Shown here: one piece after another, positions 1 through 64,000 of the stretch
Numbering within the stretch: position 1 is the first letter of the stretch
How the letters are laid out: every line of letters begins with the position of its first letter
Origin: Paludibacter sp.
GTDB taxonomy: Bacteria > Bacteroidota > Bacteroidia > Bacteroidales > Paludibacteraceae
DNA length: 64,000 nt
NCBI GenBank assembly: GCA_028692715.1
Contig: JAQUWU010000017.1
Location: 22,454-86,453 of the forward strand
Direction: 5' to 3'
Made by a program: the position numbers and the translations under genes
Notes under the pieces: generated by a model
The model's database searches: none
The model's input: only the letters and a program-made list of their open reading frames with translations
What the model was told of the DNA's origin: nothing

Positions 1-37
1 TGGATACACAATTTTTTCAAATTTCAATATAATCCAT

Positions 38-80
38 AAAATAAAGCCGTATCACATAATGTTGATACGGCTTTATTTTT
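38..80. terminator. Perfect hairpin, probable bidirectional terminator
   Basis: A 17-bp perfect stem (arms about 38-54 and 63-79, GC core GCCGTATCA) with an 8-nt loop, flanked by A and T runs on the two sides. It lies beyond the 3' end of the minus-strand gene ending at 209 and would terminate transcription from either side. Confidence 0.8.
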
Positions 81-100
81 AAGATTTTGTAGTATAATAA

Positions 101-199
101 TTAATTGGCTGTTTCTTTTTCCTCTGCTTCTTTCTTTTCTTTAAGCAGTGCTATAATGTCTACAGCATGAAATGTAAAACTTCCCCACGGATAATCGAA
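101..199 (-). pseudogene. Possible C-terminal remnant of a lost gene
   Basis: On the minus strand, 33 codons are open in the same frame as the gene ending at 209, separated from it by the stops TAA (209-211) and TGA (200-202). The translation starts FDYPWGSFTFHAVDII and ends in a Lys/Glu-rich helix before TAA. There is no good start codon in this frame, so it reads like the tail of a deleted protein rather than a gene. I do not recognise the family, and chance is possible for so short a stretch. Confidence 0.25.
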
Positions 200-208
200 T
201 CATTTACT

Positions 209-847
209 TTATCCTTTCAGAATCTCTTTAATTGAATCCTTATATTTTCCCCATTCCTTATTCTTCAAATGATACGACACTTTATACCGTGGACTCTTTC
301 CCCGATAAACAGGAATCAACGGACGTCCCAATTTGTTTTTATCTGCCGGAATAGGAATTTCTATTTTACATTCATAAATATCAGGAGCAATGTGTTTTGA
401 AGTTTCTTTATCTCCCAATACTTCAAGTAATAATTGAGAAGTAAGTAATACCGGAATTTTCGGGTCAAAAACCGACAGTTCTTCTTTTAGGCGTTCAATC
501 CAAAACTCTTCAGCAACCTTTTTCCATATTTTGTTTACTCCTGTTTCTTCTTTAAAATAATTTCTGCAAAGATTCTGTGTATATACTTGTTCCCAATTTA
601 AATCAATTTCTTTTAACTGCTGTAAATGCATTTTTCTAAATTGCACAAAACCTCTATCCTCACTGCCATGCGAAAAAGCATAATCAAATAGAATATTTTT
701 ACTCGTATTCGTTGGGTCACAACCCAGATATATTGCTTTTACAGCTTCTATACCTCCGGGACAATAGGCTAGAGGTAGCTTTTCTGTAACTACTATTTGG
801 TCACCATAAGTTTCGCTAAGTTGGCTTATCAATTGAATATCATTCAT
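209..847 (-). CDS. Uracil-DNA glycosylase-fold-like protein, partner of the helicase
   Basis: A 212-residue protein with no signal peptide or membrane segment. Residues 41-48 read LGCDPTNT after a hydrophobic strand, resembling motif 1 (LGQDPYH) of the uracil-DNA glycosylase superfamily. A helical stretch ending in TQNLCRNYF and a C-terminal strand followed by SYHLKN would fit the later UDG-fold motifs. The canonical catalytic residues are not clearly preserved, so the assignment is fold-level and tentative, and enzymatic activity cannot be claimed. It lies 55 nt downstream of the exonuclease-RecQ-UvrD gene on the same strand with no terminator between, so the two are probably one transcript. 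A role in handling DNA together with that helicase is inferred. Confidence 0.5.
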   Translation of the reverse strand: MNDIQLISQLSETYGDQIVVTEKLPLAYCPGGIEAVKAIYLGCDPTNTSKNILFDYAFSHGSEDRGFVQFRKMHLQQLKEIDLNWEQVYTQNLCRNYFKEETGVNKIWKKVAEEFWIERLKEELSVFDPKIPVLLTSQLLLEVLGDKETSKHIAPDIYECKIEIPIPADKNKLGRPLIPVYRGKSPRYKVSYHLKNKEWGKYKDSIKEILKG

Positions 848-902
848 AGTATTTCATTTAATTTTTATGTTATTTAACGATTGTTTTAATTGTTTTGATT
901 TA

Positions 903-3900
903 TCAGGATTGCTTCTCAAAGTATAATTCAGGTAAAATAATCTTTACTTCTTGCTCATCCCCTTCTTTGAGCCAGTAAACTATAAAGTTCACTTTTGCAC
1001 TTTTCAATTTATAATCACTGGTTTTAATATTTTCCAGTTGATTAATGAATTGCTTTGAGAATTTCAAAACTGATTGTCCCTTTGAGTTCAAACATTCATC
1101 ATTATTCAAAGTCAAAATATCTCCACTCATAAGCAGAGAAACCAAATATTGTTTGTATAAGAAATAGTCGAGCCAAATATCTTTGTATGTCAACTGCATT
1201 GCAAATTCGCTTGGCTGTATATATTCATTTCTATCTTCAATGTATTGCAGATTTTCTATTGAATGTAGATTATCAAGAAGACTTGAGTTCAAATGAATAG
1301 TCAGGTTTTGTTTTGCTCTTGTCATGGCAACATATAATTGTCGTTTAGCCTCGTCTGTTTCTGTATTAAAATTATCAAGCATCAGAAAAACATTGTCAAA
1401 TTCCTTCCCTTTTGCTTTATGAATTGTTGAAACAAAAATTATTTCTCCGTTTTCGTTGAAAAAATCTTCTAATTTCGATTCACGAATAAAAACATCTAAA
1501 TCGGATTTGTATTTCTTTTTTGGATTGGTTACTTCAAAATCTCTTATTATATTATTACATATTTCCAGTTTATTGCTGTTATGGAACTTGTTCATTAAAT
1601 CTCGTTTGGCAGTTTCCCAAATGTCATCACTGATTATAAAAACATCATTATCCAGGTTCAAAAGGCTTAAGAAATATCTTACTTCCACAAGATTATACAA
1701 ATTAAAACCGTCATTTGTCTGAATCAGTTTTGCTTGCATATTATTTCTCAATAGCAATCCTGTTATTTGTAATGCTTCATCATTTGTTTTTGTCAGCACG
1801 CAGGTAGTTCCTGTAAGTTCTGCTGCAAGTATTTCATTTACAAGCGGAATAATTAGATGACTACTCTGATATCGAACCAGTTTTATTTTACCACTGTCGG
1901 TTTGATTAGCAAAAATCGGAGTATCTTTCAATCTATGTCGAACACGTTTAATAAACTGATTGCTGAATTCAACAAGGTTGCTCTTGCTTCTGTAGTTTTC
2001 AAGTAGCTCATGTTTTACTGCTTTGTTTATCCCAATAAATTGTTCCAGGTATTTTGAACTTGCTCCTCTGAATTCAAAAATATTCTGGTCGTCATCTCCC
2101 ACAGCAATCACTCTCATCTCTTCATTTTGCTCCATCATAGCATTTATCAGGTTGAATTCATCTTCATCCATATCTTGCGCTTCGTCAATCACCAACACTG
2201 TTTTTGTAATCCGGCTTGCTTCAACTTCTTTATTTTTGATTTTCTCAATTGTCTTTTTCAGAATCGCATCAGACTTTTCCAAACTCCCAACCTTACCTAG
2301 TAAGTCAAAACAATAGGCGTGAAATGTTTTTATTTCAATGAAGTTTGCAGCATTTCCAATGAGTTTAAATAAACGCTTTTTAAATTCTGTTACTGCTGCT
2401 CTTGAAAATGTCAGCATAAGCAATTGTTCATGTTTGACATCTTCCATTAACAGAAGTGAAGCCAGTTTATGAACTAAAACTCTTGTTTTTCCACTGCCGG
2501 GACCAGCTGCAACAACAATGTACTTCGATTCATTGTCGTTAATAATTTTCAGCTGCGTGGGTGATAGTTCTCCAAAAAGTTGCCGGAATTTTGCGGGAGT
2601 CATTCTTAACCTGAGATCGTCTGCTTTGCTTCCCGGAAAGTATTTATTCAGAAAAGAATTATAGTTCAACTGAAAATAATCTTCCACAAACTGGAGAGCA
2701 TCCTTATAATCGCTAATCATTTTCTTAGCATATTCGCCGACAATGTGAATCTGTTGAACCTTGTTTTCATAAAATTGATTCAGTTTTGCATAATCATTTT
2801 TAGTATACCTTTTAGAATTATCCGGTTCTAGACGCTCAATTGTCATTCGATTATACACAACTAGAAAACCACCTTCAATTTTAATTGCTTCAATTCTTGA
2901 AAGATAAAACAGGGAGTCTTCAATATCTTCAATGCTAATGCTTAGTTTAAAGAGATTCTGACTGTTTTCATAAGCAGTTTTCAATTCGTGAACGGAAAAC
3001 TCAACCAATACTTCTTCTTTTCCAGTATCTTCTTCAGAAACCTTCAGATTACTTTTTTCAAATAGAAATTCAACAATGAATTGAGCTAGCTCATGACGTT
3101 TCTCTAATTTCTCTTTCAGGAAATCTTTTGGTTGCAAACAAAGCACGACAAAATGATTCTTTGAAAATTCAAGGTTCTGTCGTTTGATCCAATTCTTGAT
3201 GGCCCAAAAGTTTAGAATGGTTTTTATCTTGTTTGTGTTTACATCAACACAACCCTTCAACTCAGCTTCCTCGTTCAGTTCTTTAATATGAAATGTCTTT
3301 TCTTGTTCTTCAAACTGCGGAAGTAAAAAGTTCTCAATCTTACTATATGTTTCAACAATGTTGAGTGAATGATTTTTGTTTTCTCCCCTCTTAATGAACG
3401 CTGTCAAATCTTTTGCATCAGCTAAAATGTTTTCCTCACGAAGAAGATTCACGATATTGATTACCTCCTCCTTTACAATTCCCAAATGGTCACTGATATA
3501 ATCAATTCTCGATTCTCCAGAATTATCATTGCTTAGCTTGCGGCTTTTACTTGACAAGAGTTTTTTGATAATCCGGATTCCTTTTTCTTTCTGTTTCTCC
3601 TGAAACCTTTCCGAAGCATTTATCTTGTCGATAGCTTCCTGAGCATTTTTACAGAGAATACTGTTAGCAAAAATCCGTGGCACGTTTTGCCCACGCTTCA
3701 AATAGCCAGCATCCTCCAATGCTGCAATAGCTGTTGTTACTCTTGTTTCAATCTCAACAACATTATCATCCCAACCGGCTTTTCGTGCAATTTCCAATGC
3801 AGAATTTGAAACTGACGAACGGAATCTGGTAATTTCCTTTATAGCTTTCCAAATCTGCTGTATTTCTTTGATGGATAATTTAGTTTGATTCAACAAAATA

Positions 3901-5729
3901 AAATGCTTACCGAGATCCTCTTCATTAAACAACACAAAACAATCGGCTACTATATTTTCATCTCTTCCTGCTCTACCCGCTTCCTGAATATAGTTTTCGA
4001 GCGAATCAGATATTTCATAGTGAATTACCATACCCACGTCTTTTTTATCTACGCCCATTCCAAAGGCCGAAGTGGCCACCATAATCTGAACTTCACCTTC
4101 TATAAATGCATTTTGGTTAGCCGTTTTTTCCTTTACATCCATTTTGCCATGGTATGGCTTAGCATTAAACCCATCTTTAGTTAACCTTTCTGCAAGCAAA
4201 TAGGCTTTTCGGGTTCTAGAAACATAAATAATAGTCGGACAATTTTTTTCCTCAATCAAATCTCTGGCTGTCTGATATTTTTCTTCTTCGTCTCTTTTTT
4301 CAAAAACCTTATACTGAAGGTTTGTCCTTGATGTTTTTGATGTGAAAAGTTCAAGATCTAATGAAAGTTTTTCCCTGAAATAGTTCAGAATATCCTCAAT
4401 GACTTTTTGCTTGGCTGTAGCCGTGAAACACGAAACAGGAATTCCATCTTGCAAATTTTTCTTTTCCTGAATACCCTTAATAAAATCACCAATATATAAA
4501 TAGTCAACTCTGAAATCCTGCCCCCATGAAGAAAAGCAGTGAGCTTCATCAATAACAAAGCGAACAATTTTCCGGCTCAATAACAGTCGTTCAATTGTTT
4601 TAGAACGCAAAGACTCCGGAGAAATATACAGTAAAGAGGCCGAACCATCTTCAACCCGTTCGAATGATTTAGCTCTTTCAATAGGGTCAAGTAAACCATT
4701 TATCGTAACTGCTTCGGTTATTCCGTTTTTTTCAAGATTGTCAACCTGATCTTTCATTAACGATTGTAAAGGAGAAATTACAATTGTCAATCCTTTTGAA
4801 CTTTCACCACTCATCAAAGCCGGAACCTGAAAAGTAATGGATTTACCTCCACCTGTAGGAAATACGGCTAGTAATGATTTATTATCGACAGCTGCCTTAA
4901 CAGCTTCTTCCTGTAAGGGTTCACCGCCATAAGTCCGGTATGAATCAAAACCGAAAAAATGTTTTAATCCTTTGTGTACGTCTAATGCATTATTACAATA
5001 GGCACACCCGCTTACGCAAGGTTTGTTACGCAACCGAAACATGATTCGTTCCACTTCGGGATAATTCTTAAGAACCCAGGGTGGCGTAATGGAATGAATT
5101 TTCTTATAAAGAATAAATGAATGTATAAGCGATAAACAATAAGCAAGCTCCACGGGATACTCCGAAATCAGTTGAGTGAGATCAACCTGTTCACAAATTT
5201 CAGTTGAGAATTGTTGACGTATCAGTTTCTCAGGTTCAGTGTTTGCGCTTGTATAGGAGATAAAGCGAAAAAAGGATTGAAACTCTTTCCGGTCTTTCAA
5301 TAACAAATAGAAAATTTGTTGCAATTTTTCATCTGTTTGCTTAAAGGCGGCCATTTCATCGTAAAACAAATCACGTGCTTTGATGGCATCATTTAACGGA
5401 TTGTTCATTTCTTCCGTTTGTAGTTTATCGTCCTTCAATAATGCATGATAGGGTTTGGTAGGAAATAGCAGAGGGGAAAAGTATAAAGTATCAATGATAT
5501 TTACTGCATTAATTCCCGCAATATTAAGCGCATTACCAATATATTTTATATCGTGGTTAAAAATATTATGTCCACATATAAATTTTGTTCCGTTGACAAA
5601 TTGAACGAACTCAACAACCGAATTTTTATGAAACGAACTTCCATCACCCTTGACACTACCTATGTCAAGAATCTTACGACTTTTTGGTTCAATCTCGGTA
5701 TCGATAAATGCAATAGTTTTCATATTCAT
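903..5729 (-). CDS. DEDD-exonuclease-like / RecQ / UvrD triple-fusion helicase
   Basis: One intact 1608-residue chain. Residues 1-125 resemble a DEDD 3'-5' exonuclease: FIDTE at 8-12, GHNIFNHD at 53-60 and PLNDA at 111-115. The histidine normally 4-5 residues before the last Asp is not obvious (Asn there). A Cys cluster (C238, C242, C245) follows. Residues 265-610 form a RecQ-type SF2 helicase: TGGGKS at 292-297, DEAH at 394-397, QEAGRAGRD at 582-590. Residues about 1055-1490 form a UvrD/PcrA-type SF1 helicase: LSPTQL at 1055-1060, GPGSGKT at 1076-1082, IDEAQD at 1181-1186, GDDDQNIFEFRGA, then HKAKG and YVAMTRAK. Residues 610-1050 are a helical linker with no recognised domain. The expected role is ATP-driven unwinding and degradation or repair of DNA. 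It sits between a broken type I R-M locus and a UDG-like gene, which suggests phage or plasmid defence. Confidence 0.85.
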   Translation of the reverse strand: MNMKTIAFIDTEIEPKSRKILDIGSVKGDGSSFHKNSVVEFVQFVNGTKFICGHNIFNHDIKYIGNALNIAGINAVNIIDTLYFSPLLFPTKPYHALLKDDKLQTEEMNNPLNDAIKARDLFYDEMAAFKQTDEKLQQIFYLLLKDRKEFQSFFRFISYTSANTEPEKLIRQQFSTEICEQVDLTQLISEYPVELAYCLSLIHSFILYKKIHSITPPWVLKNYPEVERIMFRLRNKPCVSGCAYCNNALDVHKGLKHFFGFDSYRTYGGEPLQEEAVKAAVDNKSLLAVFPTGGGKSITFQVPALMSGESSKGLTIVISPLQSLMKDQVDNLEKNGITEAVTINGLLDPIERAKSFERVEDGSASLLYISPESLRSKTIERLLLSRKIVRFVIDEAHCFSSWGQDFRVDYLYIGDFIKGIQEKKNLQDGIPVSCFTATAKQKVIEDILNYFREKLSLDLELFTSKTSRTNLQYKVFEKRDEEEKYQTARDLIEEKNCPTIIYVSRTRKAYLLAERLTKDGFNAKPYHGKMDVKEKTANQNAFIEGEVQIMVATSAFGMGVDKKDVGMVIHYEISDSLENYIQEAGRAGRDENIVADCFVLFNEEDLGKHFILLNQTKLSIKEIQQIWKAIKEITRFRSSVSNSALEIARKAGWDDNVVEIETRVTTAIAALEDAGYLKRGQNVPRIFANSILCKNAQEAIDKINASERFQEKQKEKGIRIIKKLLSSKSRKLSNDNSGESRIDYISDHLGIVKEEVINIVNLLREENILADAKDLTAFIKRGENKNHSLNIVETYSKIENFLLPQFEEQEKTFHIKELNEEAELKGCVDVNTNKIKTILNFWAIKNWIKRQNLEFSKNHFVVLCLQPKDFLKEKLEKRHELAQFIVEFLFEKSNLKVSEEDTGKEEVLVEFSVHELKTAYENSQNLFKLSISIEDIEDSLFYLSRIEAIKIEGGFLVVYNRMTIERLEPDNSKRYTKNDYAKLNQFYENKVQQIHIVGEYAKKMISDYKDALQFVEDYFQLNYNSFLNKYFPGSKADDLRLRMTPAKFRQLFGELSPTQLKIINDNESKYIVVAAGPGSGKTRVLVHKLASLLLMEDVKHEQLLMLTFSRAAVTEFKKRLFKLIGNAANFIEIKTFHAYCFDLLGKVGSLEKSDAILKKTIEKIKNKEVEASRITKTVLVIDEAQDMDEDEFNLINAMMEQNEEMRVIAVGDDDQNIFEFRGASSKYLEQFIGINKAVKHELLENYRSKSNLVEFSNQFIKRVRHRLKDTPIFANQTDSGKIKLVRYQSSHLIIPLVNEILAAELTGTTCVLTKTNDEALQITGLLLRNNMQAKLIQTNDGFNLYNLVEVRYFLSLLNLDNDVFIISDDIWETAKRDLMNKFHNSNKLEICNNIIRDFEVTNPKKKYKSDLDVFIRESKLEDFFNENGEIIFVSTIHKAKGKEFDNVFLMLDNFNTETDEAKRQLYVAMTRAKQNLTIHLNSSLLDNLHSIENLQYIEDRNEYIQPSEFAMQLTYKDIWLDYFLYKQYLVSLLMSGDILTLNNDECLNSKGQSVLKFSKQFINQLENIKTSDYKLKSAKVNFIVYWLKEGDEQEVKIILPELYFEKQS

Positions 5730-5792
5730 TTATAACATTTCAGTTCATAATATTTTTACTCATACAAGTCCGGAGGCTTGATTTTAGCTCGT

Positions 5793-5810
5793 CGTAGTCT
5801 GGTGACTACG
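5793..5810. repeat. Short palindrome of the REP-like family
   Basis: A 7-bp inverted repeat, CGTAGTC and GACTACG around TGGT, in the 96-nt gap between the hsdM stop and the helicase start. It resembles the short GC-rich palindromes clustered at 7326-8645. Confidence 0.5.
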
Positions 5811-5825
5811 AGGAACATAGTTACT

Positions 5826-7311
<1,486 letters not shown>

Positions 7312-7325
7312 ATTCTTATTTTTTC

Positions 7326-7408
7326 AACGGGCTAAAGTCCGTTTTGTCTTAATTTTAACGGACTAAAGTCCGTTGTTACAATAATTTGTTGAATCGTCCC
7401 TACGGGAC
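7326..7408. repeat. REP-like palindromes upstream of hsdM
   Basis: Three short imperfect or perfect palindromes: AACGGGCTAAAGTCCGTT (7326-7343), AACGGACTAAAGTCCGTT (7357-7374, arms of 8 bp) and GTCCCTACGGGAC (7396-7408). The same sequence types recur at 8247-8645, on the other side of the Y1 transposase gene and the small gene at 7418. Confidence 0.8.
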
Positions 7409-7417
7409 TTCATTTTG

Positions 7418-7750
7418 TTATATTTCTGTTGTTTCAATTTTGGTTTTTGGTAAATCGTAAACAAATCCTGCTATCTCTACCGAAAACCATTCATTAAAGA
7501 GCTCGTACGAAATTTTTTGTGGCCAGTCGTTTTCATCTGTCCACATTTGGAAAAGTTCATTTTCAAATATCTCTTTGTAGTATTTTCGTAAAAGTTTATC
7601 AGCATCGCCGGTACTTTCAGTGACTAAATAAGTGGACGATTCTCCCAATATATTTACTTCCATTAGTGAATCTGGAAAAAGATTATTATTCCAGTGAATG
7701 AATGGCTTTTTGAATGTAACAGTTATGGACGTACGATTGAGTATTTTCAT
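7418..7750 (-). CDS. Conserved-looking small hypothetical protein
   Basis: A 110-residue soluble acidic protein starting at ATG 7750, with no signal peptide, membrane segment or motif that I can name. It begins MKILNRTSITVTFKKPFIHW and is rich in Trp, Phe and Glu in its C-terminal half. It follows the transposase gene by 17 nt on the same strand and is bounded downstream by REP-like palindromes, so it may travel with the transposase or be an accessory gene of the former R-M operon. Codon use looks like that of its neighbours. Function unknown. Confidence 0.6.
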   Translation of the reverse strand: MKILNRTSITVTFKKPFIHWNNNLFPDSLMEVNILGESSTYLVTESTGDADKLLRKYYKEIFENELFQMWTDENDWPQKISYELFNEWFSVEIAGFVYDLPKTKIETTEI

Positions 7751-7767
7751 GTGATTAATACAATTTT

Positions 7768-8229
7768 TTATTCCAATTCTTTAAAAATATATTTTTCGTC
7801 ATAAGGAATTTCAAATTTAGCAAGCATATCCTCATATTCTTCTTTAAAAGTATCTTTTCGATGATGTGCTTCCTGATTCTCAATATAATGATAAACCTTA
7901 TCAATATGAGAGTGTGAATAGGAAAATGCACTATAACCCTCCTGCCATTCAAAGCGGTGCGGAGTTAATTGATGGTCATTAATGTACTTCGACGATTTAG
8001 CTTTTGCCACCTGCATCACTTCCGAAATGGATACTGATGGTTTCAGTCCAAAGAAACAATGGATATGATCTTCTACACCATTCACAATAATTGTTTTACA
8101 ACCTATTTCGTTGATAAGTTGTCCTATTACTCCAAGTAATTTCGAACGCCATGATTTATCTATCACAGCATCCCTGTATTTTACAGCAAAGACTGCTTGT
8201 ATGTACACCCGATGGTATGTGTTTGCCAT
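7768..8229 (-). CDS. REP-associated Y1 (HUH) transposase, IS200-like
   Basis: A 153-residue Transposase_17-type protein. The HUH motif is HIH at 55-57 within VEDHIHCFFGLKP, and the catalytic Tyr is probably Y115 (Y113 alternative) in the helix leading to YIENQEAHH. In this family a single-strand DNA endonuclease nicks hairpin DNA; domesticated members (RAYTs) act on scattered REP palindromes rather than on their own element. Here the gene is flanked on both sides by many short GC-rich palindromes (7326-7408 and 8247-8645), as expected for a RAYT. No IS200 left or right end or second transposon gene (tnpB) is present. It is inserted within a former type I R-M operon on the same strand. Confidence 0.85.
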   Translation of the reverse strand: MANTYHRVYIQAVFAVKYRDAVIDKSWRSKLLGVIGQLINEIGCKTIIVNGVEDHIHCFFGLKPSVSISEVMQVAKAKSSKYINDHQLTPHRFEWQEGYSAFSYSHSHIDKVYHYIENQEAHHRKDTFKEEYEDMLAKFEIPYDEKYIFKELE

Positions 8230-8246
8230 GTCATTTTATTTGTATC

Positions 8247-8645
8247 GTCCCTACGGGACTTTGGTTACTTTTCCTCTTTTATCACCACGGACTAAAGTCC
8301 ATAGTTATAAAATGATTTGTCCCTACGGGACGCAGATTGTGCAACGATGCAACATCGTAGTGCCGTAGGCATGATTTTGTATTGTAACGTCGTGGCTTTA
8401 GCCCGACGTTAACGACCGCATACAACTAAAAGAGTGCAATAGGCACGACGCATATTATACAAACTTCCCATCCAATGCCTTTTTTCAATTGCAATGGATT
8501 AAAACCTAATTGCGACAAAATGCTTTGTCCCTACGGGACGCTTTTGGTGCAACTACGCCTTCTTGTAGTGCCATAGGCACGGTATATATTGTTGCGCTGT
8601 GGTTTTAACCCAGCGATATTAGTAATGCTGTGGCTTTAGCCCAGC
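8247..8645. repeat. Cluster of REP/BIME-like palindromes
   Basis: This 400-nt non-coding stretch is packed with palindromes. GTCCCTACGGGAC occurs at 8247-8259, 8319-8331 and 8527-8539 (and at 7396), and GGACTAAAGTCC at 8289-8300. ACGATG/CATCGT is at 8344-8358. TGCCGTAGGCA lies at 8361-8371 and TGCCATAGGCA at 8569-8579. Longer hairpins with a GGC-TTTA-GCC-like core are at 8386-8410, 8595-8615 and 8627-8645. Several pairs alternate in a fixed order, as in bacterial interspersed mosaic elements served by a RAYT. The cluster starts just upstream of the transposase gene and ends at the stop codon of the hsdS remnant. Confidence 0.85.
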
Positions 8646-8646
8646 G

Positions 8647-9125
8647 CTATAAAACCAGCTTCCCTTCAAATGCCTTTTTCAATATACTCTGCTTCAATGT
8701 TTCAGCCTGCAACAAGCTTTGGCTAATGGTTTCTGCTATATTATCACAAACGGTAAGTTTGCTTTCAAGTTCGTCGACAATGAGTTGTTGTTCCATTAAT
8801 ATGGGAACTGGGATTTCAATTTTTCAATTTCTCGTTGATAGTGAGGCGTATTAAGTATTAATTCAAAGTAAGCAGGATTAATAACACTTTCTTTCACTCT
8901 AATTCTATAAACTTTATCAGAATTTATTAACTTTGGTCTTGTTGATTTTACCATACAACATACACCTGTTCTAATTCTTGGTCCTGCTCGAGTTATTAAA
9001 ATATCACCAACTTTCAATTCATGTTGTTCTCTTGGTTTTAGATCTTTAGGTAGAATTTTATTTTCAAGAAAATTGAACTTGCCGATTTGATCACGGGCTA
9101 TTTGTTCAGGATTTTGATTGGGCAT
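8647..9125 (-). pseudogene. hsdS: hsdR start joined to hsdS C-terminal half, frameshifted remnant
   Basis: The minus-strand ORF 8796-9125 begins MPNQNPEQIARDQI, which matches how HsdR subunits start, then continues as GKFNFLENKILP and VGDILITRAGP, typical of an HsdS target-recognition domain. After YQREIEK the frame is lost. The HsdS tail resumes in another frame as IEIPVPILMEQQ, then a coiled coil ending SILKKAFEGKLVL at 8647. A normal HsdS is about 400 residues and HsdR about 800-1000, so a large deletion seems to have fused the first codons of hsdR to the middle of hsdS, and a later indel split the rest. A TAATG stop-start overlap at 8794-8798 could still permit translation of the 49-residue tail. 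Confidence 0.75.
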
Positions 9126-9143
9126 GATTTATATTTAAGATTA

Positions 9144-9151
9144 CAAAGCTA
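9144..9151 (-). promoter_or_regulatory. -7 box of the former hsd operon
   Basis: TAGCTTTG on the minus strand (TAnnTTTG, the Bacteroidetes -7 consensus) lies 18 nt upstream of the ATG at 9125. A -33 TTG is not evident. It would be the original hsdR promoter, now driving the remnant. Confidence 0.45.
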
Positions 9152-9373
9152 CAAAATCTATTTTATATTTTCACATATACTGTTAATGTATTTTGAGAGA
9201 CTTCGAATGGTTTATCAATTGTTCAATAGTTGTAAACTCTAAGCTTTGACGTTGCTCTGAATCTATGTGATTGCTTTAATGTCATTCCAGCTAGGACAAC
9301 ACGTATAATGTTTAATGCCATCAAAGCATGATGAGTGGAGTGGGGGAAATGAACAAAAAAACATCTGTGTTTT

Positions 9374-9703
9374 TTAATTTTTGATGTATGAAATCCAAGC
9401 CCATAACTGTCTATTCTTCAAATAATTAAAATCAAGATCATGATTGAAGGCTTCCCTTTCAAATGAGATATTCATATAGGCTTTTTGTTTATTTCTATAC
9501 TTTAACATTTCAATGCCAAATTCAATAAGATAAAAAAGATAAAAAGGCAGAACCAATAGTTCCACTTGCTGGCGAATATGAATCTTTTCGTGATTCATGA
9601 TCCGTTTATCTTGTTTTAGATTTTTATCTTTGAGTAGGATAAACGGAAATAATGTTATGCCGGAAATTTCGAAGAATCTGATATAAGGGATAATGAGTAT
9701 CAT
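9374..9703 (-). CDS. Small membrane protein with an HExxH motif
   Basis: A 109-residue protein with a hydrophobic N-terminus (1-25), then HEKIH at 38-42 followed by a second hydrophobic helix (47-62). Two glutamates at 82 and 84 (SFEREAF) could supply a third zinc ligand. This is the arrangement of a minimal zincin or M56-like membrane peptidase, but the small size leaves activity uncertain. It ends soon after a conserved-looking aromatic stretch (LWAWISYI). The ADP-ribosylglycohydrolase gene ends 12 nt upstream on the same strand, so the two are probably cotranscribed. Confidence 0.6.
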   Translation of the reverse strand: MILIIPYIRFFEISGITLFPFILLKDKNLKQDKRIMNHEKIHIRQQVELLVLPFYLFYLIEFGIEMLKYRNKQKAYMNISFEREAFNHDLDFNYLKNRQLWAWISYIKN

Positions 9704-9715
9704 TTTATAGCTCTT

Positions 9716-10636
9716 TTAAGCTAAAGCCAGTTCATTAATATCTTCATTCCGTGCCAGCTCATTTATCCATTCCTGAGGAATGTTATCATAACCATAAAAA
9801 AGTCCGGCTAATCCGCCAGCAACCGCAGCCGTTGTGTCAGTATCATCACCTAAGTTTACTGCTTTAAGTACAATTTCGGAATACGATTCGGAATTCATAA
9901 AACACCAAATAGCAGCCTCCAAAGTATGTATCACATATCCCGATGATTTTATTTCATTTCTTGGGATTCCCAAAAACGACAAACTACACAATCGTTCAAA
10001 ATGACCTATCTCTTTATTTTTTATTTTTAGAGAACGGGTATAATCTGTAAATTCCTTTGCAGTTATAATGAATGCCTGTTCTTTTGAATTACCCAGGAGG
10101 ATATTGCGCAGAAACTCAAGATAATAAAAACAGGCAAGAACAGAACGGATATGTCGGTGAGTAATTGAAGATATTTCTTTCGTAATTCCAAACCTTTCGT
10201 TTATTGGCATTTTATAAATATAGATTAGCAAGGGTGCAATTCGCATAAGGGAACCATTCCCATTGTCATTTTCACGATCACCTCCGGCAACTAAGGGTTG
10301 AACTCCTGATCTTAAACGATGAATAGCATCTCTTGTTGCAGCACCTACATCAAATACTTCATTATGAGCAGTCCACCATCCATTGTCGAACCACTTAATA
10401 AAATTTGTAGCTATTTGATGTAGTTCAAATCCTTGCTTCATTGCTTCTACCATACAAAATGTAAGCGAACTATCGTCTGACCAGGTTCCTTTGGGTTGAT
10501 TGTGTGTTCCATATTCCTGCATAATACTAACAGGGTATTTATCAAGATATTCCCGTGTCTTAAATTCTACAGGAACACCTAATGCATCACCTACAGCTAC
10601 ACCAAACAGAATGTCTTTGAGTTTATTGTTTATCAT
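9716..10636 (-). CDS. ADP-ribosylglycohydrolase family protein
   Basis: A 306-residue DraG/ARH-type hydrolase that removes ADP-ribose from proteins or small molecules using two divalent metals. Metal-site motifs are present: GDALGVPVE at 16-24, TWSDDS at 51-56, NGNGSLMR at 125-132 and LGDDTDTTAA at 262-271 near the C-terminus. Length fits the family. No ADP-ribosyltransferase or nitrogenase gene is nearby, so the substrate is unknown; a toxin-antitoxin or defence role is possible but not shown. A CAAAGATA sequence at 10676-10683 gives TATCTTTG on the minus strand, a probable -7 box about 40 nt upstream of the start. Confidence 0.88.
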   Translation of the reverse strand: MINNKLKDILFGVAVGDALGVPVEFKTREYLDKYPVSIMQEYGTHNQPKGTWSDDSSLTFCMVEAMKQGFELHQIATNFIKWFDNGWWTAHNEVFDVGAATRDAIHRLRSGVQPLVAGGDRENDNGNGSLMRIAPLLIYIYKMPINERFGITKEISSITHRHIRSVLACFYYLEFLRNILLGNSKEQAFIITAKEFTDYTRSLKIKNKEIGHFERLCSLSFLGIPRNEIKSSGYVIHTLEAAIWCFMNSESYSEIVLKAVNLGDDTDTTAAVAGGLAGLFYGYDNIPQEWINELARNEDINELALA

Positions 10637-11094
10637 CTTTTTTAATGATTAATCTTTATTGATAATATTATCAACCAAAGATATTAAATATTTTCAATTA
10701 ATAAATTATCAATTTAATGACAAAAGTCAATTAGAACTATCTTCATCATTGAGGACAAAACTATTCACAGTAGCTAATTTGTTAATTGTTTAAAAAAATG
10801 GAATTATTTGTCATTAGTTTGTTACAAGTACTCTACAGGACAATTAATCACTTAAGTTTTCATTTTTTTGACTTTTACAATACAATGCCAAAATCGGTAT
10901 GTATTGTACAAGTCTTTATAATGAAATCAATAAAATTGTTCATCATCAAACTTCAATTTCATTCTTTATTCTTTTATTATATTTAAATTTCAACTAAATT
11001 TTATTTACATGTATATTCTAATGAAAAAAATATCGCAATATTTTAGTAATTTTGAAAATTGATTAAAATTACTTTATAATTAAGCAAAAAAGTT
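10637..11094. other. AT-rich divergent intergenic region
   Basis: 458 nt between two divergent genes. It holds a TATCTTTG box on the minus strand (10676-10683) for the hydrolase and TAATTTTG on the plus strand (11047-11054) for the Nramp gene. An open stretch at 10786-10986 is AT-rich, lacks a family signature and is not called as a gene. Confidence 0.55.
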
Positions 11095-12360
11095 ATGTTT
11101 AAACTCTTCAGAAATATTGATAAGAAAAATTATCGTCCCGTATTGGGCGGTATGGATATTTTTAAATTTATAGGTCCAGGACTACTTGTTACAGTTGGTT
11201 TTATTGATCCGGGAAATTGGGCATCAAATTTAGCTGCCGGAGCAGATTATGGCTATGCATTATTGTGGATGGTCACATTATCAACCATTATGTTGATTTT
11301 TTTACAACATAATGTGGCTCACCTTGGTATTGCCACGGGATTATGTCTATCAGAAGCTACTGCCATTCATTTAAAACCGAAATACTCAAAGTTTCTACTT
11401 ACAACTGCTATGTTGGCTTCTATTTCAACGTCTTTAGCCGAAATTTTGGGAGGTGCTATTGCGTTAGAAATGTTGTTTAATATTCCTATTAGGGCAGGTT
11501 CATTGATTGTGACAATTTTTGTTATCATAATGTTATTTACAAACTCCTATCGTTTGATAGAAAAATGGATTATTGCCTTTGTATCCATTATTGGCTTGTC
11601 ATTTTTTTATGAATTGTCACTGGTTCAGATTGATTGGAACAGTGCAATGGTAGGATGGGTAACTCCTTCGTTTCCAAGAGGATCGATGCTGGTTATTATG
11701 AGTGTTCTCGGAGCTGTAGTTATGCCTCACAATCTTTTTTTACATTCCGAAGTAATTCAAAGTCGTCAATGGAACTTGCAAGATGAAAAAGTTATTAAGA
11801 AACAATTGCGGTACGAATTTACCGATACACTTGTTTCAATGTTGATTGGTTGGGCGATAAATAGTGCAATGATTCTGTTGGCTGCAGCCACTTTCTTTCA
11901 AACAAAAACTCCTGTTTCCGAACTTCAACAAGCGAATCAATTGTTAGCTCCTTTGTTGGGGTCAAATGCTGCTGTTGTTTTTGCTGTTGCCCTATTATTT
12001 GCCGGAATAGCATCAACGATTACTTCCGGAATGGCTGCCGGAAGTATTTTTGCAGGAATGTACAAAGAACCTTACGACATTAAAGATAATCACTCTAGGT
12101 TAGGAGTAGCCATCTCACTTTTTATTGCTTTTGGGATTATATTGCTGATTACGAATCCATTTCAGGGATTAATCATTTCGCAAATGATATTGAGTATTCA
12201 ATTACCATTTACAATATTTTTGCAGGTTTACTTAACTTCATCCGAAAAAGTTATGGGTAAATACAAAAACTCTAAACTCTCAAAAATTTTACTTTATTCA
12301 CTCGGTGTTATTGTAGGCGGATTAAATATTGCATTATTTATTAGCTTTTTTGTTAGTTAA
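11095..12360 (+). CDS. mntH: Nramp family divalent metal transporter
   Basis: A 421-residue integral membrane protein with about 11 hydrophobic segments that imports Mn2+ or Fe2+ with protons. The metal-binding DPGN motif is at 38-41 (helix 1) and the helix 6 motif reads AVVMPHNLFLHSE, retaining the Ala and the metal-binding Met. Length is normal. It is preceded by a TAATTTTG box at 11047-11054. A hairpin separates it from a second cation transporter gene on the same strand, so metal homeostasis may be a shared theme. MntR or Fur operators were not recognised. Confidence 0.92.
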   Translation: MFKLFRNIDKKNYRPVLGGMDIFKFIGPGLLVTVGFIDPGNWASNLAAGADYGYALLWMVTLSTIMLIFLQHNVAHLGIATGLCLSEATAIHLKPKYSKFLLTTAMLASISTSLAEILGGAIALEMLFNIPIRAGSLIVTIFVIIMLFTNSYRLIEKWIIAFVSIIGLSFFYELSLVQIDWNSAMVGWVTPSFPRGSMLVIMSVLGAVVMPHNLFLHSEVIQSRQWNLQDEKVIKKQLRYEFTDTLVSMLIGWAINSAMILLAAATFFQTKTPVSELQQANQLLAPLLGSNAAVVFAVALLFAGIASTITSGMAAGSIFAGMYKEPYDIKDNHSRLGVAISLFIAFGIILLITNPFQGLIISQMILSIQLPFTIFLQVYLTSSEKVMGKYKNSKLSKILLYSLGVIVGGLNIALFISFFVS

Positions 12361-12415
12361 GTAATAGAATTCAATCCCGAATAGCTATCGTGGACAACGT
12401 TCTATTAACTCTTTT

Positions 12416-12441
12416 AAATGGGACATTATATAGTCCCATTT
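12416..12441 (+). terminator. Hairpin after the Nramp gene
   Basis: Inverted repeat AAATGGGAC / GTCCCATTT (9-bp stem, 8-nt loop), 56 nt after the mntH stop. The following T run is short, so termination may be partial. Confidence 0.55.
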
Positions 12442-12517
12442 ACTTAATGCTAAATTATTTACATTTCTAATCTTTTTATTATTGTGGTTGTTATTATAAG
12501 AAACAATATTTCTTCTT

Positions 12518-13147
12518 ATGAAAGCATCCACAACTATTTTATATAACAGAGCCTTATTTTTGAGCTTCTTTAGTGTGTTTTACAATATTATAGAAGGATT
12601 TATTTCAGTATTACTGGGAATAAAAGATGAGACGCTAACGCTCCTTGGTTTTGGCTTTGATAGTTTTATTGAAGTAGTTTCGGCTATTGGAATTACTGTT
12701 ATGATAATTCGAATGCGTAAAAATAAAGAGACCAACAGAAGTGAATTTGAAGTTCAGGCATTAAAAGTAACAGGCGTTTCGTTTTATTTACTTTCTATTG
12801 GATTATCGGCGGGAATCATTACAAATTTATTGACCAATCACAAACCCGAAACAGCACTTTGGGGAATAATTATATCAGTAGTTTCGATAATAGTAATGAT
12901 TTGGCTAATGTTAGCTAAAAAGAAAGTTGGCGTTAAATTAAATTCAGAACCAATAATTGCAGACAGTAATTGTACAAAAATATGTATTTATATGTCTGTG
13001 GTATTGTTGGTTGCCAGTCTGATTTATGAATATACCGGATTTGCATATGCAGATGCAATCGGTACTGCCGGATTGGTTTATTTCTCCTTCTCGGAAGGGA
13101 AAGAGGCTTTTGAAAAAGCGAAAGGGAAACAGAATTGTAAATGTTGA
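12518..13147 (+). CDS. Cation transporter, CDF/TMEM163-like
   Basis: A 209-residue protein with about six hydrophobic segments. LLGFGFDSFIEVVSA near residues 42-56 and YADAIGTAGL in the last transmembrane helix carry the acidic residues expected in the metal-binding helices 2 and 5 of cation diffusion facilitators. It is shorter than a classical CDF (about 300 residues) because it lacks the cytoplasmic C-terminal domain, and it ends in Cys-Lys-Cys, which may bind metal. Zn2+ or Co2+ efflux is the family expectation; the ion is not proven. Its 3' end faces maf with only a few bases between. Confidence 0.7.
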   Translation: MKASTTILYNRALFLSFFSVFYNIIEGFISVLLGIKDETLTLLGFGFDSFIEVVSAIGITVMIIRMRKNKETNRSEFEVQALKVTGVSFYLLSIGLSAGIITNLLTNHKPETALWGIIISVVSIIVMIWLMLAKKKVGVKLNSEPIIADSNCTKICIYMSVVLLVASLIYEYTGFAYADAIGTAGLVYFSFSEGKEAFEKAKGKQNCKC

Positions 13148-13154
13148 CCGAATG

Positions 13155-13739
13155 TTATTCTTTCCAGTTTTTTAGCTCGTTATACAATCGTTGAACGGGT
13201 AATCCCATTACATTAAAATAAGATCCTTCGATGGATTCGACGCCAATGAAACCAATCCATTCCTGAACACCATAACTCCCTGCTTTATCATAGGGTTGAT
13301 AATTTTCCAAATAATACTCAATTTCTTCAGCATTTATTTTTGCAAAACTTACATCCGAAATAACCGAAAATGTTTTCTTCTTTCTCAAAGTACTAATACA
13401 AACACCCGTAATTACCTGATGTCTTCTCCCTGATAAGGAGTTCAACATACTTGTTGCTTCAGCTTTATTTTCAGGTTTTCCTAACACTTTTCCTTCGTGC
13501 CATACAATTGTATCGGCAGTTATCAATAAGGTGTTTTCTTCCATTAAATCTCTAAATGCATTTGATTTTTTCTCAGCCAGATAAGCTGGAATTTCAACTC
13601 CAAAAACATTACTGGGATAGGTTTCTTCTACATCTATTACTTTAACGCTAAAGGGAATGTCTAATCCTTTAAGAAGTTCCAGTCTGCGTGGCGATTTAGA
13701 AGCGAGAATGATATCGTATTTATTTAAATTTGAAAGCAT
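13155..13739 (-). CDS. maf: Maf family nucleoside triphosphate pyrophosphatase
   Basis: A 194-residue Maf protein that hydrolyses (modified) dTTP/UTP or related nucleotides to the monophosphate and PPi. Signatures are ILASKSPRRLELL at 11-23, the TADTIV loop near 74-79 and LGKPENKAEA. Length is normal. It is the last gene of a minus-strand cluster with the UbiA-type prenyltransferase and DUF2520 genes. It converges with the cation transporter gene ending at 13147. Confidence 0.92.
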   Translation of the reverse strand: MLSNLNKYDIILASKSPRRLELLKGLDIPFSVKVIDVEETYPSNVFGVEIPAYLAEKKSNAFRDLMEENTLLITADTIVWHEGKVLGKPENKAEATSMLNSLSGRRHQVITGVCISTLRKKKTFSVISDVSFAKINAEEIEYYLENYQPYDKAGSYGVQEWIGFIGVESIEGSYFNVMGLPVQRLYNELKNWKE

Positions 13740-13760
13740 CTACATTGATTTTTAATGAAA

Positions 13761-14744
13761 TTATTTTACAATAAATAAATCAAACAAGCTGATTCCATAA
13801 GTTTTAGCTTGTAAAAAATAAAAGATAAAACTATATAACACACCAATTAGCATAATTACTTTGCTTAAATTTGATGCATTTTTATAATCAACAGAATTCT
13901 TTGCTGTGAAAATAAAATATCCTAAAATTATTAACGGTAAAACCAAGCCAAATAAAATATACCTGACAGAAAGCGTACCTTCAAAATTTATAAAAAAATG
14001 GTTGAACAATAGAAGCAACGAAATGGTAAGCAGAATAAGAAAATAAAGTATCAGCTTTGTATTTTTAACTCCTAGTTTTATAACAATCGTTCTGCATTCC
14101 ATTTCTCTATCACCTTTTTCATCCTGAATATCTTTAATTATTTCCCGTATTAATGTTGTAATAAATGCAAAGATAGCAAAACATCCTATCCAGCCATAAA
14201 TTTCGCCGGGGATGGGAGTCTGGTAAATTAAATCTCCATATGTTTTTGAGAGAAAAGCTAGCTGAGAAATACCAACAATTAATATTGAAAGTGCTGCTAC
14301 AAAAGCAACAACCAAATTACCAATAAGAAACTGCCGTTTGTAACTGGCCGAATAAAACCAAAGTAATCCGGGAACCACAATGAAAATAAAAGCTAAAGTC
14401 ATACTTCGGGCGAAATAAGCTAATAATAAACCACATAGAACTCCGATCCCTGTTAAAATCTGATGCATCAACATGACTAAATGCCTGCTAAAATTTTTAC
14501 CAACGATCTGCCTTTCGGGTTTGTTAATTACATCAATTTTCACGTCAAAATAATCATTTAACATATATCCGGCAGCAGCAATGAAAACAGACGCCAGAAT
14601 AAGTAAGATCACCATGTTTTCATTCGTACTTTCAAATCCGTAAGCTTGAAGAATAGGTAGCAACACAACTTTACTCATTAGATATTGTATTAAAGCAATA
14701 AAAAATAAGTTTTGTATACGGATAAGCCTGAAAAATGCGGACAT
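13761..14744 (-). CDS. UbiA family prenyltransferase (GGGP geranylgeranyltransferase-like)
   Basis: A 327-residue integral membrane enzyme with about eight or nine transmembrane segments. The two Mg2+/diphosphate-binding Asp motifs are visible: NDYFDVKIDVINKPER near 62-77 and IREIIKDIQDEKGDRE near 200-215. In Bacteroidetes this branch, next to maf and a DUF2520 gene, is usually annotated as geranylgeranylglycerol-phosphate geranylgeranyltransferase; the actual prenyl acceptor is not proven. Only 7 nt separate it from the upstream gene at 14752, so translation is probably coupled. Confidence 0.85.
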   Translation of the reverse strand: MSAFFRLIRIQNLFFIALIQYLMSKVVLLPILQAYGFESTNENMVILLILASVFIAAAGYMLNDYFDVKIDVINKPERQIVGKNFSRHLVMLMHQILTGIGVLCGLLLAYFARSMTLAFIFIVVPGLLWFYSASYKRQFLIGNLVVAFVAALSILIVGISQLAFLSKTYGDLIYQTPIPGEIYGWIGCFAIFAFITTLIREIIKDIQDEKGDREMECRTIVIKLGVKNTKLILYFLILLTISLLLLFNHFFINFEGTLSVRYILFGLVLPLIILGYFIFTAKNSVDYKNASNLSKVIMLIGVLYSFIFYFLQAKTYGISLFDLFIVK

Positions 14745-14751
14745 AGTATAT

Positions 14752-15522
14752 TTATTTCTTTTTGTGACGTTTGTAAATATCTTTACTCAGGAGATTATAA
14801 ATTTTCTTTAAATCTCTTCTTTCTTTCAACATTGTAAGATGACTTGAAATTATTTTATCGTCGAAACGAACTGCCGGACCTGTTTGAGCCTTGTATGGTT
14901 GTACTGATTGAATTTTCTCTGCCGTTTCCATAATTAATGGATGCATAATTTCGAAATTCACCCCTATATCTTCGAGTATCTGAGATGAAATATCATACAT
15001 ATAATTACTGAAGTTACAAGCAAAAACAGCCGCTAAATGTATTTTCTTGCGTTGTTCAGAAGTAACTAAATAGGTTTTGGAATCCAATAATTCAGCAATC
15101 TCTAAAAGCTTTTTTTGTACTTCAGAATTTATAGCTTCGATACAAATAGGTATTTTACTAAAGTCAACCTCCTTCTCTTTTGAAAATGTCTGAAGTGGAT
15201 AAAAAACGCCATATTTTGTAGCAATCCCATCAAATTCACTCATAGGAATGCTACCGGCAGTGTGAACGTGTATAGCATCAGGTAAATCAAAACTTTTCAA
15301 GGTGTGCCTGAAAGCTCCATCCTTTAAGGCATAAAAATATATATCTGCTTTATCGTAAATCTCAGAAATATCTGTTGTATAGGTTGTATTGAGTTTTTCG
15401 GCTAAAATGGCAGCATTTTTTTGTGTGCGACTATAAACCTGAGCAATAGTTACCCCCTTTTTTTGTAAAGCTAATGCTAAATGTGTGGCTACACTTCCCG
15501 AACCAATAAAAACGGCTTCCAT
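14752..15522 (-). CDS. Rossmann-fold DUF2520 oxidoreductase-like protein
   Basis: A 256-residue protein. The N-terminus VFIGSGSVATHLALAL (4-19) is a GxGxxA dinucleotide-binding loop, with a VYSRT stretch after strand 2 that suggests NADP. The C-terminal helical part contains AAVFACNFSNYMY, typical of the DUF2520 family, which resembles ketopantoate or pyrroline-5-carboxylate reductases. Substrate unknown. It lies in a tight minus-strand cluster with the prenyltransferase downstream and a small membrane protein 15 nt upstream. Confidence 0.8.
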   Translation of the reverse strand: MEAVFIGSGSVATHLALALQKKGVTIAQVYSRTQKNAAILAEKLNTTYTTDISEIYDKADIYFYALKDGAFRHTLKSFDLPDAIHVHTAGSIPMSEFDGIATKYGVFYPLQTFSKEKEVDFSKIPICIEAINSEVQKKLLEIAELLDSKTYLVTSEQRKKIHLAAVFACNFSNYMYDISSQILEDIGVNFEIMHPLIMETAEKIQSVQPYKAQTGPAVRFDDKIISSHLTMLKERRDLKKIYNLLSKDIYKRHKKK

Positions 15523-15537
15523 GATTTTTATTTCTTT

Positions 15538-15870
15538 TTATTTTTTTTTCACGCCAAGAACCAATATCGCACCTGCAACAATAAGTAAAACCGGCCAGAT
15601 ATAGTCCGATATATTCCGTGTGAAATGAATTATATCTGATAATCTGAATAACATTCCCACCACAATTAAAACAATTCCTATATTTTTGTTTGAATGAGTA
15701 AGTAGAAAAATCAAACCCATAATTAGGGGATAATTTTTAAAATCAAAAATATGAGATGCTATTTCAGGTGGAAATACATTGAGTTGGCGAAGTAGAAAAA
15801 TACAACCAAATACTAAAAGTGTTACCCCCCAAGCTAACCGATTGTCTCTTTTTGCACTTATTTTAGACAT
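15538..15870 (-). CDS. Small membrane protein, LiaF-TM/DUF5668-like
   Basis: A 110-residue protein with four hydrophobic helices. LAWGVTLLVFGCIFLLRQL near the N-terminus and IWPVLLIVAGAILVLG at the C-terminus are the two-helix hairpins of LiaF-like transmembrane domains, which occur in envelope-stress membrane proteins. It has no extramembrane domain. The nitroreductase gene ends 2 nt upstream, so they share a transcript. Specific role unknown. Confidence 0.65.
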   Translation of the reverse strand: MSKISAKRDNRLAWGVTLLVFGCIFLLRQLNVFPPEIASHIFDFKNYPLIMGLIFLLTHSNKNIGIVLIVVGMLFRLSDIIHFTRNISDYIWPVLLIVAGAILVLGVKKK

Positions 15871-15872
15871 TT

Positions 15873-16409
15873 TTATTTGATTTTAAAATTTTCAAAATGA
15901 ATTTTATCATCGGCTAATTTCTCCTCCTCGAAAGGTTTCCTTTTTTCATCAGGATAACCAATAGACATAATACATAACACCCCAAAATGGGTAGGTATGT
16001 TTAGCAGTGCTTTTATATATTCTTCGGTTGTGGTTTGTTCATTTTTCTGTCGGTTATAAACCTGAACCCAACAACTTCCCAATCCTAAATCCTGAGCTTG
16101 TAGTTGAATTATTATTGCTGCAATTGAAGCATCTTCTATCCATACATCACTTTTTGTGGTATCGGCAATAACAACAATCGCCAAAGGTGCCTCTTTCAGC
16201 ATCTGAGAACCATAAGGGCGACTTTCAGATAATTTCAACAAAGTATTTCTGTCCTGAATCACAATAAATTCCCATGGATTACTTCGTTTTGAAGCAGGTG
16301 ACATTAGTGCTGCTTTTGTTATTTTCAGTATTTTATCCTGCTCAACTTCACGTGGTTCATATTTCCGAATGCTTCGTCTGTTTTTTAAAAGATCAAAAAA
16401 TGAGACCAT
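15873..16409 (-). CDS. Nitroreductase family protein
   Basis: A 178-residue FMN-dependent NAD(P)H oxidoreductase of the nitroreductase fold. RRSIRKYEP at 11-19 binds the FMN phosphate, SPASKRSNPWEF near 37-48 continues the flavin site, and GLGSCWVQVYNR near 107-118 is the C-terminal signature. Length is typical of the small single-domain members. Physiological substrate unknown. It heads the short gene run to the prenyltransferase. Confidence 0.88.
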   Translation of the reverse strand: MVSFFDLLKNRRSIRKYEPREVEQDKILKITKAALMSPASKRSNPWEFIVIQDRNTLLKLSESRPYGSQMLKEAPLAIVVIADTTKSDVWIEDASIAAIIIQLQAQDLGLGSCWVQVYNRQKNEQTTTEEYIKALLNIPTHFGVLCIMSIGYPDEKRKPFEEEKLADDKIHFENFKIK

Positions 16410-16433
16410 ATTTCTTTATTTTTATTTTAAGTC

Positions 16434-17276
16434 TTATTTTGATTGATTATCAATAAGATATGTGATAATATTTTCCGTTTTTAGTATGTTTTTAAGTCTC
16501 TCAAATGGGATAGTAACTTCAGTTTGTCCTACATAAAATGGTGCTATTTCATAAGGATTGAAAACATAATTTATACTGACGTCTGTAATGTAAAAATTAC
16601 CATTTGGTTTTATTGAATCGATCCAAAAATCTGTATCTTCAAGATTTAAAATATCACTAACACCTTGTGACTCATTCATATCGTTACTTTCCTCAACAAT
16701 TCGATTTTGTATTAATTTAGTGAGTTGATTTTTATAACCCTGAACAAATAAATCGCTTTCACTTATTTGTTTTCCAGTCTTTAAATCAAAATTATAATAA
16801 TTTCGGGTTTCGTAGCCATGTGCTCCTCCCATAAATATATACCGGTCAATTCCATATACATATATATTATTGTCAGATAACAGACTATAACCTGATAAAT
16901 TTTGCTCATTATTAAACGAATAAGTTCTTACAGAATCAAGAAAATCATCAATTGAGGCATTATTTAATCTGTATTCTGTAGCTAAATCCTTGGCGAATTT
17001 CTCAACAACAGAATCATTTGAATATGCATAATACTTTTCACCAAATAGGTTTGTAATAATAGATTTTCTGATAGAATCCATTATACTTTCCTTGTAAAAT
17101 TTGGTAGGTAATTCAATTTGCATTTCAACTTTTAATGCACCTTTACTTGTATCGGAAGTCAGATAGTATTTTTTAGCAAAATCTTGTTCGTCCGTTTTTA
17201 TCTTTTTTTGTTTACAAGAGAAAAAAGACACACTCACCAAAACACTCAATATCAAAATTGTCGTTTGCTTTTTCAT
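16434..17276 (-). CDS. Lipoprotein with a DUF3298/RsiV-like domain
   Basis: A 280-residue predicted lipoprotein: MKKQTTILILSVLVSVSFFS is a signal peptide with the lipobox Cys at residue 21. The body matches the DUF4163-DUF3298 layout seen in RsiV-type proteins: a mixed alpha/beta N-terminal part, GGAHGYETRNYYNFDLKTGK in the middle (the GGAHG motif) and a final VTIPFERLKNIL strand. In other bacteria such domains bind lysozyme or act as anti-sigma ectodomains, but no sigma factor gene is adjacent, so function is open. A TATCTTTG box lies on the minus strand at 17360-17367. Confidence 0.75.
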   Translation of the reverse strand: MKKQTTILILSVLVSVSFFSCKQKKIKTDEQDFAKKYYLTSDTSKGALKVEMQIELPTKFYKESIMDSIRKSIITNLFGEKYYAYSNDSVVEKFAKDLATEYRLNNASIDDFLDSVRTYSFNNEQNLSGYSLLSDNNIYVYGIDRYIFMGGAHGYETRNYYNFDLKTGKQISESDLFVQGYKNQLTKLIQNRIVEESNDMNESQGVSDILNLEDTDFWIDSIKPNGNFYITDVSINYVFNPYEIAPFYVGQTEVTIPFERLKNILKTENIITYLIDNQSK

Positions 17277-17333
17277 ATGGAAGTAATTGTTTTTTTAAGA
17301 TCACATGAACTTGAATTCCATAGGCGTGTTTTC

Positions 17334-17369
17334 ATTATCTTTGATGAACCAACGGTGATCAAAGATAAT
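17334..17369. promoter_or_regulatory. Perfect 12-bp inverted repeat carrying two divergent -7 boxes
   Basis: ATTATCTTTGAT (17334-17345) and its exact inverted copy (17358-17369) are separated by 12 nt. Each arm contains TATCTTTG, one on each strand. The minus-strand copy is well placed as the -7 box of the lipoprotein gene starting at 17276. The symmetry could reflect divergent promoters or an operator for a dimeric regulator. No intact plus-strand gene follows for 400 nt. Confidence 0.5.
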
Positions 17370-17736
17370 ACCTGTGATAATGCTCGTTTCATATATTTAT
17401 TTAATAAATAAAATTATGGCAACAAAATTACAACTTTATTAAGAGATTTATCTAAAAAACATAAAAATATTTCGTTCTAATATGATTTATAGTGGTTAAA
17501 CATTAAAAATGCTGTTCTTGTAATTTCGTTTTTGTAGATGAATTTGACAATTCTATATGCAATAATTAATTCCTAGCACTCATTTATTAGTTTAAACACT
17601 CTAAATATTGCCCTTTCTCGATTTTGTCTCTTTGTTCTATATATTTCTATGCATCAGCATAAGAGGATCATAAGTACAGTTCGTATTTCATATTATCTTT
17701 GTTTATAAAAATGGAATCAATTAAATATCAAAAAGA

Positions 17737-17965
17737 ATGAAAAAGGAAATGGCAATACTATCTCTTGTTGTTATGTCTTTTTGCAATAACCACAATTTCA
17801 CAGAAAGCTTATGATGATAAAAAAGCATCTGTAAAAAACAGAAACTAAATGCGATAAAAAAGCAGAAGCTAAATATTGTGGAGAAAAATTAGAGAAAGTT
17901 TGTGTAAAGATAAAAAATCAACTTGTATAGGAAAATGCAAGAGCGAAACTGAGAGTAAGAAATAA
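17737..17965 (+). pseudogene. Decayed small secreted Cys/Lys-rich protein gene
   Basis: An ATG at 17737, preceded by an A/G-rich stretch, opens a signal peptide (MKKEMAILSLVVMSF). The coding sense then hops through the three frames: AITTISQKAYDDKKASVK, next TETKCDKKAEAKYCGEKLEK, then CKDKKSTCIGKCKSETES before TAA. Joined, these give a coherent product of about 75 residues: signal peptide plus a Lys-rich chain with several spaced cysteines, possibly metal binding. At least three single-base indels are needed to restore it, so it is a pseudogene unless the assembly is poor here. A strong terminator follows directly, as expected for a former gene. Confidence 0.6.
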
Positions 17966-17981
17966 TTCAGCTGCACTAATT

Positions 17982-18020
17982 AAAAAAAATGTCACGAATA
18001 CTTTATCGTGACATTTTTTT
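17982..18020. terminator. Strong bidirectional terminator
   Basis: Perfect inverted repeat with core ATGTCACGA / TCGTGACAT, flanked by seven A before and seven T after, between the decayed plus-strand gene and the minus-strand gene ending at 18026. Confidence 0.85.
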
Positions 18021-18025
18021 GTTAT

Positions 18026-19351
18026 TCAAATGTCTTTTACCAATAATTCGTCTATAGGCTTATCCATTTCATCTTTTATCATTAATGTTTTTTTCCAGAA
18101 ATCATCCAATTGTTCATTTTTTGCCGTCAAAAATAATTCTGAACCAAGGGTTTCAATTTTTGTATTTAATGCTTTTAAAGTCAATTGGTTAATATCAATA
18201 GCCGGCAAATAACTTTTTAATTTTGTTGTGTCGTTGAACACTTCAATCAATATTCCTGAATCCACTAATGTAGATAAAATTTGATTTACAAGGCGAATGG
18301 GTAATTTATTTAATTCTGCAATATTTTCGGAAGATAAAGGTGGTTGTTGGTCTTCAAATTGTTTCACAACGAAATGTGCTATAAAAAGCGTCAGAAAACT
18401 TTTATATCTTGAACTAATATTCTTTGTATCCACTTCATAGTCATAGTTTTTAAAGTTTTGCGATGCAAAAGAAATTTCAGCACCAAGCAATACTATTAAA
18501 CAAGAAATCTGTAACCATAAGAGTAGCAACGGAATAGCGGCAAAACTTCCATAAATAACATTGTATCTCGACAAATAAACTTGTCCATTGATATACAACA
18601 TTTGAAACAACTGAAAGGCAGATCCTGCAATTAAACCAGCTAATAACGCATTGAAAAATCGTACTCTTGTATTAGGAATTACCATGTACATAATTGTAAA
18701 TACAAGCCAGTTAAGCAAATAAGGTATCAATTTCACTCCAAAACGAAGAAACGGACTTAATACATGATAAATATATGATTGGGAAAGAGATGAACTGACA
18801 AATATGGAAAAACCACTTGATAAAACAATAAACAATGGAATGATAAGTATTGTAGAAAAATAGGTTGTAAACTGACGAATGGGTGAACGGGATTTTTTTA
18901 CCTGCCAGATACTATTAAAGGCATTTTCCACTTGCATAAAAAAATTCATTACAGACCAAAACAAAATGGCTAGACCAATACCGATAAATAATCCTCCTTG
19001 AGTGGTTTCCAGATATTTCTGTACGAATTCCATTACTTTGGGAATAAGTCCCATTTTGGCAATGTATGAGCCTTCCAACGACTTCTCAATCATTTGTTCA
19101 ACACCAAATCCCCTGGCAATAGCAATGATAAGGGCAAAAAGGGGAACTATGGCAAATAAAATGGAATAAGTCAGCGCAGAGGCTCTGATATTTAATTTGT
19201 CATCGATAAATCCTCTGATAGCCAGAATTAATGTTTTAACAATCCGATAGGAAAATCTTCGTGATCGCGACAATTCGAGTTCGGTAATTTGCCAAATATC
19301 GTAACGAATAAATTTATAGATCCGTTGAAAAAAAGCTATAAGTTTAGACAT
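18026..19351 (-). CDS. YihY/BrkB family inner-membrane protein
   Basis: A 441-residue protein with six main transmembrane segments between residues 45 and 300, preceded by a cytoplasmic N-terminus. IRASALTYSILFAIVPLFAL near 57-76 and YGSFAAIPLLLLWLQISCLI near 267-286 are the conserved family motifs. The family was once misnamed RNase BN; its transport role is unresolved. The C-terminal 130 residues form a soluble domain with a winged-helix look (PIRLVNQILSTLVDSGIL), common in Bacteroidetes members. Monocistronic; rnpB lies upstream on the same strand. Confidence 0.85.
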   Translation of the reverse strand: MSKLIAFFQRIYKFIRYDIWQITELELSRSRRFSYRIVKTLILAIRGFIDDKLNIRASALTYSILFAIVPLFALIIAIARGFGVEQMIEKSLEGSYIAKMGLIPKVMEFVQKYLETTQGGLFIGIGLAILFWSVMNFFMQVENAFNSIWQVKKSRSPIRQFTTYFSTILIIPLFIVLSSGFSIFVSSSLSQSYIYHVLSPFLRFGVKLIPYLLNWLVFTIMYMVIPNTRVRFFNALLAGLIAGSAFQLFQMLYINGQVYLSRYNVIYGSFAAIPLLLLWLQISCLIVLLGAEISFASQNFKNYDYEVDTKNISSRYKSFLTLFIAHFVVKQFEDQQPPLSSENIAELNKLPIRLVNQILSTLVDSGILIEVFNDTTKLKSYLPAIDINQLTLKALNTKIETLGSELFLTAKNEQLDDFWKKTLMIKDEMDKPIDELLVKDI

Positions 19352-19394
19352 AAAGCAGTGTTTTGAAAGGATTAAATATGAGGAGAAAAAAAAA

Positions 19395-19757
19395 TAGCAG
19401 GTCTGTAAGCCGGGTTCTGTACTTTGCTTTCACAAAGTGTTTGTCATTTATCTCTAACAAATGTTGCCATTTGCCTTTAGCAATCTACCCTCCGACATCG
19501 GGCGAGAAACCCTACATGCGCCGGTATACTTGATCTTGCAACCCATAAGACGTACGGCATTAATTGTTGCCAATTAATCCGGTGAGCTTTTACCTCACCT
19601 TTTCACCCTTTCCGCACCCCGAAAGGTGTGGTGGTTTTTTTCTGTTACGTTACTCTGCTCTCACAAACAGCTTCCCGTTAGGAAATATGGTACTCTGTGT
19701 TGCCCGGACTTTCCTCCATTCCTCAAGGGAAAAGCGACAAACCGACCTACTATTTAC
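19395..19757 (-). ncRNA. rnpB: RNase P RNA
   Basis: On the minus strand the 5' part contains GAGGAATGGAGGAAAGTCCG followed by GGCAACACAGAG, the P3-P4 and J3/4 signature of bacterial type A RNase P RNA. The 3' end reads ACAGAACCCGGCTTACAGAC, the universal P4 partner and P1/P2 closing region, and the AAACCCTACATG-type core lies between. Length about 360 nt fits. The RNA removes tRNA 5' leaders together with RnpA. Both exact ends are estimates. Confidence 0.95.
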
Positions 19758-19760
19758 TTG

Positions 19761-19768
19761 CAAAGATA
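19761..19768 (-). promoter_or_regulatory. rnpB promoter -7 box
   Basis: TATCTTTG on the minus strand, with TTG about 20 nt further upstream (in the minus-strand sense): a complete Bacteroidetes sigma-ABfr-type promoter placed just before the RNase P RNA 5' end. Confidence 0.75.
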
Positions 19769-19915
19769 ATGATAATTTTGGGCTTTACAATTAGATTGTT
19801 AATTGAGAACATTAAGAAAAATAAAATTATGTGGAAATAATAATTGTTTTGCTATTGAATTCAACTTTATCACGCATAAGTTGTTTTAATTAACGTAAAT
19901 TTAAATAGATAAAAT

Positions 19916-21199
19916 ATGAAAACTGAATTTGAATTCAAAAAAGGAGATAAAATTGTTATAATTGGTGGTGGTTTTGCCGGATTACAATTAGCCAGAGCAT
20001 TGAAAAATACCGAGTTTCAGGTAATCATTATCGACAAACAAAATCACCATCAGTTTCAGCCCCTTTTTTATCAGATTGCCAGTTCACGGCTAGAACCAGC
20101 CAGTATTTCATTTCCGTACCGTAAGATATTTCATGGAATAAAAAACGTGGAATTTCGAATGGCAGAAGTGCTCAGCATAAATCCCGAAATTAATACCATA
20201 ATAACAACTACTGCCAATATAATTTACGATCATTTGGTAATTGCCAGCGGATGTAAAACTAATTTTTTCGGGAACGAACAGTTAAGCAAGCATGCTATGT
20301 CGATGAAAACTACTCAGGATGCAATTAAAATTAGGAATAAAATTCTCTTAAATTTTGAAGAGGAAGTCTTTGCTAAAGAAAAAGACCGCTTGGCATTATC
20401 CAATATAATAATTGCCGGTGCCGGTCCAACAGGAGTAGAATTGTCAGGTGCTTTTGCCGAACTTAAAAATACTGTTTTGCCAAAAGATTATCCGACTCTT
20501 GACTTTAATCATTTGAATATCATTTTGGTAGAAGGAAGCAAACATACCCTTAATAATATGAGTGAAGAATCAAAACTGACTTCTCAAAAATATCTTGAAA
20601 AAATGGGAGTACAGGTAAAAGCCGGAGTTTTAATAAATTCATACGATGGAGAAAATGCGATTTTAAGCACCGGTGAAATTATTCCCACTCGCATTCTTAT
20701 TTGGGCTGCCGGAGTTACCGGAAATATTATCAGTGGATTAAAAACGAAAGAAATTATTAAAAATCGGTACATTGTTGATCGTTATAATAAATTGATTCAG
20801 CATAATAATATTTATGCTTTGGGAGATGTTGCCTATATGGCAACTCCACTTTATCCAAATGCACATCCTCAGGTCGCTAATGTGGCTATTAATCAGGCTA
20901 AAATGCTGGCAAGAAATATGAAAAGAAGTTTAAAAGAACAACCGTTAACCGAATATGAATACAAAGATTTGGGGATGATGGCCACTATTGGGAAAAATAA
21001 GGCTGTAGTAGATTTACCTTATCTCAAATTTCATGGAGCACTGGCGTGGTATTTCTGGATATTTCTGCATCTTATGTTAATTCTGAGCGTCAGAAATAAA
21101 TTGATAATTTTTATTAACTGGGCATGGAGTTATTTTACCAAAGACACATCCTTACGGTTAATTCTGAATACAGAACCAGATAAAGAAATTATCAGATGA
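19916..21199 (+). CDS. ndh: Type II NADH:quinone dehydrogenase (NDH-2)
   Basis: A 427-residue single-subunit, peripheral-membrane FAD enzyme that oxidises NADH and reduces menaquinone without pumping ions. VIIGGGFAGLQLARAL at 14-29 is the FAD-binding GxGxxG. IAGAGPTGVELSGAF near 163-177 is the NADH-binding loop, and IYALGDVAYM near 298-307 is the second FAD motif. A hydrophobic C-terminal helix (WYFWIFLHLMLILSV) fits membrane attachment. It is separated by 9 nt from the convergent SDR gene, with no terminator visible between. Confidence 0.9.
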   Translation: MKTEFEFKKGDKIVIIGGGFAGLQLARALKNTEFQVIIIDKQNHHQFQPLFYQIASSRLEPASISFPYRKIFHGIKNVEFRMAEVLSINPEINTIITTTANIIYDHLVIASGCKTNFFGNEQLSKHAMSMKTTQDAIKIRNKILLNFEEEVFAKEKDRLALSNIIIAGAGPTGVELSGAFAELKNTVLPKDYPTLDFNHLNIILVEGSKHTLNNMSEESKLTSQKYLEKMGVQVKAGVLINSYDGENAILSTGEIIPTRILIWAAGVTGNIISGLKTKEIIKNRYIVDRYNKLIQHNNIYALGDVAYMATPLYPNAHPQVANVAINQAKMLARNMKRSLKEQPLTEYEYKDLGMMATIGKNKAVVDLPYLKFHGALAWYFWIFLHLMLILSVRNKLIIFINWAWSYFTKDTSLRLILNTEPDKEIIR

Positions 21200-21208
21200 A
21201 ATTTTGGA

Positions 21209-22207
21209 TTAACGTTTAATGCCGGAAACAAAACGGCTAAAATCGGCAATAATCTTGTTCATAAAATCATTTATGTTTTTATCTACATCCAAATGACGGG
21301 TGTTTTCATTGTAATACTTAATAATTTCTTTAGCACCTTCTTTAAACTTAATTTGTGGATTAAATTCTGGTACAAAAGATTTTATTTTTGAGTTATCGAA
21401 AATCATGCTGTGAGATTTATCGCCTAACAATCCATCCCCAATCTCTTTGTTGTAAAGGGCAATTATATCGGAAGGAATATGAATAATATTCGCTTTTACG
21501 CCTAATTCAGAAGCCAAAATTTCGTAGATATTGTTCCAACTTAACCATTCGTCCGAAGTGATATGAAATGTCTCGTTTAATGCTTTTTTATTTCCAAGTA
21601 AACCAACCAAACCTACAGCAAAATCTTTGTGATGGGTAAGCGTCCAAATGGAAGTGCCATCTCCCGGAAGAATTACGGGCAATCCTTCTAACATTCTATG
21701 TAGTACGGTATATCCACCGATAGCCGGAATTTTTGTTTTGTCGTAAGTATGCGAAGGGCGAACAATTGTATAGGGGAAGTCAGTATTATTAACTGCTTCT
21801 TTCAATGTATTTTCACAAGCAATCTTTTTTCTGGAATACTCCCAAAAAGGATTATCAAGAGGAGTATCTTCAGTAACAGGCAATTGTTGTGGAACCTGAT
21901 ATGCCGAAGCTGTGCTGATAAATACATATTGTTTTGTTTTCCCTTTAAACAATGAAATATCATTCAGAATGTGTTCCGGCTCATACGCTATAAAGTCAAC
22001 TACTACGTCAAATGAATGATTCTCCAGGGCTTTTTTTGTCCTTTCTACATCCCTAATATCTGAAATAATGGTTTTTATCCCTTGAATATTTCTTATTCCT
22101 GCACTTTTACCACGATTTAAATGATAAAGATCAATTCCTTTCGTAAGTGCCAGTTCTGAACAGGCCGAACTTAATACACCTGTTCCTCCGATAAATAATA
22201 CTTTCAT
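21209..22207 (-). CDS. NAD-dependent epimerase/dehydratase family (SDR) protein
   Basis: A 332-residue extended SDR. VLFIGGTGVLSSACSELAL at 3-21 is a GxxGxxS variant of the dinucleotide-binding loop. FISTASAYQ near 95-103 supplies the active-site Ser/Thr, but the usual YxxxK is represented by YSRKK near 123-127. This pattern is seen in the atypical NAD-dependent reductases related to chloroplast CSP41 proteins. Substrate unknown. Convergent with ndh. Confidence 0.75.
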   Translation of the reverse strand: MKVLFIGGTGVLSSACSELALTKGIDLYHLNRGKSAGIRNIQGIKTIISDIRDVERTKKALENHSFDVVVDFIAYEPEHILNDISLFKGKTKQYVFISTASAYQVPQQLPVTEDTPLDNPFWEYSRKKIACENTLKEAVNNTDFPYTIVRPSHTYDKTKIPAIGGYTVLHRMLEGLPVILPGDGTSIWTLTHHKDFAVGLVGLLGNKKALNETFHITSDEWLSWNNIYEILASELGVKANIIHIPSDIIALYNKEIGDGLLGDKSHSMIFDNSKIKSFVPEFNPQIKFKEGAKEIIKYYNENTRHLDVDKNINDFMNKIIADFSRFVSGIKR

Positions 22208-22257
22208 TTATTTTGTGTTAATTTTGTGTTAGAAATAATAGTAGAAATGCTTTTCCT

Positions 22258-22626
22258 TTATATTATTTCTTTTCCAAACGGCGTTAATGCCAATCCGGCC
22301 AATTTAAAATGCTGCATAGCAAATGGAATCCCAATAATTGTAATTGCGAAAAGAATACCAAATACTAAATGAGTTAATGAAATCCAGATACCACCAATTA
22401 GAATCCAGAGTATGTTCATTATGGTTGATAAGCAGCCTGAACTACTTTTTGAAGCACGAATTTCAGAACCGAATGGCCATAATGCTAATAATGCCAGTTT
22501 TAATGTTTGAATACCAAAAGGAATGCCTACGATTGTTACAATCAGTATTAGGCTAGAAATCAGATACTCAATGCAAATGATTATACCACCAAAAATTAAC
22601 CAGATGATGTTTCCAAGAAATTTCAT
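22258..22626 (-). CDS. YccF family inner-membrane protein
   Basis: A 122-residue protein made of two repeats of the YccF domain: NIIWLIFGGIIICIEYLI with IVGIPFGIQTLKLALLALWP near 5-50, and the matching IIGIPFAMQHFKLAGLALTP near 96-115. Four transmembrane helices are expected. Function is not established. It lies 51 nt upstream of the SDR gene on the same strand and may be cotranscribed. Confidence 0.85.
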   Translation of the reverse strand: MKFLGNIIWLIFGGIIICIEYLISSLILIVTIVGIPFGIQTLKLALLALWPFGSEIRASKSSSGCLSTIMNILWILIGGIWISLTHLVFGILFAITIIGIPFAMQHFKLAGLALTPFGKEII

Positions 22627-22829
22627 GCCTATCAGTTTTAGAGTTTAATAATAAGACCAAAATAGGAGAGGAGCGAGGGTCAATATTTAAAAAAATTACA
22701 AATAAGTATTTACCATTAAACAATGTACCATTTACAATTTTAAAAAAAAGATAAACAGCATATTACGAGTTTATTAATGAGACATTATATTATATTATTT
22801 TCATTACCAATAAGTGTTTTCTTCAAAAA

Positions 22830-23564
22830 TTATTGCTCAATGTCTCCTTTAATTAGTTTTTCTGTATTTTCGAAAAGGGTATTGAAATCATAATCTTTCA
22901 CTGCCATTGGAGGATGAACGATAAATCTTAACCGAGTTCCGATTCCTAAAGGAAAAAAGCCATATCGAGTAATTTTCCAAGAATTATTGATTGTAATTGG
23001 AACAACTAGCGCATCGGGAGCATATTTACATAAAATTTTTAATCCATTTGAAGCAAAGTGTCCGGGTTTACCATCGCGTGAACGTGTTCCCTCAGGGTAA
23101 ATTACAGTGGATCGATTATTTGCCTGAATATATTCAGCCATTTTTTTTAAAGCTGGTAATGCTTGTTTTGGATTTTTACGGTCAATTAATACAGAACCGC
23201 CATGATTCAGGTTATACGAAATGCTCGGAATACCTCTTCCCAACTCAATTTTACTTATATATTTAGGGTGATATTTTCGCAAAAACCAGCCAATTCCAAT
23301 AATATCATATACACCCTGATGATTCGCAGCAAAAATAATTGGTTTTCCGGTGGGAATATCAGCTCTAAACTCCGCTTTTGCAGTTGTAAAATTTACCAAT
23401 AATATTTTGAGCATAAAGTACCCAAATATATCTACAATTCGTTTATGTGCCTGGTATCCAAATAAATTAAAACTAATAAATTGGAAAATATGGAAAATAC
23501 ACAACAAGATTAAGACCAGTAAATAGGTTATAATTGACAGAGGAATTGAAATAATTTTTTGCAT
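22830..23564 (-). CDS. 1-acyl-glycerol-3-phosphate acyltransferase (PlsC-like)
   Basis: A 244-residue membrane-bound lysophospholipid acyltransferase that makes phosphatidic acid from lysophosphatidic acid. The catalytic HX4D motif is NHQGVYD near 81-87, and block III reads YPEGTRSRDGK near 155-165. Two hydrophobic segments lie at the N-terminus. Length is normal. CAAATCTA at 23571-23578 gives TAGATTTG on the minus strand, very close to the start codon, so the leader would be short or a nearby promoter is used. Confidence 0.88.
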   Translation of the reverse strand: MQKIISIPLSIITYLLVLILLCIFHIFQFISFNLFGYQAHKRIVDIFGYFMLKILLVNFTTAKAEFRADIPTGKPIIFAANHQGVYDIIGIGWFLRKYHPKYISKIELGRGIPSISYNLNHGGSVLIDRKNPKQALPALKKMAEYIQANNRSTVIYPEGTRSRDGKPGHFASNGLKILCKYAPDALVVPITINNSWKITRYGFFPLGIGTRLRFIVHPPMAVKDYDFNTLFENTEKLIKGDIEQ

Positions 23565-23656
23565 AATCTACAAATCTAAAATGATGGACAAATTTAATAA
23601 AAATATCTTTTAAAAAAAGTAGAAGATGAAAACTATAAAAATATTGTCAAATAAAA

Positions 23657-23696
23657 AACCCTCAACCTTATTTATAATTTTAGGTTGAGAGTTTTT
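23657..23696 (-). terminator. Terminator after the ROK kinase gene
   Basis: Inverted repeat CTCAACCT (23661-23668) / AGGTTGAG (23682-23689). On the minus strand it is followed by a GGGTTTTTT run, 60 nt beyond the kinase stop codon. Confidence 0.75.
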
Positions 23697-23751
23697 ATTG
23701 ATTAATAAAGACTTACAATCTTTCTAACTGTTTACACAGTTAAAAATATAT

Positions 23752-24711
23752 TTATAATTCCCATGCTAAAGCACTTGCACCAAGTACGGCTGCATCGGCT
23801 TCTTTCAGATCGGAGAAGACTAATTTTATTTTACCTCTCCATAAAGGAAGAAGGTTTTTTTCCATATTTTCTCTGATTGGATTTAAAATTAAGTCACCAG
23901 CTTTTGAAAGTCCTCCAAAAAGGACAATGGCTTCAGGCGCACTGAAAGCAACAAAATCAGCCAGACTTTCACCAAGAATTTTTCCGGTAAAATTGAAAAT
24001 TTCTTTTGCTACTTCATCGCCTTCCATTGCAGCATCGAATACATCTTTCGAAGTTATTTCTTCACTTGGAATATTGCGCAATAAACTTGATTTATCTGTT
24101 GATTCCAATATCTCACGGGCAGAACGGGCAACTCCGGTGGCAGAGCAATAAGTTTCCAGACAACCTGTTTTACCACAACCGCATAAACGTCCATTATTTC
24201 TTACAGCCGTTGTATGGCCTAATTCACCGGCAAAACCATCGTGACCATAAAGTACTTTCCCATCGATTATAATTCCGCTACCAACACCTGTACCAAGCGT
24301 AATCATAATAAAATCTTTCATTCCACGTGCAGCCCCATAAGTCATTTCTCCAAAAGCAGCAGCATTTGCATCATTTGTTAGTGCAGCAGGAATACCAAAT
24401 TTTGCAGACATTAATTTGGCAAAAGGTACGATACCTTTCCAGGGTAAATTTGGTGCGTGTTCGATATTCCCGGTATAGTAGTTTCCGTTTGGAGCTCCAA
24501 TACCAATTCCTTTAATTTTATCGATACCCCCTGCTGCTTGAATTAATTTACTTAATTCAACGTAAATGTCGTTGATATACAGATTGACATCTTCAGGATG
24601 ATTTGACGTTTTTATTGCACTTTTTGAGATTACACTTCCACGGCTATCAACAACACCAAATACTGTGTTTGTTCCGCCCATGTCCATGCCAATTACATAA
24701 GGTTTGTCCAT
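23752..24711 (-). CDS. glk: ROK family glucokinase
   Basis: A 319-residue cytoplasmic sugar kinase that phosphorylates glucose to glucose-6-phosphate with ATP. GMDMGGTNT at 8-16 is the ATP phosphate loop. LTNDANAAAFGE near 111-122 holds the catalytic Asp. CGCGKTGCLE near 177-186 is the Zn-binding ROK motif (three Cys plus an upstream His in GHTTAVRN). No N-terminal HTH, so it is a kinase and not a ROK repressor. The gene for a GluP-type sugar transporter lies just upstream on the same strand, giving an uptake and phosphorylation pair. Confidence 0.88.
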   Translation of the reverse strand: MDKPYVIGMDMGGTNTVFGVVDSRGSVISKSAIKTSNHPEDVNLYINDIYVELSKLIQAAGGIDKIKGIGIGAPNGNYYTGNIEHAPNLPWKGIVPFAKLMSAKFGIPAALTNDANAAAFGEMTYGAARGMKDFIMITLGTGVGSGIIIDGKVLYGHDGFAGELGHTTAVRNNGRLCGCGKTGCLETYCSATGVARSAREILESTDKSSLLRNIPSEEITSKDVFDAAMEGDEVAKEIFNFTGKILGESLADFVAFSAPEAIVLFGGLSKAGDLILNPIRENMEKNLLPLWRGKIKLVFSDLKEADAAVLGASALAWEL

Positions 24712-24778
24712 AATATATTAGTCTTAAAAATTAAATAATGAATCAGATTTTTTCAAATCAATCTTTTAGAATAAAAAT

Positions 24779-24829
24779 AAAACCAGAAAAATATTAACAA
24801 TAAAATTGAATTAATGATTTTTCCGGTTT
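24779..24829 (-). terminator. Hairpin between transporter and glucokinase genes
   Basis: Arms AAACC-A-GAAAAAT and ATTTTTC-C-GGTTT, with a 27-nt AT-rich loop and T-rich sequence after it on the minus strand. It would end or attenuate transcription leaving the transporter gene before glk. Confidence 0.5.
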
Positions 24830-24846
24830 CAATTAAAAAAAATATC

Positions 24847-26037
24847 TTATCTTATTTTCGATCCTTTTACTGCAAAGAATACAAGATACAGATAATATAT
24901 AAATAAGAAGCTGATAGCAATAACTACAGATCCTGTAAGTGATTGAACAGCACCCATTATAGGCATTAAAATAGCAGCTCCGATTACAGATGTAGCTATT
25001 ACACCTGAAGCAACTTTTGCGTGAGGACCAAGATCTTCCAAAGCAAGATTATAAATTGTTGGCCACATGATAGAGTGGAATAAACCTGTTCCTAAGAACA
25101 ACCACATTGCAACTGTACTTGCGCTTCCGCCAATTGCTAACGAAGCAGCAACTAATACAGCTCCACCAACAGCACAAATAGAAAGAATTCGACGAGCAGA
25201 GAATTTTTGTAATACAAAAATACCGATTAAACGTCCAACCATTAATCCACCCCAGTAATATTTCAATAAATCAATACGATCCTGAGAACCAATAGTTAAC
25301 CCTAATTTGTCAGTATAATCCGCAAAGAAACTTGGTATTCCGATTTCGATACCCATATATACAAAAATTGCTAATGAACCTAACCAAACATGAGTATATT
25401 TGAAAGCACTTGATTTGTATTTTTTTACTGCACCACCTTCATTTGCTTCATCACCTTTAATTTCTGGTAATTTTAAGAAAAACATGATTAAAAGAATTAC
25501 CAAAGTGACGCCACCTATAATTCCAAAAGGAGTCTGAACAGCTTTCGGATCGTTAGTGTCATTTACAATGAGCATAGAAACAAAAATAGGAGCAATAACT
25601 GTAGCTACAGAATTCAACGCATTAGTTAATGTCAAACGGCTAGCGGCTGTTTTTTCAGGTCCTAATGCATTAACATAAGGATTGGCTGCAACCTGAAGAA
25701 TCACTACACCAACTGCAAATACGGCAACTGCACCCAAAAATGGAATATAACCCATAGCCACCATTGGAATACAAAGGAAAAAACCTACAACAATCAGTAA
25801 TAAACCTGATAATACACCATTTTTATAACCTATACGGTTAATCATAAAACCTACGGGAACAGACAAAATATACGCTCCATAAAAAAACGAATTTGGTAAC
25901 TGTTTTTCAACGTTATTTAAATTAAACGCGTCTTTTAGGAAATCGATCATTGAGTTGTTCATTGTTGTTATAAATCCAAAAAGGAAAAATAACGAAGCCA
26001 TTACAACTAATGGAAACAAATACTTGTTTTTTGACAT
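24847..26037 (-). CDS. Sugar MFS transporter (GluP/FucP type)
   Basis: A 396-residue, 12-helix major facilitator. LFFLFGFITTMNNSMIDFLK near 16-35 is the first-helix motif of the FucP/GluP glucose-galactose permease group, and VAANPYVNALGPEKTAASRL near 115-134 is the conserved loop of this group. Sugar/H+ symport is expected. It stands upstream of the ROK glucokinase gene. A TATCTTTG box on the minus strand (26155-26162) about 120 nt upstream of the start is the likely promoter. Confidence 0.88.
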   Translation of the reverse strand: MSKNKYLFPLVVMASLFFLFGFITTMNNSMIDFLKDAFNLNNVEKQLPNSFFYGAYILSVPVGFMINRIGYKNGVLSGLLLIVVGFFLCIPMVAMGYIPFLGAVAVFAVGVVILQVAANPYVNALGPEKTAASRLTLTNALNSVATVIAPIFVSMLIVNDTNDPKAVQTPFGIIGGVTLVILLIMFFLKLPEIKGDEANEGGAVKKYKSSAFKYTHVWLGSLAIFVYMGIEIGIPSFFADYTDKLGLTIGSQDRIDLLKYYWGGLMVGRLIGIFVLQKFSARRILSICAVGGAVLVAASLAIGGSASTVAMWLFLGTGLFHSIMWPTIYNLALEDLGPHAKVASGVIATSVIGAAILMPIMGAVQSLTGSVVIAISFLFIYYLYLVFFAVKGSKIR

Positions 26038-26294
26038 AACTTTTAAAAATTAAATTTAATTGATTTTTTTTATTAATAAGGATAACTTATTTTTATTTGT
26101 ATAATTAGAATTATGAATTTCCGAAAAAAGTTTTTTTTAATTAAAAATGCACGCCAAAGATAGTATAATTTTTCCCATTTTTCAGGTAATTCGAATGCAA
26201 ATAAAGGATAAATATTAGTCAAAAATACTGTTATATAGCATGTTTTTAGTTATTCAACAACCTTTTTTAGTGAATAAAAATATATCTGTAAAGC
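26038..26294. other. Intergenic region with the MFS promoter
   Basis: 257 nt, AT-rich, holding the minus-strand -7 box TATCTTTG (26155-26162). No other gene-like structure is seen. Confidence 0.5.
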
Positions 26295-28469
26295 TTACAA
26301 ATTTTTAAATAAAAATTCACTCATTCTTGTATATAAATGTCGACGGGTTTGTTTCCCAAGAATACTATGATTTTTATCTGTGTAAAGTTGCATCTCGAAT
26401 TGTTTGTCAGCAGCAACCAATCGGTCGATAAACAACATGGTGTTCTGAACATGAACATTATCGTCTGCAGTTCCGTGTATTATGAGCAAATCTCCCTGCA
26501 ATTTATCCGCACGTTGTAAAGCAGACGATAAATCATACCCTTTGAAATTTTCCTGAGGAGTACGCATAAATCGTTCGGCATAAGCAGTGTCGTAAAAACG
26601 ATAGTCAGTTACAGGTGCTACTGCAATTCCGGCTTTAAAGACTTTCTCTCCCGTGGTCATGGCAAAAAGTGTCATCGTGCCACCATAACTCCATCCCCAT
26701 ATTCCAATACGGTCTTTGTCAACGTAATTTTGTTTTCCCAAGTATTTTGCCGCCTCTATCTGATCTTTCGTTTCGAGAACATTTAATTTTTGATAGGTAC
26801 ATTTTCGGAATTCCGAACCTCTCGCACCCGTTCCACGACCATCCACACAAACAACAATATAATTCTGTGTAGTAAGGTAGTATTCCCAGCCAATGTCCCA
26901 TTTATCTAAAACCTGTTGTGAGTTAGGACCGCTGTATTGAACCATTAATACAGGATATTTTTTATTTGTATCAAAGTTTAGAGGTTTTATCATCCAACCG
27001 TTTAGTTTTACATTTTCTGAAGTGCTAAATGTGAAGAATTCTTTTTTTGCCAAATTCAATGCTTTGAACTTAGCAGCTAATTTATTATTATCCTGAATTA
27101 CATAAACCGGATTTCCTGAATTGGTACGAAGCGTAAGAGTGTTTGGCTTTTCTAAAGCAGATGCATCATCAACAAAATAGGTAAACGTTGTATTAAATGC
27201 TGCGTTATGAGTGCCTTTACCATCGGTTAATCGAGCTTTCTTCCCTTTATTGTCAATTGCATAAACATCACGTTGCATCGGTGATATTTCAGCCGATTGG
27301 TAATATAAAATGTTCCTTTTCTCATCATAACCATAAACATCAGTTATATCCCAGCTCCCTTTGGTCAATTGTTTTAGCAAAGTACCATTCATACGATATT
27401 GGTATACATGTCGGTAACCATTCTGTTCACTTACATACAAAAATGTCTCATTATCAGATGAAAATTGGGTGAAATCAATGTTTTCGTAATCAATATAATA
27501 CTTGTCTTCTTGTTTTAATATTAATTTCGATAAAGTTGATTTTGGATTAGTGAAGAACATTTCCAACTTATTTTGTATACGGTTCAGTTTGAAAATTACC
27601 AGTTGATCAATACTATTTGTCCATTTGATACGTGGAATGTAAAAATCATTATTTAAATCAGGTAATTGCATAGTTTTAATGGATTTGTAAAAATCGTCAT
27701 ATACACATACGCTAACTTTAGAATTATTTTGACCGGCTTTCGGATATTTAAATTTTACCAATGTTGGATAAAGCAATAGTTCATTATCGGTAGTGTCTTT
27801 TTTAATATAACTTTGAAAAGAAAATTCAGGAACTTTCGATTCGTCGAACCTTACAAAAGCTAACATTTTACTATCGGGACTCCATTCGAAATAACGTGTT
27901 TTTTCAAATTCTTCCTCGTAAACCCAATCAGGTGTACCGTTTATGATGTTTCCTATTGAGCCATCTTTGGTAATAGCACTTTCGGTGTTGAAATCAAGCT
28001 TTTTGAGGTACAGGTTATTTTCTCTGGCAAAAGCAATATAACGACTATCCGGCGAAAATAAAGGTACTTCTTGTGAACCGTTATCGGATAATGTTTGAAT
28101 TTCATTCCGTTTAATATCATAAACGAAATAATCGGCTGTAAAAGTACGACGATATCGTTTTTTTACATTGCTATAAACTAATAGTTTCAATTCGTTAGGG
28201 CTGAATTCGTAACCATCAATTGTTTTTAACGGAGAATTTTTTAAGCGACTCACACTGAAAATTGTGTCAATGGTAGCTCCTGTTTTGTAACTATATTTCA
28301 CAACAGCTTTGTGATTGACCATCAAGGTATAAAATTCACCATTATTCATTGATGAAGGTGTTTTCGAGGTTGGAACTTTAAAGTTTCCATCTGTAATATC
28401 GTATAGTAAATTTGCAAAAGCAAAATTTATACATAGTGTTAAAACAAAAAGCAATTTAAAACGTTTCAT
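26295..28469 (-). CDS. Prolyl oligopeptidase (DPP IV-like) family serine peptidase
   Basis: About 724 residues from the chosen start. The reading frame is open up to 28550, but the ATG at 28467-28469 begins a proper signal peptide (MKRFKLLFVLTLCINFAFA), and a TATTTTTG box at 28537-28544 lies inside the extension, so the shorter form is preferred. The N-terminal part is a DPP IV beta-propeller with the double-Glu motif region (PDWVYEEEFEKTRYFEW). The C-terminal alpha/beta hydrolase carries GWSYGG with Ser near 594, GTADDNVH and NHSI, giving the Ser-Asp-His triad. It is an exported or periplasmic enzyme removing X-Pro dipeptides, relevant to peptide use by Bacteroidetes. Confidence 0.9.
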   Translation of the reverse strand: MKRFKLLFVLTLCINFAFANLLYDITDGNFKVPTSKTPSSMNNGEFYTLMVNHKAVVKYSYKTGATIDTIFSVSRLKNSPLKTIDGYEFSPNELKLLVYSNVKKRYRRTFTADYFVYDIKRNEIQTLSDNGSQEVPLFSPDSRYIAFARENNLYLKKLDFNTESAITKDGSIGNIINGTPDWVYEEEFEKTRYFEWSPDSKMLAFVRFDESKVPEFSFQSYIKKDTTDNELLLYPTLVKFKYPKAGQNNSKVSVCVYDDFYKSIKTMQLPDLNNDFYIPRIKWTNSIDQLVIFKLNRIQNKLEMFFTNPKSTLSKLILKQEDKYYIDYENIDFTQFSSDNETFLYVSEQNGYRHVYQYRMNGTLLKQLTKGSWDITDVYGYDEKRNILYYQSAEISPMQRDVYAIDNKGKKARLTDGKGTHNAAFNTTFTYFVDDASALEKPNTLTLRTNSGNPVYVIQDNNKLAAKFKALNLAKKEFFTFSTSENVKLNGWMIKPLNFDTNKKYPVLMVQYSGPNSQQVLDKWDIGWEYYLTTQNYIVVCVDGRGTGARGSEFRKCTYQKLNVLETKDQIEAAKYLGKQNYVDKDRIGIWGWSYGGTMTLFAMTTGEKVFKAGIAVAPVTDYRFYDTAYAERFMRTPQENFKGYDLSSALQRADKLQGDLLIIHGTADDNVHVQNTMLFIDRLVAADKQFEMQLYTDKNHSILGKQTRRHLYTRMSEFLFKNL

Positions 28470-28649
28470 TAGTAGATGTTTTATTGAGAAAAAAAATAAC
28501 TGAAAAAAAAATTCTTTCATCCAAATTTCATTTTTACAAAAATAACTCAAAATATCCTTTTATTGCATGTATATTCTAAAAGTTTTAAATCCATTAACAA
28601 AAGCCATGAAAGTAATACATATTATTTACAATTTTAATCAACTGAATTT

Positions 28650-29486
28650 ATGAGTATTTTTAATGATTTATTTCAATCCAATGAAAAAAGTAACGAATTG
28701 GGAATTTGTTTAAGTGGTGGAGGAGCGCTTGGTTTGGCTCATATAGGAGTGCTTCAATCGTTAGAAGATCATGGAATTTCGCCAACAGTCATAGTCGGTT
28801 CGAGTATGGGAGCCATAATCGGAACCTTTTATGCTGCCGGATTTTCACCTGCTGATATGCTACAGATGATTAAAGATGATAAATTGTACAAAATCACGAA
28901 ACTAATGACTTTTCGGCCATCTTTTCTGAAATCAGGTTTATCTTCTCATCAAATGTTACGATCGTTATTAAAAGAAATCATTCCTCACAACAGTTTTGAA
29001 AAGTTGGAGAAAAAATTGCATATTTGTGTTGCTAATTTAAATAATGCAGAATGGGAAATTATCGAGTCGGGAAATGAACTTGATAAATGGGTTGCGGCTT
29101 CTGCAAGTATTCCCGGACTTTTCGAAACAATTAAAAGTAATAAAAACTATTATGTTGATGGCGGGTTGTTGAATAATATGCCTGCACAAGGAATCGTTGA
29201 AAAGTGTAAAACCATAATAGGGGTGGATGTCATACCTCATTTAGTACCCACAGAAGTAAAGAAGCCAATTGATACGCTTTCATTTGCCGTTAGAGCCATG
29301 CAACATCAGAATTCAACGGCTGGGAGAGCTTTGTGTCAATACCTCATTGAGCCAAAAGCCATCGAAAAATATCATGAATTCAGCTTCGATGCATATCAGG
29401 ATATTTACCAATATGGCTATGAAGCTACTACAAAATATATTGCAAAAAATCTTGATATAATGAAGTTAAAGGTTGAAAAAAAATAA
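28650..29486 (+). CDS. Patatin-like phospholipase (RssA-like)
   Basis: A 278-residue soluble patatin-domain hydrolase. The oxyanion loop is LSGGGALGLAHIG near 21-33, the nucleophile elbow GSSMG near 51-55 and the catalytic Asp in DGGLLNNMP near 171-179, giving a complete Ser-Asp dyad. No signal peptide. It presumably cleaves acyl chains from phospholipids; the physiological role is unknown. It is divergent from the DPP IV gene and converges on the histidine kinase gene. Confidence 0.85.
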   Translation: MSIFNDLFQSNEKSNELGICLSGGGALGLAHIGVLQSLEDHGISPTVIVGSSMGAIIGTFYAAGFSPADMLQMIKDDKLYKITKLMTFRPSFLKSGLSSHQMLRSLLKEIIPHNSFEKLEKKLHICVANLNNAEWEIIESGNELDKWVAASASIPGLFETIKSNKNYYVDGGLLNNMPAQGIVEKCKTIIGVDVIPHLVPTEVKKPIDTLSFAVRAMQHQNSTAGRALCQYLIEPKAIEKYHEFSFDAYQDIYQYGYEATTKYIAKNLDIMKLKVEKK

Positions 29487-29504
29487 CTTTGACTGTAAGG
29501 AGTT

Positions 29505-32500
29505 TTAATTTGCTAACGATATAGTAACACTGAAAACAGTTCCCTTATTAATTTCCGTACTAAACCATATTTTACCACCCGAAAGCTCGATAATATTTTT
29601 TGAAATAGCAAGTCCAAGTCCCATGCCGGTGTTTTTTGTAGTAAAGTTCGGAACAAATAGCTTATCACTTATCTCGTCATCGATACCAGCACCATTATCA
29701 ATTATTTCAATTAGAACATTTCTAGCTTCTGTTTTCAGATTCACCTGAATTTTCCCATTTCGGTTTGGAGGAATAGATTGTATGGCATTTTTTAATAAAT
29801 TATTAAATACCTGAACCAATTGTTCGGGGTCGGCATACACATATACTCCCGAATCGTTTCCACTAAATTTTATTTGAATTTCTTCGTTATTATTTCTGAA
29901 TAATTGCACCACAGAATGTAATTTTGCAGCAATATCCACTTTCTCGAACTTAGCTTCGGGCATGCGGGCAAAATTTGAAAAAGTACCAGCAATTCGAGAA
30001 AGATTATCAATCTGCTCAATCAACATATCGGTAGATTTACTGAAATATTCATCAAAACGTTCATCGTTCATTTTCTTTGTCCGTTGCATTTGCTGAATAG
30101 TCAGTTTCATTGGAGTAAGCGGATTATTTATCTCGTGAGCCACCTGACGTGCCATCGATTTCCAGGCAGTTTCTCTTTCGGATTTTGCCAACAATTGTGC
30201 GCTATGTTCCAACTCATCAATTGTTCGGTTATATTGTATCACAAGTTGGCCAATTTCATCGTTCAGCGAATATTCAATTTTTTCGTTACGTTCACCAAGC
30301 CTCATTTCTTTTAGTTTATTTTGAATAATATTCAGCGGAGCGGAAAGTTGTTTTCCTATAAATAGACTAAGGAGAATGGCCAGGACTATAATTATCAGGT
30401 AGATATGAATAATTACAGTCAGAAAACTTTCTATCTCGCTGCGAATTTCGCTCTGACTGAAAAACTGTGGAATAGCAATATAACCAATTTGTAGAAAATC
30501 ACCGTTGTAAAAGTCGGTATATCCGGTCAGATAATTCAATTTCCCAATATGTTCGTATTGATTAATATTGGCTTCTTGAGTAAAAAATGGTATCGGTGAA
30601 ATACGGTTACTAATTAGACTTTTGTTGAAAATAAGAGGTTGTGAACTCCCAACCAACACACCATAATTATTGTAAACATGAATATCGGTGTGGTAAATAT
30701 ACGACAAATCCTGCAAATCGAAATTCAGATTCTGAGTGTTCATATTATTTAAATCCTGACTCCAATAATACATATCCTGAAGTGATTTTTGGATATATAT
30801 TTTTTTATTTTCCAAATTAGCAATTTGCTCTTTCTTATATTTTTGTTGAATAAAATTTACTGATACATAGAATATCCCTAAAAAACTAATAAGAAGTAAT
30901 GAAATAAAAGCATATTGGAATTTTGCCGTTAGTCCAAGCCGGTAATTTCTTTTTTTACGAGCCATTTGAAAACCCCATACAAATAACCAACTAACAGCAA
31001 AAAAAGCAAAAAAAGTGTACAGGAAATAATACAAATATTCAATTGGATTGTATAATTGTTGTTCGGTTAATACGATATATGTATTGGGGTTAGCAGCCAG
31101 TATAAAATGAACTTTCCCGTTGAATATTGTTTTGAAAATATCTGACTTTTGGGTTGGAATCCAGTTCCCAATATTTGGGTATTCCTCGTTTCCAGAGGAG
31201 TAAACCAAATTTTGATTTTCATACCGTGCGATGGTCAGGTTTAATTTAGTAAGAATATCAGGTGATGAATTTATTAACAAATTGGGAAAGCTGTAACTTT
31301 TAAAATTTCGTCGTGGATAAAACTCCATAAAAAATTCCAACGAATCATTCTTTGTTTTAATCGGAAAGGCACCAATATATGACATATTGTTTTCGTTTGC
31401 GGGAACACTGTAGAAATGCGTATTCTTAAGCTTAGAACCTACATCTTCGATGTATTTTCTGTAATCCTGATGTAAATCGGTATTTATCGATGCAACATTT
31501 AATCGCATTTCGTATTTATTCCAGAAACCCCTCAAGTACTTTTCGTTAATATATTTGTTTGCGGTAAGTAACGAGTCCTGATTTTGAATCAGAGTTTTAA
31601 TTTTCTCGTCATTGTTTATTTTAATATCTAGTTCTTCCAATAAAATATCTGCCATTCTATCGTTCTCAAAATTACCGTTTACATAAATATTCTGAGCCAA
31701 TAATTTATACTTTTGGTATTTTAAATTATCGTTGATAAAGTATGAGTTAACAACTAAAAAAGAAGTAAAACCCAAGAGCCAAATAGCAATATAACCATAT
31801 ATATTTCTGTATTTTGGGAATAAATAGGGTAAATATAAAAGAATTGAAAGTATTGAGTACCAGATTCCTAGACGTAGAGAATCATCCGGCGACAATATCC
31901 AACATAGAAAACTGATAAAAAAAGTAAGAATAATATCAATAGAGAATGCACTATTTGTTTTTTGATGAGTATTAAACCAATGATGTGTTTTGTAAAAAAG
32001 TAATGTGAGTCCTATCCCCCAAATTAATATAAGAAAATGAACCCAAATAGATACTGTTGAGAAATCATTAAAACGCAAAATGGTTAGTTGTATGCTTGAA
32101 TGATAAATTAATCCACTCATCAGATAAAATACTAGTCCAAAATATAATGCATACAAAATTTGTAATATTATACGACTGAAATTTTGTTTTAAAGTGTCGG
32201 TGTTTACATGAAAATACAGGAGATATATGCTGGCGAAAAAGTAACCGGTAACCACCGTAAGGTGGCTAATTGAAGCTAGTAATGGATTAGATGCATATTG
32301 AAACGGGGAAAATATTTTGTTTAAAAAAAATACTCCGGGAATATTAAAGTATAAGCATATTCCGATAAGAACTGCAACACTCAACGAAACAATAGAGAAA
32401 TTTTTAAAGTTAAAGTATTTTTTCCCGAATAGATAAGGAGTTTGTGCATAGATTGTAAAAAAGAGGAAAAATGCTAGAGAGAATGCAATTAATCCAATAA

Positions 32501-33101
32501 TTGACCATGTTTCATTATATATAGGCTTTTTAAGTTCCGAAAGTGAAAACAAGTATTTCTCGTGTGAGCAGAAAACGGCTTGTTTACTTAAAGTGCTGTC
32601 GTTTATTATCTGCACCTTTTTATCCATGTCGAAACCCGTAGCAAAGTCATTCTGAAGCTCATCGTTTTCGTAGGGATAATTATTTTTTATTTTAATTAAT
32701 GCCAGTAATTTAAAAGAATCAAAAGATAAAATACGACTCACACAATGTGCATTTGGTAAAGAAATGTAATGCCAATCGGTGGAGTCTAGAAATGATAGAT
32801 TCGTAATATTGAGCTGATTATCCGACCAAAAAATCATTTCGTCATTATTGAAAACGTAGTATGAGATATCGTTATTTATATACGGATAAGAAATCAGCGA
32901 ATCGGTATTGTACCGAACGATAATTTTTTCCATATCCGATAATGTGGTAGCTGCTAACTTTTCCTTCTGAATTAGTTCAGATTGAAATTTATTAATTTGA
33001 ATAGCATGAGAAGGAGATTGATTATAAAACCACGTACTTATTATTCCACATATTATGCAGATAAAGAAGGCGTAAATAATTATTCGTTTGTTTTTTTTCA
33101 T
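29505..33101 (-). CDS. Large NtrY-like membrane sensor histidine kinase
   Basis: About 1198 residues from the ATG at 33101, which opens a hydrophobic segment (MKKNKRIIIYAFFICIICGI). The open frame to 33131 would start at TTG and is less likely. The N-terminal 460 residues contain roughly nine membrane helices. A periplasmic sensing region and a second block with helices near 735 and 870 precede a HAMP domain. The dimerisation helix has QVAHEINNPLTP with phospho-acceptor His989. The ATPase domain shows NLLKNAIQSIP, DNGAGI and GMGLGLAI. No response regulator gene is adjacent. It begins next to the rlmH stop on the same strand, so they are probably cotranscribed. Ligand unknown. Confidence 0.85.
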   Translation of the reverse strand: MKKNKRIIIYAFFICIICGIISTWFYNQSPSHAIQINKFQSELIQKEKLAATTLSDMEKIIVRYNTDSLISYPYINNDISYYVFNNDEMIFWSDNQLNITNLSFLDSTDWHYISLPNAHCVSRILSFDSFKLLALIKIKNNYPYENDELQNDFATGFDMDKKVQIINDSTLSKQAVFCSHEKYLFSLSELKKPIYNETWSIIGLIAFSLAFFLFFTIYAQTPYLFGKKYFNFKNFSIVSLSVAVLIGICLYFNIPGVFFLNKIFSPFQYASNPLLASISHLTVVTGYFFASIYLLYFHVNTDTLKQNFSRIILQILYALYFGLVFYLMSGLIYHSSIQLTILRFNDFSTVSIWVHFLILIWGIGLTLLFYKTHHWFNTHQKTNSAFSIDIILTFFISFLCWILSPDDSLRLGIWYSILSILLYLPYLFPKYRNIYGYIAIWLLGFTSFLVVNSYFINDNLKYQKYKLLAQNIYVNGNFENDRMADILLEELDIKINNDEKIKTLIQNQDSLLTANKYINEKYLRGFWNKYEMRLNVASINTDLHQDYRKYIEDVGSKLKNTHFYSVPANENNMSYIGAFPIKTKNDSLEFFMEFYPRRNFKSYSFPNLLINSSPDILTKLNLTIARYENQNLVYSSGNEEYPNIGNWIPTQKSDIFKTIFNGKVHFILAANPNTYIVLTEQQLYNPIEYLYYFLYTFFAFFAVSWLFVWGFQMARKKRNYRLGLTAKFQYAFISLLLISFLGIFYVSVNFIQQKYKKEQIANLENKKIYIQKSLQDMYYWSQDLNNMNTQNLNFDLQDLSYIYHTDIHVYNNYGVLVGSSQPLIFNKSLISNRISPIPFFTQEANINQYEHIGKLNYLTGYTDFYNGDFLQIGYIAIPQFFSQSEIRSEIESFLTVIIHIYLIIIVLAILLSLFIGKQLSAPLNIIQNKLKEMRLGERNEKIEYSLNDEIGQLVIQYNRTIDELEHSAQLLAKSERETAWKSMARQVAHEINNPLTPMKLTIQQMQRTKKMNDERFDEYFSKSTDMLIEQIDNLSRIAGTFSNFARMPEAKFEKVDIAAKLHSVVQLFRNNNEEIQIKFSGNDSGVYVYADPEQLVQVFNNLLKNAIQSIPPNRNGKIQVNLKTEARNVLIEIIDNGAGIDDEISDKLFVPNFTTKNTGMGLGLAISKNIIELSGGKIWFSTEINKGTVFSVTISLAN

Positions 33102-33131
33102 AGAATAAACATACTTATGATGTTCAGGCAA

Positions 33132-33605
33132 TTACTCGTGATGATATGGTTCTCCTTTTATTATTGTCATAGCTCTGTAAAGTTGTTCCAGAAATATTAA
33201 TCGTACCATTTGATGTGAAAAAGTCATTGTCGACAGCGATAATAATCCGTTTGCACGATCATACACCCGTTGCGAAAATCCGTATGGTCCGCCTACAACA
33301 AAAACTGTGCGCTTATTACCAGCATTCATTTTCTTTTGAATAAATTCTGAAAATCCAACGGAAGTAAGTTGTTTTCCTTTATCGTCGAGCAATACTAAAT
33401 CATCAGCATTATCTATCTGTTTTAAAATCATATCGGCTTCTTTCTCCTTCTGCTCAGGTATCGATAATTTTTTAGTATTTTTCAATTCCGGAATAACAAT
33501 ACTTTCAAAAGGAATATAAAATTTCAACCTATTTTGGTATTCATCTTGCAGTTTTATCATTTGTGGGTTGGTCGTCTTACCAACAGTTAACAAGTTTATT
33601 TTCAT
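33132..33605 (-). CDS. rlmH: 23S rRNA pseudouridine-1915 N3-methyltransferase
   Basis: A 157-residue SPOUT methyltransferase. MKINLLTVGKT opens the protein, FVVGGPYGFS near 102-111 forms part of the knotted SAM site, and the highly conserved C-terminus SHQMVRLIFLEQLYRA ... PYHHE is complete. It methylates pseudouridine 1915 in helix 69 of the large subunit. Length is exactly that of the family. Confidence 0.97.
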   Translation of the reverse strand: MKINLLTVGKTTNPQMIKLQDEYQNRLKFYIPFESIVIPELKNTKKLSIPEQKEKEADMILKQIDNADDLVLLDDKGKQLTSVGFSEFIQKKMNAGNKRTVFVVGGPYGFSQRVYDRANGLLSLSTMTFSHQMVRLIFLEQLYRAMTIIKGEPYHHE

Positions 33606-33668
33606 TTATTTAGTGGTTTCGCCCTTTTTGGCTTGCTATTTGTTGCCATTAAAAAACATTCAAATTAT

Positions 33669-33700
33669 TTGGCTGTAACTGATTAATTAATGTATTTTTG
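33669..33700 (+). promoter_or_regulatory. Promoter of the DUF4783-nadC operon
   Basis: TTG at 33669-33671 and TATTTTTG at 33693-33700, 21 nt apart, match the Bacteroidetes -33/-7 consensus, about 90 nt upstream of the first gene. Confidence 0.65.
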
Positions 33701-33790
33701 TAGCGGGTTTTAGTATCGCAATGCAAATATGGCATTTTTTAACGAGAAAACATTTCAAATAATAAATGTTTTTTCATAAAATTTAAACGT

Positions 33791-34180
33791 ATGAAAACAA
33801 TAAAATTACTTTTACTTGGCTTTTGCTTGATTTTTTCCATACCTTCAATGCAGGCTCAATCAACTGAAGTACCTTCGGAAATAATAACTTCGCTTGATAA
33901 AGGGAATGCAAGCCAGCTTTCATCTTATCTAAACGATAATGTCGAATTGGTGATTGAAAATAAAAACGATATTTTCAGCAAACAGCAGGCTACCGGTATC
34001 ATTGTCGATTTTTTTCGTAAAAATAAAGTAACTGATTTTGTTTTGCTGCATAAAGGCAACAAAGAAGCTGCCAGCTTTGCTATTGGCACATTAAAAACAA
34101 CTACCGGAACTTTTCGTGTATATGTATTAACCCGTAAAAACGAGATTCAACAACTCCGAATTGAACCTTCAAATGACTAA
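33791..34180 (+). CDS. Secreted DUF4783 protein
   Basis: A 129-residue protein with a signal peptide (MKTIKLLLLGFCLIFSIPSM, cleavage after MQAQ) and a compact alpha+beta body of the NTF2-like type, as in DUF4783. Function unknown. Its last codons overlap the start of nadC by 8 nt, an arrangement implying translational coupling. Confidence 0.75.
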   Translation: MKTIKLLLLGFCLIFSIPSMQAQSTEVPSEIITSLDKGNASQLSSYLNDNVELVIENKNDIFSKQQATGIIVDFFRKNKVTDFVLLHKGNKEAASFAIGTLKTTTGTFRVYVLTRKNEIQQLRIEPSND

Positions 34181-35012
34181 CGATTTGGAACAACTTATTT
34201 CGCTTTGGTTCGCCGAAGATATTGGCGATGGCGACCACACAACACTTTCGTGTATTCCTGCAACTGCTTTAGGAAAATCTCAGTTAATAATTAAAGAAAA
34301 TGGCGTTTTAGCCGGTGTAGAAGTAGCACGCGAAATTTTCCGTGCATTCGATTCTGAGCTAAAAATGACTGTATTCATCAACGATGGTGCAGAGGTAAAA
34401 GTCGGCGATGTGGCTTTCGTGGTTGAAGGTAAAATTCAATCGTTGCTACAAACTGAACGATTAATGCTGAATATTTTGCAACGCATGAGTGGTGTTGCTA
34501 CCCGTACCCGTGAATATGTAAAAGCCTTGGAAGGCACGAAAACACGTGTTTTGGATACACGTAAAACGACTCCCGGACTTCGTCTTCTCGAAAAGGAAGC
34601 AGTAAAAATTGGTGGAGGTGTTAATCACCGAATTGGTTTATACGATATGATTTTGTTAAAAGATAATCATGTAGATTTTGCCGGTGGTATTGATAAAGCT
34701 ATTCTTCGTGCTCAGGATTACCTTAAAGAAAAAAATAAGGATTTAAAAATTGAAATAGAAGTACGTAACTTCGACGAATTGGCTCAGGTAATGGCAGTTG
34801 GTGGTGTCGACAGAATTATGCTCGACAATTTTACTCCCGAAAATACCCGCAAAGCTGTAGAAATTATTAATGGAAAATACGAAACAGAATCTTCTGGTGG
34901 AATTACTTTCGCAACCTTGAAAGAATATGCCGAATGCGGTGTCAATTTTATTTCGGTAGGAGCTTTAACTCACTCTGTAAAGAGTTTGGATATTAGTTTT
35001 AAAGCGGTATAA
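34173..35012 (+). CDS. nadC: Nicotinate-nucleotide pyrophosphorylase (carboxylating)
   Basis: A 279-residue quinolinate phosphoribosyltransferase that converts quinolinate and PRPP to nicotinate mononucleotide, CO2 and PPi. DIGDGDHTT near 15-23, TRKTTPGLRLLEKEAVKIGG near 132-151 (PRPP and quinolinate site) and EVRNFDEL are diagnostic. The ATG at 34173 is preferred over an in-frame TTG at 34161, and it overlaps the upstream stop codon region. nadD is also in this window but 21 kb away. Confidence 0.95.
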   Translation: MTNDLEQLISLWFAEDIGDGDHTTLSCIPATALGKSQLIIKENGVLAGVEVAREIFRAFDSELKMTVFINDGAEVKVGDVAFVVEGKIQSLLQTERLMLNILQRMSGVATRTREYVKALEGTKTRVLDTRKTTPGLRLLEKEAVKIGGGVNHRIGLYDMILLKDNHVDFAGGIDKAILRAQDYLKEKNKDLKIEIEVRNFDELAQVMAVGGVDRIMLDNFTPENTRKAVEIINGKYETESSGGITFATLKEYAECGVNFISVGALTHSVKSLDISFKAV

Positions 35013-35032
35013 AAGTGTTTAATAAAATATTA

Positions 35033-35070
35033 AAAGCGACTGATTCAATGTGAATTAGTCGCTTTATTTT
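35033..35070 (+). terminator. nadC terminator
   Basis: 14-bp stem (35033-35046 with 35052-35065, core AAAGCGACT / AGTCGCTTT) followed by ATTTTT, 20 nt after the nadC stop. Confidence 0.85.
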
Positions 35071-35133
35071 TACAATAACCGCACCTAAAAAATGAATACG
35101 GGATTCATCATTTTAATTCTAATAATATAGTAG

Positions 35134-35760
35134 TTAAAATAAATTCACTGGATTTAAACTCAAAGTATCTTTACTAAAAATAAAAATAGCAATGGCCATC
35201 GAAATAAAAGCTATTACTATTACAACCTGCAACCACGATACTTTTTGGATAGCTTGTTTATCTTTCCGTTCACAAACTTCTCCCGGGCAATGTTGGGCTT
35301 TTTCTTTGTAAAATAAATTATAAAAAGAACATCCCAGACAAATTCCTAAAGCAGATTCGAAAAATAGAAAAATCTGACAAACGAGGCATATAATGCCTGT
35401 AATTGGACTTGTAGAGTTCATTACAAGAAGTAATACAAACATGGTTACTGCTAAAGCCAGACCAATAATCCATGCAAATTTCTTTTGTGCAGCACCTACG
35501 TATTCTGGTGTTTGACGACTTACTATCATCCTACCAATAATTAGAGTAGGAGCGTATTTCGGACTAATAAAAACCCTAATAAAAAAATCTACTAAGAAAA
35601 TTAGTACAAAAAATTTCAGAAGGATAAAATTGCCTGTGTAAATTACATGCTGAATAGAAATAAATACAAATAAAAAGAGAACTCCTGCTGCTGCTCTTAT
35701 TTCACGCTCATTTAATACAGGTATGTTGTAACCTTTTACTGTTTCACCAAATTGTTTCAT
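35134..35760 (-). CDS. DUF4395 family membrane protein
   Basis: 209 residues from the ATG at 35760 (MKQFGETVKGYNIPVLNERE), the form usual for the family; an in-frame ATG at 35793 would add 11 residues. Four or five transmembrane segments. ALGICLGCSFYN near 145-156 and HCPGEVC near 166-172 provide conserved cysteines, which hints at redox or metal chemistry. Role unknown. Confidence 0.75.
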   Translation of the reverse strand: MKQFGETVKGYNIPVLNEREIRAAAGVLFLFVFISIQHVIYTGNFILLKFFVLIFLVDFFIRVFISPKYAPTLIIGRMIVSRQTPEYVGAAQKKFAWIIGLALAVTMFVLLLVMNSTSPITGIICLVCQIFLFFESALGICLGCSFYNLFYKEKAQHCPGEVCERKDKQAIQKVSWLQVVIVIAFISMAIAIFIFSKDTLSLNPVNLF

Positions 35761-35865
35761 AAATTCATTTTTTTTTAATAAATATGTAAACATTTAAATC
35801 TGATTGGACTATTTTAAATGCATAGTTGGTATAACATTATATTCAGACAATTGTTCTTAAACGCA

Positions 35866-35928
35866 AAATCCCGCTTCAACATAGTTAAAGCGAGATTTTT
35901 AAAGTCCCCTTTAGGGCATTTAGGGGTT
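35866..35928 (-). terminator. purL terminator and adjacent CCCCT-type repeat element
   Basis: Stem AATCCCGCTT / AAGCGAGATT (35867-35897, one mismatch) followed on the minus strand by TTTTG. Next to it, closer to purL, is a GTCCCCTTTAGGGC-type inverted repeat with a further AGGGG (35904-35926), of the kind scattered between genes in many Bacteroidetes. Confidence 0.6.
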
Positions 35929-35930
35929 TT

Positions 35931-38900
35931 CTATTTATTTTTTTCTACCCAAACTCTAGCATTAACAAACGCTTCTACCCACGGAGTTATCTGATCACTA
36001 TTTTTGCGTTCAGCAGGATAATTAGCCCATTGCCAAGGAAATACGGCACGTTCAGGATGTGGCATCATGGCTAAGTGACGACCATTAGTAGAACAGATTC
36101 CTGCTACTGAATAATCAGAACCATTAGGATTTGCAGGATAAGTTGAATAGGAGTATTTTGCAATAATATTATATTCGTTTTCAGCTTTTGGCAAATAGAA
36201 TTTTCCTTCACCATGAGCTACCCAAACACCCAATTTGCTTCCTCCCATTGAGCCCAACATTACAGAATTGTTTTCAGGGATATCCAATCCAATGAAACCG
36301 GATTCAAATTTATGTGAATCGTTGTGTAACATACGTGGTTTTACATCATGATCGGGATTTACCAAACCCAGTTCAATCATAAGCTGACAACCGTTACAAA
36401 TTCCCAAACTTAAAGTATCTTCCCGTTTGTAGAAATTATCCAGAGCAAGTTTCGCTTTTTCATTATATAGGAAGCCGCCTGCCCAGCCTTTTGCAGAACC
36501 AAGAACGTCGGAATTTGAGAATCCACCACAGAATACAATCATATTTACATCTTCAAGTGTTTCGCGTCCTGTAGAAAGGTCAGTCATATGCACGTCTTTT
36601 ACATCGAAACCTGCCAAATAAAGGGCATAAGCCATTTCACGATCACCATTTGTTCCTTTGTCGCGAATAATGGCAGCTTTCACACCGCTTTTAGGATGTT
36701 TTTGGGAAATATCAAATTGTGAGAATTTGCCTTTAAAACTATCTGTAAACGCAAATTTCAACGGTTGATTTTTATAATTGTGGAAACGGGCAGAAGCACA
36801 TATTTCGCCACTTTGTTTGCGATCCAACAAATACGACGAATGAAACCATACATCGCGTAAGTCATTTATTGCAAATGAATAAGCTTCTTTTTTACGGTTA
36901 ATTTCCAAACGGCGTTCGGCAATTGGAGTGGCAATGCGTGCAAATCCAACTCCATTTTCGGTAAGAATTTTTTCAACAGCACGTTTGTCTTTTACTTGAA
37001 TAAGAACTCCCGGATTTTCAGCAAATAACATGGTAACTAAGGAATATTCTGCAATATAATCCAAATTGACATTCAAACCACCGTTTGTATTAGCAAAACA
37101 CATTTCCAATAAAGCAGTAATAATACCACCTTCGGAAATATCGTGACCAGACAAAATCAAATTTTTTCCAATCATTCCCTGAATACTGTCGAAAGCAGCT
37201 TTGAAATATTCAGCATCTTTTACTGTTGGCACTTCGTTACCAATTTTATTGAGGGTTTGAGCCAATACTGAACCACCCAGTTTATGTTTGTCAAACGAAA
37301 AATCGATATAATAAACTGCTGTTTTTTCGTCATTTACTAAAACCTGACCAACTGTTTTCTTCACGTCTGAAACTTCTGCGCCTGCCGAAATAATTACAGT
37401 TCCCGGAGAGAATACTTTATCATCAGCATATTTTTGAGTCATCGAAAGTGAATCTTTTCCGGTTGGAATATTGATACCCAACGAGCAACAAAAATCGCTA
37501 CATGCTTCTACAGCTTTATAAAGTCGGGCATCTTCTCCCGGATTATTACAAGGCCACATCCAGTTTGCACTTAGCGATACACCATCAAGTCCATCAGTAA
37601 GTGGAGCCCATATTATATTTGTTAGAGCTTCTGCAACAGCAAGTACCGAACCTGCTTCTGAATCGATCATTGCAGCCAGTGGTGCATGACCAATTGAAGT
37701 TGCAATACCGTTTGTACCACGATAGTCTAATGCTACAACACCCAAATCATTCAGAGGTAATTGAATTTCACCTGCACATTGCTGACGCGCAATCTTACCG
37801 GTAATAGAACGGTCCACTTTATTTGTCAACCAATCTTTGCAAGCAACAGATTCTACCTGTAATACATTATTTATATATTCCAGAATTTTGTCTTCGCTGA
37901 TTTCGACGGGAGCATATTTTTCTTCAATAGTAGTGTCCGTCATAATAGTACGAGGCGGTTTACCAAACATATCTTCGAGACCTAAATTAATGGGTTTTTC
38001 GCCGTCAGCCTGTTCGAAAACGAATTTCATATCTCCGGTAGTTTCACCCACAACATACATAGGAGCACGCTCACGTTCGGCAATTCTACGTACTACTTCA
38101 ATGTCTTTTTCAGGAATAACCATTCCCATACGTTCCTGACTTTCGTTACCTACAATTTCTTTGGCACTTAATGTAGGATCGCCAACTGGAAGTGCGGATA
38201 AATCAATTTTTCCACCGGTAGTTTCCACTAATTCGGACAAACAGTTTAAATGACCGCCAGCTCCATGATCATGAATGGAAACAATCGGATTATTATCAGC
38301 TTCGGCCAAGGTACGGATAACATTGGCTACACGTTTTTGCATTTCAGGATTGGCGCGTTGGACAGCATTCAATTCTATAGCATTGTCATATTCTCCTGTC
38401 TGAACAGAAGAAACAGCAGCACCACCCATACCAATTCGATAGTTGTCACCACCCATTACAACCACTTTTTCTCCGGCTTTTACTTCGCCTTTCAGTGCAT
38501 CTTTCATGGTTCCAAAACCAACACCACCGGCAAGCATAATCACTTTATCGTAACCAAATTTCTTATTATTTTCTTCGTGTTCGAAAGTGAGTAACGATCC
38601 GCATATAAGCGGTTGTCCGAATTTATTTCCAAAATCAGAAGCTCCGTTCGAAGCTTTTATCAAAATTTGTTCAGGGGTTTGATACAACCAGTTACGAGGA
38701 TTTATAGCTTTTTCCCAATTGCGTGCATTGTCATTTCTTGTGTAAGAAGTCATATATACTGCAGTTCCTGCAATGGGTAAACTAGCTTTCCCACCACCGA
38801 GACGGTCACGTATTTCGCCTCCTGCACCGGTTGCAGCACCATTGAATGGCTCAACGGTAGTCGGGAAGTTATGTGTTTCAGCTTTTAACGAAATAACTGA

Positions 38901-39632
38901 TTCAATTTCTTTTATTTCAAAGAAATCCGGTTTATCACCACTTGCCGGAGCAAATTGTTCGATTCTCGGACCGGCATTAAAAGCAACATTGTCTTTGTAT
39001 GCAGAAACAAGTTTATTCGGGTTTTCTTCCGATGTTTTACGAATCATTTTAAAAAGTGTCAACTCTTTTTCTTCGCCATCGATAATAAATTGCCCGTTGA
39101 AAATTTTATGACGACAATGTTCAGAATTTACTTGAGAAAATCCAAAAACCTCACTGTCAGTAAGTTTACGACCCACCTTTTCTCTAATTCCATTCAGGTA
39201 ATCTATTTCATCGGGACTTAATGCTAAACCTTCCTGAGCACTATATGCAGCTATATCATCAATTTCCAAAATTGGATCAGGTTGTTTTTCAACTGTAAAT
39301 GTATCCTGTCCCAATCCTGTATAAATACGTTGCAACATGGGGTCATATTCCAAACCACCTTTAACTGATGGTGTTTGAGGAACAGCCTGATATTCTTCTA
39401 TACGAATAATGCCGGAAATTCCCATGTTTTGAGTAATTTCAACGGCATTTGTGCTCCAAGGAGTAATCATTTCGCGGCGAGGACCGACATAATTTCCTTC
39501 TACGGATTCGACATTCAGGAGAATAGACTCTCCAAATAACCATTCTAACTTTCGTACATTCTCTGTATCCAATGTGTTTTTTGATTCTACAGCGTAAATG
39601 TGTTGGGCGGGAGTTCGAAAAAATTGAATCAT
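35931..39632 (-). CDS. purL: Phosphoribosylformylglycinamidine synthase, large single-chain form
   Basis: A 1233-residue PurL that makes FGAM from FGAR, glutamine and ATP in purine synthesis. SQVNSEHCRHKIF near 165-177 is the AIRS-like signature. Repeated PurM-like ATP domains follow (KAETHNFPTTVEPFNGAATG). The C-terminal class I glutaminase domain has GICNGCQLM with the catalytic Cys and HPERAVFP. The single-chain architecture without PurS/PurQ is as in enterobacteria and Bacteroidetes. CAAAGATA at 39725-39732 gives TATCTTTG on the minus strand, a likely -7 box about 90 nt upstream. No PurR box or purine riboswitch was recognised. Confidence 0.96.
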   Translation of the reverse strand: MIQFFRTPAQHIYAVESKNTLDTENVRKLEWLFGESILLNVESVEGNYVGPRREMITPWSTNAVEITQNMGISGIIRIEEYQAVPQTPSVKGGLEYDPMLQRIYTGLGQDTFTVEKQPDPILEIDDIAAYSAQEGLALSPDEIDYLNGIREKVGRKLTDSEVFGFSQVNSEHCRHKIFNGQFIIDGEEKELTLFKMIRKTSEENPNKLVSAYKDNVAFNAGPRIEQFAPASGDKPDFFEIKEIESVISLKAETHNFPTTVEPFNGAATGAGGEIRDRLGGGKASLPIAGTAVYMTSYTRNDNARNWEKAINPRNWLYQTPEQILIKASNGASDFGNKFGQPLICGSLLTFEHEENNKKFGYDKVIMLAGGVGFGTMKDALKGEVKAGEKVVVMGGDNYRIGMGGAAVSSVQTGEYDNAIELNAVQRANPEMQKRVANVIRTLAEADNNPIVSIHDHGAGGHLNCLSELVETTGGKIDLSALPVGDPTLSAKEIVGNESQERMGMVIPEKDIEVVRRIAERERAPMYVVGETTGDMKFVFEQADGEKPINLGLEDMFGKPPRTIMTDTTIEEKYAPVEISEDKILEYINNVLQVESVACKDWLTNKVDRSITGKIARQQCAGEIQLPLNDLGVVALDYRGTNGIATSIGHAPLAAMIDSEAGSVLAVAEALTNIIWAPLTDGLDGVSLSANWMWPCNNPGEDARLYKAVEACSDFCCSLGINIPTGKDSLSMTQKYADDKVFSPGTVIISAGAEVSDVKKTVGQVLVNDEKTAVYYIDFSFDKHKLGGSVLAQTLNKIGNEVPTVKDAEYFKAAFDSIQGMIGKNLILSGHDISEGGIITALLEMCFANTNGGLNVNLDYIAEYSLVTMLFAENPGVLIQVKDKRAVEKILTENGVGFARIATPIAERRLEINRKKEAYSFAINDLRDVWFHSSYLLDRKQSGEICASARFHNYKNQPLKFAFTDSFKGKFSQFDISQKHPKSGVKAAIIRDKGTNGDREMAYALYLAGFDVKDVHMTDLSTGRETLEDVNMIVFCGGFSNSDVLGSAKGWAGGFLYNEKAKLALDNFYKREDTLSLGICNGCQLMIELGLVNPDHDVKPRMLHNDSHKFESGFIGLDIPENNSVMLGSMGGSKLGVWVAHGEGKFYLPKAENEYNIIAKYSYSTYPANPNGSDYSVAGICSTNGRHLAMMPHPERAVFPWQWANYPAERKNSDQITPWVEAFVNARVWVEKNK

Positions 39633-39843
39633 ACTTTATTTTAATGTTTCAGATGTTTTAAAATGCATAAGTGGCAGATTAGATGTTTGTTATAACTTAA
39701 TATCTGCTATTCTCAATTCAAACGCAAAGATAGTCAAATTTTACGGGGAAAAGAACACCCAATTAGCTTAAATATGGACAGTGAATTAATTTAAATATCA
39801 TCAAATATAATTGGTCTGAATATTGAATTTGATTCAAAATCAA

Positions 39844-39874
39844 TTGGTTGTATGAAAACAATTTAGTATTTTTG
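39844..39874 (+). promoter_or_regulatory. Promoter deciding the start of the coiled-coil protein gene
   Basis: TTG (39844-39846) and TATTTTTG (39867-39874), 20 nt apart, match the phylum consensus. A transcript from here starts after the first in-frame ATG (39848), so translation must begin at the ATG at 39917. Confidence 0.65.
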
Positions 39875-39916
39875 GAATTCGATAACAATTTTACACTTAC
39901 TTTAAAAATTATTGCT

Positions 39917-41356
39917 ATGAAAAAATCTAAATTTCTACTATTGTTTTTGAGTAGTATTATTATTTCATCATTTGCCGAAAATGCTTATCAGTTTGATCCA
40001 AAAGCCGAATTTCAGTTTAAGGCAGCCGACTCGGATGGAGAAATTTATGCCGTAAAATTTGATGAAAATAAGAAAATTGTAAAAGAGACAATGATGATTG
40101 ACCTAAAAACTGATCAAAGTCGTATTACTATATATGATGAGTCCGGATTACCCATCGAAACCTATCAGAATGAAAAATTATATGTTTATGAACCTTATGA
40201 TGATGGTTTAGAGATTTATACGAATGAACAATATGTAAAGGATAAACTAATGAGTGATGCCGAATTTTTAAAATCGCAAGGAATTAATCTAGGTTTTATG
40301 GATAAAATGGTGTTAGACAATGTCGGGTGGCTTGAAAAATTATCACAAAATAAGAAATATCTGGATATTGCTATGACTTGCGTTGCAGGAGTAGAAACAG
40401 CAGTTTCATGTTTGGGAGTAGGAGTGAACCCTTTATTAGCAATACCTTGTGCTACAGGTTTAATCAATTTGATTGGAAAAAATTATAATAAAACAAATCC
40501 TGAATTATCAGGAACAATGGATTTAGTTTCAGGAAAGGTAGCATTTATGCATGATTATATTAAAGATGGAAAAGTTATTGATACTTGGGGACAGGTTGAT
40601 AATGTGATAAATAAGACGAACACTTTTTACAATGAGCGTAAAGAAAAAATGCATCAGAATGCAGAATTATTACGTGCAGCTATCAGAGAAGAGAATGAAT
40701 TAAAAAGAAAACAAAAATATGAAGAAAAAGGGGAGCTAAATATTGATAAATTAAATAGTTGGGGCGGAATAATTACACGTGCTAATAAAAAAATTGATGA
40801 TTTAAAAACAGAACAGAAAACTTCTTACGATTATCTGACTGAACTAAACAAACAAAATAAATTAAATGAGGATATGGTAAAAAAAACTATGGCTCGGGAT
40901 AAGGAAATTGAAAAAGAAATTTTGCAAACAAAGAAAAATGCTGAAATTGAATTTAATGACTCTCTAAAAGGAGCTAAAACTCCTTGTAGTTGGAAAAAAA
41001 CGGATAGTGAAGCTCATTATAACATTCAAAAGGTGCTCTTTACCGGAATTCGCTGGAATAAATATGATCATCAACCTTGGGTTAATCTGGAATTGAATTT
41101 TTCAACAAGTATGAAACCTCTTTATGTAAAGCAATTTGATGAAATGAAAAAGTTTGAAACGTATATGCGAACCATCAATTATAAATGGAATGATGCTAAA
41201 AGAAAAGATGTAGAAGGTGCATTAATTGTTAGCAAAGAAATCCGTGAGTCAGGAGTACTAATTTTTGGAATGTTTTGGAGTAATTTTTTGATTACTCCGG
41301 TCATTATTTTCCCCAAATCAAGTTTTGGTATTGATTATTCAATGCAGAATAAATAA
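39917..41356 (+). CDS. Exported coiled-coil protein of unknown function
   Basis: 479 residues from the ATG at 39917, which starts a clear signal peptide (MKKSKFLLLFLSSIIISSFA); an upstream in-frame ATG at 39848 precedes the promoter's expected start site. Residues about 25-95 resemble a beta-rich repeat (YDESGLPIETYQNEKLYVY). A hydrophobic Cys-containing stretch (AMTCVAGVETAVSCLGVGVN) lies near 150-170. A long Lys/Glu-rich coiled coil spans about 245-360, and a compact C-terminal region contains PWVNLELNFS. I do not recognise the family. It ends 5 nt from the convergent hydrolase gene. Confidence 0.6.
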   Translation: MKKSKFLLLFLSSIIISSFAENAYQFDPKAEFQFKAADSDGEIYAVKFDENKKIVKETMMIDLKTDQSRITIYDESGLPIETYQNEKLYVYEPYDDGLEIYTNEQYVKDKLMSDAEFLKSQGINLGFMDKMVLDNVGWLEKLSQNKKYLDIAMTCVAGVETAVSCLGVGVNPLLAIPCATGLINLIGKNYNKTNPELSGTMDLVSGKVAFMHDYIKDGKVIDTWGQVDNVINKTNTFYNERKEKMHQNAELLRAAIREENELKRKQKYEEKGELNIDKLNSWGGIITRANKKIDDLKTEQKTSYDYLTELNKQNKLNEDMVKKTMARDKEIEKEILQTKKNAEIEFNDSLKGAKTPCSWKKTDSEAHYNIQKVLFTGIRWNKYDHQPWVNLELNFSTSMKPLYVKQFDEMKKFETYMRTINYKWNDAKRKDVEGALIVSKEIRESGVLIFGMFWSNFLITPVIIFPKSSFGIDYSMQNK

Positions 41357-41361
41357 AATCT

Positions 41362-41943
41362 TTAATGTTTAATTAAAGATTCTACTTCTTTTAAAACAGA
41401 ATGTTCCACTAAACGATTAAAATGCAGATGATTGGGAAGTATCTCAACATCTGCATTTAATTTTGATTCCCAGAATTTTTTATTTTCATTAAAATTTGAA
41501 GTAAAAGGATCGTTGTTGGATAAAATGACTTTTCTATATAAAACTTGTTTTGCAATACGCTCAAAATCAATGTTTTGATTATTTTGCCAGGGTTTCAGTG
41601 AAATCCATGGTTTATCTACTTTAAACCATGCTGCTACAAATAAAACTCCAGCTATCTTCAAATCTGGGTTGTCATTAAGTTTTAAATTTAAAAACCGAAG
41701 AATAGCCTGACAACCTACGCTGTGGCCAATAAAAAATGTATTTTCATTCAACTCCTCAATATTTGACCTTAGATATTCCAACGATTTTTCAATGTTTGGT
41801 TCATTCCAATCAGGCATTTCTAACCTGCAAATTTCTATCTGAAAGTTGTTTTTAATTTCCAGCGTCAACCAATCGTACCAATCGGAATGGATATTGCCAG
41901 CCCAGCGCGGTACTAAATAAATTGTTGGTTGATCTTTATTCAT
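41362..41943 (-). CDS. RBBP9/YdeN-type alpha/beta hydrolase
   Basis: A 193-residue serine hydrolase of the RBBP9 family. IYLVPRWAGNIHSDWYDWL near 9-27 is the N-terminal signature, GHSVGC near 73-78 the nucleophile elbow (Ser75), and LPNHLHFNR near 169-177 provides the catalytic His. Soluble and cytoplasmic. Substrate unknown. Monocistronic by position, 45 nt downstream of the Pif1-type helicase gene on the same strand. Confidence 0.82.
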   Translation of the reverse strand: MNKDQPTIYLVPRWAGNIHSDWYDWLTLEIKNNFQIEICRLEMPDWNEPNIEKSLEYLRSNIEELNENTFFIGHSVGCQAILRFLNLKLNDNPDLKIAGVLFVAAWFKVDKPWISLKPWQNNQNIDFERIAKQVLYRKVILSNNDPFTSNFNENKKFWESKLNADVEILPNHLHFNRLVEHSVLKEVESLIKH

Positions 41944-41988
41944 GCTTTAGTTTAAATATGTAAATTTAAAATGCTGTAAAATAATTAT

Positions 41989-44433
41989 TTACTTCTTGCC
42001 ACTCCTTAGCCATGCCAGATACATTTTTACTTCGGTATAATTCATAAATGAACTCAAAAGTTCATAAATTGATTCTGATTCCGAACTTATTCTAATTAAA
42101 TCTGCTGCCTTTTCACGATTTTCTGCAGATACGAATTCGTTAATATCAAGCTCTGCACTTATAATATATCGTTCCAAATGAGATGTGATTGTAGAGACGG
42201 CAAGGTTACGGGTGAAGGCTATTTCTTCTATCGTTTTACCTTCTTTATACATAGCAAGTGAAATTCGATAGGTTTCACCAACCGGTTTTTTGGGTTTCTT
42301 TTCTTTTGGCTTTTCTTTTTCATCCATCAACGATGTCAACTTATTTTCTTTACAATACTCTTGAATTATCTCAAGAAATTGCGGACCATATTTCATAACT
42401 TTTGCGGGTCCAAAACCACTGATTTGAAGTAAATCTTTTTCGTTTTGTGGTAGATAATCAGCCATTTCCAAAAGTGTTTTACTTCCGGCTACAATATAAA
42501 TTGGTAGGTCATTCGGCTCACATAACTTATTGCGAAGAGTCATAAGCTGGAAATACAACTTCTGATTTCGCGATGTCGTAAATTTTGTCGAAGTTGTTTT
42601 AGAATAGGCATTTACATCAAAATCGGGTAGGATGAAAGTATTTTTCAAAACAAAATAATCTTCAACAGAAAACGGATGTCCTAATCCTTTTAATATATGT
42701 AGTTTTTGAGCCAAAAAGCCAAAGTGCGAACGAATCTGATCATTGAAATTTTTTGCATTTTCACGGCTGTCGGTAGTGGCTGGTGAATGTCGCAGAGTTT
42801 CCATGAAATTATCAATTTTATCTTTGAAGAAATCAACAGCAGCACTCAAGCGTTCATGCAAATAATCTTCGTTTACAGTATTCTCAATAAATATATTTTG
42901 AATTTGATGTTGAAATTTTACAGCTATATCCTGAAGTTGCTGAGCCTGTTTTAATATATTTTGTAAAAAAGGTACAGTTTCTTCATTGAATGAACTTTTC
43001 ACTTCTTCTACTTCACGAATCAAACGGGAAGCATGTCCCACAGAGCTCTTAAAGTCAAATAGCAATCCCAATACATACGAGCGAAATTGATTTCTGGATT
43101 CATTCAGTTGTTTTTCAAGCTCCTGAATGGGTAATTTGTTTTGTTCATGCTCAACAATTTTCCTATCATTTTCAATGCTATATGGATTTATTTTGCTCCA
43201 AAGCACCATTCCTTCCAATGATCTACAACGACTCAACGCAACATAAACCTGCCCGGATGTAAATGCATCACCGGCATCAATCACCGCTTTATCGAATGTC
43301 AAACCCTGACTTTTATGAATCGTAATAGCCCATGCTAATCGAAGAGGGAATTGTTCAAACGTACCAATAGATTCTTCATCAATTTGTTTCGTCTTATCAT
43401 TTGGAGTATATCTTATATTTTCCCAAACCATTTTGTTGAGTTCAATAATTTCAATATCATCCGGACATTTAATAAATATTGTTTCGTCTTCAATGTCTTC
43501 AATCACACCTATTTTTCCATTAAAAAATCGTCGTTCTGTTTGATTATCATTTTTGATAAACATCACTTTTGCCCCAATTTTCAAGGTCAATTCTTTTTCT
43601 GTTGGGAAACTTTTTTCAGGAAAATCCCCTTTAATTGTAGCCGCAAACGTATATATTTTACCTGTTAACTTTGCCAGTTCTTCAGTATTTGTTTTATCTG
43701 CTTTATAATTGTGTGTGGTAAGTGTTATGTAAGTATCATCTTTTGGGGGTACAAACAATGGATTGTATCTACTTTGAAGCAGTTTCAATCCATTGTCGGA
43801 TAAGCAATTATTACGAACTTCGTTCAAAACTGAAATGAAATCTGAATTTGTCTGTCGAAATATTTTATCAAACTCTATATATACGGGTTGTTGATGTTGA
43901 ATAACTTGACTATGAAAGAAATACGGACTTTGATAATAGGGAGCAAGCAATCGCCATTCACTTTCGATAGCAACAGGTGATAGCTGAAACATATCACCAA
44001 TAAATATCACCTGAACACCTCCAAATGGTTCATTGTTACGATAACGGAAATGGCGTAATATCGTATCCATTGCATCTAACACATCGGCACGAACCATGCT
44101 TATTTCATCAATTACCAACAATTCAAGTTCCTGCAATACTTTGCGTCTGAAACCAGACATTTTTGTTTTCTCTATCAGTTCTTTACGACCTTCGGCAGTG
44201 GGAATAAAAGGAGAAAGGGGCAACTGAAAGAACGAATGCATAGTAGTTCCACCAGCATTTATAGCAGCAACGCCGGTTGGTGCAACTACAGCCATTTGTT
44301 TTTTCGTTTCGGATTTTAATTTATGAAGAAAGGTGGTTTTACCTGTTCCTGCTTTTCCTGTGAGGAAAATACTCCGATTTGTATATAATGCAAAATCGTG
44401 AGCGAAGCTGTAAAAAGGTGATATATTTTCCAT
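41989..44433 (-). CDS. Pif1-type helicase with HRDC and C-terminal HTH domains
   Basis: About 814 residues from the ATG at 44433 (MENISPFYSFAHDFALYTN); the open frame continues to 44526 but the extension is hydrophobic and AT-driven. FLTGKAGTGKTTFLHKLK near 23-40 is Walker A, VIDEISMVRADVLD the Walker B, and ITIHKSQGLTFDKAVIDAG with YVALSRCRSLEGM the SF1B motifs V-VI. An HRDC-like domain (about 635-715) and a C-terminal HTH (TYRISLAMYKEGKTIEEIA) follow. The role is probably 5'-3' DNA unwinding at forks or G-quadruplexes; the HTH may target DNA structures. This layout is common in Bacteroidetes, so it is not unusual. Confidence 0.85.
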   Translation of the reverse strand: MENISPFYSFAHDFALYTNRSIFLTGKAGTGKTTFLHKLKSETKKQMAVVAPTGVAAINAGGTTMHSFFQLPLSPFIPTAEGRKELIEKTKMSGFRRKVLQELELLVIDEISMVRADVLDAMDTILRHFRYRNNEPFGGVQVIFIGDMFQLSPVAIESEWRLLAPYYQSPYFFHSQVIQHQQPVYIEFDKIFRQTNSDFISVLNEVRNNCLSDNGLKLLQSRYNPLFVPPKDDTYITLTTHNYKADKTNTEELAKLTGKIYTFAATIKGDFPEKSFPTEKELTLKIGAKVMFIKNDNQTERRFFNGKIGVIEDIEDETIFIKCPDDIEIIELNKMVWENIRYTPNDKTKQIDEESIGTFEQFPLRLAWAITIHKSQGLTFDKAVIDAGDAFTSGQVYVALSRCRSLEGMVLWSKINPYSIENDRKIVEHEQNKLPIQELEKQLNESRNQFRSYVLGLLFDFKSSVGHASRLIREVEEVKSSFNEETVPFLQNILKQAQQLQDIAVKFQHQIQNIFIENTVNEDYLHERLSAAVDFFKDKIDNFMETLRHSPATTDSRENAKNFNDQIRSHFGFLAQKLHILKGLGHPFSVEDYFVLKNTFILPDFDVNAYSKTTSTKFTTSRNQKLYFQLMTLRNKLCEPNDLPIYIVAGSKTLLEMADYLPQNEKDLLQISGFGPAKVMKYGPQFLEIIQEYCKENKLTSLMDEKEKPKEKKPKKPVGETYRISLAMYKEGKTIEEIAFTRNLAVSTITSHLERYIISAELDINEFVSAENREKAADLIRISSESESIYELLSSFMNYTEVKMYLAWLRSGKK

Positions 44434-44501
44434 AATAAATAAGTTTTTACAAAAATAAATAAAACAATTTATAATTAACAATAATCTGGGATAAATTCTA
44501 G

Positions 44502-44537
44502 AAAAAAAGCTCATCGGTTTTTCCAATGAGCTTTTTT
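44502..44537 (-). terminator. Terminator of the downstream decarboxylase operon
   Basis: AAAAAAAGCTCAT / ATGAGCTTTTTT inverted repeat with A and T runs on either side, 30 nt after the stop of the beta-subunit gene (minus strand). Confidence 0.8.
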
Positions 44538-44566
44538 ATCTTAAGAAACTTTATTTTGAAATAAAA

Positions 44567-45799
44567 TTAAGAAAGCATACTTAATAAGATACCGGCTGCT
44601 ACTGCCGACCCGATTACTCCAGCCACATTTGGTGCCATGGCATGCATCAATAAGTGATTCCGGTTGTCATAATGAAGTCCAACTTCCTGTGAAACACGAG
44701 CAGCATCGGGAACAGCAGAAACTCCAGCTGAGCCTATTAATGGGTTGATTTTATTTTCTTCGTTCAAGAATAAATTCATAAGTTTTGCAAATAGAACACC
44801 GCAAGCTGTCGCAATTACAAACGAAAAAGCACCAAGACCAAATATTTTTAGTGATTCAACTGTTAGAAATTTATCGGCTTGGGTTGAAGCACCAACAGTT
44901 AATCCAAGTAGAATTGTAATTGTATTTATTAACGCATTACGTGCTGTATCGGCCAAACGTTCTGTAACGCCTGATTCTTTCAATAAATTACCAAAGAATA
45001 ACATACCCAACAGCGGCATGGCACTTGGTGAAATAAAAGTGGTTAACAATAAACCTATTATAGGAAACGCAATTTTTTCAAACTTAGTAACCTGACGTGG
45101 TGATTTCATTCTTATTACTCTTTCTTTTTTGGTAGTAAAAAGTCTCATAATGGGCGGTTGAATAACCGGAACCAAAGCCATATACGAATAGGCAGCTACT
45201 GCTATTGCACCCATGAGTTCAGGAGCAAGCTTCGAAGATAAAAAGATAGCTGTTGGACCATCAGCCCCACCAATAATTCCAATCGCACCTGCTTGAGCCG
45301 GTGTAAAATCTAACGTATAAGCACCAATGAAGGTGACAAATATGCCTACCTGAGCAGCAGCGCCCAATAACATTAATTTGGGATTTGAAATTAATGAGGA
45401 AAAATCTGTCATGGCACCTATTCCAAGGAAAATTAATGGGGGATACCAACCAGAAATAACACCACCATAAAGAATATTCATTACAGAACCTTGTTCGTAA
45501 ATTCCAATTTTATAACCTTCAGTAAAAGGCACATTACCAACTAAAATCCCAAATCCAATAGGAACTAACAAAAGTGGTTCCCAGTTTTTAGCGATTCCTA
45601 AATAAATAAACACTATTCCAATAATAAGCATTATTAAATAGTTGAATTCAAAATTACTAAAACCGGTATTTGCCCAAAATCCTTCCAAACTTTTCATAAT
45701 GGACTGATCCGGAACTGCATTTTGTGCCAGTAAACCATCTGGTATTGCAATTACAAGAATTAGTAAAATTATAAAATATTTTATACTGATTTTATTCAT
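44567..45799 (-). CDS. oadB: Na+-translocating decarboxylase beta subunit (copy A)
   Basis: A 410-residue OadB/MmdB family membrane protein, the Na+ channel of the decarboxylase complex; it decarboxylates carboxybiotin and exports Na+. [21 protein letters not shown] near 173-193 holds the conserved Asp used for Na+ binding, and [16 protein letters not shown] and [19 protein letters not shown] carry the other family motifs. A signal-like hydrophobic N-terminus (to about residue 25) precedes about ten membrane helices. Last gene of a four-gene operon. Closely similar to the copy at 49020-50333. Confidence 0.92.
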
Positions 45800-45808
45800 A
45801 ATTTCTTT

Positions 45809-46258
45809 TTATTCAATTTCAAAAAATATAGCATCTTGTAATACTGATTGGCCAACTTCAACACAAACTTTAAGAATAGTACCACTTCTTTCAGCAAGAA
45901 TATTATTCTCCATTTTCATCGATTCCATAACCAAAAGGGTATCACCTTCTTTAAATATATCTCCAGATTTCAAGTTTATTCGAATAATACCTCCGGGTAA
46001 AGGAGACTTTATTGTTTTTGCACTTGGCTTTGTACTATGTGAAATAGAAGTTAAATTTTGAGAGACTCTATTGTCCCCATGTTTGGTTTGCACATCTTTT
46101 CGGACAAGAATAGGTGTTTTACTCACCTTTTTTATTTCTTCATTAATTTTGACAGAATATGGCGTTCCATTCACCTCTATATCAGCAATTTCGTCTTCTA
46201 TTGATTTAATATGTACAGAGTAATCAGTACCATTTATTGTTAAATTGTATTTTTTCAT
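45809..46258 (-). CDS. Biotin carboxyl carrier subunit (copy A, one biotinyl domain)
   Basis: A 149-residue carrier. An N-terminal 40-residue region (YNLTINGTDYSVHIK, EIEV-like strands) is followed by a variable Ser/Lys linker and a C-terminal biotinyl domain with MESMKMENNI at 111-120; K115 is the biotinylation site. It shuttles carboxyl groups from the carboxyltransferase to the membrane beta subunit. It overlaps the gamma-subunit gene by 4 nt (ATGA), a coupled start. Confidence 0.92.
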   Translation of the reverse strand: MKKYNLTINGTDYSVHIKSIEDEIADIEVNGTPYSVKINEEIKKVSKTPILVRKDVQTKHGDNRVSQNLTSISHSTKPSAKTIKSPLPGGIIRINLKSGDIFKEGDTLLVMESMKMENNILAERSGTILKVCVEVGQSVLQDAIFFEIE

Positions 46259-46596
46259 CTTTGAAAATTATTAAGTCCGTAAATTTTTGAACTCCAAGGT
46301 GAATATCGCTTTTCGATATGTTTAATTGTAATAACATTACTCTCATTATCATGTGCATTGTTGAGAAACAAGTGTAATGCCACTGATATCGCAACTATAT
46401 CGTTAGCTGAAGTCGGAATTATTTCTTCTTCTTTTTTTCCTGTTTTCAACATTCGCCTTTTCGATGCCTTAATACTCAAGTATTGAACAAATTCAAATAT
46501 TAGTACTAAAGTAGCCAAAGCAACGAAAACTACTGAGATCCCGATTGCAGATCCAAGCAATATATCATCAAATGTGTTGATTATAAGTAGATTCAT
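46255..46596 (-). CDS. Na+-decarboxylase gamma subunit (OadG family, copy A)
   Basis: A 113-residue protein with one N-terminal membrane helix (IGISVVFVALATLVLIFEFV near 18-37) and a cytoplasmic tail ending KRYSPWSSKIYGLNNFQR. OadG-type gamma subunits anchor and stabilise the complex. The tail motif YSPWSSKIYG is shared with the second copy at 51081. Confidence 0.82.
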   Translation of the reverse strand: MNLLIINTFDDILLGSAIGISVVFVALATLVLIFEFVQYLSIKASKRRMLKTGKKEEEIIPTSANDIVAISVALHLFLNNAHDNESNVITIKHIEKRYSPWSSKIYGLNNFQR

Positions 46597-46607
46597 ATTT
46601 ATTAAAT

Positions 46608-48167
46608 TTACAATGGGATATTACTGTGTTTTTTCATTGGATTAACGACCTTTTTTGTTTGTAATGCTTCGAATGCTCTAATTATTCTAAACCTTGTGTT
46701 TCGAGGTTCAATAATATCATCAATATAGCCATAGGAAGCGGCTTGGTACGGATTAGCGAATTTCTCGTTATATTCAGAAACTTTTTCTGCAATATAGCTG
46801 GTTTTCTCTGCTTCATCGGTTATCTTATTAATATTTCTACCTTCCAATACTTCAATTGCACCTGATGCCCCCATAACTGCAATCTCGGCAGTGGGCCATG
46901 CATAATTAAAATCACCTCTTAATTGTTTACAACTCATAACATCATGTGCGCCACCATATGATTTTCTTATTGTAATGGTGATTTTTGGAACTGTAGCTTC
47001 GCCATAAGCAAACATAAGTTTTGCACCATGTATAATAATCCCGGCGTATTCCTGACCTGAACCAGGCAAAAAGCCCGGCACATCAACAAGGGTTAGTATT
47101 GGGATATTAAATGCATCGCAAAACCGAACAAATCGAGCAGCTTTGCGCGATGCATCACAATCGAGAACGCCGGCTAAAAAGTTTGGTTGATTGGCAATTA
47201 TTCCCACTGAATTCCCATTAAATCGGGCAAACCCAACGATAATATTTCGTGCATAATGACGATGAACTTCCAAAAATTCAGCATGATCTACAATACTGTG
47301 AATGATGTCTTTCATATTGTATGGTAAATTTGGATTATCAGGAATGATAGAGTTTAAAGAGTCATCGAGTCTATCAATAGGGTCAGTTGTATCCGAAACA
47401 GGAGCTTCTTCTAAATTGTTTTGAGGTAAATAGGATAAAAGTTTTCGAATAAGCATAGAGCCTTCTTCTTCATTGCTTACTTTAAAATGAGATACACCTG
47501 ATTTACCGGCATGAACATCCGCTCCACCTAAATCTTCAATTGATATGTCCTCTCCGGTTACCGACCGTACCACCTTTGGTCCTGTAACGAACATGTAGGA
47601 ATTATCTTCGGTCATTAATACAAAGTCAGTAAGAGCAGGGGAATATACAGCACCACCGGCACAAGGACCGAAAATAGCTGAAATCTGTGGTATTACTCCA
47701 GAGGCAAGAATATTCCGTTCGAAAATTTCAGCATAACCTGCTAATGAAGTAACTCCTTCCTGAATACGAGCACCTCCTGAATCATTTATTCCAACAACCG
47801 GACAACCTAATTTCATAGCGATATCCATCACTTTACAAATTTTCAGTGCCATTGTTTCGGACAATGATCCTCCAAAAACAGTGAAATCCTGTGCGAAAAT
47901 ACAAACAATTCTTCCATCAACTGTTCCATGACCTGTTATAACCCCATCACCAAGATATTTTTCGTTTTCTAATCCGAAATTGTAACATCGATGAGTCACA
48001 AACATATCCAGTTCTTCAAAACTACCTTCATCCAGCATCATGTCAATTCTTTCTCTGGCAGTGTACTTTCCTTTTGAATGTTGCGAAGCAATCCTTTTCT
48101 CGCCGCCACCCATTTTGGCCTCTAATCTGAGGTCAATGAGACTTTTGACTTTTTGTTGATTTTCCAT
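46608..48167 (-). CDS. mmdA: Methylmalonyl-CoA decarboxylase carboxyltransferase subunit (copy A)
   Basis: A 519-residue acyl-CoA carboxylase beta-type protein that transfers CO2 from (S)-methylmalonyl-CoA to biotin. Two crotonase-like halves are seen: GINDSGGARIQEGV near 125-138 with IFGPCAGGAVYSPA (first oxyanion hole) and DVPGFLPGSGQEYAGII with the GGAHDVM loop (second). Length matches MmdA and PccB proteins. First gene of the four-gene operon; no alpha (biotin carboxylase) subunit is present, so the direction is decarboxylation. About 85% identical by eye to the copy at 51460. Confidence 0.93.
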   Translation of the reverse strand: MENQQKVKSLIDLRLEAKMGGGEKRIASQHSKGKYTARERIDMMLDEGSFEELDMFVTHRCYNFGLENEKYLGDGVITGHGTVDGRIVCIFAQDFTVFGGSLSETMALKICKVMDIAMKLGCPVVGINDSGGARIQEGVTSLAGYAEIFERNILASGVIPQISAIFGPCAGGAVYSPALTDFVLMTEDNSYMFVTGPKVVRSVTGEDISIEDLGGADVHAGKSGVSHFKVSNEEEGSMLIRKLLSYLPQNNLEEAPVSDTTDPIDRLDDSLNSIIPDNPNLPYNMKDIIHSIVDHAEFLEVHRHYARNIIVGFARFNGNSVGIIANQPNFLAGVLDCDASRKAARFVRFCDAFNIPILTLVDVPGFLPGSGQEYAGIIIHGAKLMFAYGEATVPKITITIRKSYGGAHDVMSCKQLRGDFNYAWPTAEIAVMGASGAIEVLEGRNINKITDEAEKTSYIAEKVSEYNEKFANPYQAASYGYIDDIIEPRNTRFRIIRAFEALQTKKVVNPMKKHSNIPL

Positions 48168-48962
48168 TTACTATAAATATTTAAAGTTATTAATTTCAAA
48201 TTTTGAAATGAAAACCAGATGATTTAATTAAATTATCTGGTTTTTGATACAAATAGGATAATTGACAATCAATTTATCCCAAAGAATATTGTATGTAACA
48301 ACTAAAATTTCGAATGAAATTTTTATTTAAAAGCTATATGTGGCTAAGTTCAGAAAAAGTATATTTGACTTTTAAAAATGCATTGATTTTATAATTTTGG
48401 TTTTATATACAATGGTTCGTTATAAAACAATTTATTAGTTTAGTATTCATGTAATTAAAACGATTAACCCTTTGAAAATATCAAATATATTTTTTTTAAT
48501 TAAACGCAAAGAACGCTACGCATAATAATTTTGTAATATACAGTATTTCAAATAGATATGCAAAGAACGCAAAGAGAAAAACTTGAAGTTTTTCTTGGCG
48601 GCTTAGCATCTTAGCGCCTTTGCGTTGAAAAATAAAATTTTATAACGAACTATTGATATAAGTAGATGGAACAATATAATGTACTATTAATTAAGATAAA
48701 TAGAACGCTGATTCTCTCGGATTTTGCGAGTATATATGATTATTCATCTCGTCTCGTGCGATACTTTAATCTGCCCAATCAGTGTAAATTAGCACCTACC
48801 TCTGCTACAGGTAGGTTTCATTCTTTTGTATTCAATAAATACAATACGACATTATTTCCTTTTTATTTTGTTATTGCAAGCGGTATAATTCATCTTGGAA
48901 AATGTGATTTGTTTTGACAAAGATTAAAAATATTTTTGAGAAAAACAAGTGTATAAATAAAA
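48168..48962. other. Spacer between the two decarboxylase operons, with repeats
   Basis: About 795 nt with no supported gene; an open stretch at 48666-48917 lacks family features. It holds AACGCAAAG at 48503-48511 and 48566-48574 and the inverted copy CTTTGCGTT at 48618-48626. This is an AACGCAAAG-type interspersed repeat that could fold, with TTGGCGGCTTAGCATCTTAG just before the inverted copy. A second inverted repeat, ACCTACC / GGTAGGT, is near 48795-48817. A promoter for mmdA copy A was not clear. Confidence 0.55.
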
Positions 48963-48992
48963 AAGCCCATTAGTACAAAGACTAATGGGCTT
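48963..48992 (-). terminator. Terminator of the upstream decarboxylase operon
   Basis: Perfect 12-bp stem AAGCCCATTAGT / ACTAATGGGCTT with a 6-nt loop, flanked by A-rich and T-rich sequence, 28 nt beyond the stop of oadB copy B. Confidence 0.88.
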
Positions 48993-49019
48993 AAAAATAT
49001 GTATATTAAGTAATTAAAC

Positions 49020-50333
49020 CTATCCTAACATGGTTAACATGATACCTGCAGCAACTGCTGAACCAATAACTCCAGCTACATTTGGTCCCATAGCATGCAT
49101 CAATAAGAAATTGCTTGGATCAGTTTCTTGTCCAACAACCTGAGATACACGGGCAGCCATCGGAACTGCTGAAACGCCGGCAGAACCAATCAAAGGATTT
49201 ACTTTCTCCTTGGTAAATAAATTCATAAATTTCGCTAAAAGCACACCCGAACCAGTTCCTAAAGAGAATGCAAGAATACCAATACTTAATATCTCTAATG
49301 TTTTGATGTTTAAAAATGCTCCTGAAGTAGCAGTAGCACCAACAGTTACACCTAGAAATATTGTCGTAATATTCATCAACTCGTTTTGTACTGTTTTGCT
49401 CAATCTCTCAGCCACACCACTTTCTTTCAATAAATTTCCTAACATTAAACTACCAATAAGTGGCGCTGCCGGAGGCAATAAAAGAGAAATAAATGCAGTT
49501 GCAAAAATTGGAAAAATAATTTTTTCCTTTTTCGAAACAATTCGCAACTGACTCATTTTTATGGCTCTTTCTTTTTTAGTTGTCAAGAAACGCATAATTG
49601 GAGGTTGAATTACAGGCACTAAAGCCATGTATGAATAAGCAGCAACGGCAATTGGACCTAATAACTCAGGAGCTAATTTAGTTGTCAAATAGATTGCGGT
49701 TGGACCATCAGCGCCACCAATAATACCAATTGAAGCAGCTTCTCTAGGCAAAAAGCCTAATCCAATTGCTCCAAGGTAAGTTGCAAATATTCCGAATTGA
49801 GCTGCTGCTCCTAATAATAAACTTTTAGGATTAGCAAGCATTGGACCAAAATCTGTCATCGCCCCTACACCAATAAAAATTAAACAAGGATAAATTCCGA
49901 GTTTAACGCCAAGATATAAGTAGTCTAATAAACCTGCTCTATCAAACAAATCCCAATGTACATGTCCTCCAGCAAATAGTGAAGTATCATATAAGCCGGC
50001 ACCCGGTAAATTTGTTAATAGCATACCAAAAGCTATTGGCATAAGAAGTAGTGGTTCAAACTGCTTAACAATAGCTAAATATAGCAAAAGACAGGCTACA
50101 AAAATCATTACAATTGTTTGCCAATCAAGATTTGCAAAACCAGTAGCATCTACGAAATCAATAAAGCTTTGTTCTATAAATGCTACATTTGAATTTGATA
50201 CTTCAACCTGAGATGCTTGTGTTAAAGTTGTATCGTTAGTGGGAGTTGCCTCTTGAGCAAATGCACTAAAATTTGATATACTAAAACACATAAAAGCAAA
50301 TAGGATGAATAAATATTTTTTTATTCTCATCAT
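49020..50333 (-). CDS. oadB: Na+-translocating decarboxylase beta subunit (copy B)
   Basis: A 437-residue paralogue of the beta subunit at 44567. It has a signal-like N-terminus ([20 protein letters not shown]) plus an Ala/Thr/Gln-rich linker, making it 27 residues longer than copy [22 protein letters not shown] and [19 protein letters not shown] are intact. Last gene of the upstream operon, followed by a strong terminator. Confidence 0.92.
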
Positions 50334-50358
50334 TTATTTTTTTTATTTTTTCAAATAT

Positions 50359-51075
50359 CTATTCGATGTCAAACAACGCATCATCTTGCATTACTGATTG
50401 TCCTTGTTGAACGTGAATTGTTTTGATAACACCATTTTTCTCCGCTGTAATATTATTCTCCATTTTCATCGATTCCAATGTCATTAAAATATCTCCGCGT
50501 TTCACACTTTGATTCACTTTAACCATAATTTTCAATACGTTTCCTGGTAGTGGTGATTTTATTGTTTTTGCGGCCGTTGGAATTTGTGCAGCTTTTGGCG
50601 CAGGAGTTGAAACTTCAGTTTTAACGGCTACCGGAGTAGGGGTGGAAGCTTCAACTGTACTTTCAAAGTCAATTAAAACATCATCTTGCATAACAGTTTG
50701 AGCTACTTGAACATGAATATTTTTTATTATTCCATTATGTTCAGCTACAATATTGTTCTCCATTTTCATTGATTCCATAGTTAATAGCAAATCTCCACGT
50801 TTTACTGTTTGACCTACCACAACTAAAACCTTCATGATACTTCCGGGAAGAGGTGCTTTTATTGCACTTGCAACAACGGAGCGAACAGGTGTTGCAATTG
50901 GTGCTACTTTACCAGCAGGCTTTCTGTTTAACGAAAGGATTGATGGCTTTTCTTGTTTCTCAATTTCTACAGTGAAAGGTGTCCCATTTACTTCAATCTC
51001 AGCAATATTTTTTTCAACTTCATTGACTGAAACTTCGTAATCACTACCATTTATTATAAATTTGAATTTCTTCAT
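50359..51075 (-). CDS. Biotin carboxyl carrier subunit with two biotinyl domains (copy B)
   Basis: A 238-residue protein. The N-terminal strand region (FKFIINGSDYEVSVNE) matches copy A. Two complete biotinyl domains follow, each with ESMKMENNI: K104 and K204 are the predicted biotinylated lysines, exactly 100 residues apart, joined by an Ala/Pro/Thr-rich linker (about 140-170). The tandem arrangement is unlike the single-domain carrier of the adjacent operon and of characterised decarboxylases I know. It probably arose by internal duplication; both copies look functional. Confidence 0.92.
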   Translation of the reverse strand: MKKFKFIINGSDYEVSVNEVEKNIAEIEVNGTPFTVEIEKQEKPSILSLNRKPAGKVAPIATPVRSVVASAIKAPLPGSIMKVLVVVGQTVKRGDLLLTMESMKMENNIVAEHNGIIKNIHVQVAQTVMQDDVLIDFESTVEASTPTPVAVKTEVSTPAPKAAQIPTAAKTIKSPLPGNVLKIMVKVNQSVKRGDILMTLESMKMENNITAEKNGVIKTIHVQQGQSVMQDDALFDIE

Positions 51076-51080
51076 GATTG

Positions 51081-51449
51081 TTATTTAACTAAATTATTTA
51101 TTCCATATATTTTTGAACTCCATGGCGAATAGCGTCTTTCTACTGTTTTAATTGTAATAATATCGCTTTCTTCGTCATGTTCAACTGAATAATACAGACT
51201 TAATGCCATTGCAATTGCAGCACTGACATTAGCGGAAAGATGTTCTTCTGTATATTCATTTTCAATTATTTCAGAATCTTGTAATTCTGACTTTTTTTTC
51301 CTGATCACAGGAACTTTTACTGTTGGAGCTACGACTTTACTGAATATATTCAATACAAATACCAAGAGTATTAGTAAAATAAACACCATTCCCATTCCAA
51401 ACCCAACTATATCGAGGGCGTTAGCCCAATCAATTACCAATATTTTCAT
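51081..51449 (-). CDS. Na+-decarboxylase gamma subunit (OadG family, copy B)
   Basis: A 122-residue protein with an N-terminal membrane helix (GMVFILLILLVFVLNIFSKV near 20-39) and a cytoplasmic tail ending RRYSPWSSKIYGINNLVK, shared with copy A. It lies 5 nt upstream of the double-biotin carrier gene and 10 nt downstream of mmdA copy B. Confidence 0.82.
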   Translation of the reverse strand: MKILVIDWANALDIVGFGMGMVFILLILLVFVLNIFSKVVAPTVKVPVIRKKKSELQDSEIIENEYTEEHLSANVSAAIAMALSLYYSVEHDEESDIITIKTVERRYSPWSSKIYGINNLVK

Positions 51450-51459
51450 TGTATTCTAA

Positions 51460-53019
51460 TTATAATGGAATATTTGAATGCTTTTTCAATGGATTTACAA
51501 CCTTTTTAGTTTGTAAAGCCTGAAAAGCTCTAATAACACGGAATCGAGTATTTCGAGGTTCAATTACATCATCAATATACCCATAAGAAGCTGCTTGGTA
51601 AGGATTTGCAAATTTATCTTTATATTCTGCAACTTTATCGTTAACAAATTTGGCTTTTTCTTCCGGATCTTTGATTGCTGAAATTGCACGACCTTCTAAA
51701 ACTTCAATAGCACCTGCTGCACCCATAACTGCAATTTCGGCAGTTGGCCACGCGTAGTTGAAGTCTCCACGAAGTTGTTTACAACTCATTACATCATGAG
51801 CACCACCATAGGATTTACGGATAGTAACTGTTACTTTAGGAACTGTAGCTTCACCAAAAGCAAACATTAGTTTTGCACCATGAATAATAATCCCTGCGTA
51901 TTCCTGACTAGAACCCGGTAAAAATCCAGGTACGTCTACCAAAGTAAGAATTGGAATATTAAAAGCATCACAAAAACGAACAAATCTGGCTGCTTTACGC
52001 GAAGCATTACAATCAAGTACGCCGGCAAGGAAATTAGGTTGATTTGCAATTATTCCTGTAGATACGCCATTAAAGCGAGCAAAACCTACAATTATATTTC
52101 TTGCATAATCTTTATGAATTTCAAGAAATTTATTACAATCTACAATTCCACTAATTACAGATTTCATATCATAAGGCATATTGGGATTATCCGGAATGAT
52201 AGTATTTAAAGCATCTTCCAAACGACTAATCGGATCTCCACCATCTTCAATCGGAGCTTCTTCTAAATTATTCTGAGGTAAATATGAAATTAACTCACGT
52301 ATTGTCTCAATTCCTGTTTGTTCATCTTCAACTCTAAAGTGTGAAACTCCTGATTTACTGGCATGAACGTCTGCTCCACCCAAATCTTCTGTTGAAATGT
52401 CTTCGCCGGTAACTGATTTTACCACTTTAGGACCCGTAACAAACATATAAGAGTTTTGCTCGGTCATTAAGATAAAGTCAGTTAATGCAGGAGAATATAC
52501 AGCACCACCGGCGCAAGGGCCAAAAATTGCTGATATTTGTGGGATTACACCCGAAGCCATAATGTTACGTTGGAAAATTTCAGCATATCCAGCCAATGAA
52601 GTTACACCTTCCTGAATACGTGCACCACCCGAATCGTTGATGCCAATAACGGGACAACCCATTTTCATGGCCATATCCATTACTTTACAAATTTTCAATG
52701 CCATTGTTTCTGATAAAGAGCCTCCAAAAACAGTAAAATCCTGAGCATAAACAAAGATAGTACGTCCATCTACAGTTCCATGACCTGTAATTACACCATC
52801 TCCTAAATACTTTTCTTTTTCTAAACTGAAATTATTACAACGATGGGTTACAAACATGTCGAATTCCTCGAAGCTCCCTTCATCTAATAACATGTGAATT
52901 CTTTCGCGGGCAGTAAATTTACCCTTAGAATGTTGGGAAGCGATTCTTTTTTCACCTCCACCTAATTTAGCCTGAGTACGTAAATCGATCAGGTTTTGTA
53001 CTTTTTGTTGATTTTCCAT
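51460..53019 (-). CDS. mmdA: Methylmalonyl-CoA decarboxylase carboxyltransferase subunit (copy B)
   Basis: A 519-residue paralogue of the protein at 46608, with the same oxyanion-hole motifs (GINDSGGARIQEGV, IFGPCAGGAVYSPA, DVPGFLPGSSQEYAG). It follows mce, which makes methylmalonyl-CoA the likely substrate. An inverted-repeat structure lies in the leader at 53041-53093. Confidence 0.94.
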   Translation of the reverse strand: MENQQKVQNLIDLRTQAKLGGGEKRIASQHSKGKFTARERIHMLLDEGSFEEFDMFVTHRCNNFSLEKEKYLGDGVITGHGTVDGRTIFVYAQDFTVFGGSLSETMALKICKVMDMAMKMGCPVIGINDSGGARIQEGVTSLAGYAEIFQRNIMASGVIPQISAIFGPCAGGAVYSPALTDFILMTEQNSYMFVTGPKVVKSVTGEDISTEDLGGADVHASKSGVSHFRVEDEQTGIETIRELISYLPQNNLEEAPIEDGGDPISRLEDALNTIIPDNPNMPYDMKSVISGIVDCNKFLEIHKDYARNIIVGFARFNGVSTGIIANQPNFLAGVLDCNASRKAARFVRFCDAFNIPILTLVDVPGFLPGSSQEYAGIIIHGAKLMFAFGEATVPKVTVTIRKSYGGAHDVMSCKQLRGDFNYAWPTAEIAVMGAAGAIEVLEGRAISAIKDPEEKAKFVNDKVAEYKDKFANPYQAASYGYIDDVIEPRNTRFRVIRAFQALQTKKVVNPLKKHSNIPL

Positions 53020-53040
53020 TATTTTGTTAATTTATTTAAT

Positions 53041-53093
53041 ACTATCAACTTCCGCAAACAGGATCACGTGCCTGAATGTTTGTTTGATAGCGA
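53041..53093 (-). promoter_or_regulatory. Leader hairpin of the mce-linked decarboxylase operon
   Basis: Nested inverted repeats ACTATCAA ... TTTGATAG and CAAACAGG ... CCTG-aa-TGTTTG, with an 8-nt loop containing ATCACGTG, form a long stem just upstream of mmdA copy B. It could be an intercistronic processing or attenuation structure. No known riboswitch is recognised. Confidence 0.4.
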
Positions 53094-53109
53094 TTTTTCA
53101 AATAGAAAA

Positions 53110-53153
53110 ACCGATATTCAAATAAGTAGTCTAACATCAACTATTTACTTGGA
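53110..53153 (-). terminator. Imperfect hairpin after mce
   Basis: ACCGATATT-type arm (about 53111-53131) pairs imperfectly with an ATATCGGT-ending arm (about 53138-53153). It lies between the mce stop (53183) and mmdA and may be a partial terminator. Confidence 0.4.
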
Positions 53154-53182
53154 AATATCGGTGTAATAAATAAAATTTGGAA

Positions 53183-53593
53183 TTATTTATTTGGGTTTTC
53201 GCACAATTCAGTTAGAACTCCAAATGTAGATTTAGGATGTAAAAATGCAATATTTAAGCCTTCTGCGCCTTTGCGAGGTGATTTGTCAATTAGCAATACC
53301 CCTTTTTCAGCTACGAAATCTAAGGTTTCTTGTAACCCTTCAACTGCAAAAGCGATATGGTGTACGCCTTCACCTTTCTTTTCAATAAATTTTCCTACCG
53401 GACCTTCTGGATCAGTAGATTCCAATAATTCGATTTTGGTTTGACCTACTTTAAAAAAAGCAGTTTTTACTTTTTGTTCAGGAACTTCTTCTACAGCGTA
53501 ACATGTTAACCCTAAGATGTTTTCATAATAAGGAATAGCAGTTTCGAGGCTTTTTACAGCAATGCCTAAATGCTCAATATGAGATGGTTTCAT
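53183..53593 (-). CDS. mce: Methylmalonyl-CoA epimerase
   Basis: A 136-residue vicinal oxygen chelate protein. HLGIAVKSLETAIPYYENIL near 8-27 carries the first metal His, VKTAFFKVGQTKIELLES near 42-59 the middle strands with the ligand Glu, and GEGVHHIAFAV near 74-84 the second His pair; FGVLTELCE near the end supplies the last ligand. It interconverts (R)- and (S)-methylmalonyl-CoA between the mutase and the decarboxylase in propionate production. It precedes mmdA copy B on the same strand. Confidence 0.93.
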   Translation of the reverse strand: MKPSHIEHLGIAVKSLETAIPYYENILGLTCYAVEEVPEQKVKTAFFKVGQTKIELLESTDPEGPVGKFIEKKGEGVHHIAFAVEGLQETLDFVAEKGVLLIDKSPRKGAEGLNIAFLHPKSTFGVLTELCENPNK

Positions 53594-54041
53594 AAGAATA
53601 AAATATATAATTATAATAATTGAAAAAACTAAATTGAAAAATAAAGATTGTGAATAGTTTCAAATATTCTTTAGAAATACAGGTTTAATTACAGAAATAT
53701 TTCTTTATTTGAATTTCGCTGCAAAAGTACATTAATAATTTCTCATTTTCAAGGAAATAACTAACAAAATTTTAAATATTTTCTATTTATTGATAATCAG
53801 AAAGATATAAATATTTAATTGTATAAGAGGAGAATGCATATTTGGGCCATTCAAATTGGTTTCAATGTACGGTATATAAAAACTGTATTTCACTTAAAAC
53901 CAATAATCATTTTCACTGATATCGATTACGTGTCTTTATAAATATAATTTGTACTTTTGTGGTCAATTGAAATGCTTTTCAATTATAAATAAAATTTAAT
54001 CACCGTATCGAAATTTATCAATACGGATAAAAAACAATAAA
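53594..54041. other. Divergent region between mce and yicC
   Basis: 448 AT-rich nt without a gene. A TACTTTTG box on the plus strand (53952-53959) is the likely yicC promoter. A short CCGTAT / ATACGG inverted repeat (54003-54026) sits in the yicC leader. Confidence 0.5.
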
Positions 54042-54917
54042 ATGATACAATCTATGACTGGTTTCGGTAAAGCAACCTGTGAATACGGAAACAAAAAAAT
54101 TGTCGTTGAAATTAAATCTTTAAATAGTAAGCAATTGGATGTTTCTACGAGAATTTCAGGTTTATATCGTGAAAAAGATATAGAGATACGTAATGACCTT
54201 TCTCAAAAACTTGAACGTGGAAAAATTGATTTGTCTCTTTATGTTGACAACTCAGGTAAAGAATCGGTAACTCAGATTAATCAATCAGTCATTGAATCAT
54301 ATTATCAACAGATTAAAACTCTTTCAGAGAATATCGGGATTGAAGTACCTTCCAATTGGTTCGAAGTATTGTTACGATTACCCGAAACGATGAAAACAGA
54401 AACGGTAGAATTGGATGAAAATGAATGGATTGAAATAAAAAAGACCATTGCACTGGCTATTGAACAACTAATAGTGTTCCGTATTCAGGAAGGAAAATCA
54501 TTAGAAGCAGTATTTAATGATAAAATTGTTCATATTGGTCAACTTTTACTGGAAACAGCCCCGTTTGAAGCAGAACGTGTTGAAAAAATTAAAGCCCGCT
54601 TAGAAGAAAATCTTCAGGCTTTGTCCGATAAAATTGATTATGACAAGAATAGACTAGAGCAGGAGTTGATATTTTATATTGAGAAACTCGATGTGAACGA
54701 AGAAAAAGTTCGTCTTCGCAATCATTTAGATTATTTTATTGAAACGATGCAACATGAAAAATCACCCGGAAAGAAACTTGGCTTCATTGCACAGGAAATG
54801 GGACGTGAAATTAACACCCTTGGTTCAAAATCGAATAACAGCGAGATGCAAAAAATTGTAGTTTTGATGAAAGACGATTTGGAACAAATAAAAGAACAGG
54901 TATTAAATGTATTATAA
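54042..54917 (+). CDS. YicC family endoribonuclease-like protein
   Basis: A 291-residue YicC protein: MIQSMTGFGKA at the start, VEIKSLNSKQLD near 22-33, and the C-terminal GKKLGFIAQEMGREINTLGSKS motif with acidic residues. Family members have been reported as metal-dependent RNases acting on mRNAs and sRNAs. It precedes gmk on the same strand, the frequent yicC-gmk pairing. Confidence 0.92.
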   Translation: MIQSMTGFGKATCEYGNKKIVVEIKSLNSKQLDVSTRISGLYREKDIEIRNDLSQKLERGKIDLSLYVDNSGKESVTQINQSVIESYYQQIKTLSENIGIEVPSNWFEVLLRLPETMKTETVELDENEWIEIKKTIALAIEQLIVFRIQEGKSLEAVFNDKIVHIGQLLLETAPFEAERVEKIKARLEENLQALSDKIDYDKNRLEQELIFYIEKLDVNEEKVRLRNHLDYFIETMQHEKSPGKKLGFIAQEMGREINTLGSKSNNSEMQKIVVLMKDDLEQIKEQVLNVL

Positions 54918-55042
54918 AAGTGTTAGGATTGAGAGTATTTAAAGTTTTCAAAGTAATATTGAATTTCACTTTTTATATTTTCTGATTTATTTAAAATACA
55001 ATTTTATAAACATTACGAATAAAATTATTTTCAAATTAGAAC

Positions 55043-55609
55043 ATGTCAGGTAAATTAATTATATTTTCAGCACCATCCGGAGCAGGTAAAAGTACACTAG
55101 TTCAGCATTTATTAAAATGTAATTTAGATCTGGAGTTTTCTATTTCAGCAACAAGCAGAGCTCCGAGAGGTGTTGAGAAAAATGGTGTTGAGTACTATTT
55201 TATTAGTCCGGAAGAATTTCGTCAAAAAATTGATAATGAGGAGTTTTTAGAATACGAAGAGGTATATACCGATTTTTATTATGGAACACTTCGTAGTGAA
55301 ATTGATCGTATCACCAGCAAAGGAAAAAATATAATTTTCGATATTGATGTAGCAGGAGGAGTGAACATAAAAGAAAACTTCAAAGAAAAAGCACTCTCAA
55401 TTTTTATTGCACCACCTACTCTTGAAATTCTACACGAGCGATTAAAAAAAAGAGGGACTGATTCTGATGTGATGATACAAAAAAGAATTAGTAAAGCAAA
55501 TTTGGAGATGACTTATGCTCAAAAGTTTGATCTTGTAATAGTAAACGATGATTTAAAAATTGCAAAAGCGGAGGCAGAACAAGCAATAAAAAATTTCCTT
55601 AATAAATAA
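55043..55609 (+). CDS. gmk: Guanylate kinase
   Basis: A 188-residue GMP kinase. SAPSGAGKSTL near 9-19 is the P-loop, SATSRAPRGVEKNGVEYYF near 35-53 the GMP-binding loop, and IDVAGGVNIK the conserved middle helix start. Normal length. It follows yicC and precedes nadD on the same strand with gaps of 125 and 175 nt. Confidence 0.96.
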   Translation: MSGKLIIFSAPSGAGKSTLVQHLLKCNLDLEFSISATSRAPRGVEKNGVEYYFISPEEFRQKIDNEEFLEYEEVYTDFYYGTLRSEIDRITSKGKNIIFDIDVAGGVNIKENFKEKALSIFIAPPTLEILHERLKKRGTDSDVMIQKRISKANLEMTYAQKFDLVIVNDDLKIAKAEAEQAIKNFLNK

Positions 55610-55784
55610 TTCTTAATTTGTCTATAAATTAAGTATTTAAAGAAAGTATAGATGAAAAGGGAGTTTAATTTAATATTTGAAGATTAACCCTAAAATACAA
55701 TATTTTATAGACGTATATTACTAAATATCAACCAAATATATTTATAATCATTTTTTTTTAGTTTTATTAAACCAGTTTGTTAAT

Positions 55785-56363
55785 ATGCATATAGGCATTT
55801 ATTCCGGCTCATTTAATCCAATTCACAACGGACATATTCAACTTGCAGAATACTTAATTGATAATAAGCTGGTTGATGAAGTATGGTTTGTAGTTTCACC
55901 CTGCAATCCACTTAAAAATCAACAAGATTTAATTAATGAATACCTACGCTTAGATATGCTGGTAATGTCAATTAAAAACAAACTACAATTCAAAGCATCC
56001 GATATTGAATTTTCGATGCCCATCCCATCTTATTCTATTGATACATTACAGGAACTTTCGAAACAATATCCTGATAATCAGTTTAGTTTAATGATCGGTA
56101 GCGATAATGCTTTAATTTTTGATCAATGGAAAAATTATAAACAATTACTAGATAAATATCAGGTTCTGGTATATCCAAGAATAGGTTATGATTTTTCTGA
56201 AGTTAAAGGTAAATATCCTCAGATGCAATTACTTAACACCCCATACTTCAATATTTCATCTACCCAAATACGCCAATCCATCGCACAAAAAAAGGATATA
56301 AGCCAATGGCTACATCCTTCAGTTCGTGATTTTATTTTAGAAAATCATTTGTATGCCAATTAA
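55785..56363 (+). CDS. nadD: Nicotinate-nucleotide adenylyltransferase
   Basis: A 192-residue NaMN adenylyltransferase making deamido-NAD. IGIYSGSFNPIHNGHIQLAE near 3-22 contains the GSFNPxHxGH nucleotidyltransferase motif, and NISSTQIRQSI near 155-165 the ISSTxIR signature. Converges with the MBL-fold gene after 12 nt. Confidence 0.95.
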   Translation: MHIGIYSGSFNPIHNGHIQLAEYLIDNKLVDEVWFVVSPCNPLKNQQDLINEYLRLDMLVMSIKNKLQFKASDIEFSMPIPSYSIDTLQELSKQYPDNQFSLMIGSDNALIFDQWKNYKQLLDKYQVLVYPRIGYDFSEVKGKYPQMQLLNTPYFNISSTQIRQSIAQKKDISQWLHPSVRDFILENHLYAN

Positions 56364-56375
56364 CGAATAACCAGC

Positions 56376-57011
56376 TTACAAATATGGATTATTCACTTTC
56401 TCGTATCCAATTGTTGTAGCGGGTCCATGACCACTATAAACAGTGGTGGAATCGGGTAGGGGAAGTAATTTTTTTGTAATTGACAATATTAAGGTCGCAT
56501 AATCACCTTTTACTAAATCAGTTCGGCCAATTGAACCTTTAAATAGAACATCACCTGCAAATAAAACCCCATCCTTTTCTGAATAAAACGCAAGACTTCC
56601 GGGAGAATGACCGGGAACATAAATCGCAATTAGACTTGAATTTCCAAATTGAATTTCTTGATTTTCAACAATGTAACTTCCAAGAGGTTGAGCCTCTTCA
56701 TTTATAGGAAAACCAAATGAACGAGCTTGAGCCTCAACATTATCCAGTAAAAACTCATCTTCAATATGTGCTTGTGGTTTTATACCAAAAGTTTCAGTTA
56801 CAAATTTATTTCCAAATTGATGATCGAGATGTAAATGAGTATTAATCAAACATTTAACTATTAGATTATTTTCTTCTATGAATTTTTTAAGTAATTGTTT
56901 TTCTGCATCGAATATACAACCGGCATCTATAATAACAGCTTCATTTGTTTCATCGTACAGCAAATAGGTATTTTCTTGAAATGGATTGAATGTGAAAGTT
57001 TTTATTGTCAT
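56376..57011 (-). CDS. MBL-fold metallohydrolase (glyoxalase II-like)
   Basis: A 211-residue metallo-beta-lactamase fold hydrolase. INTHLHLDHQFG near 56-67 is the HxHxDH dinuclear metal motif, YVPGHSPGSLAFY near 131-143 the next His, AGDVLFKGSIGRTDL near 151-165 the bridging Asp, and YSGHGPATTIGYE the last His. The family includes hydroxyacylglutathione hydrolase-like thioesterases; the substrate is unknown. Confidence 0.88.
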   Translation of the reverse strand: MTIKTFTFNPFQENTYLLYDETNEAVIIDAGCIFDAEKQLLKKFIEENNLIVKCLINTHLHLDHQFGNKFVTETFGIKPQAHIEDEFLLDNVEAQARSFGFPINEEAQPLGSYIVENQEIQFGNSSLIAIYVPGHSPGSLAFYSEKDGVLFAGDVLFKGSIGRTDLVKGDYATLILSITKKLLPLPDSTTVYSGHGPATTIGYEKVNNPYL

Positions 57012-57116
57012 TATAAATAGTTTTATTTATGCGCTACGCTTAAAATATTAATTGAAATTTACTCCCATTGATCGTGATAATTGTTCGCACTGCTCAAAAA
57101 ATCAGTTTATACTCAA

Positions 57117-57737
57117 TTAAATAGGAACATATACTGCTTTTTTTGTTTGAAAGTACTCTTCATGATAGAAATCGCTAACATTATAAAGTTCAGCAATATT
57201 CTTATAAGGTTGAATTTCGTGTTGTAATTCGCCACCTTTCAGGCAAATTAATCCGTTGGGAAGCGCATTTTTTTGTTTACTGCTTACATTCTTTTTTACT
57301 AGCGTTATTAAGTCACCCAAGGGCATTACCGCACGGCTTACAACAAAATCAAATTTATCTTTTTCTTCCTGCACTCTTAAATGCTTTAATTTTATGTTAT
57401 TTAAACCAATAGCAGATGAAACTTCATTTCCAACTTTAATTTTTTTTCCGATAGAATCAATCAAAACAAAGTTCGTCTCAGGGAACAATATTGCTAAAGG
57501 AATGCCGGGAAAACCACCACCGGTTCCTACATCCAAAACTTTTGTTCCTGGTTGAAAATGAATTATTTCAGCTATTGCTAGTGAATGTAACACATGATGT
57601 TCGTAAAGGTTCTCTATATCTTTGCGAGAAATAACATTTATTTTGGCATTCCAGTCAAAATATAAATTATAAAGTGCTGCAAATTGAGACTTTTGAAGCT
57701 CCGATAAATGAGGAAAGTATTTTAAAATCTGTTCCAT
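57117..57737 (-). CDS. rsmG: 16S rRNA (guanine-527-N7)-methyltransferase
   Basis: 206 residues from the ATG at 57737 (MEQILKYFPHLSELQKSQFA), the usual start for the family. The frame is open to 57824, but a TAACTTTG box on the minus strand (57753-57760) lies in that extension, supporting the shorter form. WNAKINVISRKD near 26-37 and KVLDVGTGGGFPGIPLAI near 69-86 (SAM-binding loop) are diagnostic. RsmG methylates G527 of 16S rRNA. Confidence 0.94.
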   Translation of the reverse strand: MEQILKYFPHLSELQKSQFAALYNLYFDWNAKINVISRKDIENLYEHHVLHSLAIAEIIHFQPGTKVLDVGTGGGFPGIPLAILFPETNFVLIDSIGKKIKVGNEVSSAIGLNNIKLKHLRVQEEKDKFDFVVSRAVMPLGDLITLVKKNVSSKQKNALPNGLICLKGGELQHEIQPYKNIAELYNVSDFYHEEYFQTKKAVYVPI

Positions 57738-57824
57738 AAGTTTATTTTGCCGCAAAGTTATATGTTTTTTTGATGATACTGAATAAATATAATTAATTTG
57801 TTTTATTTCAAATTGAAACTTCAT

Positions 57825-58267
57825 CTTGAAATAGGTTTATGTGTTTGAAATATAAAAGTTGTTCTCAATATTTAATAATAGGTTTTAGCACAGTAGGGCT
57901 TATAGTGAAAAATATCCGAAGAGGCTTTTGTAGAGGCATAAATTATTCCGATTCAGGACAATACCCCCAATGCTCGAGTGTCCCATAGTTGGACTTTTTC
58001 TTCTCTTTTCTATTTAAAACTACTGTGGACAATGAGTAAGGAAATATATCAATCATAAATATCATTTACTTACATTTGAATTGCTTTTGAATTTGATTAG
58101 ATATATGTACGTATTGTATATTTATTTTTTAGGTATCTTTTTATTATCTTTGCGCTCTGATTTGCAATTTATTACATTAATATTAAATAATCTATTTAAA
58201 TATCAAGACTTTAAAAGTTTGAATAGACCTGATAATTAAAAGATTGACAACTAAAAAACAAATAAAG
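57825..58267. other. Divergent region between rsmG and fabD
   Basis: About 440 AT-rich nt without a gene. TATCTTTG at 58145-58152 on the plus strand is the likely -7 box of fabD. No RNA gene or larger repeat is seen. Confidence 0.45.
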
Positions 58268-59140
58268 ATGAAAGCTTACGTTTTTCCCGGTCAGGGCGCT
58301 CAATTTGTAGGAATGGGCAAAGATTTATACGATCATTCACCATTAGCCAAAGAATATTTTGAAAAAGCAAATGAAATTCTAGGTTTCCGTATTACCGACA
58401 TAATGTTTGAAGGAACACTAGAAGATTTAAAACAAACTAAAGTAACTCAACCGGCTGTTTTTTTACATTCTGTAATTTCAGCTTTTGTACTGGGAGATGA
58501 TTTTAAACCAGAAATGGTTGCCGGACATTCTCTTGGCGAATTTTCCGCTTTAGTAGCTGCGGGCGCAGTTACCTTCGAAGATGGCTTAAAACTCGTATAT
58601 GCTCGTGCTATTGCCATGCAAAAAGCTTGTGAATCAGAGCCGTCAACAATGGCCGCTGTATTAGGACTAAGTGATGATGCTGTAGAAGAAGTTTGCGAAT
58701 CAATAAAGGAGGCTATTGTAGTTCCTGCTAATTATAACTGTCCCGGTCAACTTGTTATTTCAGGATCTATCGAAGGAATTGATATAGCTTGTGAATTGTT
58801 GAAAGAAAAAGGAGCAAAACGTGCTTTAAAACTTCCTGTTGGTGGTGCTTTTCACTCTCCATTGATGCAACCCGCCAGCGAAGAATTGCAGGAAGCAATT
58901 AATGCAACAACTTTTAAAACTCCAATTTGTCCTGTTTATCAGAATGTTAACGCATATCCGCAAACAAAGCCTGAAGCAATCAAAGAAAATCTTATTGCAC
59001 AGCTTACAGCTCCTGTACGCTGGACACAGACTGTGAAAAACATGGTTACAGATGGTGCCACTGAATTTAATGAGCTCGGTCCGGGTGATGTTTTGAAAGG
59101 ATTAATAAAAAAAATTAGTCCCGAAGCGATTGTAGGATAA
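58268..59140 (+). CDS. fabD: Malonyl-CoA:ACP transacylase
   Basis: 290 residues from the ATG at 58268 (MKAYVFPGQGAQFVGMGKDL); an in-frame TTG at 58244 is unlikely. GHSLGEFSALVAAG near 86-99 holds the nucleophile Ser. The catalytic His is in GGAFHSPLM, and the last Gln motif is QNVNA. It loads malonate onto ACP for fatty-acid synthesis. The aspS gene follows on the same strand but has its own probable -7 box (TACTTTTG, 59240-59247). Confidence 0.95.
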   Translation: MKAYVFPGQGAQFVGMGKDLYDHSPLAKEYFEKANEILGFRITDIMFEGTLEDLKQTKVTQPAVFLHSVISAFVLGDDFKPEMVAGHSLGEFSALVAAGAVTFEDGLKLVYARAIAMQKACESEPSTMAAVLGLSDDAVEEVCESIKEAIVVPANYNCPGQLVISGSIEGIDIACELLKEKGAKRALKLPVGGAFHSPLMQPASEELQEAINATTFKTPICPVYQNVNAYPQTKPEAIKENLIAQLTAPVRWTQTVKNMVTDGATEFNELGPGDVLKGLIKKISPEAIVG

Positions 59141-59290
59141 CTCATTAACTTAATATCAGAAAATATTGAAAGATGCCGAGATTTTATTCTTTGCATCTTT
59201 TTATTATAAATATGCCATTTATAAATAAGGATTTTTTAGTACTTTTGCTGTCCTGTATATGAAATTTGAATTATTGGAAATTATTTAATT

Positions 59291-61045
59291 ATGTTTAGAA
59301 CACACACTTGCGGCGAATTACGCATTTCTCATGCCGGTCAAACTATTACACTTGCCGGTTGGGTACAACGCACCCGAAAAATGGGCGGAATGACTTTCGT
59401 AGATATACGTGACCGTTACGGTATTACTCAGCTGGTTTTTAATCAGGATACAAATACTATTCTTTGGGAATCAGCCAATAAACTGGGTCGGGAATTTGTT
59501 ATTCAGGTTAGCGGTGAAGTTGCCGAACGAAGCAATAAAAATGCCAATATAAATACCGGTGATATCGAATTATTGGTGACTGTTTTGACCGTTTTGAACG
59601 AGTCAAAAACACCTCCTTTCACTATTGAAGATAATACTGATGGTGGTGATGACATACGTATGAAATACCGTTATCTGGATTTGCGTAGAAATGCAGTACG
59701 TCATAACCTCGAATTGCGTCATGCCATGGCCTTTGAAACACGTAGATATCTGGATAAAATGAACTTCCTTGAAGTAGAAACTCCTGTTCTGATTGGATCT
59801 ACTCCTGAAGGAGCACGCGATTTTGTTGTGCCTTCGCGCATGAATCCCGGTGAGTTCTATGCATTGCCACAATCGCCACAGCTGTTCAAACAGTTGTTAA
59901 TGGTGTCAGGTTTCGATCGATATTTTCAGATAGTAAAATGTTTCCGCGATGAAGACTTACGGGCCGATCGTCAGCCGGAATTTACCCAGATAGATTGTGA
60001 AATGTCTTTTGTTACTCAGGAAGATGTGTTGCAAATTTTTGAAGGAATGGTAAAACATCTCTTTAAATACGTCAAAAACATTGATTTTGTAGAATCATTT
60101 CCCCGAATGACCTGGGCAGATGCCATGAAGTATTACGGTTCCGATAAACCGGATATTCGTTTCGATATGAAATTTGTGGAATTGAAGGAAGAGGTCTCAG
60201 GACATAATTTTGTTGTTTTTGACAGTGTGCCTTATGTTGCCGGCATTTGTGCTACCGGATGTGCTGGTTATACCCGTAAACAGATTGATACGCTTACTGA
60301 CTTTGTAAAACGTCCTCAAGTGGGAGCAAAGGGGCTTGTTTATATCCGTTGCGAGGCAGATGGAACATTCAAATCATCGGTTGATAAATTTTACAGCAAC
60401 GACGACTTAAAAATCATTGCTGATAAATGTAATGCTATTCCGGGCGATTTAATCCTTATTCTCGCCGGAGAAATACGGAAAACGCAAAAAGCATTAAATG
60501 AATTACGTTTGGAAATAGGAGAGGCCTTAGGACTTCGTGATAAAAATGTATTTGCTCCTTTGTGGGTTATTGATTTTCCTTTGTTTGAATACGACGAAGA
60601 GACACAACGCTATTATGCTATGCACCATCCATTTACATCGCCAATGCTAGAAGATTTACCTTTGCTTGAAACCAACAAAGGTGAAGTTAGAAGCAATGCA
60701 TATGACATGGTAGTGAATGGAGTAGAACTTGGAGGAGGATCGATACGTATACACGACAGCAAGTTACAAAATGAGATGTTCAAACATCTTGGATTTACGC
60801 CAGAAAAAGCCGAAGCCCAGTTTGGATTTCTTATGAGCGCATTTCAGTACGGAGCACCTCCTCACGGTGGATTAGCATTTGGTTTGGATCGTTTTGTATC
60901 TTTATTTGCAGGATTGGACAGTATACGGGATTGTATTGCGTTCCCGAAAAACAATTCTGGACGCGATGTAATGATGGATGCACCATCTGTTATTGATCAA
61001 TCGCAACTGGATGAACTTAATCTGATCATTGACATTAAAGAATAA
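59291..61045 (+). CDS. aspS: Aspartyl-tRNA synthetase, bacterial type
   Basis: A 584-residue class II synthetase. An N-terminal OB-fold anticodon domain ([20 protein letters not shown]) leads to motif 2 [18 protein letters not shown] near 218-235, a GAD insertion domain about 300-420, and motif 3 [15 protein letters not shown] near 530-544. The GAD insertion marks the bacterial AspRS type. Discriminating versus non-discriminating cannot be decided from sequence alone. Confidence 0.97.
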
Positions 61046-61068
61046 CGTATAAAATATTCATTATTTGT

Positions 61069-61108
61069 AAAAAAGCTGATTCAAATCAAATTTTGAATCA
61101 GCTTTTTT
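61069..61108. terminator. Bidirectional terminator between aspS and endonuclease gene
   Basis: Perfect stem AAAAAAGCTGATTCAA / TTGAATCAGCTTTTTT with a short loop. It serves aspS on the plus strand and the convergent gene ending at 61142. Confidence 0.9.
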
Positions 61109-61141
61109 AAATTCGTTTAATATGTTTTTTCACTTGAATGT

Positions 61142-62305
61142 TTATTCCAGATTTATTCCACTAAGATTTATGATAAAAGAACTTGCATTCGTGCTGTTTA
61201 TAGTTATTAAAGCTGAATGGTTTCCTGTTTTTGTAGGAGCATAAGTTATGTTTATTTCATAACCTTCCGTAGCATTTGCCTTGGTGATAGTTGTTACAGA
61301 AACATTAAATACGCTTGTATTAATTCCTGATTTTAAAATACTTATATCTGCGACCAAGCTGCTACCTTTTATTTTAAGTGTTTTTGTAACAGGATTATTC
61401 TTTTTAGTTTCAAAAATTAGATTTTGATTACTAGTTAAATCATTTTCCGTAATTTCAATGCTGGAATTTGAAGCTGAACTAAAGCTAAAAGCTACAGTAT
61501 TTTTATTTCCCCAAATATATTCAACCAATTCTGGAAGGTCAATAAACGGATTTCTGCTATGTTGTAATTCATAAACTTTGTTGGTTCTAGTGATTTCTTT
61601 ATCACTTACAGGATCTTGACGACACCATTGCAACAATAATTCTTTTGCCCAAGCATTAAATACCGGATAAGTGTTATTATCAAGCATCGGTGAATCCCAA
61701 TAATTCACATAATTTTCATATGTTGTTACCATATATAAATAAGTACGTGCAAAATCTCCTTTATATACATCTGCCGGCTCAAACACATTCCCGATATATC
61801 CAGGATAAACAGCCGGTCCTACTTTACTAACACCATTATTGGTAGTAGGGGTTCCCGTAACGACACCAAGTGGATTATTGCTTTTTGAGAGATTGATATT
61901 TCCATCGGACGGATATAAATTATTTAAATCTTTATAGGCCGCCCATTCATGGCTTCCCCACCATGATTTAGGCAAACAGTGTTCAAGATGAATTGTTTGA
62001 CCAAAACTGGGATAATTTTCTTCTATATAGTTTGTTGAAAAATATCGAAGTGAATCGGAATACATGTCAACAACAAGATTAGTAACTGCATTTCTATCGA
62101 TTGAATAAAATCCTTGCCAAGTATGATTTGATCCGGAACCATAGGCAAAGTAATGAGTTGTATCCTGACAAATAATATCATGAACTGCTGTTTTCAATCC
62201 TGCGCCTGTTTTTCCTTCAAGTGATTGATAGTAATTCGTTGGTATTTCGGAAAAACAAATAGTTGAGAACAATAAAAGAATGTTCAAAACGGATAATTTA
62301 AACAT
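61142..62305 (-). CDS. Secreted endonuclease I (EndA/NucM) family nuclease
   Basis: A 387-residue exported protein. A signal peptide (LSVLNILLLFSTICFSEIP) is followed by the beta-beta-alpha metal nuclease domain: HLEHCLPKSWWG near 107-118 (catalytic His), DLNNLYPSDGNINLSKSNNP near 126-145 (metal-binding Asn and Asp) and the ARTYLYMVTTY helix. The last 120 residues form a beta-sandwich-like domain (ITYAPTKTGNHSALITINST), similar to ASPM-SPD-2-Hydin or choice-of-anchor modules. Non-specific DNA/RNA degradation outside the cell, for nutrients or biofilm DNA, is the family role. Confidence 0.86.
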   Translation of the reverse strand: MFKLSVLNILLLFSTICFSEIPTNYYQSLEGKTGAGLKTAVHDIICQDTTHYFAYGSGSNHTWQGFYSIDRNAVTNLVVDMYSDSLRYFSTNYIEENYPSFGQTIHLEHCLPKSWWGSHEWAAYKDLNNLYPSDGNINLSKSNNPLGVVTGTPTTNNGVSKVGPAVYPGYIGNVFEPADVYKGDFARTYLYMVTTYENYVNYWDSPMLDNNTYPVFNAWAKELLLQWCRQDPVSDKEITRTNKVYELQHSRNPFIDLPELVEYIWGNKNTVAFSFSSASNSSIEITENDLTSNQNLIFETKKNNPVTKTLKIKGSSLVADISILKSGINTSVFNVSVTTITKANATEGYEINITYAPTKTGNHSALITINSTNASSFIINLSGINLE

Positions 62306-62932
62306 ATAAATATAGTGTAAATAAATTTTTAGTAAAACCTTAATTGATATTATTCTCTTTATTCATAAAATTATTTCATATTTTATGAAAGCCTTTATTC
62401 TAAAAGGTTTTATTATATTTTATTGTGCAGAAACACTTCCGTATTATTGTTTAATGTTTAAATAACACTTTGTTTATATTAATTATTCTACAGTGTGATA
62501 TTTTGTCATTTTAAGTTATCTCTAAATACTTGATTTTTGAATCTTCTTCCAAACTTAAACTTAAATTAAATCAGGTTAGGAGTGAGGCGTTCCATTTCGA
62601 TCTATTTGATTCAATAAATGAAACCTTGAGTGTACGTACTACAAAAAGTAATTTTTGAATCTACCTGATGGTAGATAGGCCCAATCGGAGTATTTCGACT
62701 TTCCGTACTTTCTGAATACGCAAATAGCGCAAATTTACACGTGGACTCAACCTTTAATTTTTCAATGTAGGGGAGTTCAGACTTTATCTATTATACATAA
62801 TATAAATTATAGGAATAAGGCTCAGATTGAAATATATCTAATATGAATCTCAAATAGATATTATTTTCTTTATATTTGTAATGCTTAATCATTCTTGAAA
62901 ATCTATTTCATTTTCTGCAAAATTTTCCAACT
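62306..62932. other. Divergent AT-rich intergenic region
   Basis: 627 nt without a supported gene. It contains a perfect inverted repeat ATCTACC-TGAT-GGTAGAT near 62661-62678, similar in type to the one near 48795. A TATATTTG box (62871-62878) on the plus strand is the likely promoter of the metallophosphoesterase gene. Confidence 0.5.
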
Positions 62933-64000
62933 ATGAAAATGTACACAGCCGTATTGGTAATTCTATTGCTAATGATAGTATTATCGGATGTATTTTTTTA
63001 TTTTCATTTGAAAAAAAAAGAATCAAAACCGATATTCCTGTTTTTGCACATTATTCCAGCAATTATATTTGCAGGCATATTTATCTATATAAAATTCGGA
63101 TTGGAAAATTCACACAATTTCAGAATTATTGCCTGGGTTATGTGGATATATTTCTTCTTTTTGATACTTTATATTTCAAAAATCATCCATATTATTTTCT
63201 ATTTTCTAAATTTTATGTTTAAAAAAGTTGCCCATCACGATGATATATATTTTAACATTGTCAGGGTTGTATTGACTGTTTTCGTTATTTCTGTAATGCT
63301 TATCAGCGCTTATATAACACCACAAAACTTTGAAGTAACACATGTTCAAGTAAAAATTCATAACCTCCCTCCTGCTTTTAACCACTACAAAATAGTACAA
63401 CTATCTGATATTCACCTTGGTAGCTGGAATAGAAAACATAGAAAATTTATTAAAGTTATTGGATTAGTCAATGAACAAAAGCCTGATATTATCGTTTTTA
63501 CAGGCGATATGGTCAATAATTTTGCCACCGAAGCTGCAGGATGGCAATCCTTTTTTCAAGAACTAAAAGCAAAAGATGGGAAATTTGCTATTCTTGGAAA
63601 TCATGATTATGGCGATTACACCGAGTGGAAATCGGAAAAGGAAAGAATGCAAAATCGTTTTATGATTATTCAATCCATTCATGATTTCGGATTTCGTTTA
63701 TTGTTGAATGAACATATCCAATTACATAAAGAAAATGATAGTCTAGTGCTTGTAGGAGTTGAAAATTGGGGAAAATCCGAAAAATTCCGCTATAGTAATC
63801 TGAAAATGGCCTTAAAAGGTACACAACCCGAAAGTATAAAGATATTACTGGCTCACGATCCAAATGAATTTGATGCCGAAATAGCCGGTAAAAAAGATAT
63901 TGTGTTGACTTTATCGGGACATACTCATGCCGGACAAATTGGATTTCGACTAAATAATAAACTATACTCCCCTGCTTCACTGGTTTTTAAGTACTGGTCA
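62933..64000 (+). CDS. Membrane-anchored metallophosphoesterase, cut by window end
   Basis: An open frame from ATG 62933 runs off the window (356 codons seen). Four N-terminal membrane helices (1-125) precede a calcineurin-type phosphoesterase domain: QLSDIHLGSW near 152-161, FTGDMVNN near 184-191, LGNHDYGD near 220-227, LLAHDPNEFD near 303-312 and LSGHTHAGQ near 323-331, all metal-ligand motifs intact. The family includes YaeI/YkuE-type UDP-2,3-diacylglucosamine or phosphodiester hydrolases; the precise substrate is unknown. A TATATTTG box lies 55 nt upstream. Confidence 0.88.
   Translation, partial: MKMYTAVLVILLLMIVLSDVFFYFHLKKKESKPIFLFLHIIPAIIFAGIFIYIKFGLENSHNFRIIAWVMWIYFFFLILYISKIIHIIFYFLNFMFKKVAHHDDIYFNIVRVVLTVFVISVMLISAYITPQNFEVTHVQVKIHNLPPAFNHYKIVQLSDIHLGSWNRKHRKFIKVIGLVNEQKPDIIVFTGDMVNNFATEAAGWQSFFQELKAKDGKFAILGNHDYGDYTEWKSEKERMQNRFMIIQSIHDFGFRLLLNEHIQLHKENDSLVLVGVENWGKSEKFRYSNLKMALKGTQPESIKILLAHDPNEFDAEIAGKKDIVLTLSGHTHAGQIGFRLNNKLYSPASLVFKYWS

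What the first reader, a model, noticed from the sequence alone, without database searches (positions are those of the whole stretch)
209..5729. DEDD exonuclease-like/RecQ/UvrD single-chain fusion paired with a UDG-fold-like protein
Seen: one 1608-residue ORF with an N-terminal DEDD-like module (FIDTE, GHNIFNHD, PLNDA), a Cys cluster, a full RecQ helicase and, after a 440-residue linker, a full UvrD-type helicase. A 212-residue gene with an LGCDPTNT motif follows after 55 nt. Known: helicase-nuclease fusions and UvrD-like partners are frequent in phage defence (e.g. Gabija GajB is UvrD-like). Inference: two motors of opposite expected polarity plus a nuclease and a base-excision-like or DNA-end sensor would form a self-contained DNA-processing machine. 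Its position inside an R-M island suggests anti-phage or anti-plasmid activity. I know of no characterised system with this exact composition.
Basis: partly seen in the sequence, partly recalled or inferred. Interest (0 to 1): 0.85.

Follow-up and report, generated by a model that had tools for sequence, protein, structure and literature searches.

The report
Stand-alone exonuclease–RecQ–UvrD fusion enzyme
One large bacterial protein joins a probable DNA-chewing domain to two DNA-unwinding motors; it is a widespread, horizontally exchanged, uncharacterised gene that is usually found without the neighbour it was thought to be paired with, and it may be a one-gene anti-virus or DNA-end-processing enzyme.

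Summary
The observation mostly holds; the pairing does not. ORF 903-5729(-) encodes 1608 aa: DEDD-type exonuclease module, Cys cluster, RecQ motor, a 'linker' with winged-helix structure, and a compact UvrD motor. Relatives were confirmed at 583 stretches in genome contigs; 91 of 113 fetched loci hold an ORF of at least 1500 aa. Four DEDD acids and the checked residues of both motors are invariant in 92 of 92 sequences, but the DEDD general base is Asn (87) or Ser (5). The 212-aa partner was found at 0 of 113 relative loci (24 have under 1 kb downstream). Its UDG fold could not be shown. The motors are not of opposite polarity: both families are 3'->5' (recalled). The gene is usually solitary, horizontally transferred, and moderately enriched beside defence genes: at least 10 of 27 loci versus at most 3 of 27 same-contig controls; many loci look ordinary. 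In the window it lies between a decayed type I R-M locus and, past an integrase-like element, brxABC. Best reading: a mobile single-gene DNA-end-processing nuclease-helicase, probably defensive, untested.

The parts
903..5729 (-). 1608-aa DEDD-RecQ-winged helix-UvrD fusion gene
   Evidence: 91 of 113 relative loci hold an ORF of at least 1500 aa
5325..5729 (-). DEDD-type exonuclease module, residues 1-135 (D10, E12, D60, D114; Asn109 in place of the general-base His)
   Evidence: hhalign 95% versus RNase_T-family alignment; residue conservation 92 of 92; weak PDB profile hits (best E 0.021) to exodeoxyribonuclease, DnaQ, DEDDh and T7 polymerase chains
4995..5018 (-). Cys cluster C238-C242-C245, possible metal site
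   Evidence: 91 of 92 sequences keep each Cys; metal binding is inferred
3909..4967 (-). RecQ motor core, residues 255-607
   Evidence: TIGR00614 1.8e-82; PDB RecQ5/RecQ/WRN helicase hits; Walker K296 and DEAH 394-397 in 92 of 92
2568..2774 (-). conserved helical segment joining this region to the UvrD motor, residues 986-1054
   Evidence: secondary structure of the model; conservation
1275..2567 (-). compact UvrD/GajB-type SF1 motor, residues 1055-1485
   Evidence: PF00580, PF13361; PcrA and GajB alignments; K1081, D1182, E1183, R1247, R1471 in 92 of 92
906..1274 (-). C-terminal tail, residues 1486-1608, least conserved part, no family match seen
209..847 (-). 212-aa near-orphan gene with an LGCDPTN motif; incidental neighbour, possibly UDG-fold
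   Evidence: no Pfam, NCBIfam or PADLOC match; not found at 113 relative fusion loci; model unusable, pLDDT 33.5
5826..7311 (-). hsdM-like gene split into two overlapping frames (6346-7311 and 5826-6410), remnant of a type I R-M locus
   Evidence: the two frames match consecutive parts, 2-296 and 294-478, of the same type I methyltransferase model PDLC03026
8796..9125 (-). hsdS fragment
   Evidence: type I specificity-subunit models, best E 1.4e-11

Best explanation
A horizontally mobile, single-gene nuclease-helicase that loads on free or forked DNA ends. The winged helices and the two 3'->5' motors (RecQ, compact UvrD) grip and open the duplex, and the DEDD module trims the exposed 3' strand. 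The likeliest biological role is destruction or blocking of incoming phage or plasmid DNA ends, functionally comparable to Gabija or Hachiman but in one chain. Shown by sequence: architecture, intact catalytic residues except the DEDD general base, usually solitary gene, horizontal transfer, moderate defence association. Inferred: polarity, substrate, exonuclease activity, defence role. The 212-aa neighbour is not a component of the family's function.
For: Architecture. Invariance of four DEDD acids and the checked motor residues, 92 of 92. Solitary: the next downstream gene (80 aa or more) is same-strand and within 60 nt in 10 of 82 loci that have a downstream gene. Sporadic: 14 of 296 phylum genomes, own included. 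Horizontal transfer: G034, outside the window's class, shares 83% fusion identity, but only 41% (partial, residues 5-349) and 37% (residues 6-582) with the window genome's two separate RecQ proteins; fusion and RecQ identities do not correlate significantly (rho 0.39, p 0.18, 13 genomes; rho 0.35, p 0.29, 11 genomes). Defence neighbours among the four nearest genes: at least 10 of 27 loci and 14 of 108 proteins, versus 3 of 108 proteins (at most 3 of 27 loci) in same-contig controls, Fisher p 0.027 and 0.005; one of the three control matches is itself a 100-aa remnant of a fusion. N6 methylase within 15 kb in 4 of 41 genomes, about 1.1 expected if contig ends are ignored, p 0.025. Present on plasmids and on 13 IMG/VR contigs.
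Against: No phage or DNA assay exists. Many loci sit beside housekeeping genes. The enrichment is moderate: p near 0.03 by locus; the 20 of 108 neighbours scanned singly were picked by eye, the 27 loci were those with full flanks on long contigs, and the control places were chosen by hand. The DEDD general base is replaced in 92 of 92, so the nuclease may be weak or only an end sensor. The family could serve repair or mobile-element DNA metabolism instead. Ten of 113 loci have a shorter frame that does not run off a contig end, which may be decay or assembly error.
Confidence: 0.5

Rival explanations
1. An accessory DNA-repair or recombination enzyme, working like the eukaryotic Werner protein (exonuclease plus RecQ) with an added UvrD motor: it processes stalled forks or broken ends of the cell's own DNA.
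For: Exonuclease-RecQ order as in WRN (recalled); WRN helicase chains match the RecQ core; many loci have housekeeping neighbours; usually solitary gene.
Against: Sporadic distribution, 14 of 296; horizontal transfer; moderate defence-neighbour enrichment. The exonuclease lacks the DEDDy tyrosine of WRN (motif recalled).
Confidence: 0.27
2. A helper of mobile elements (plasmids, integrative elements, prophages), aiding replication or transfer of their own DNA or protecting it.
For: On plasmids, including beside parA/parB in Aliarcobacter; 13 IMG/VR contigs; among 103 neighbours on 11 of these contigs, 5 match an integrase family, 5 a DNA invertase family (perhaps the same proteins) and 1 a terminase (25 of 108 families shown); an integrase-like element abuts this locus.
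Against: No fixed mobile-element gene was seen beside the chromosomal and MAG copies listed (by eye); no match covering at least 80% of the fusion in 50,697 phage records.
Confidence: 0.13
3. One reading: the fusion plus a UDG-fold lesion or end sensor.
For: 55 nt spacing on one strand; the partner's LGCDPTN motif resembles UDG motif 1 (recalled), and its best hhalign segment to UNG covers that motif. Its only clear relative (G172) keeps LGxDPxN and sits by DUF2075-like and DUF262-like genes named by eye.
Against: No partner relative at 113 relative loci and near-absence elsewhere. The single-sequence UDG score lies in the shuffle range, the two-row score only slightly above it.
Confidence: 0.05
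4. The DEDD module is catalytically dead and serves as a DNA-end sensor, so the protein is a double helicase. (This can be true together with any of the other readings.)
For: General-base His/Tyr replaced by Asn (87) or Ser (5) in 92 of 92.
Against: All four metal-binding acids invariant in 92 of 92, and an invariant His95 that could substitute (position not tested in 3D).
Confidence: 0.25

Closest known systems
Werner syndrome protein WRN
   Same: N-terminal DEDD-superfamily exonuclease and RecQ motor in one chain (WRN layout recalled)
   Different: WRN is DEDDy, has RQC and HRDC domains and no UvrD (recalled); here the general base is Asn/Ser and a winged-helix region plus UvrD follow
Bacterial RecQ (TIGR00614 family)
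   Same: RecQ motor core over the family cut-off
   Different: below the RecQ equivalog cut-offs; extra exonuclease and UvrD; two separate RecQ-type proteins of 728 and 635 aa exist in the same genome
Gabija GajB
   Same: compact UvrD motor aligning in one stretch with solved GajB chains; nuclease-helicase logic
   Different: no GajA match shown among the eight window proteins and six proteins beyond the window's left edge that were scanned; RecQ and DEDD in the same chain
PsyrTA / RqlHI
   Same: RecQ-like toxin or defence helicase; the PsyrT model hits the RecQ core
   Different: RqlH has a phosphoribosyltransferase domain and a partner RqlI (PMC4670107, passages); no match to either was shown here
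Hachiman HamAB
   Same: nuclease-helicase genome-integrity sensing (PMC12278908, start of abstract in a search listing)
   Different: two proteins (same source); different nuclease and helicase types (recalled)

Membership tests
RecQ helicase family | RecQ motor core above the family cut-off | tested here: met
   TIGR00614 277.6 bits versus 219.8
RecQ helicase family | canonical RecQ over the full length (RQC and HRDC) | tested here: not met
   recQ equivalog 317.4 versus 640.2 bits, profile 5-363 of 591
DEDD exonuclease superfamily | four metal-binding acids in motifs I-III | tested here: met
   D10, E12, D60, D114 in 92 of 92; hhalign 95%
DEDDh or DEDDy exonuclease | general-base His or Tyr in motif III | tested here: not met
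   Asn 87, Ser 5 of 92 at D114-5; Asn 81, Asp 8, Ser 3 at D114-4; by sequence alignment only
UvrD/Rep SF1 helicase | UvrD N and C helicase domains with motifs I-VI | tested here: met
   PF00580, PF13361 over cut-off; conserved motif blocks
Gabija | GajA OLD-type nuclease beside GajB | tested here: not met
   no GajA model shown for 14 proteins of the locus
WRN-type | exonuclease plus RecQ in one chain | tested here: met
WRN-type | 3'->5' exonuclease and helicase activity | not testable with these tools
   needs biochemistry
Uracil-DNA glycosylase superfamily (212-aa protein) | UDG fold or profile match | tested here: inconclusive
   no Pfam hit; hhalign score 17.3 inside the range of 30 shuffles, maximum 20.0; two-row profile 21.6; model pLDDT 33.5
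Anti-phage defence system | protection against phage | not testable with these tools
   only neighbourhood enrichment available

The most novel reading that the evidence does not exclude
A large, uncharacterised family of one-gene immune machines in which a non-canonical DEDD exonuclease (Asn in place of the general base), a RecQ motor, a winged-helix region and a GajB-like UvrD motor are fused, so that sensing of DNA ends and their degradation happen in one self-sufficient chain spread between phyla by horizontal transfer.
Probability: 0.4. Interest if true: 0.75.

Novelty: new variant of a known kind. Interest (0 to 1): 0.5.

Why it matters
Hundreds of sequenced species carry this protein, in annotated plasmid records under the bland name 'RecQ family ATP-dependent DNA helicase'. 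If it is a single-gene defence, it shows the nuclease-helicase logic of two-gene systems in one chain. If it is a repair enzyme, it is a bacterial exonuclease-RecQ fusion comparable to the human Werner protein. Either way one gene can be cloned and tested, without the neighbour that was thought to be needed.

Tried and rejected
Partner as a system component: rejected. UDG fold of the partner: hhalign with one and two sequences against UNG and other UDG-family sets was within or slightly above the scores of 30 shuffled single sequences; AlphaFold with one sequence was unusable; the cytochrome P450 match at E 0.00015 was taken as chance; a PDB search with the two-row profile gave three weak hits to other proteins. 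Pfam on the N-terminal module: nothing relevant. Fold search of the linker by Foldseek alone: nothing at E 0.001 or better; the winged-helix reading rests on the second look and secondary structure. Sequence search of the linker against the PDB: none. BREX or type I R-M membership: the fusion is a neighbour, not a component, since such genes are not seen at many relative loci. Rfam in 1-12000 and tRNAs in the window: none. Promoter scan 30 found, 22.5 +/- 5.0 expected; terminators 4, 3.2 expected. Literature: ten full-text searches; none of the listings or passages seen names this triple fusion; the library holds open-licence PMC papers only.
Full report
Observation. Pfam finds the DEAD/Helicase_C and UvrD domains. 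NCBIfam places residues 255-619 in the RecQ family above its cut-off but far below the canonical RecQ equivalog cut-off. The first 250 residues have no relevant Pfam match. An alignment of family members compared with an RNase_T-family alignment gives 95% probability, E 3.9e-8; the five other kinds of pair tested, including the partner against the UDG set, gave 0.1-0.7%. A profile search of the PDB lists exodeoxyribonuclease, DnaQ, DEDDh and T7 polymerase chains among 13 hits, each only weakly, best E 0.021; other hits in the list are unrelated.

Catalytic residues. In an alignment of the window protein with 91 relatives of at least 1500 aa (two of them duplicates), D10, E12, D60 and D114 are invariant, as are the checked Walker, DEAH/DE and arginine residues of both motors. 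The position five before D114, where DEDDh enzymes have His (recalled), is Asn in 87 and Ser in 5; the position four before, where DEDDy enzymes have Tyr (recalled), is Asn, Asp or Ser. His95 is invariant. So metal binding looks preserved but the general base is not the usual one.

UvrD module. PcrA aligns in pieces with long PcrA-only stretches between them, while GajB aligns in one stretch (query 131-434, chain 164-476).

Family. The N-terminal module was found in 14 of 296 phylum genomes, own included, each time in a frame of 1601-1731 aa. Thirteen IMG/VR contigs and seven plasmid records with at least 80% cover also carry it. Of 113 fetched loci, 91 hold an ORF of at least 1500 aa (one of them cut by a contig end), 12 have a shorter frame that runs off a contig end, and 10 a shorter frame that does not.

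Partner. No relative of the 212-aa protein was found at any of the 113 loci by phmmer or blastp on ORFs or by tblastn on the DNA (best E 0.56); 24 of the 113 have less than 1 kb downstream of the fusion frame. Elsewhere: one other of 296 genomes, G172, which has no fusion hit; one weak hit in 345 class genomes; two besides the own genome, one of them weak and the other G172 again, among 395 with the two-row profile; none in plasmids, phages or viral contigs. The G172 copy keeps LGxDPxN and lies among genes that I recognise by eye as DUF2075-like and DUF262-like. The UDG idea is reasonable at motif level but not demonstrated.

Context of the window. Upstream of the fusion is an hsdM gene split into two frames and further on an IS200-type transposase-like ORF (named by eye) and an hsdS fragment. 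Beyond the partner lie a 413-aa ORF that I read by eye as an integrase and a protein matching VirE/PrimPol-type models, then brxA, brxB and brxC. So the locus is a defence island, disturbed by mobile elements.

Context of the family. In the 91 loci, counting genes of 80 aa or more, the downstream neighbour is same-strand within 60 nt in 10, absent in 9, and otherwise distant or opposed: usually a solitary gene. For 27 loci with full flanks on contigs of 100 kb or more I took the four nearest genes (108 proteins), and 108 proteins from another place on the same contig, chosen by hand. At E 1e-10 PADLOC lists 106 families for the neighbours and 6 for the controls. Scanning 20 of the 108 neighbours singly, chosen by eye, 14 matched, in 10 of 27 loci: type I HsdR and HsdM, type III enzymes, AbiEi, a PD-T4-1-like protein, a cytosine methylase, an HNH protein and several candidate systems; more may match among the 88 not scanned singly. 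In the controls three proteins match: two to mad2, and one 100-aa frame that carries the five RecQ-type matches and is itself a remnant of a fusion, 86% identical over 78 residues, on a Desulfosporosinus contig. Fisher p is 0.027 by locus and 0.005 by protein, or 0.010 and 0.0015 without that remnant. N6 methylases lie within 15 kb in 4 of 41 genomes (G618, G622, G625, G631), about 1.1 expected, p 0.025. Against this, redox, ParA-like, outer-membrane and metabolic genes are frequent neighbours (partly named by eye).

Horizontal transfer. Against G034, outside the window's class, the fusion is 83% identical, while the window genome's 728-aa RecQ matches there at 41% over residues 5-349 only (perhaps a paralogue) and its 635-aa RecQ at 37% over residues 6-582. 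For a same-class genome, G045, the values are 68%, 60% and 41%. Fusion identity does not correlate significantly with either RecQ (rho 0.39, p 0.18; rho 0.35, p 0.29), though with 13 and 11 genomes the power is low.

Literature. RqlHI (PMC4670107, passages), the YprA preprint (PMC12458937, passages), the P2/P4 hotspots paper (PMC9122126, one passage in its references), the polyvalent proteins paper (PMC5512222, passages) and the Gabija preprint (PMC12407980, abstract and outline) were looked at. None of the passages seen describes this fusion. The Gabija preprint proposes that Gabija acts on linear DNA devoid of RecBCD; that is the model I borrow by analogy, not by test.

Verdict. The fusion is a real, widespread, usually solitary, horizontally moving enzyme. 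It is best seen as a DNA-end-processing nuclease-helicase, more likely defensive than not, with repair as the main rival. The pairing with a UDG-like protein is not a property of the family.

Noticed in passing
L011 (G000:C113:8000-24000), 3035-8039: brxC, brxB and brxA genes lie just outside the window beyond an integrase-like ORF and a VirE/PrimPol-type protein; PADLOC matches are strong (BrxC 1751 bits).
   Followed up: partly
window 5826-7311: hsdM is split into two overlapping frames, a real decay or an assembly error; described only.
   Followed up: partly
window 7768-8229: IS200/REP-type transposase-like ORF between the hsdM and hsdS remnants (named by eye).
   Followed up: no
window 9716-10636: ADP-ribosylglycohydrolase family protein (PF03747, 1.1e-74), with a sub-cut-off match to the Tri1 immunity model.
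   Followed up: no
L046 6020-11746 (G172): The only clear relative of the 212-aa protein is a 118-aa LGxDPxN ORF next to DUF2075-like and DUF262-like genes (named by eye), in a genome without a fusion hit.
   Followed up: partly
L202 5279-5578 (G632:C11): A second, 100-codon remnant of a fusion lies about 45 kb from the full copy on the same Desulfosporosinus contig, a sign of duplication or turnover of the gene.
   Followed up: partly
L088 6151-16774: A relative fusion sits directly after an McrB/McrC-like pair and before UmuD/UmuC-like genes (named by eye; the first protein matches PD-T4-1).
   Followed up: no
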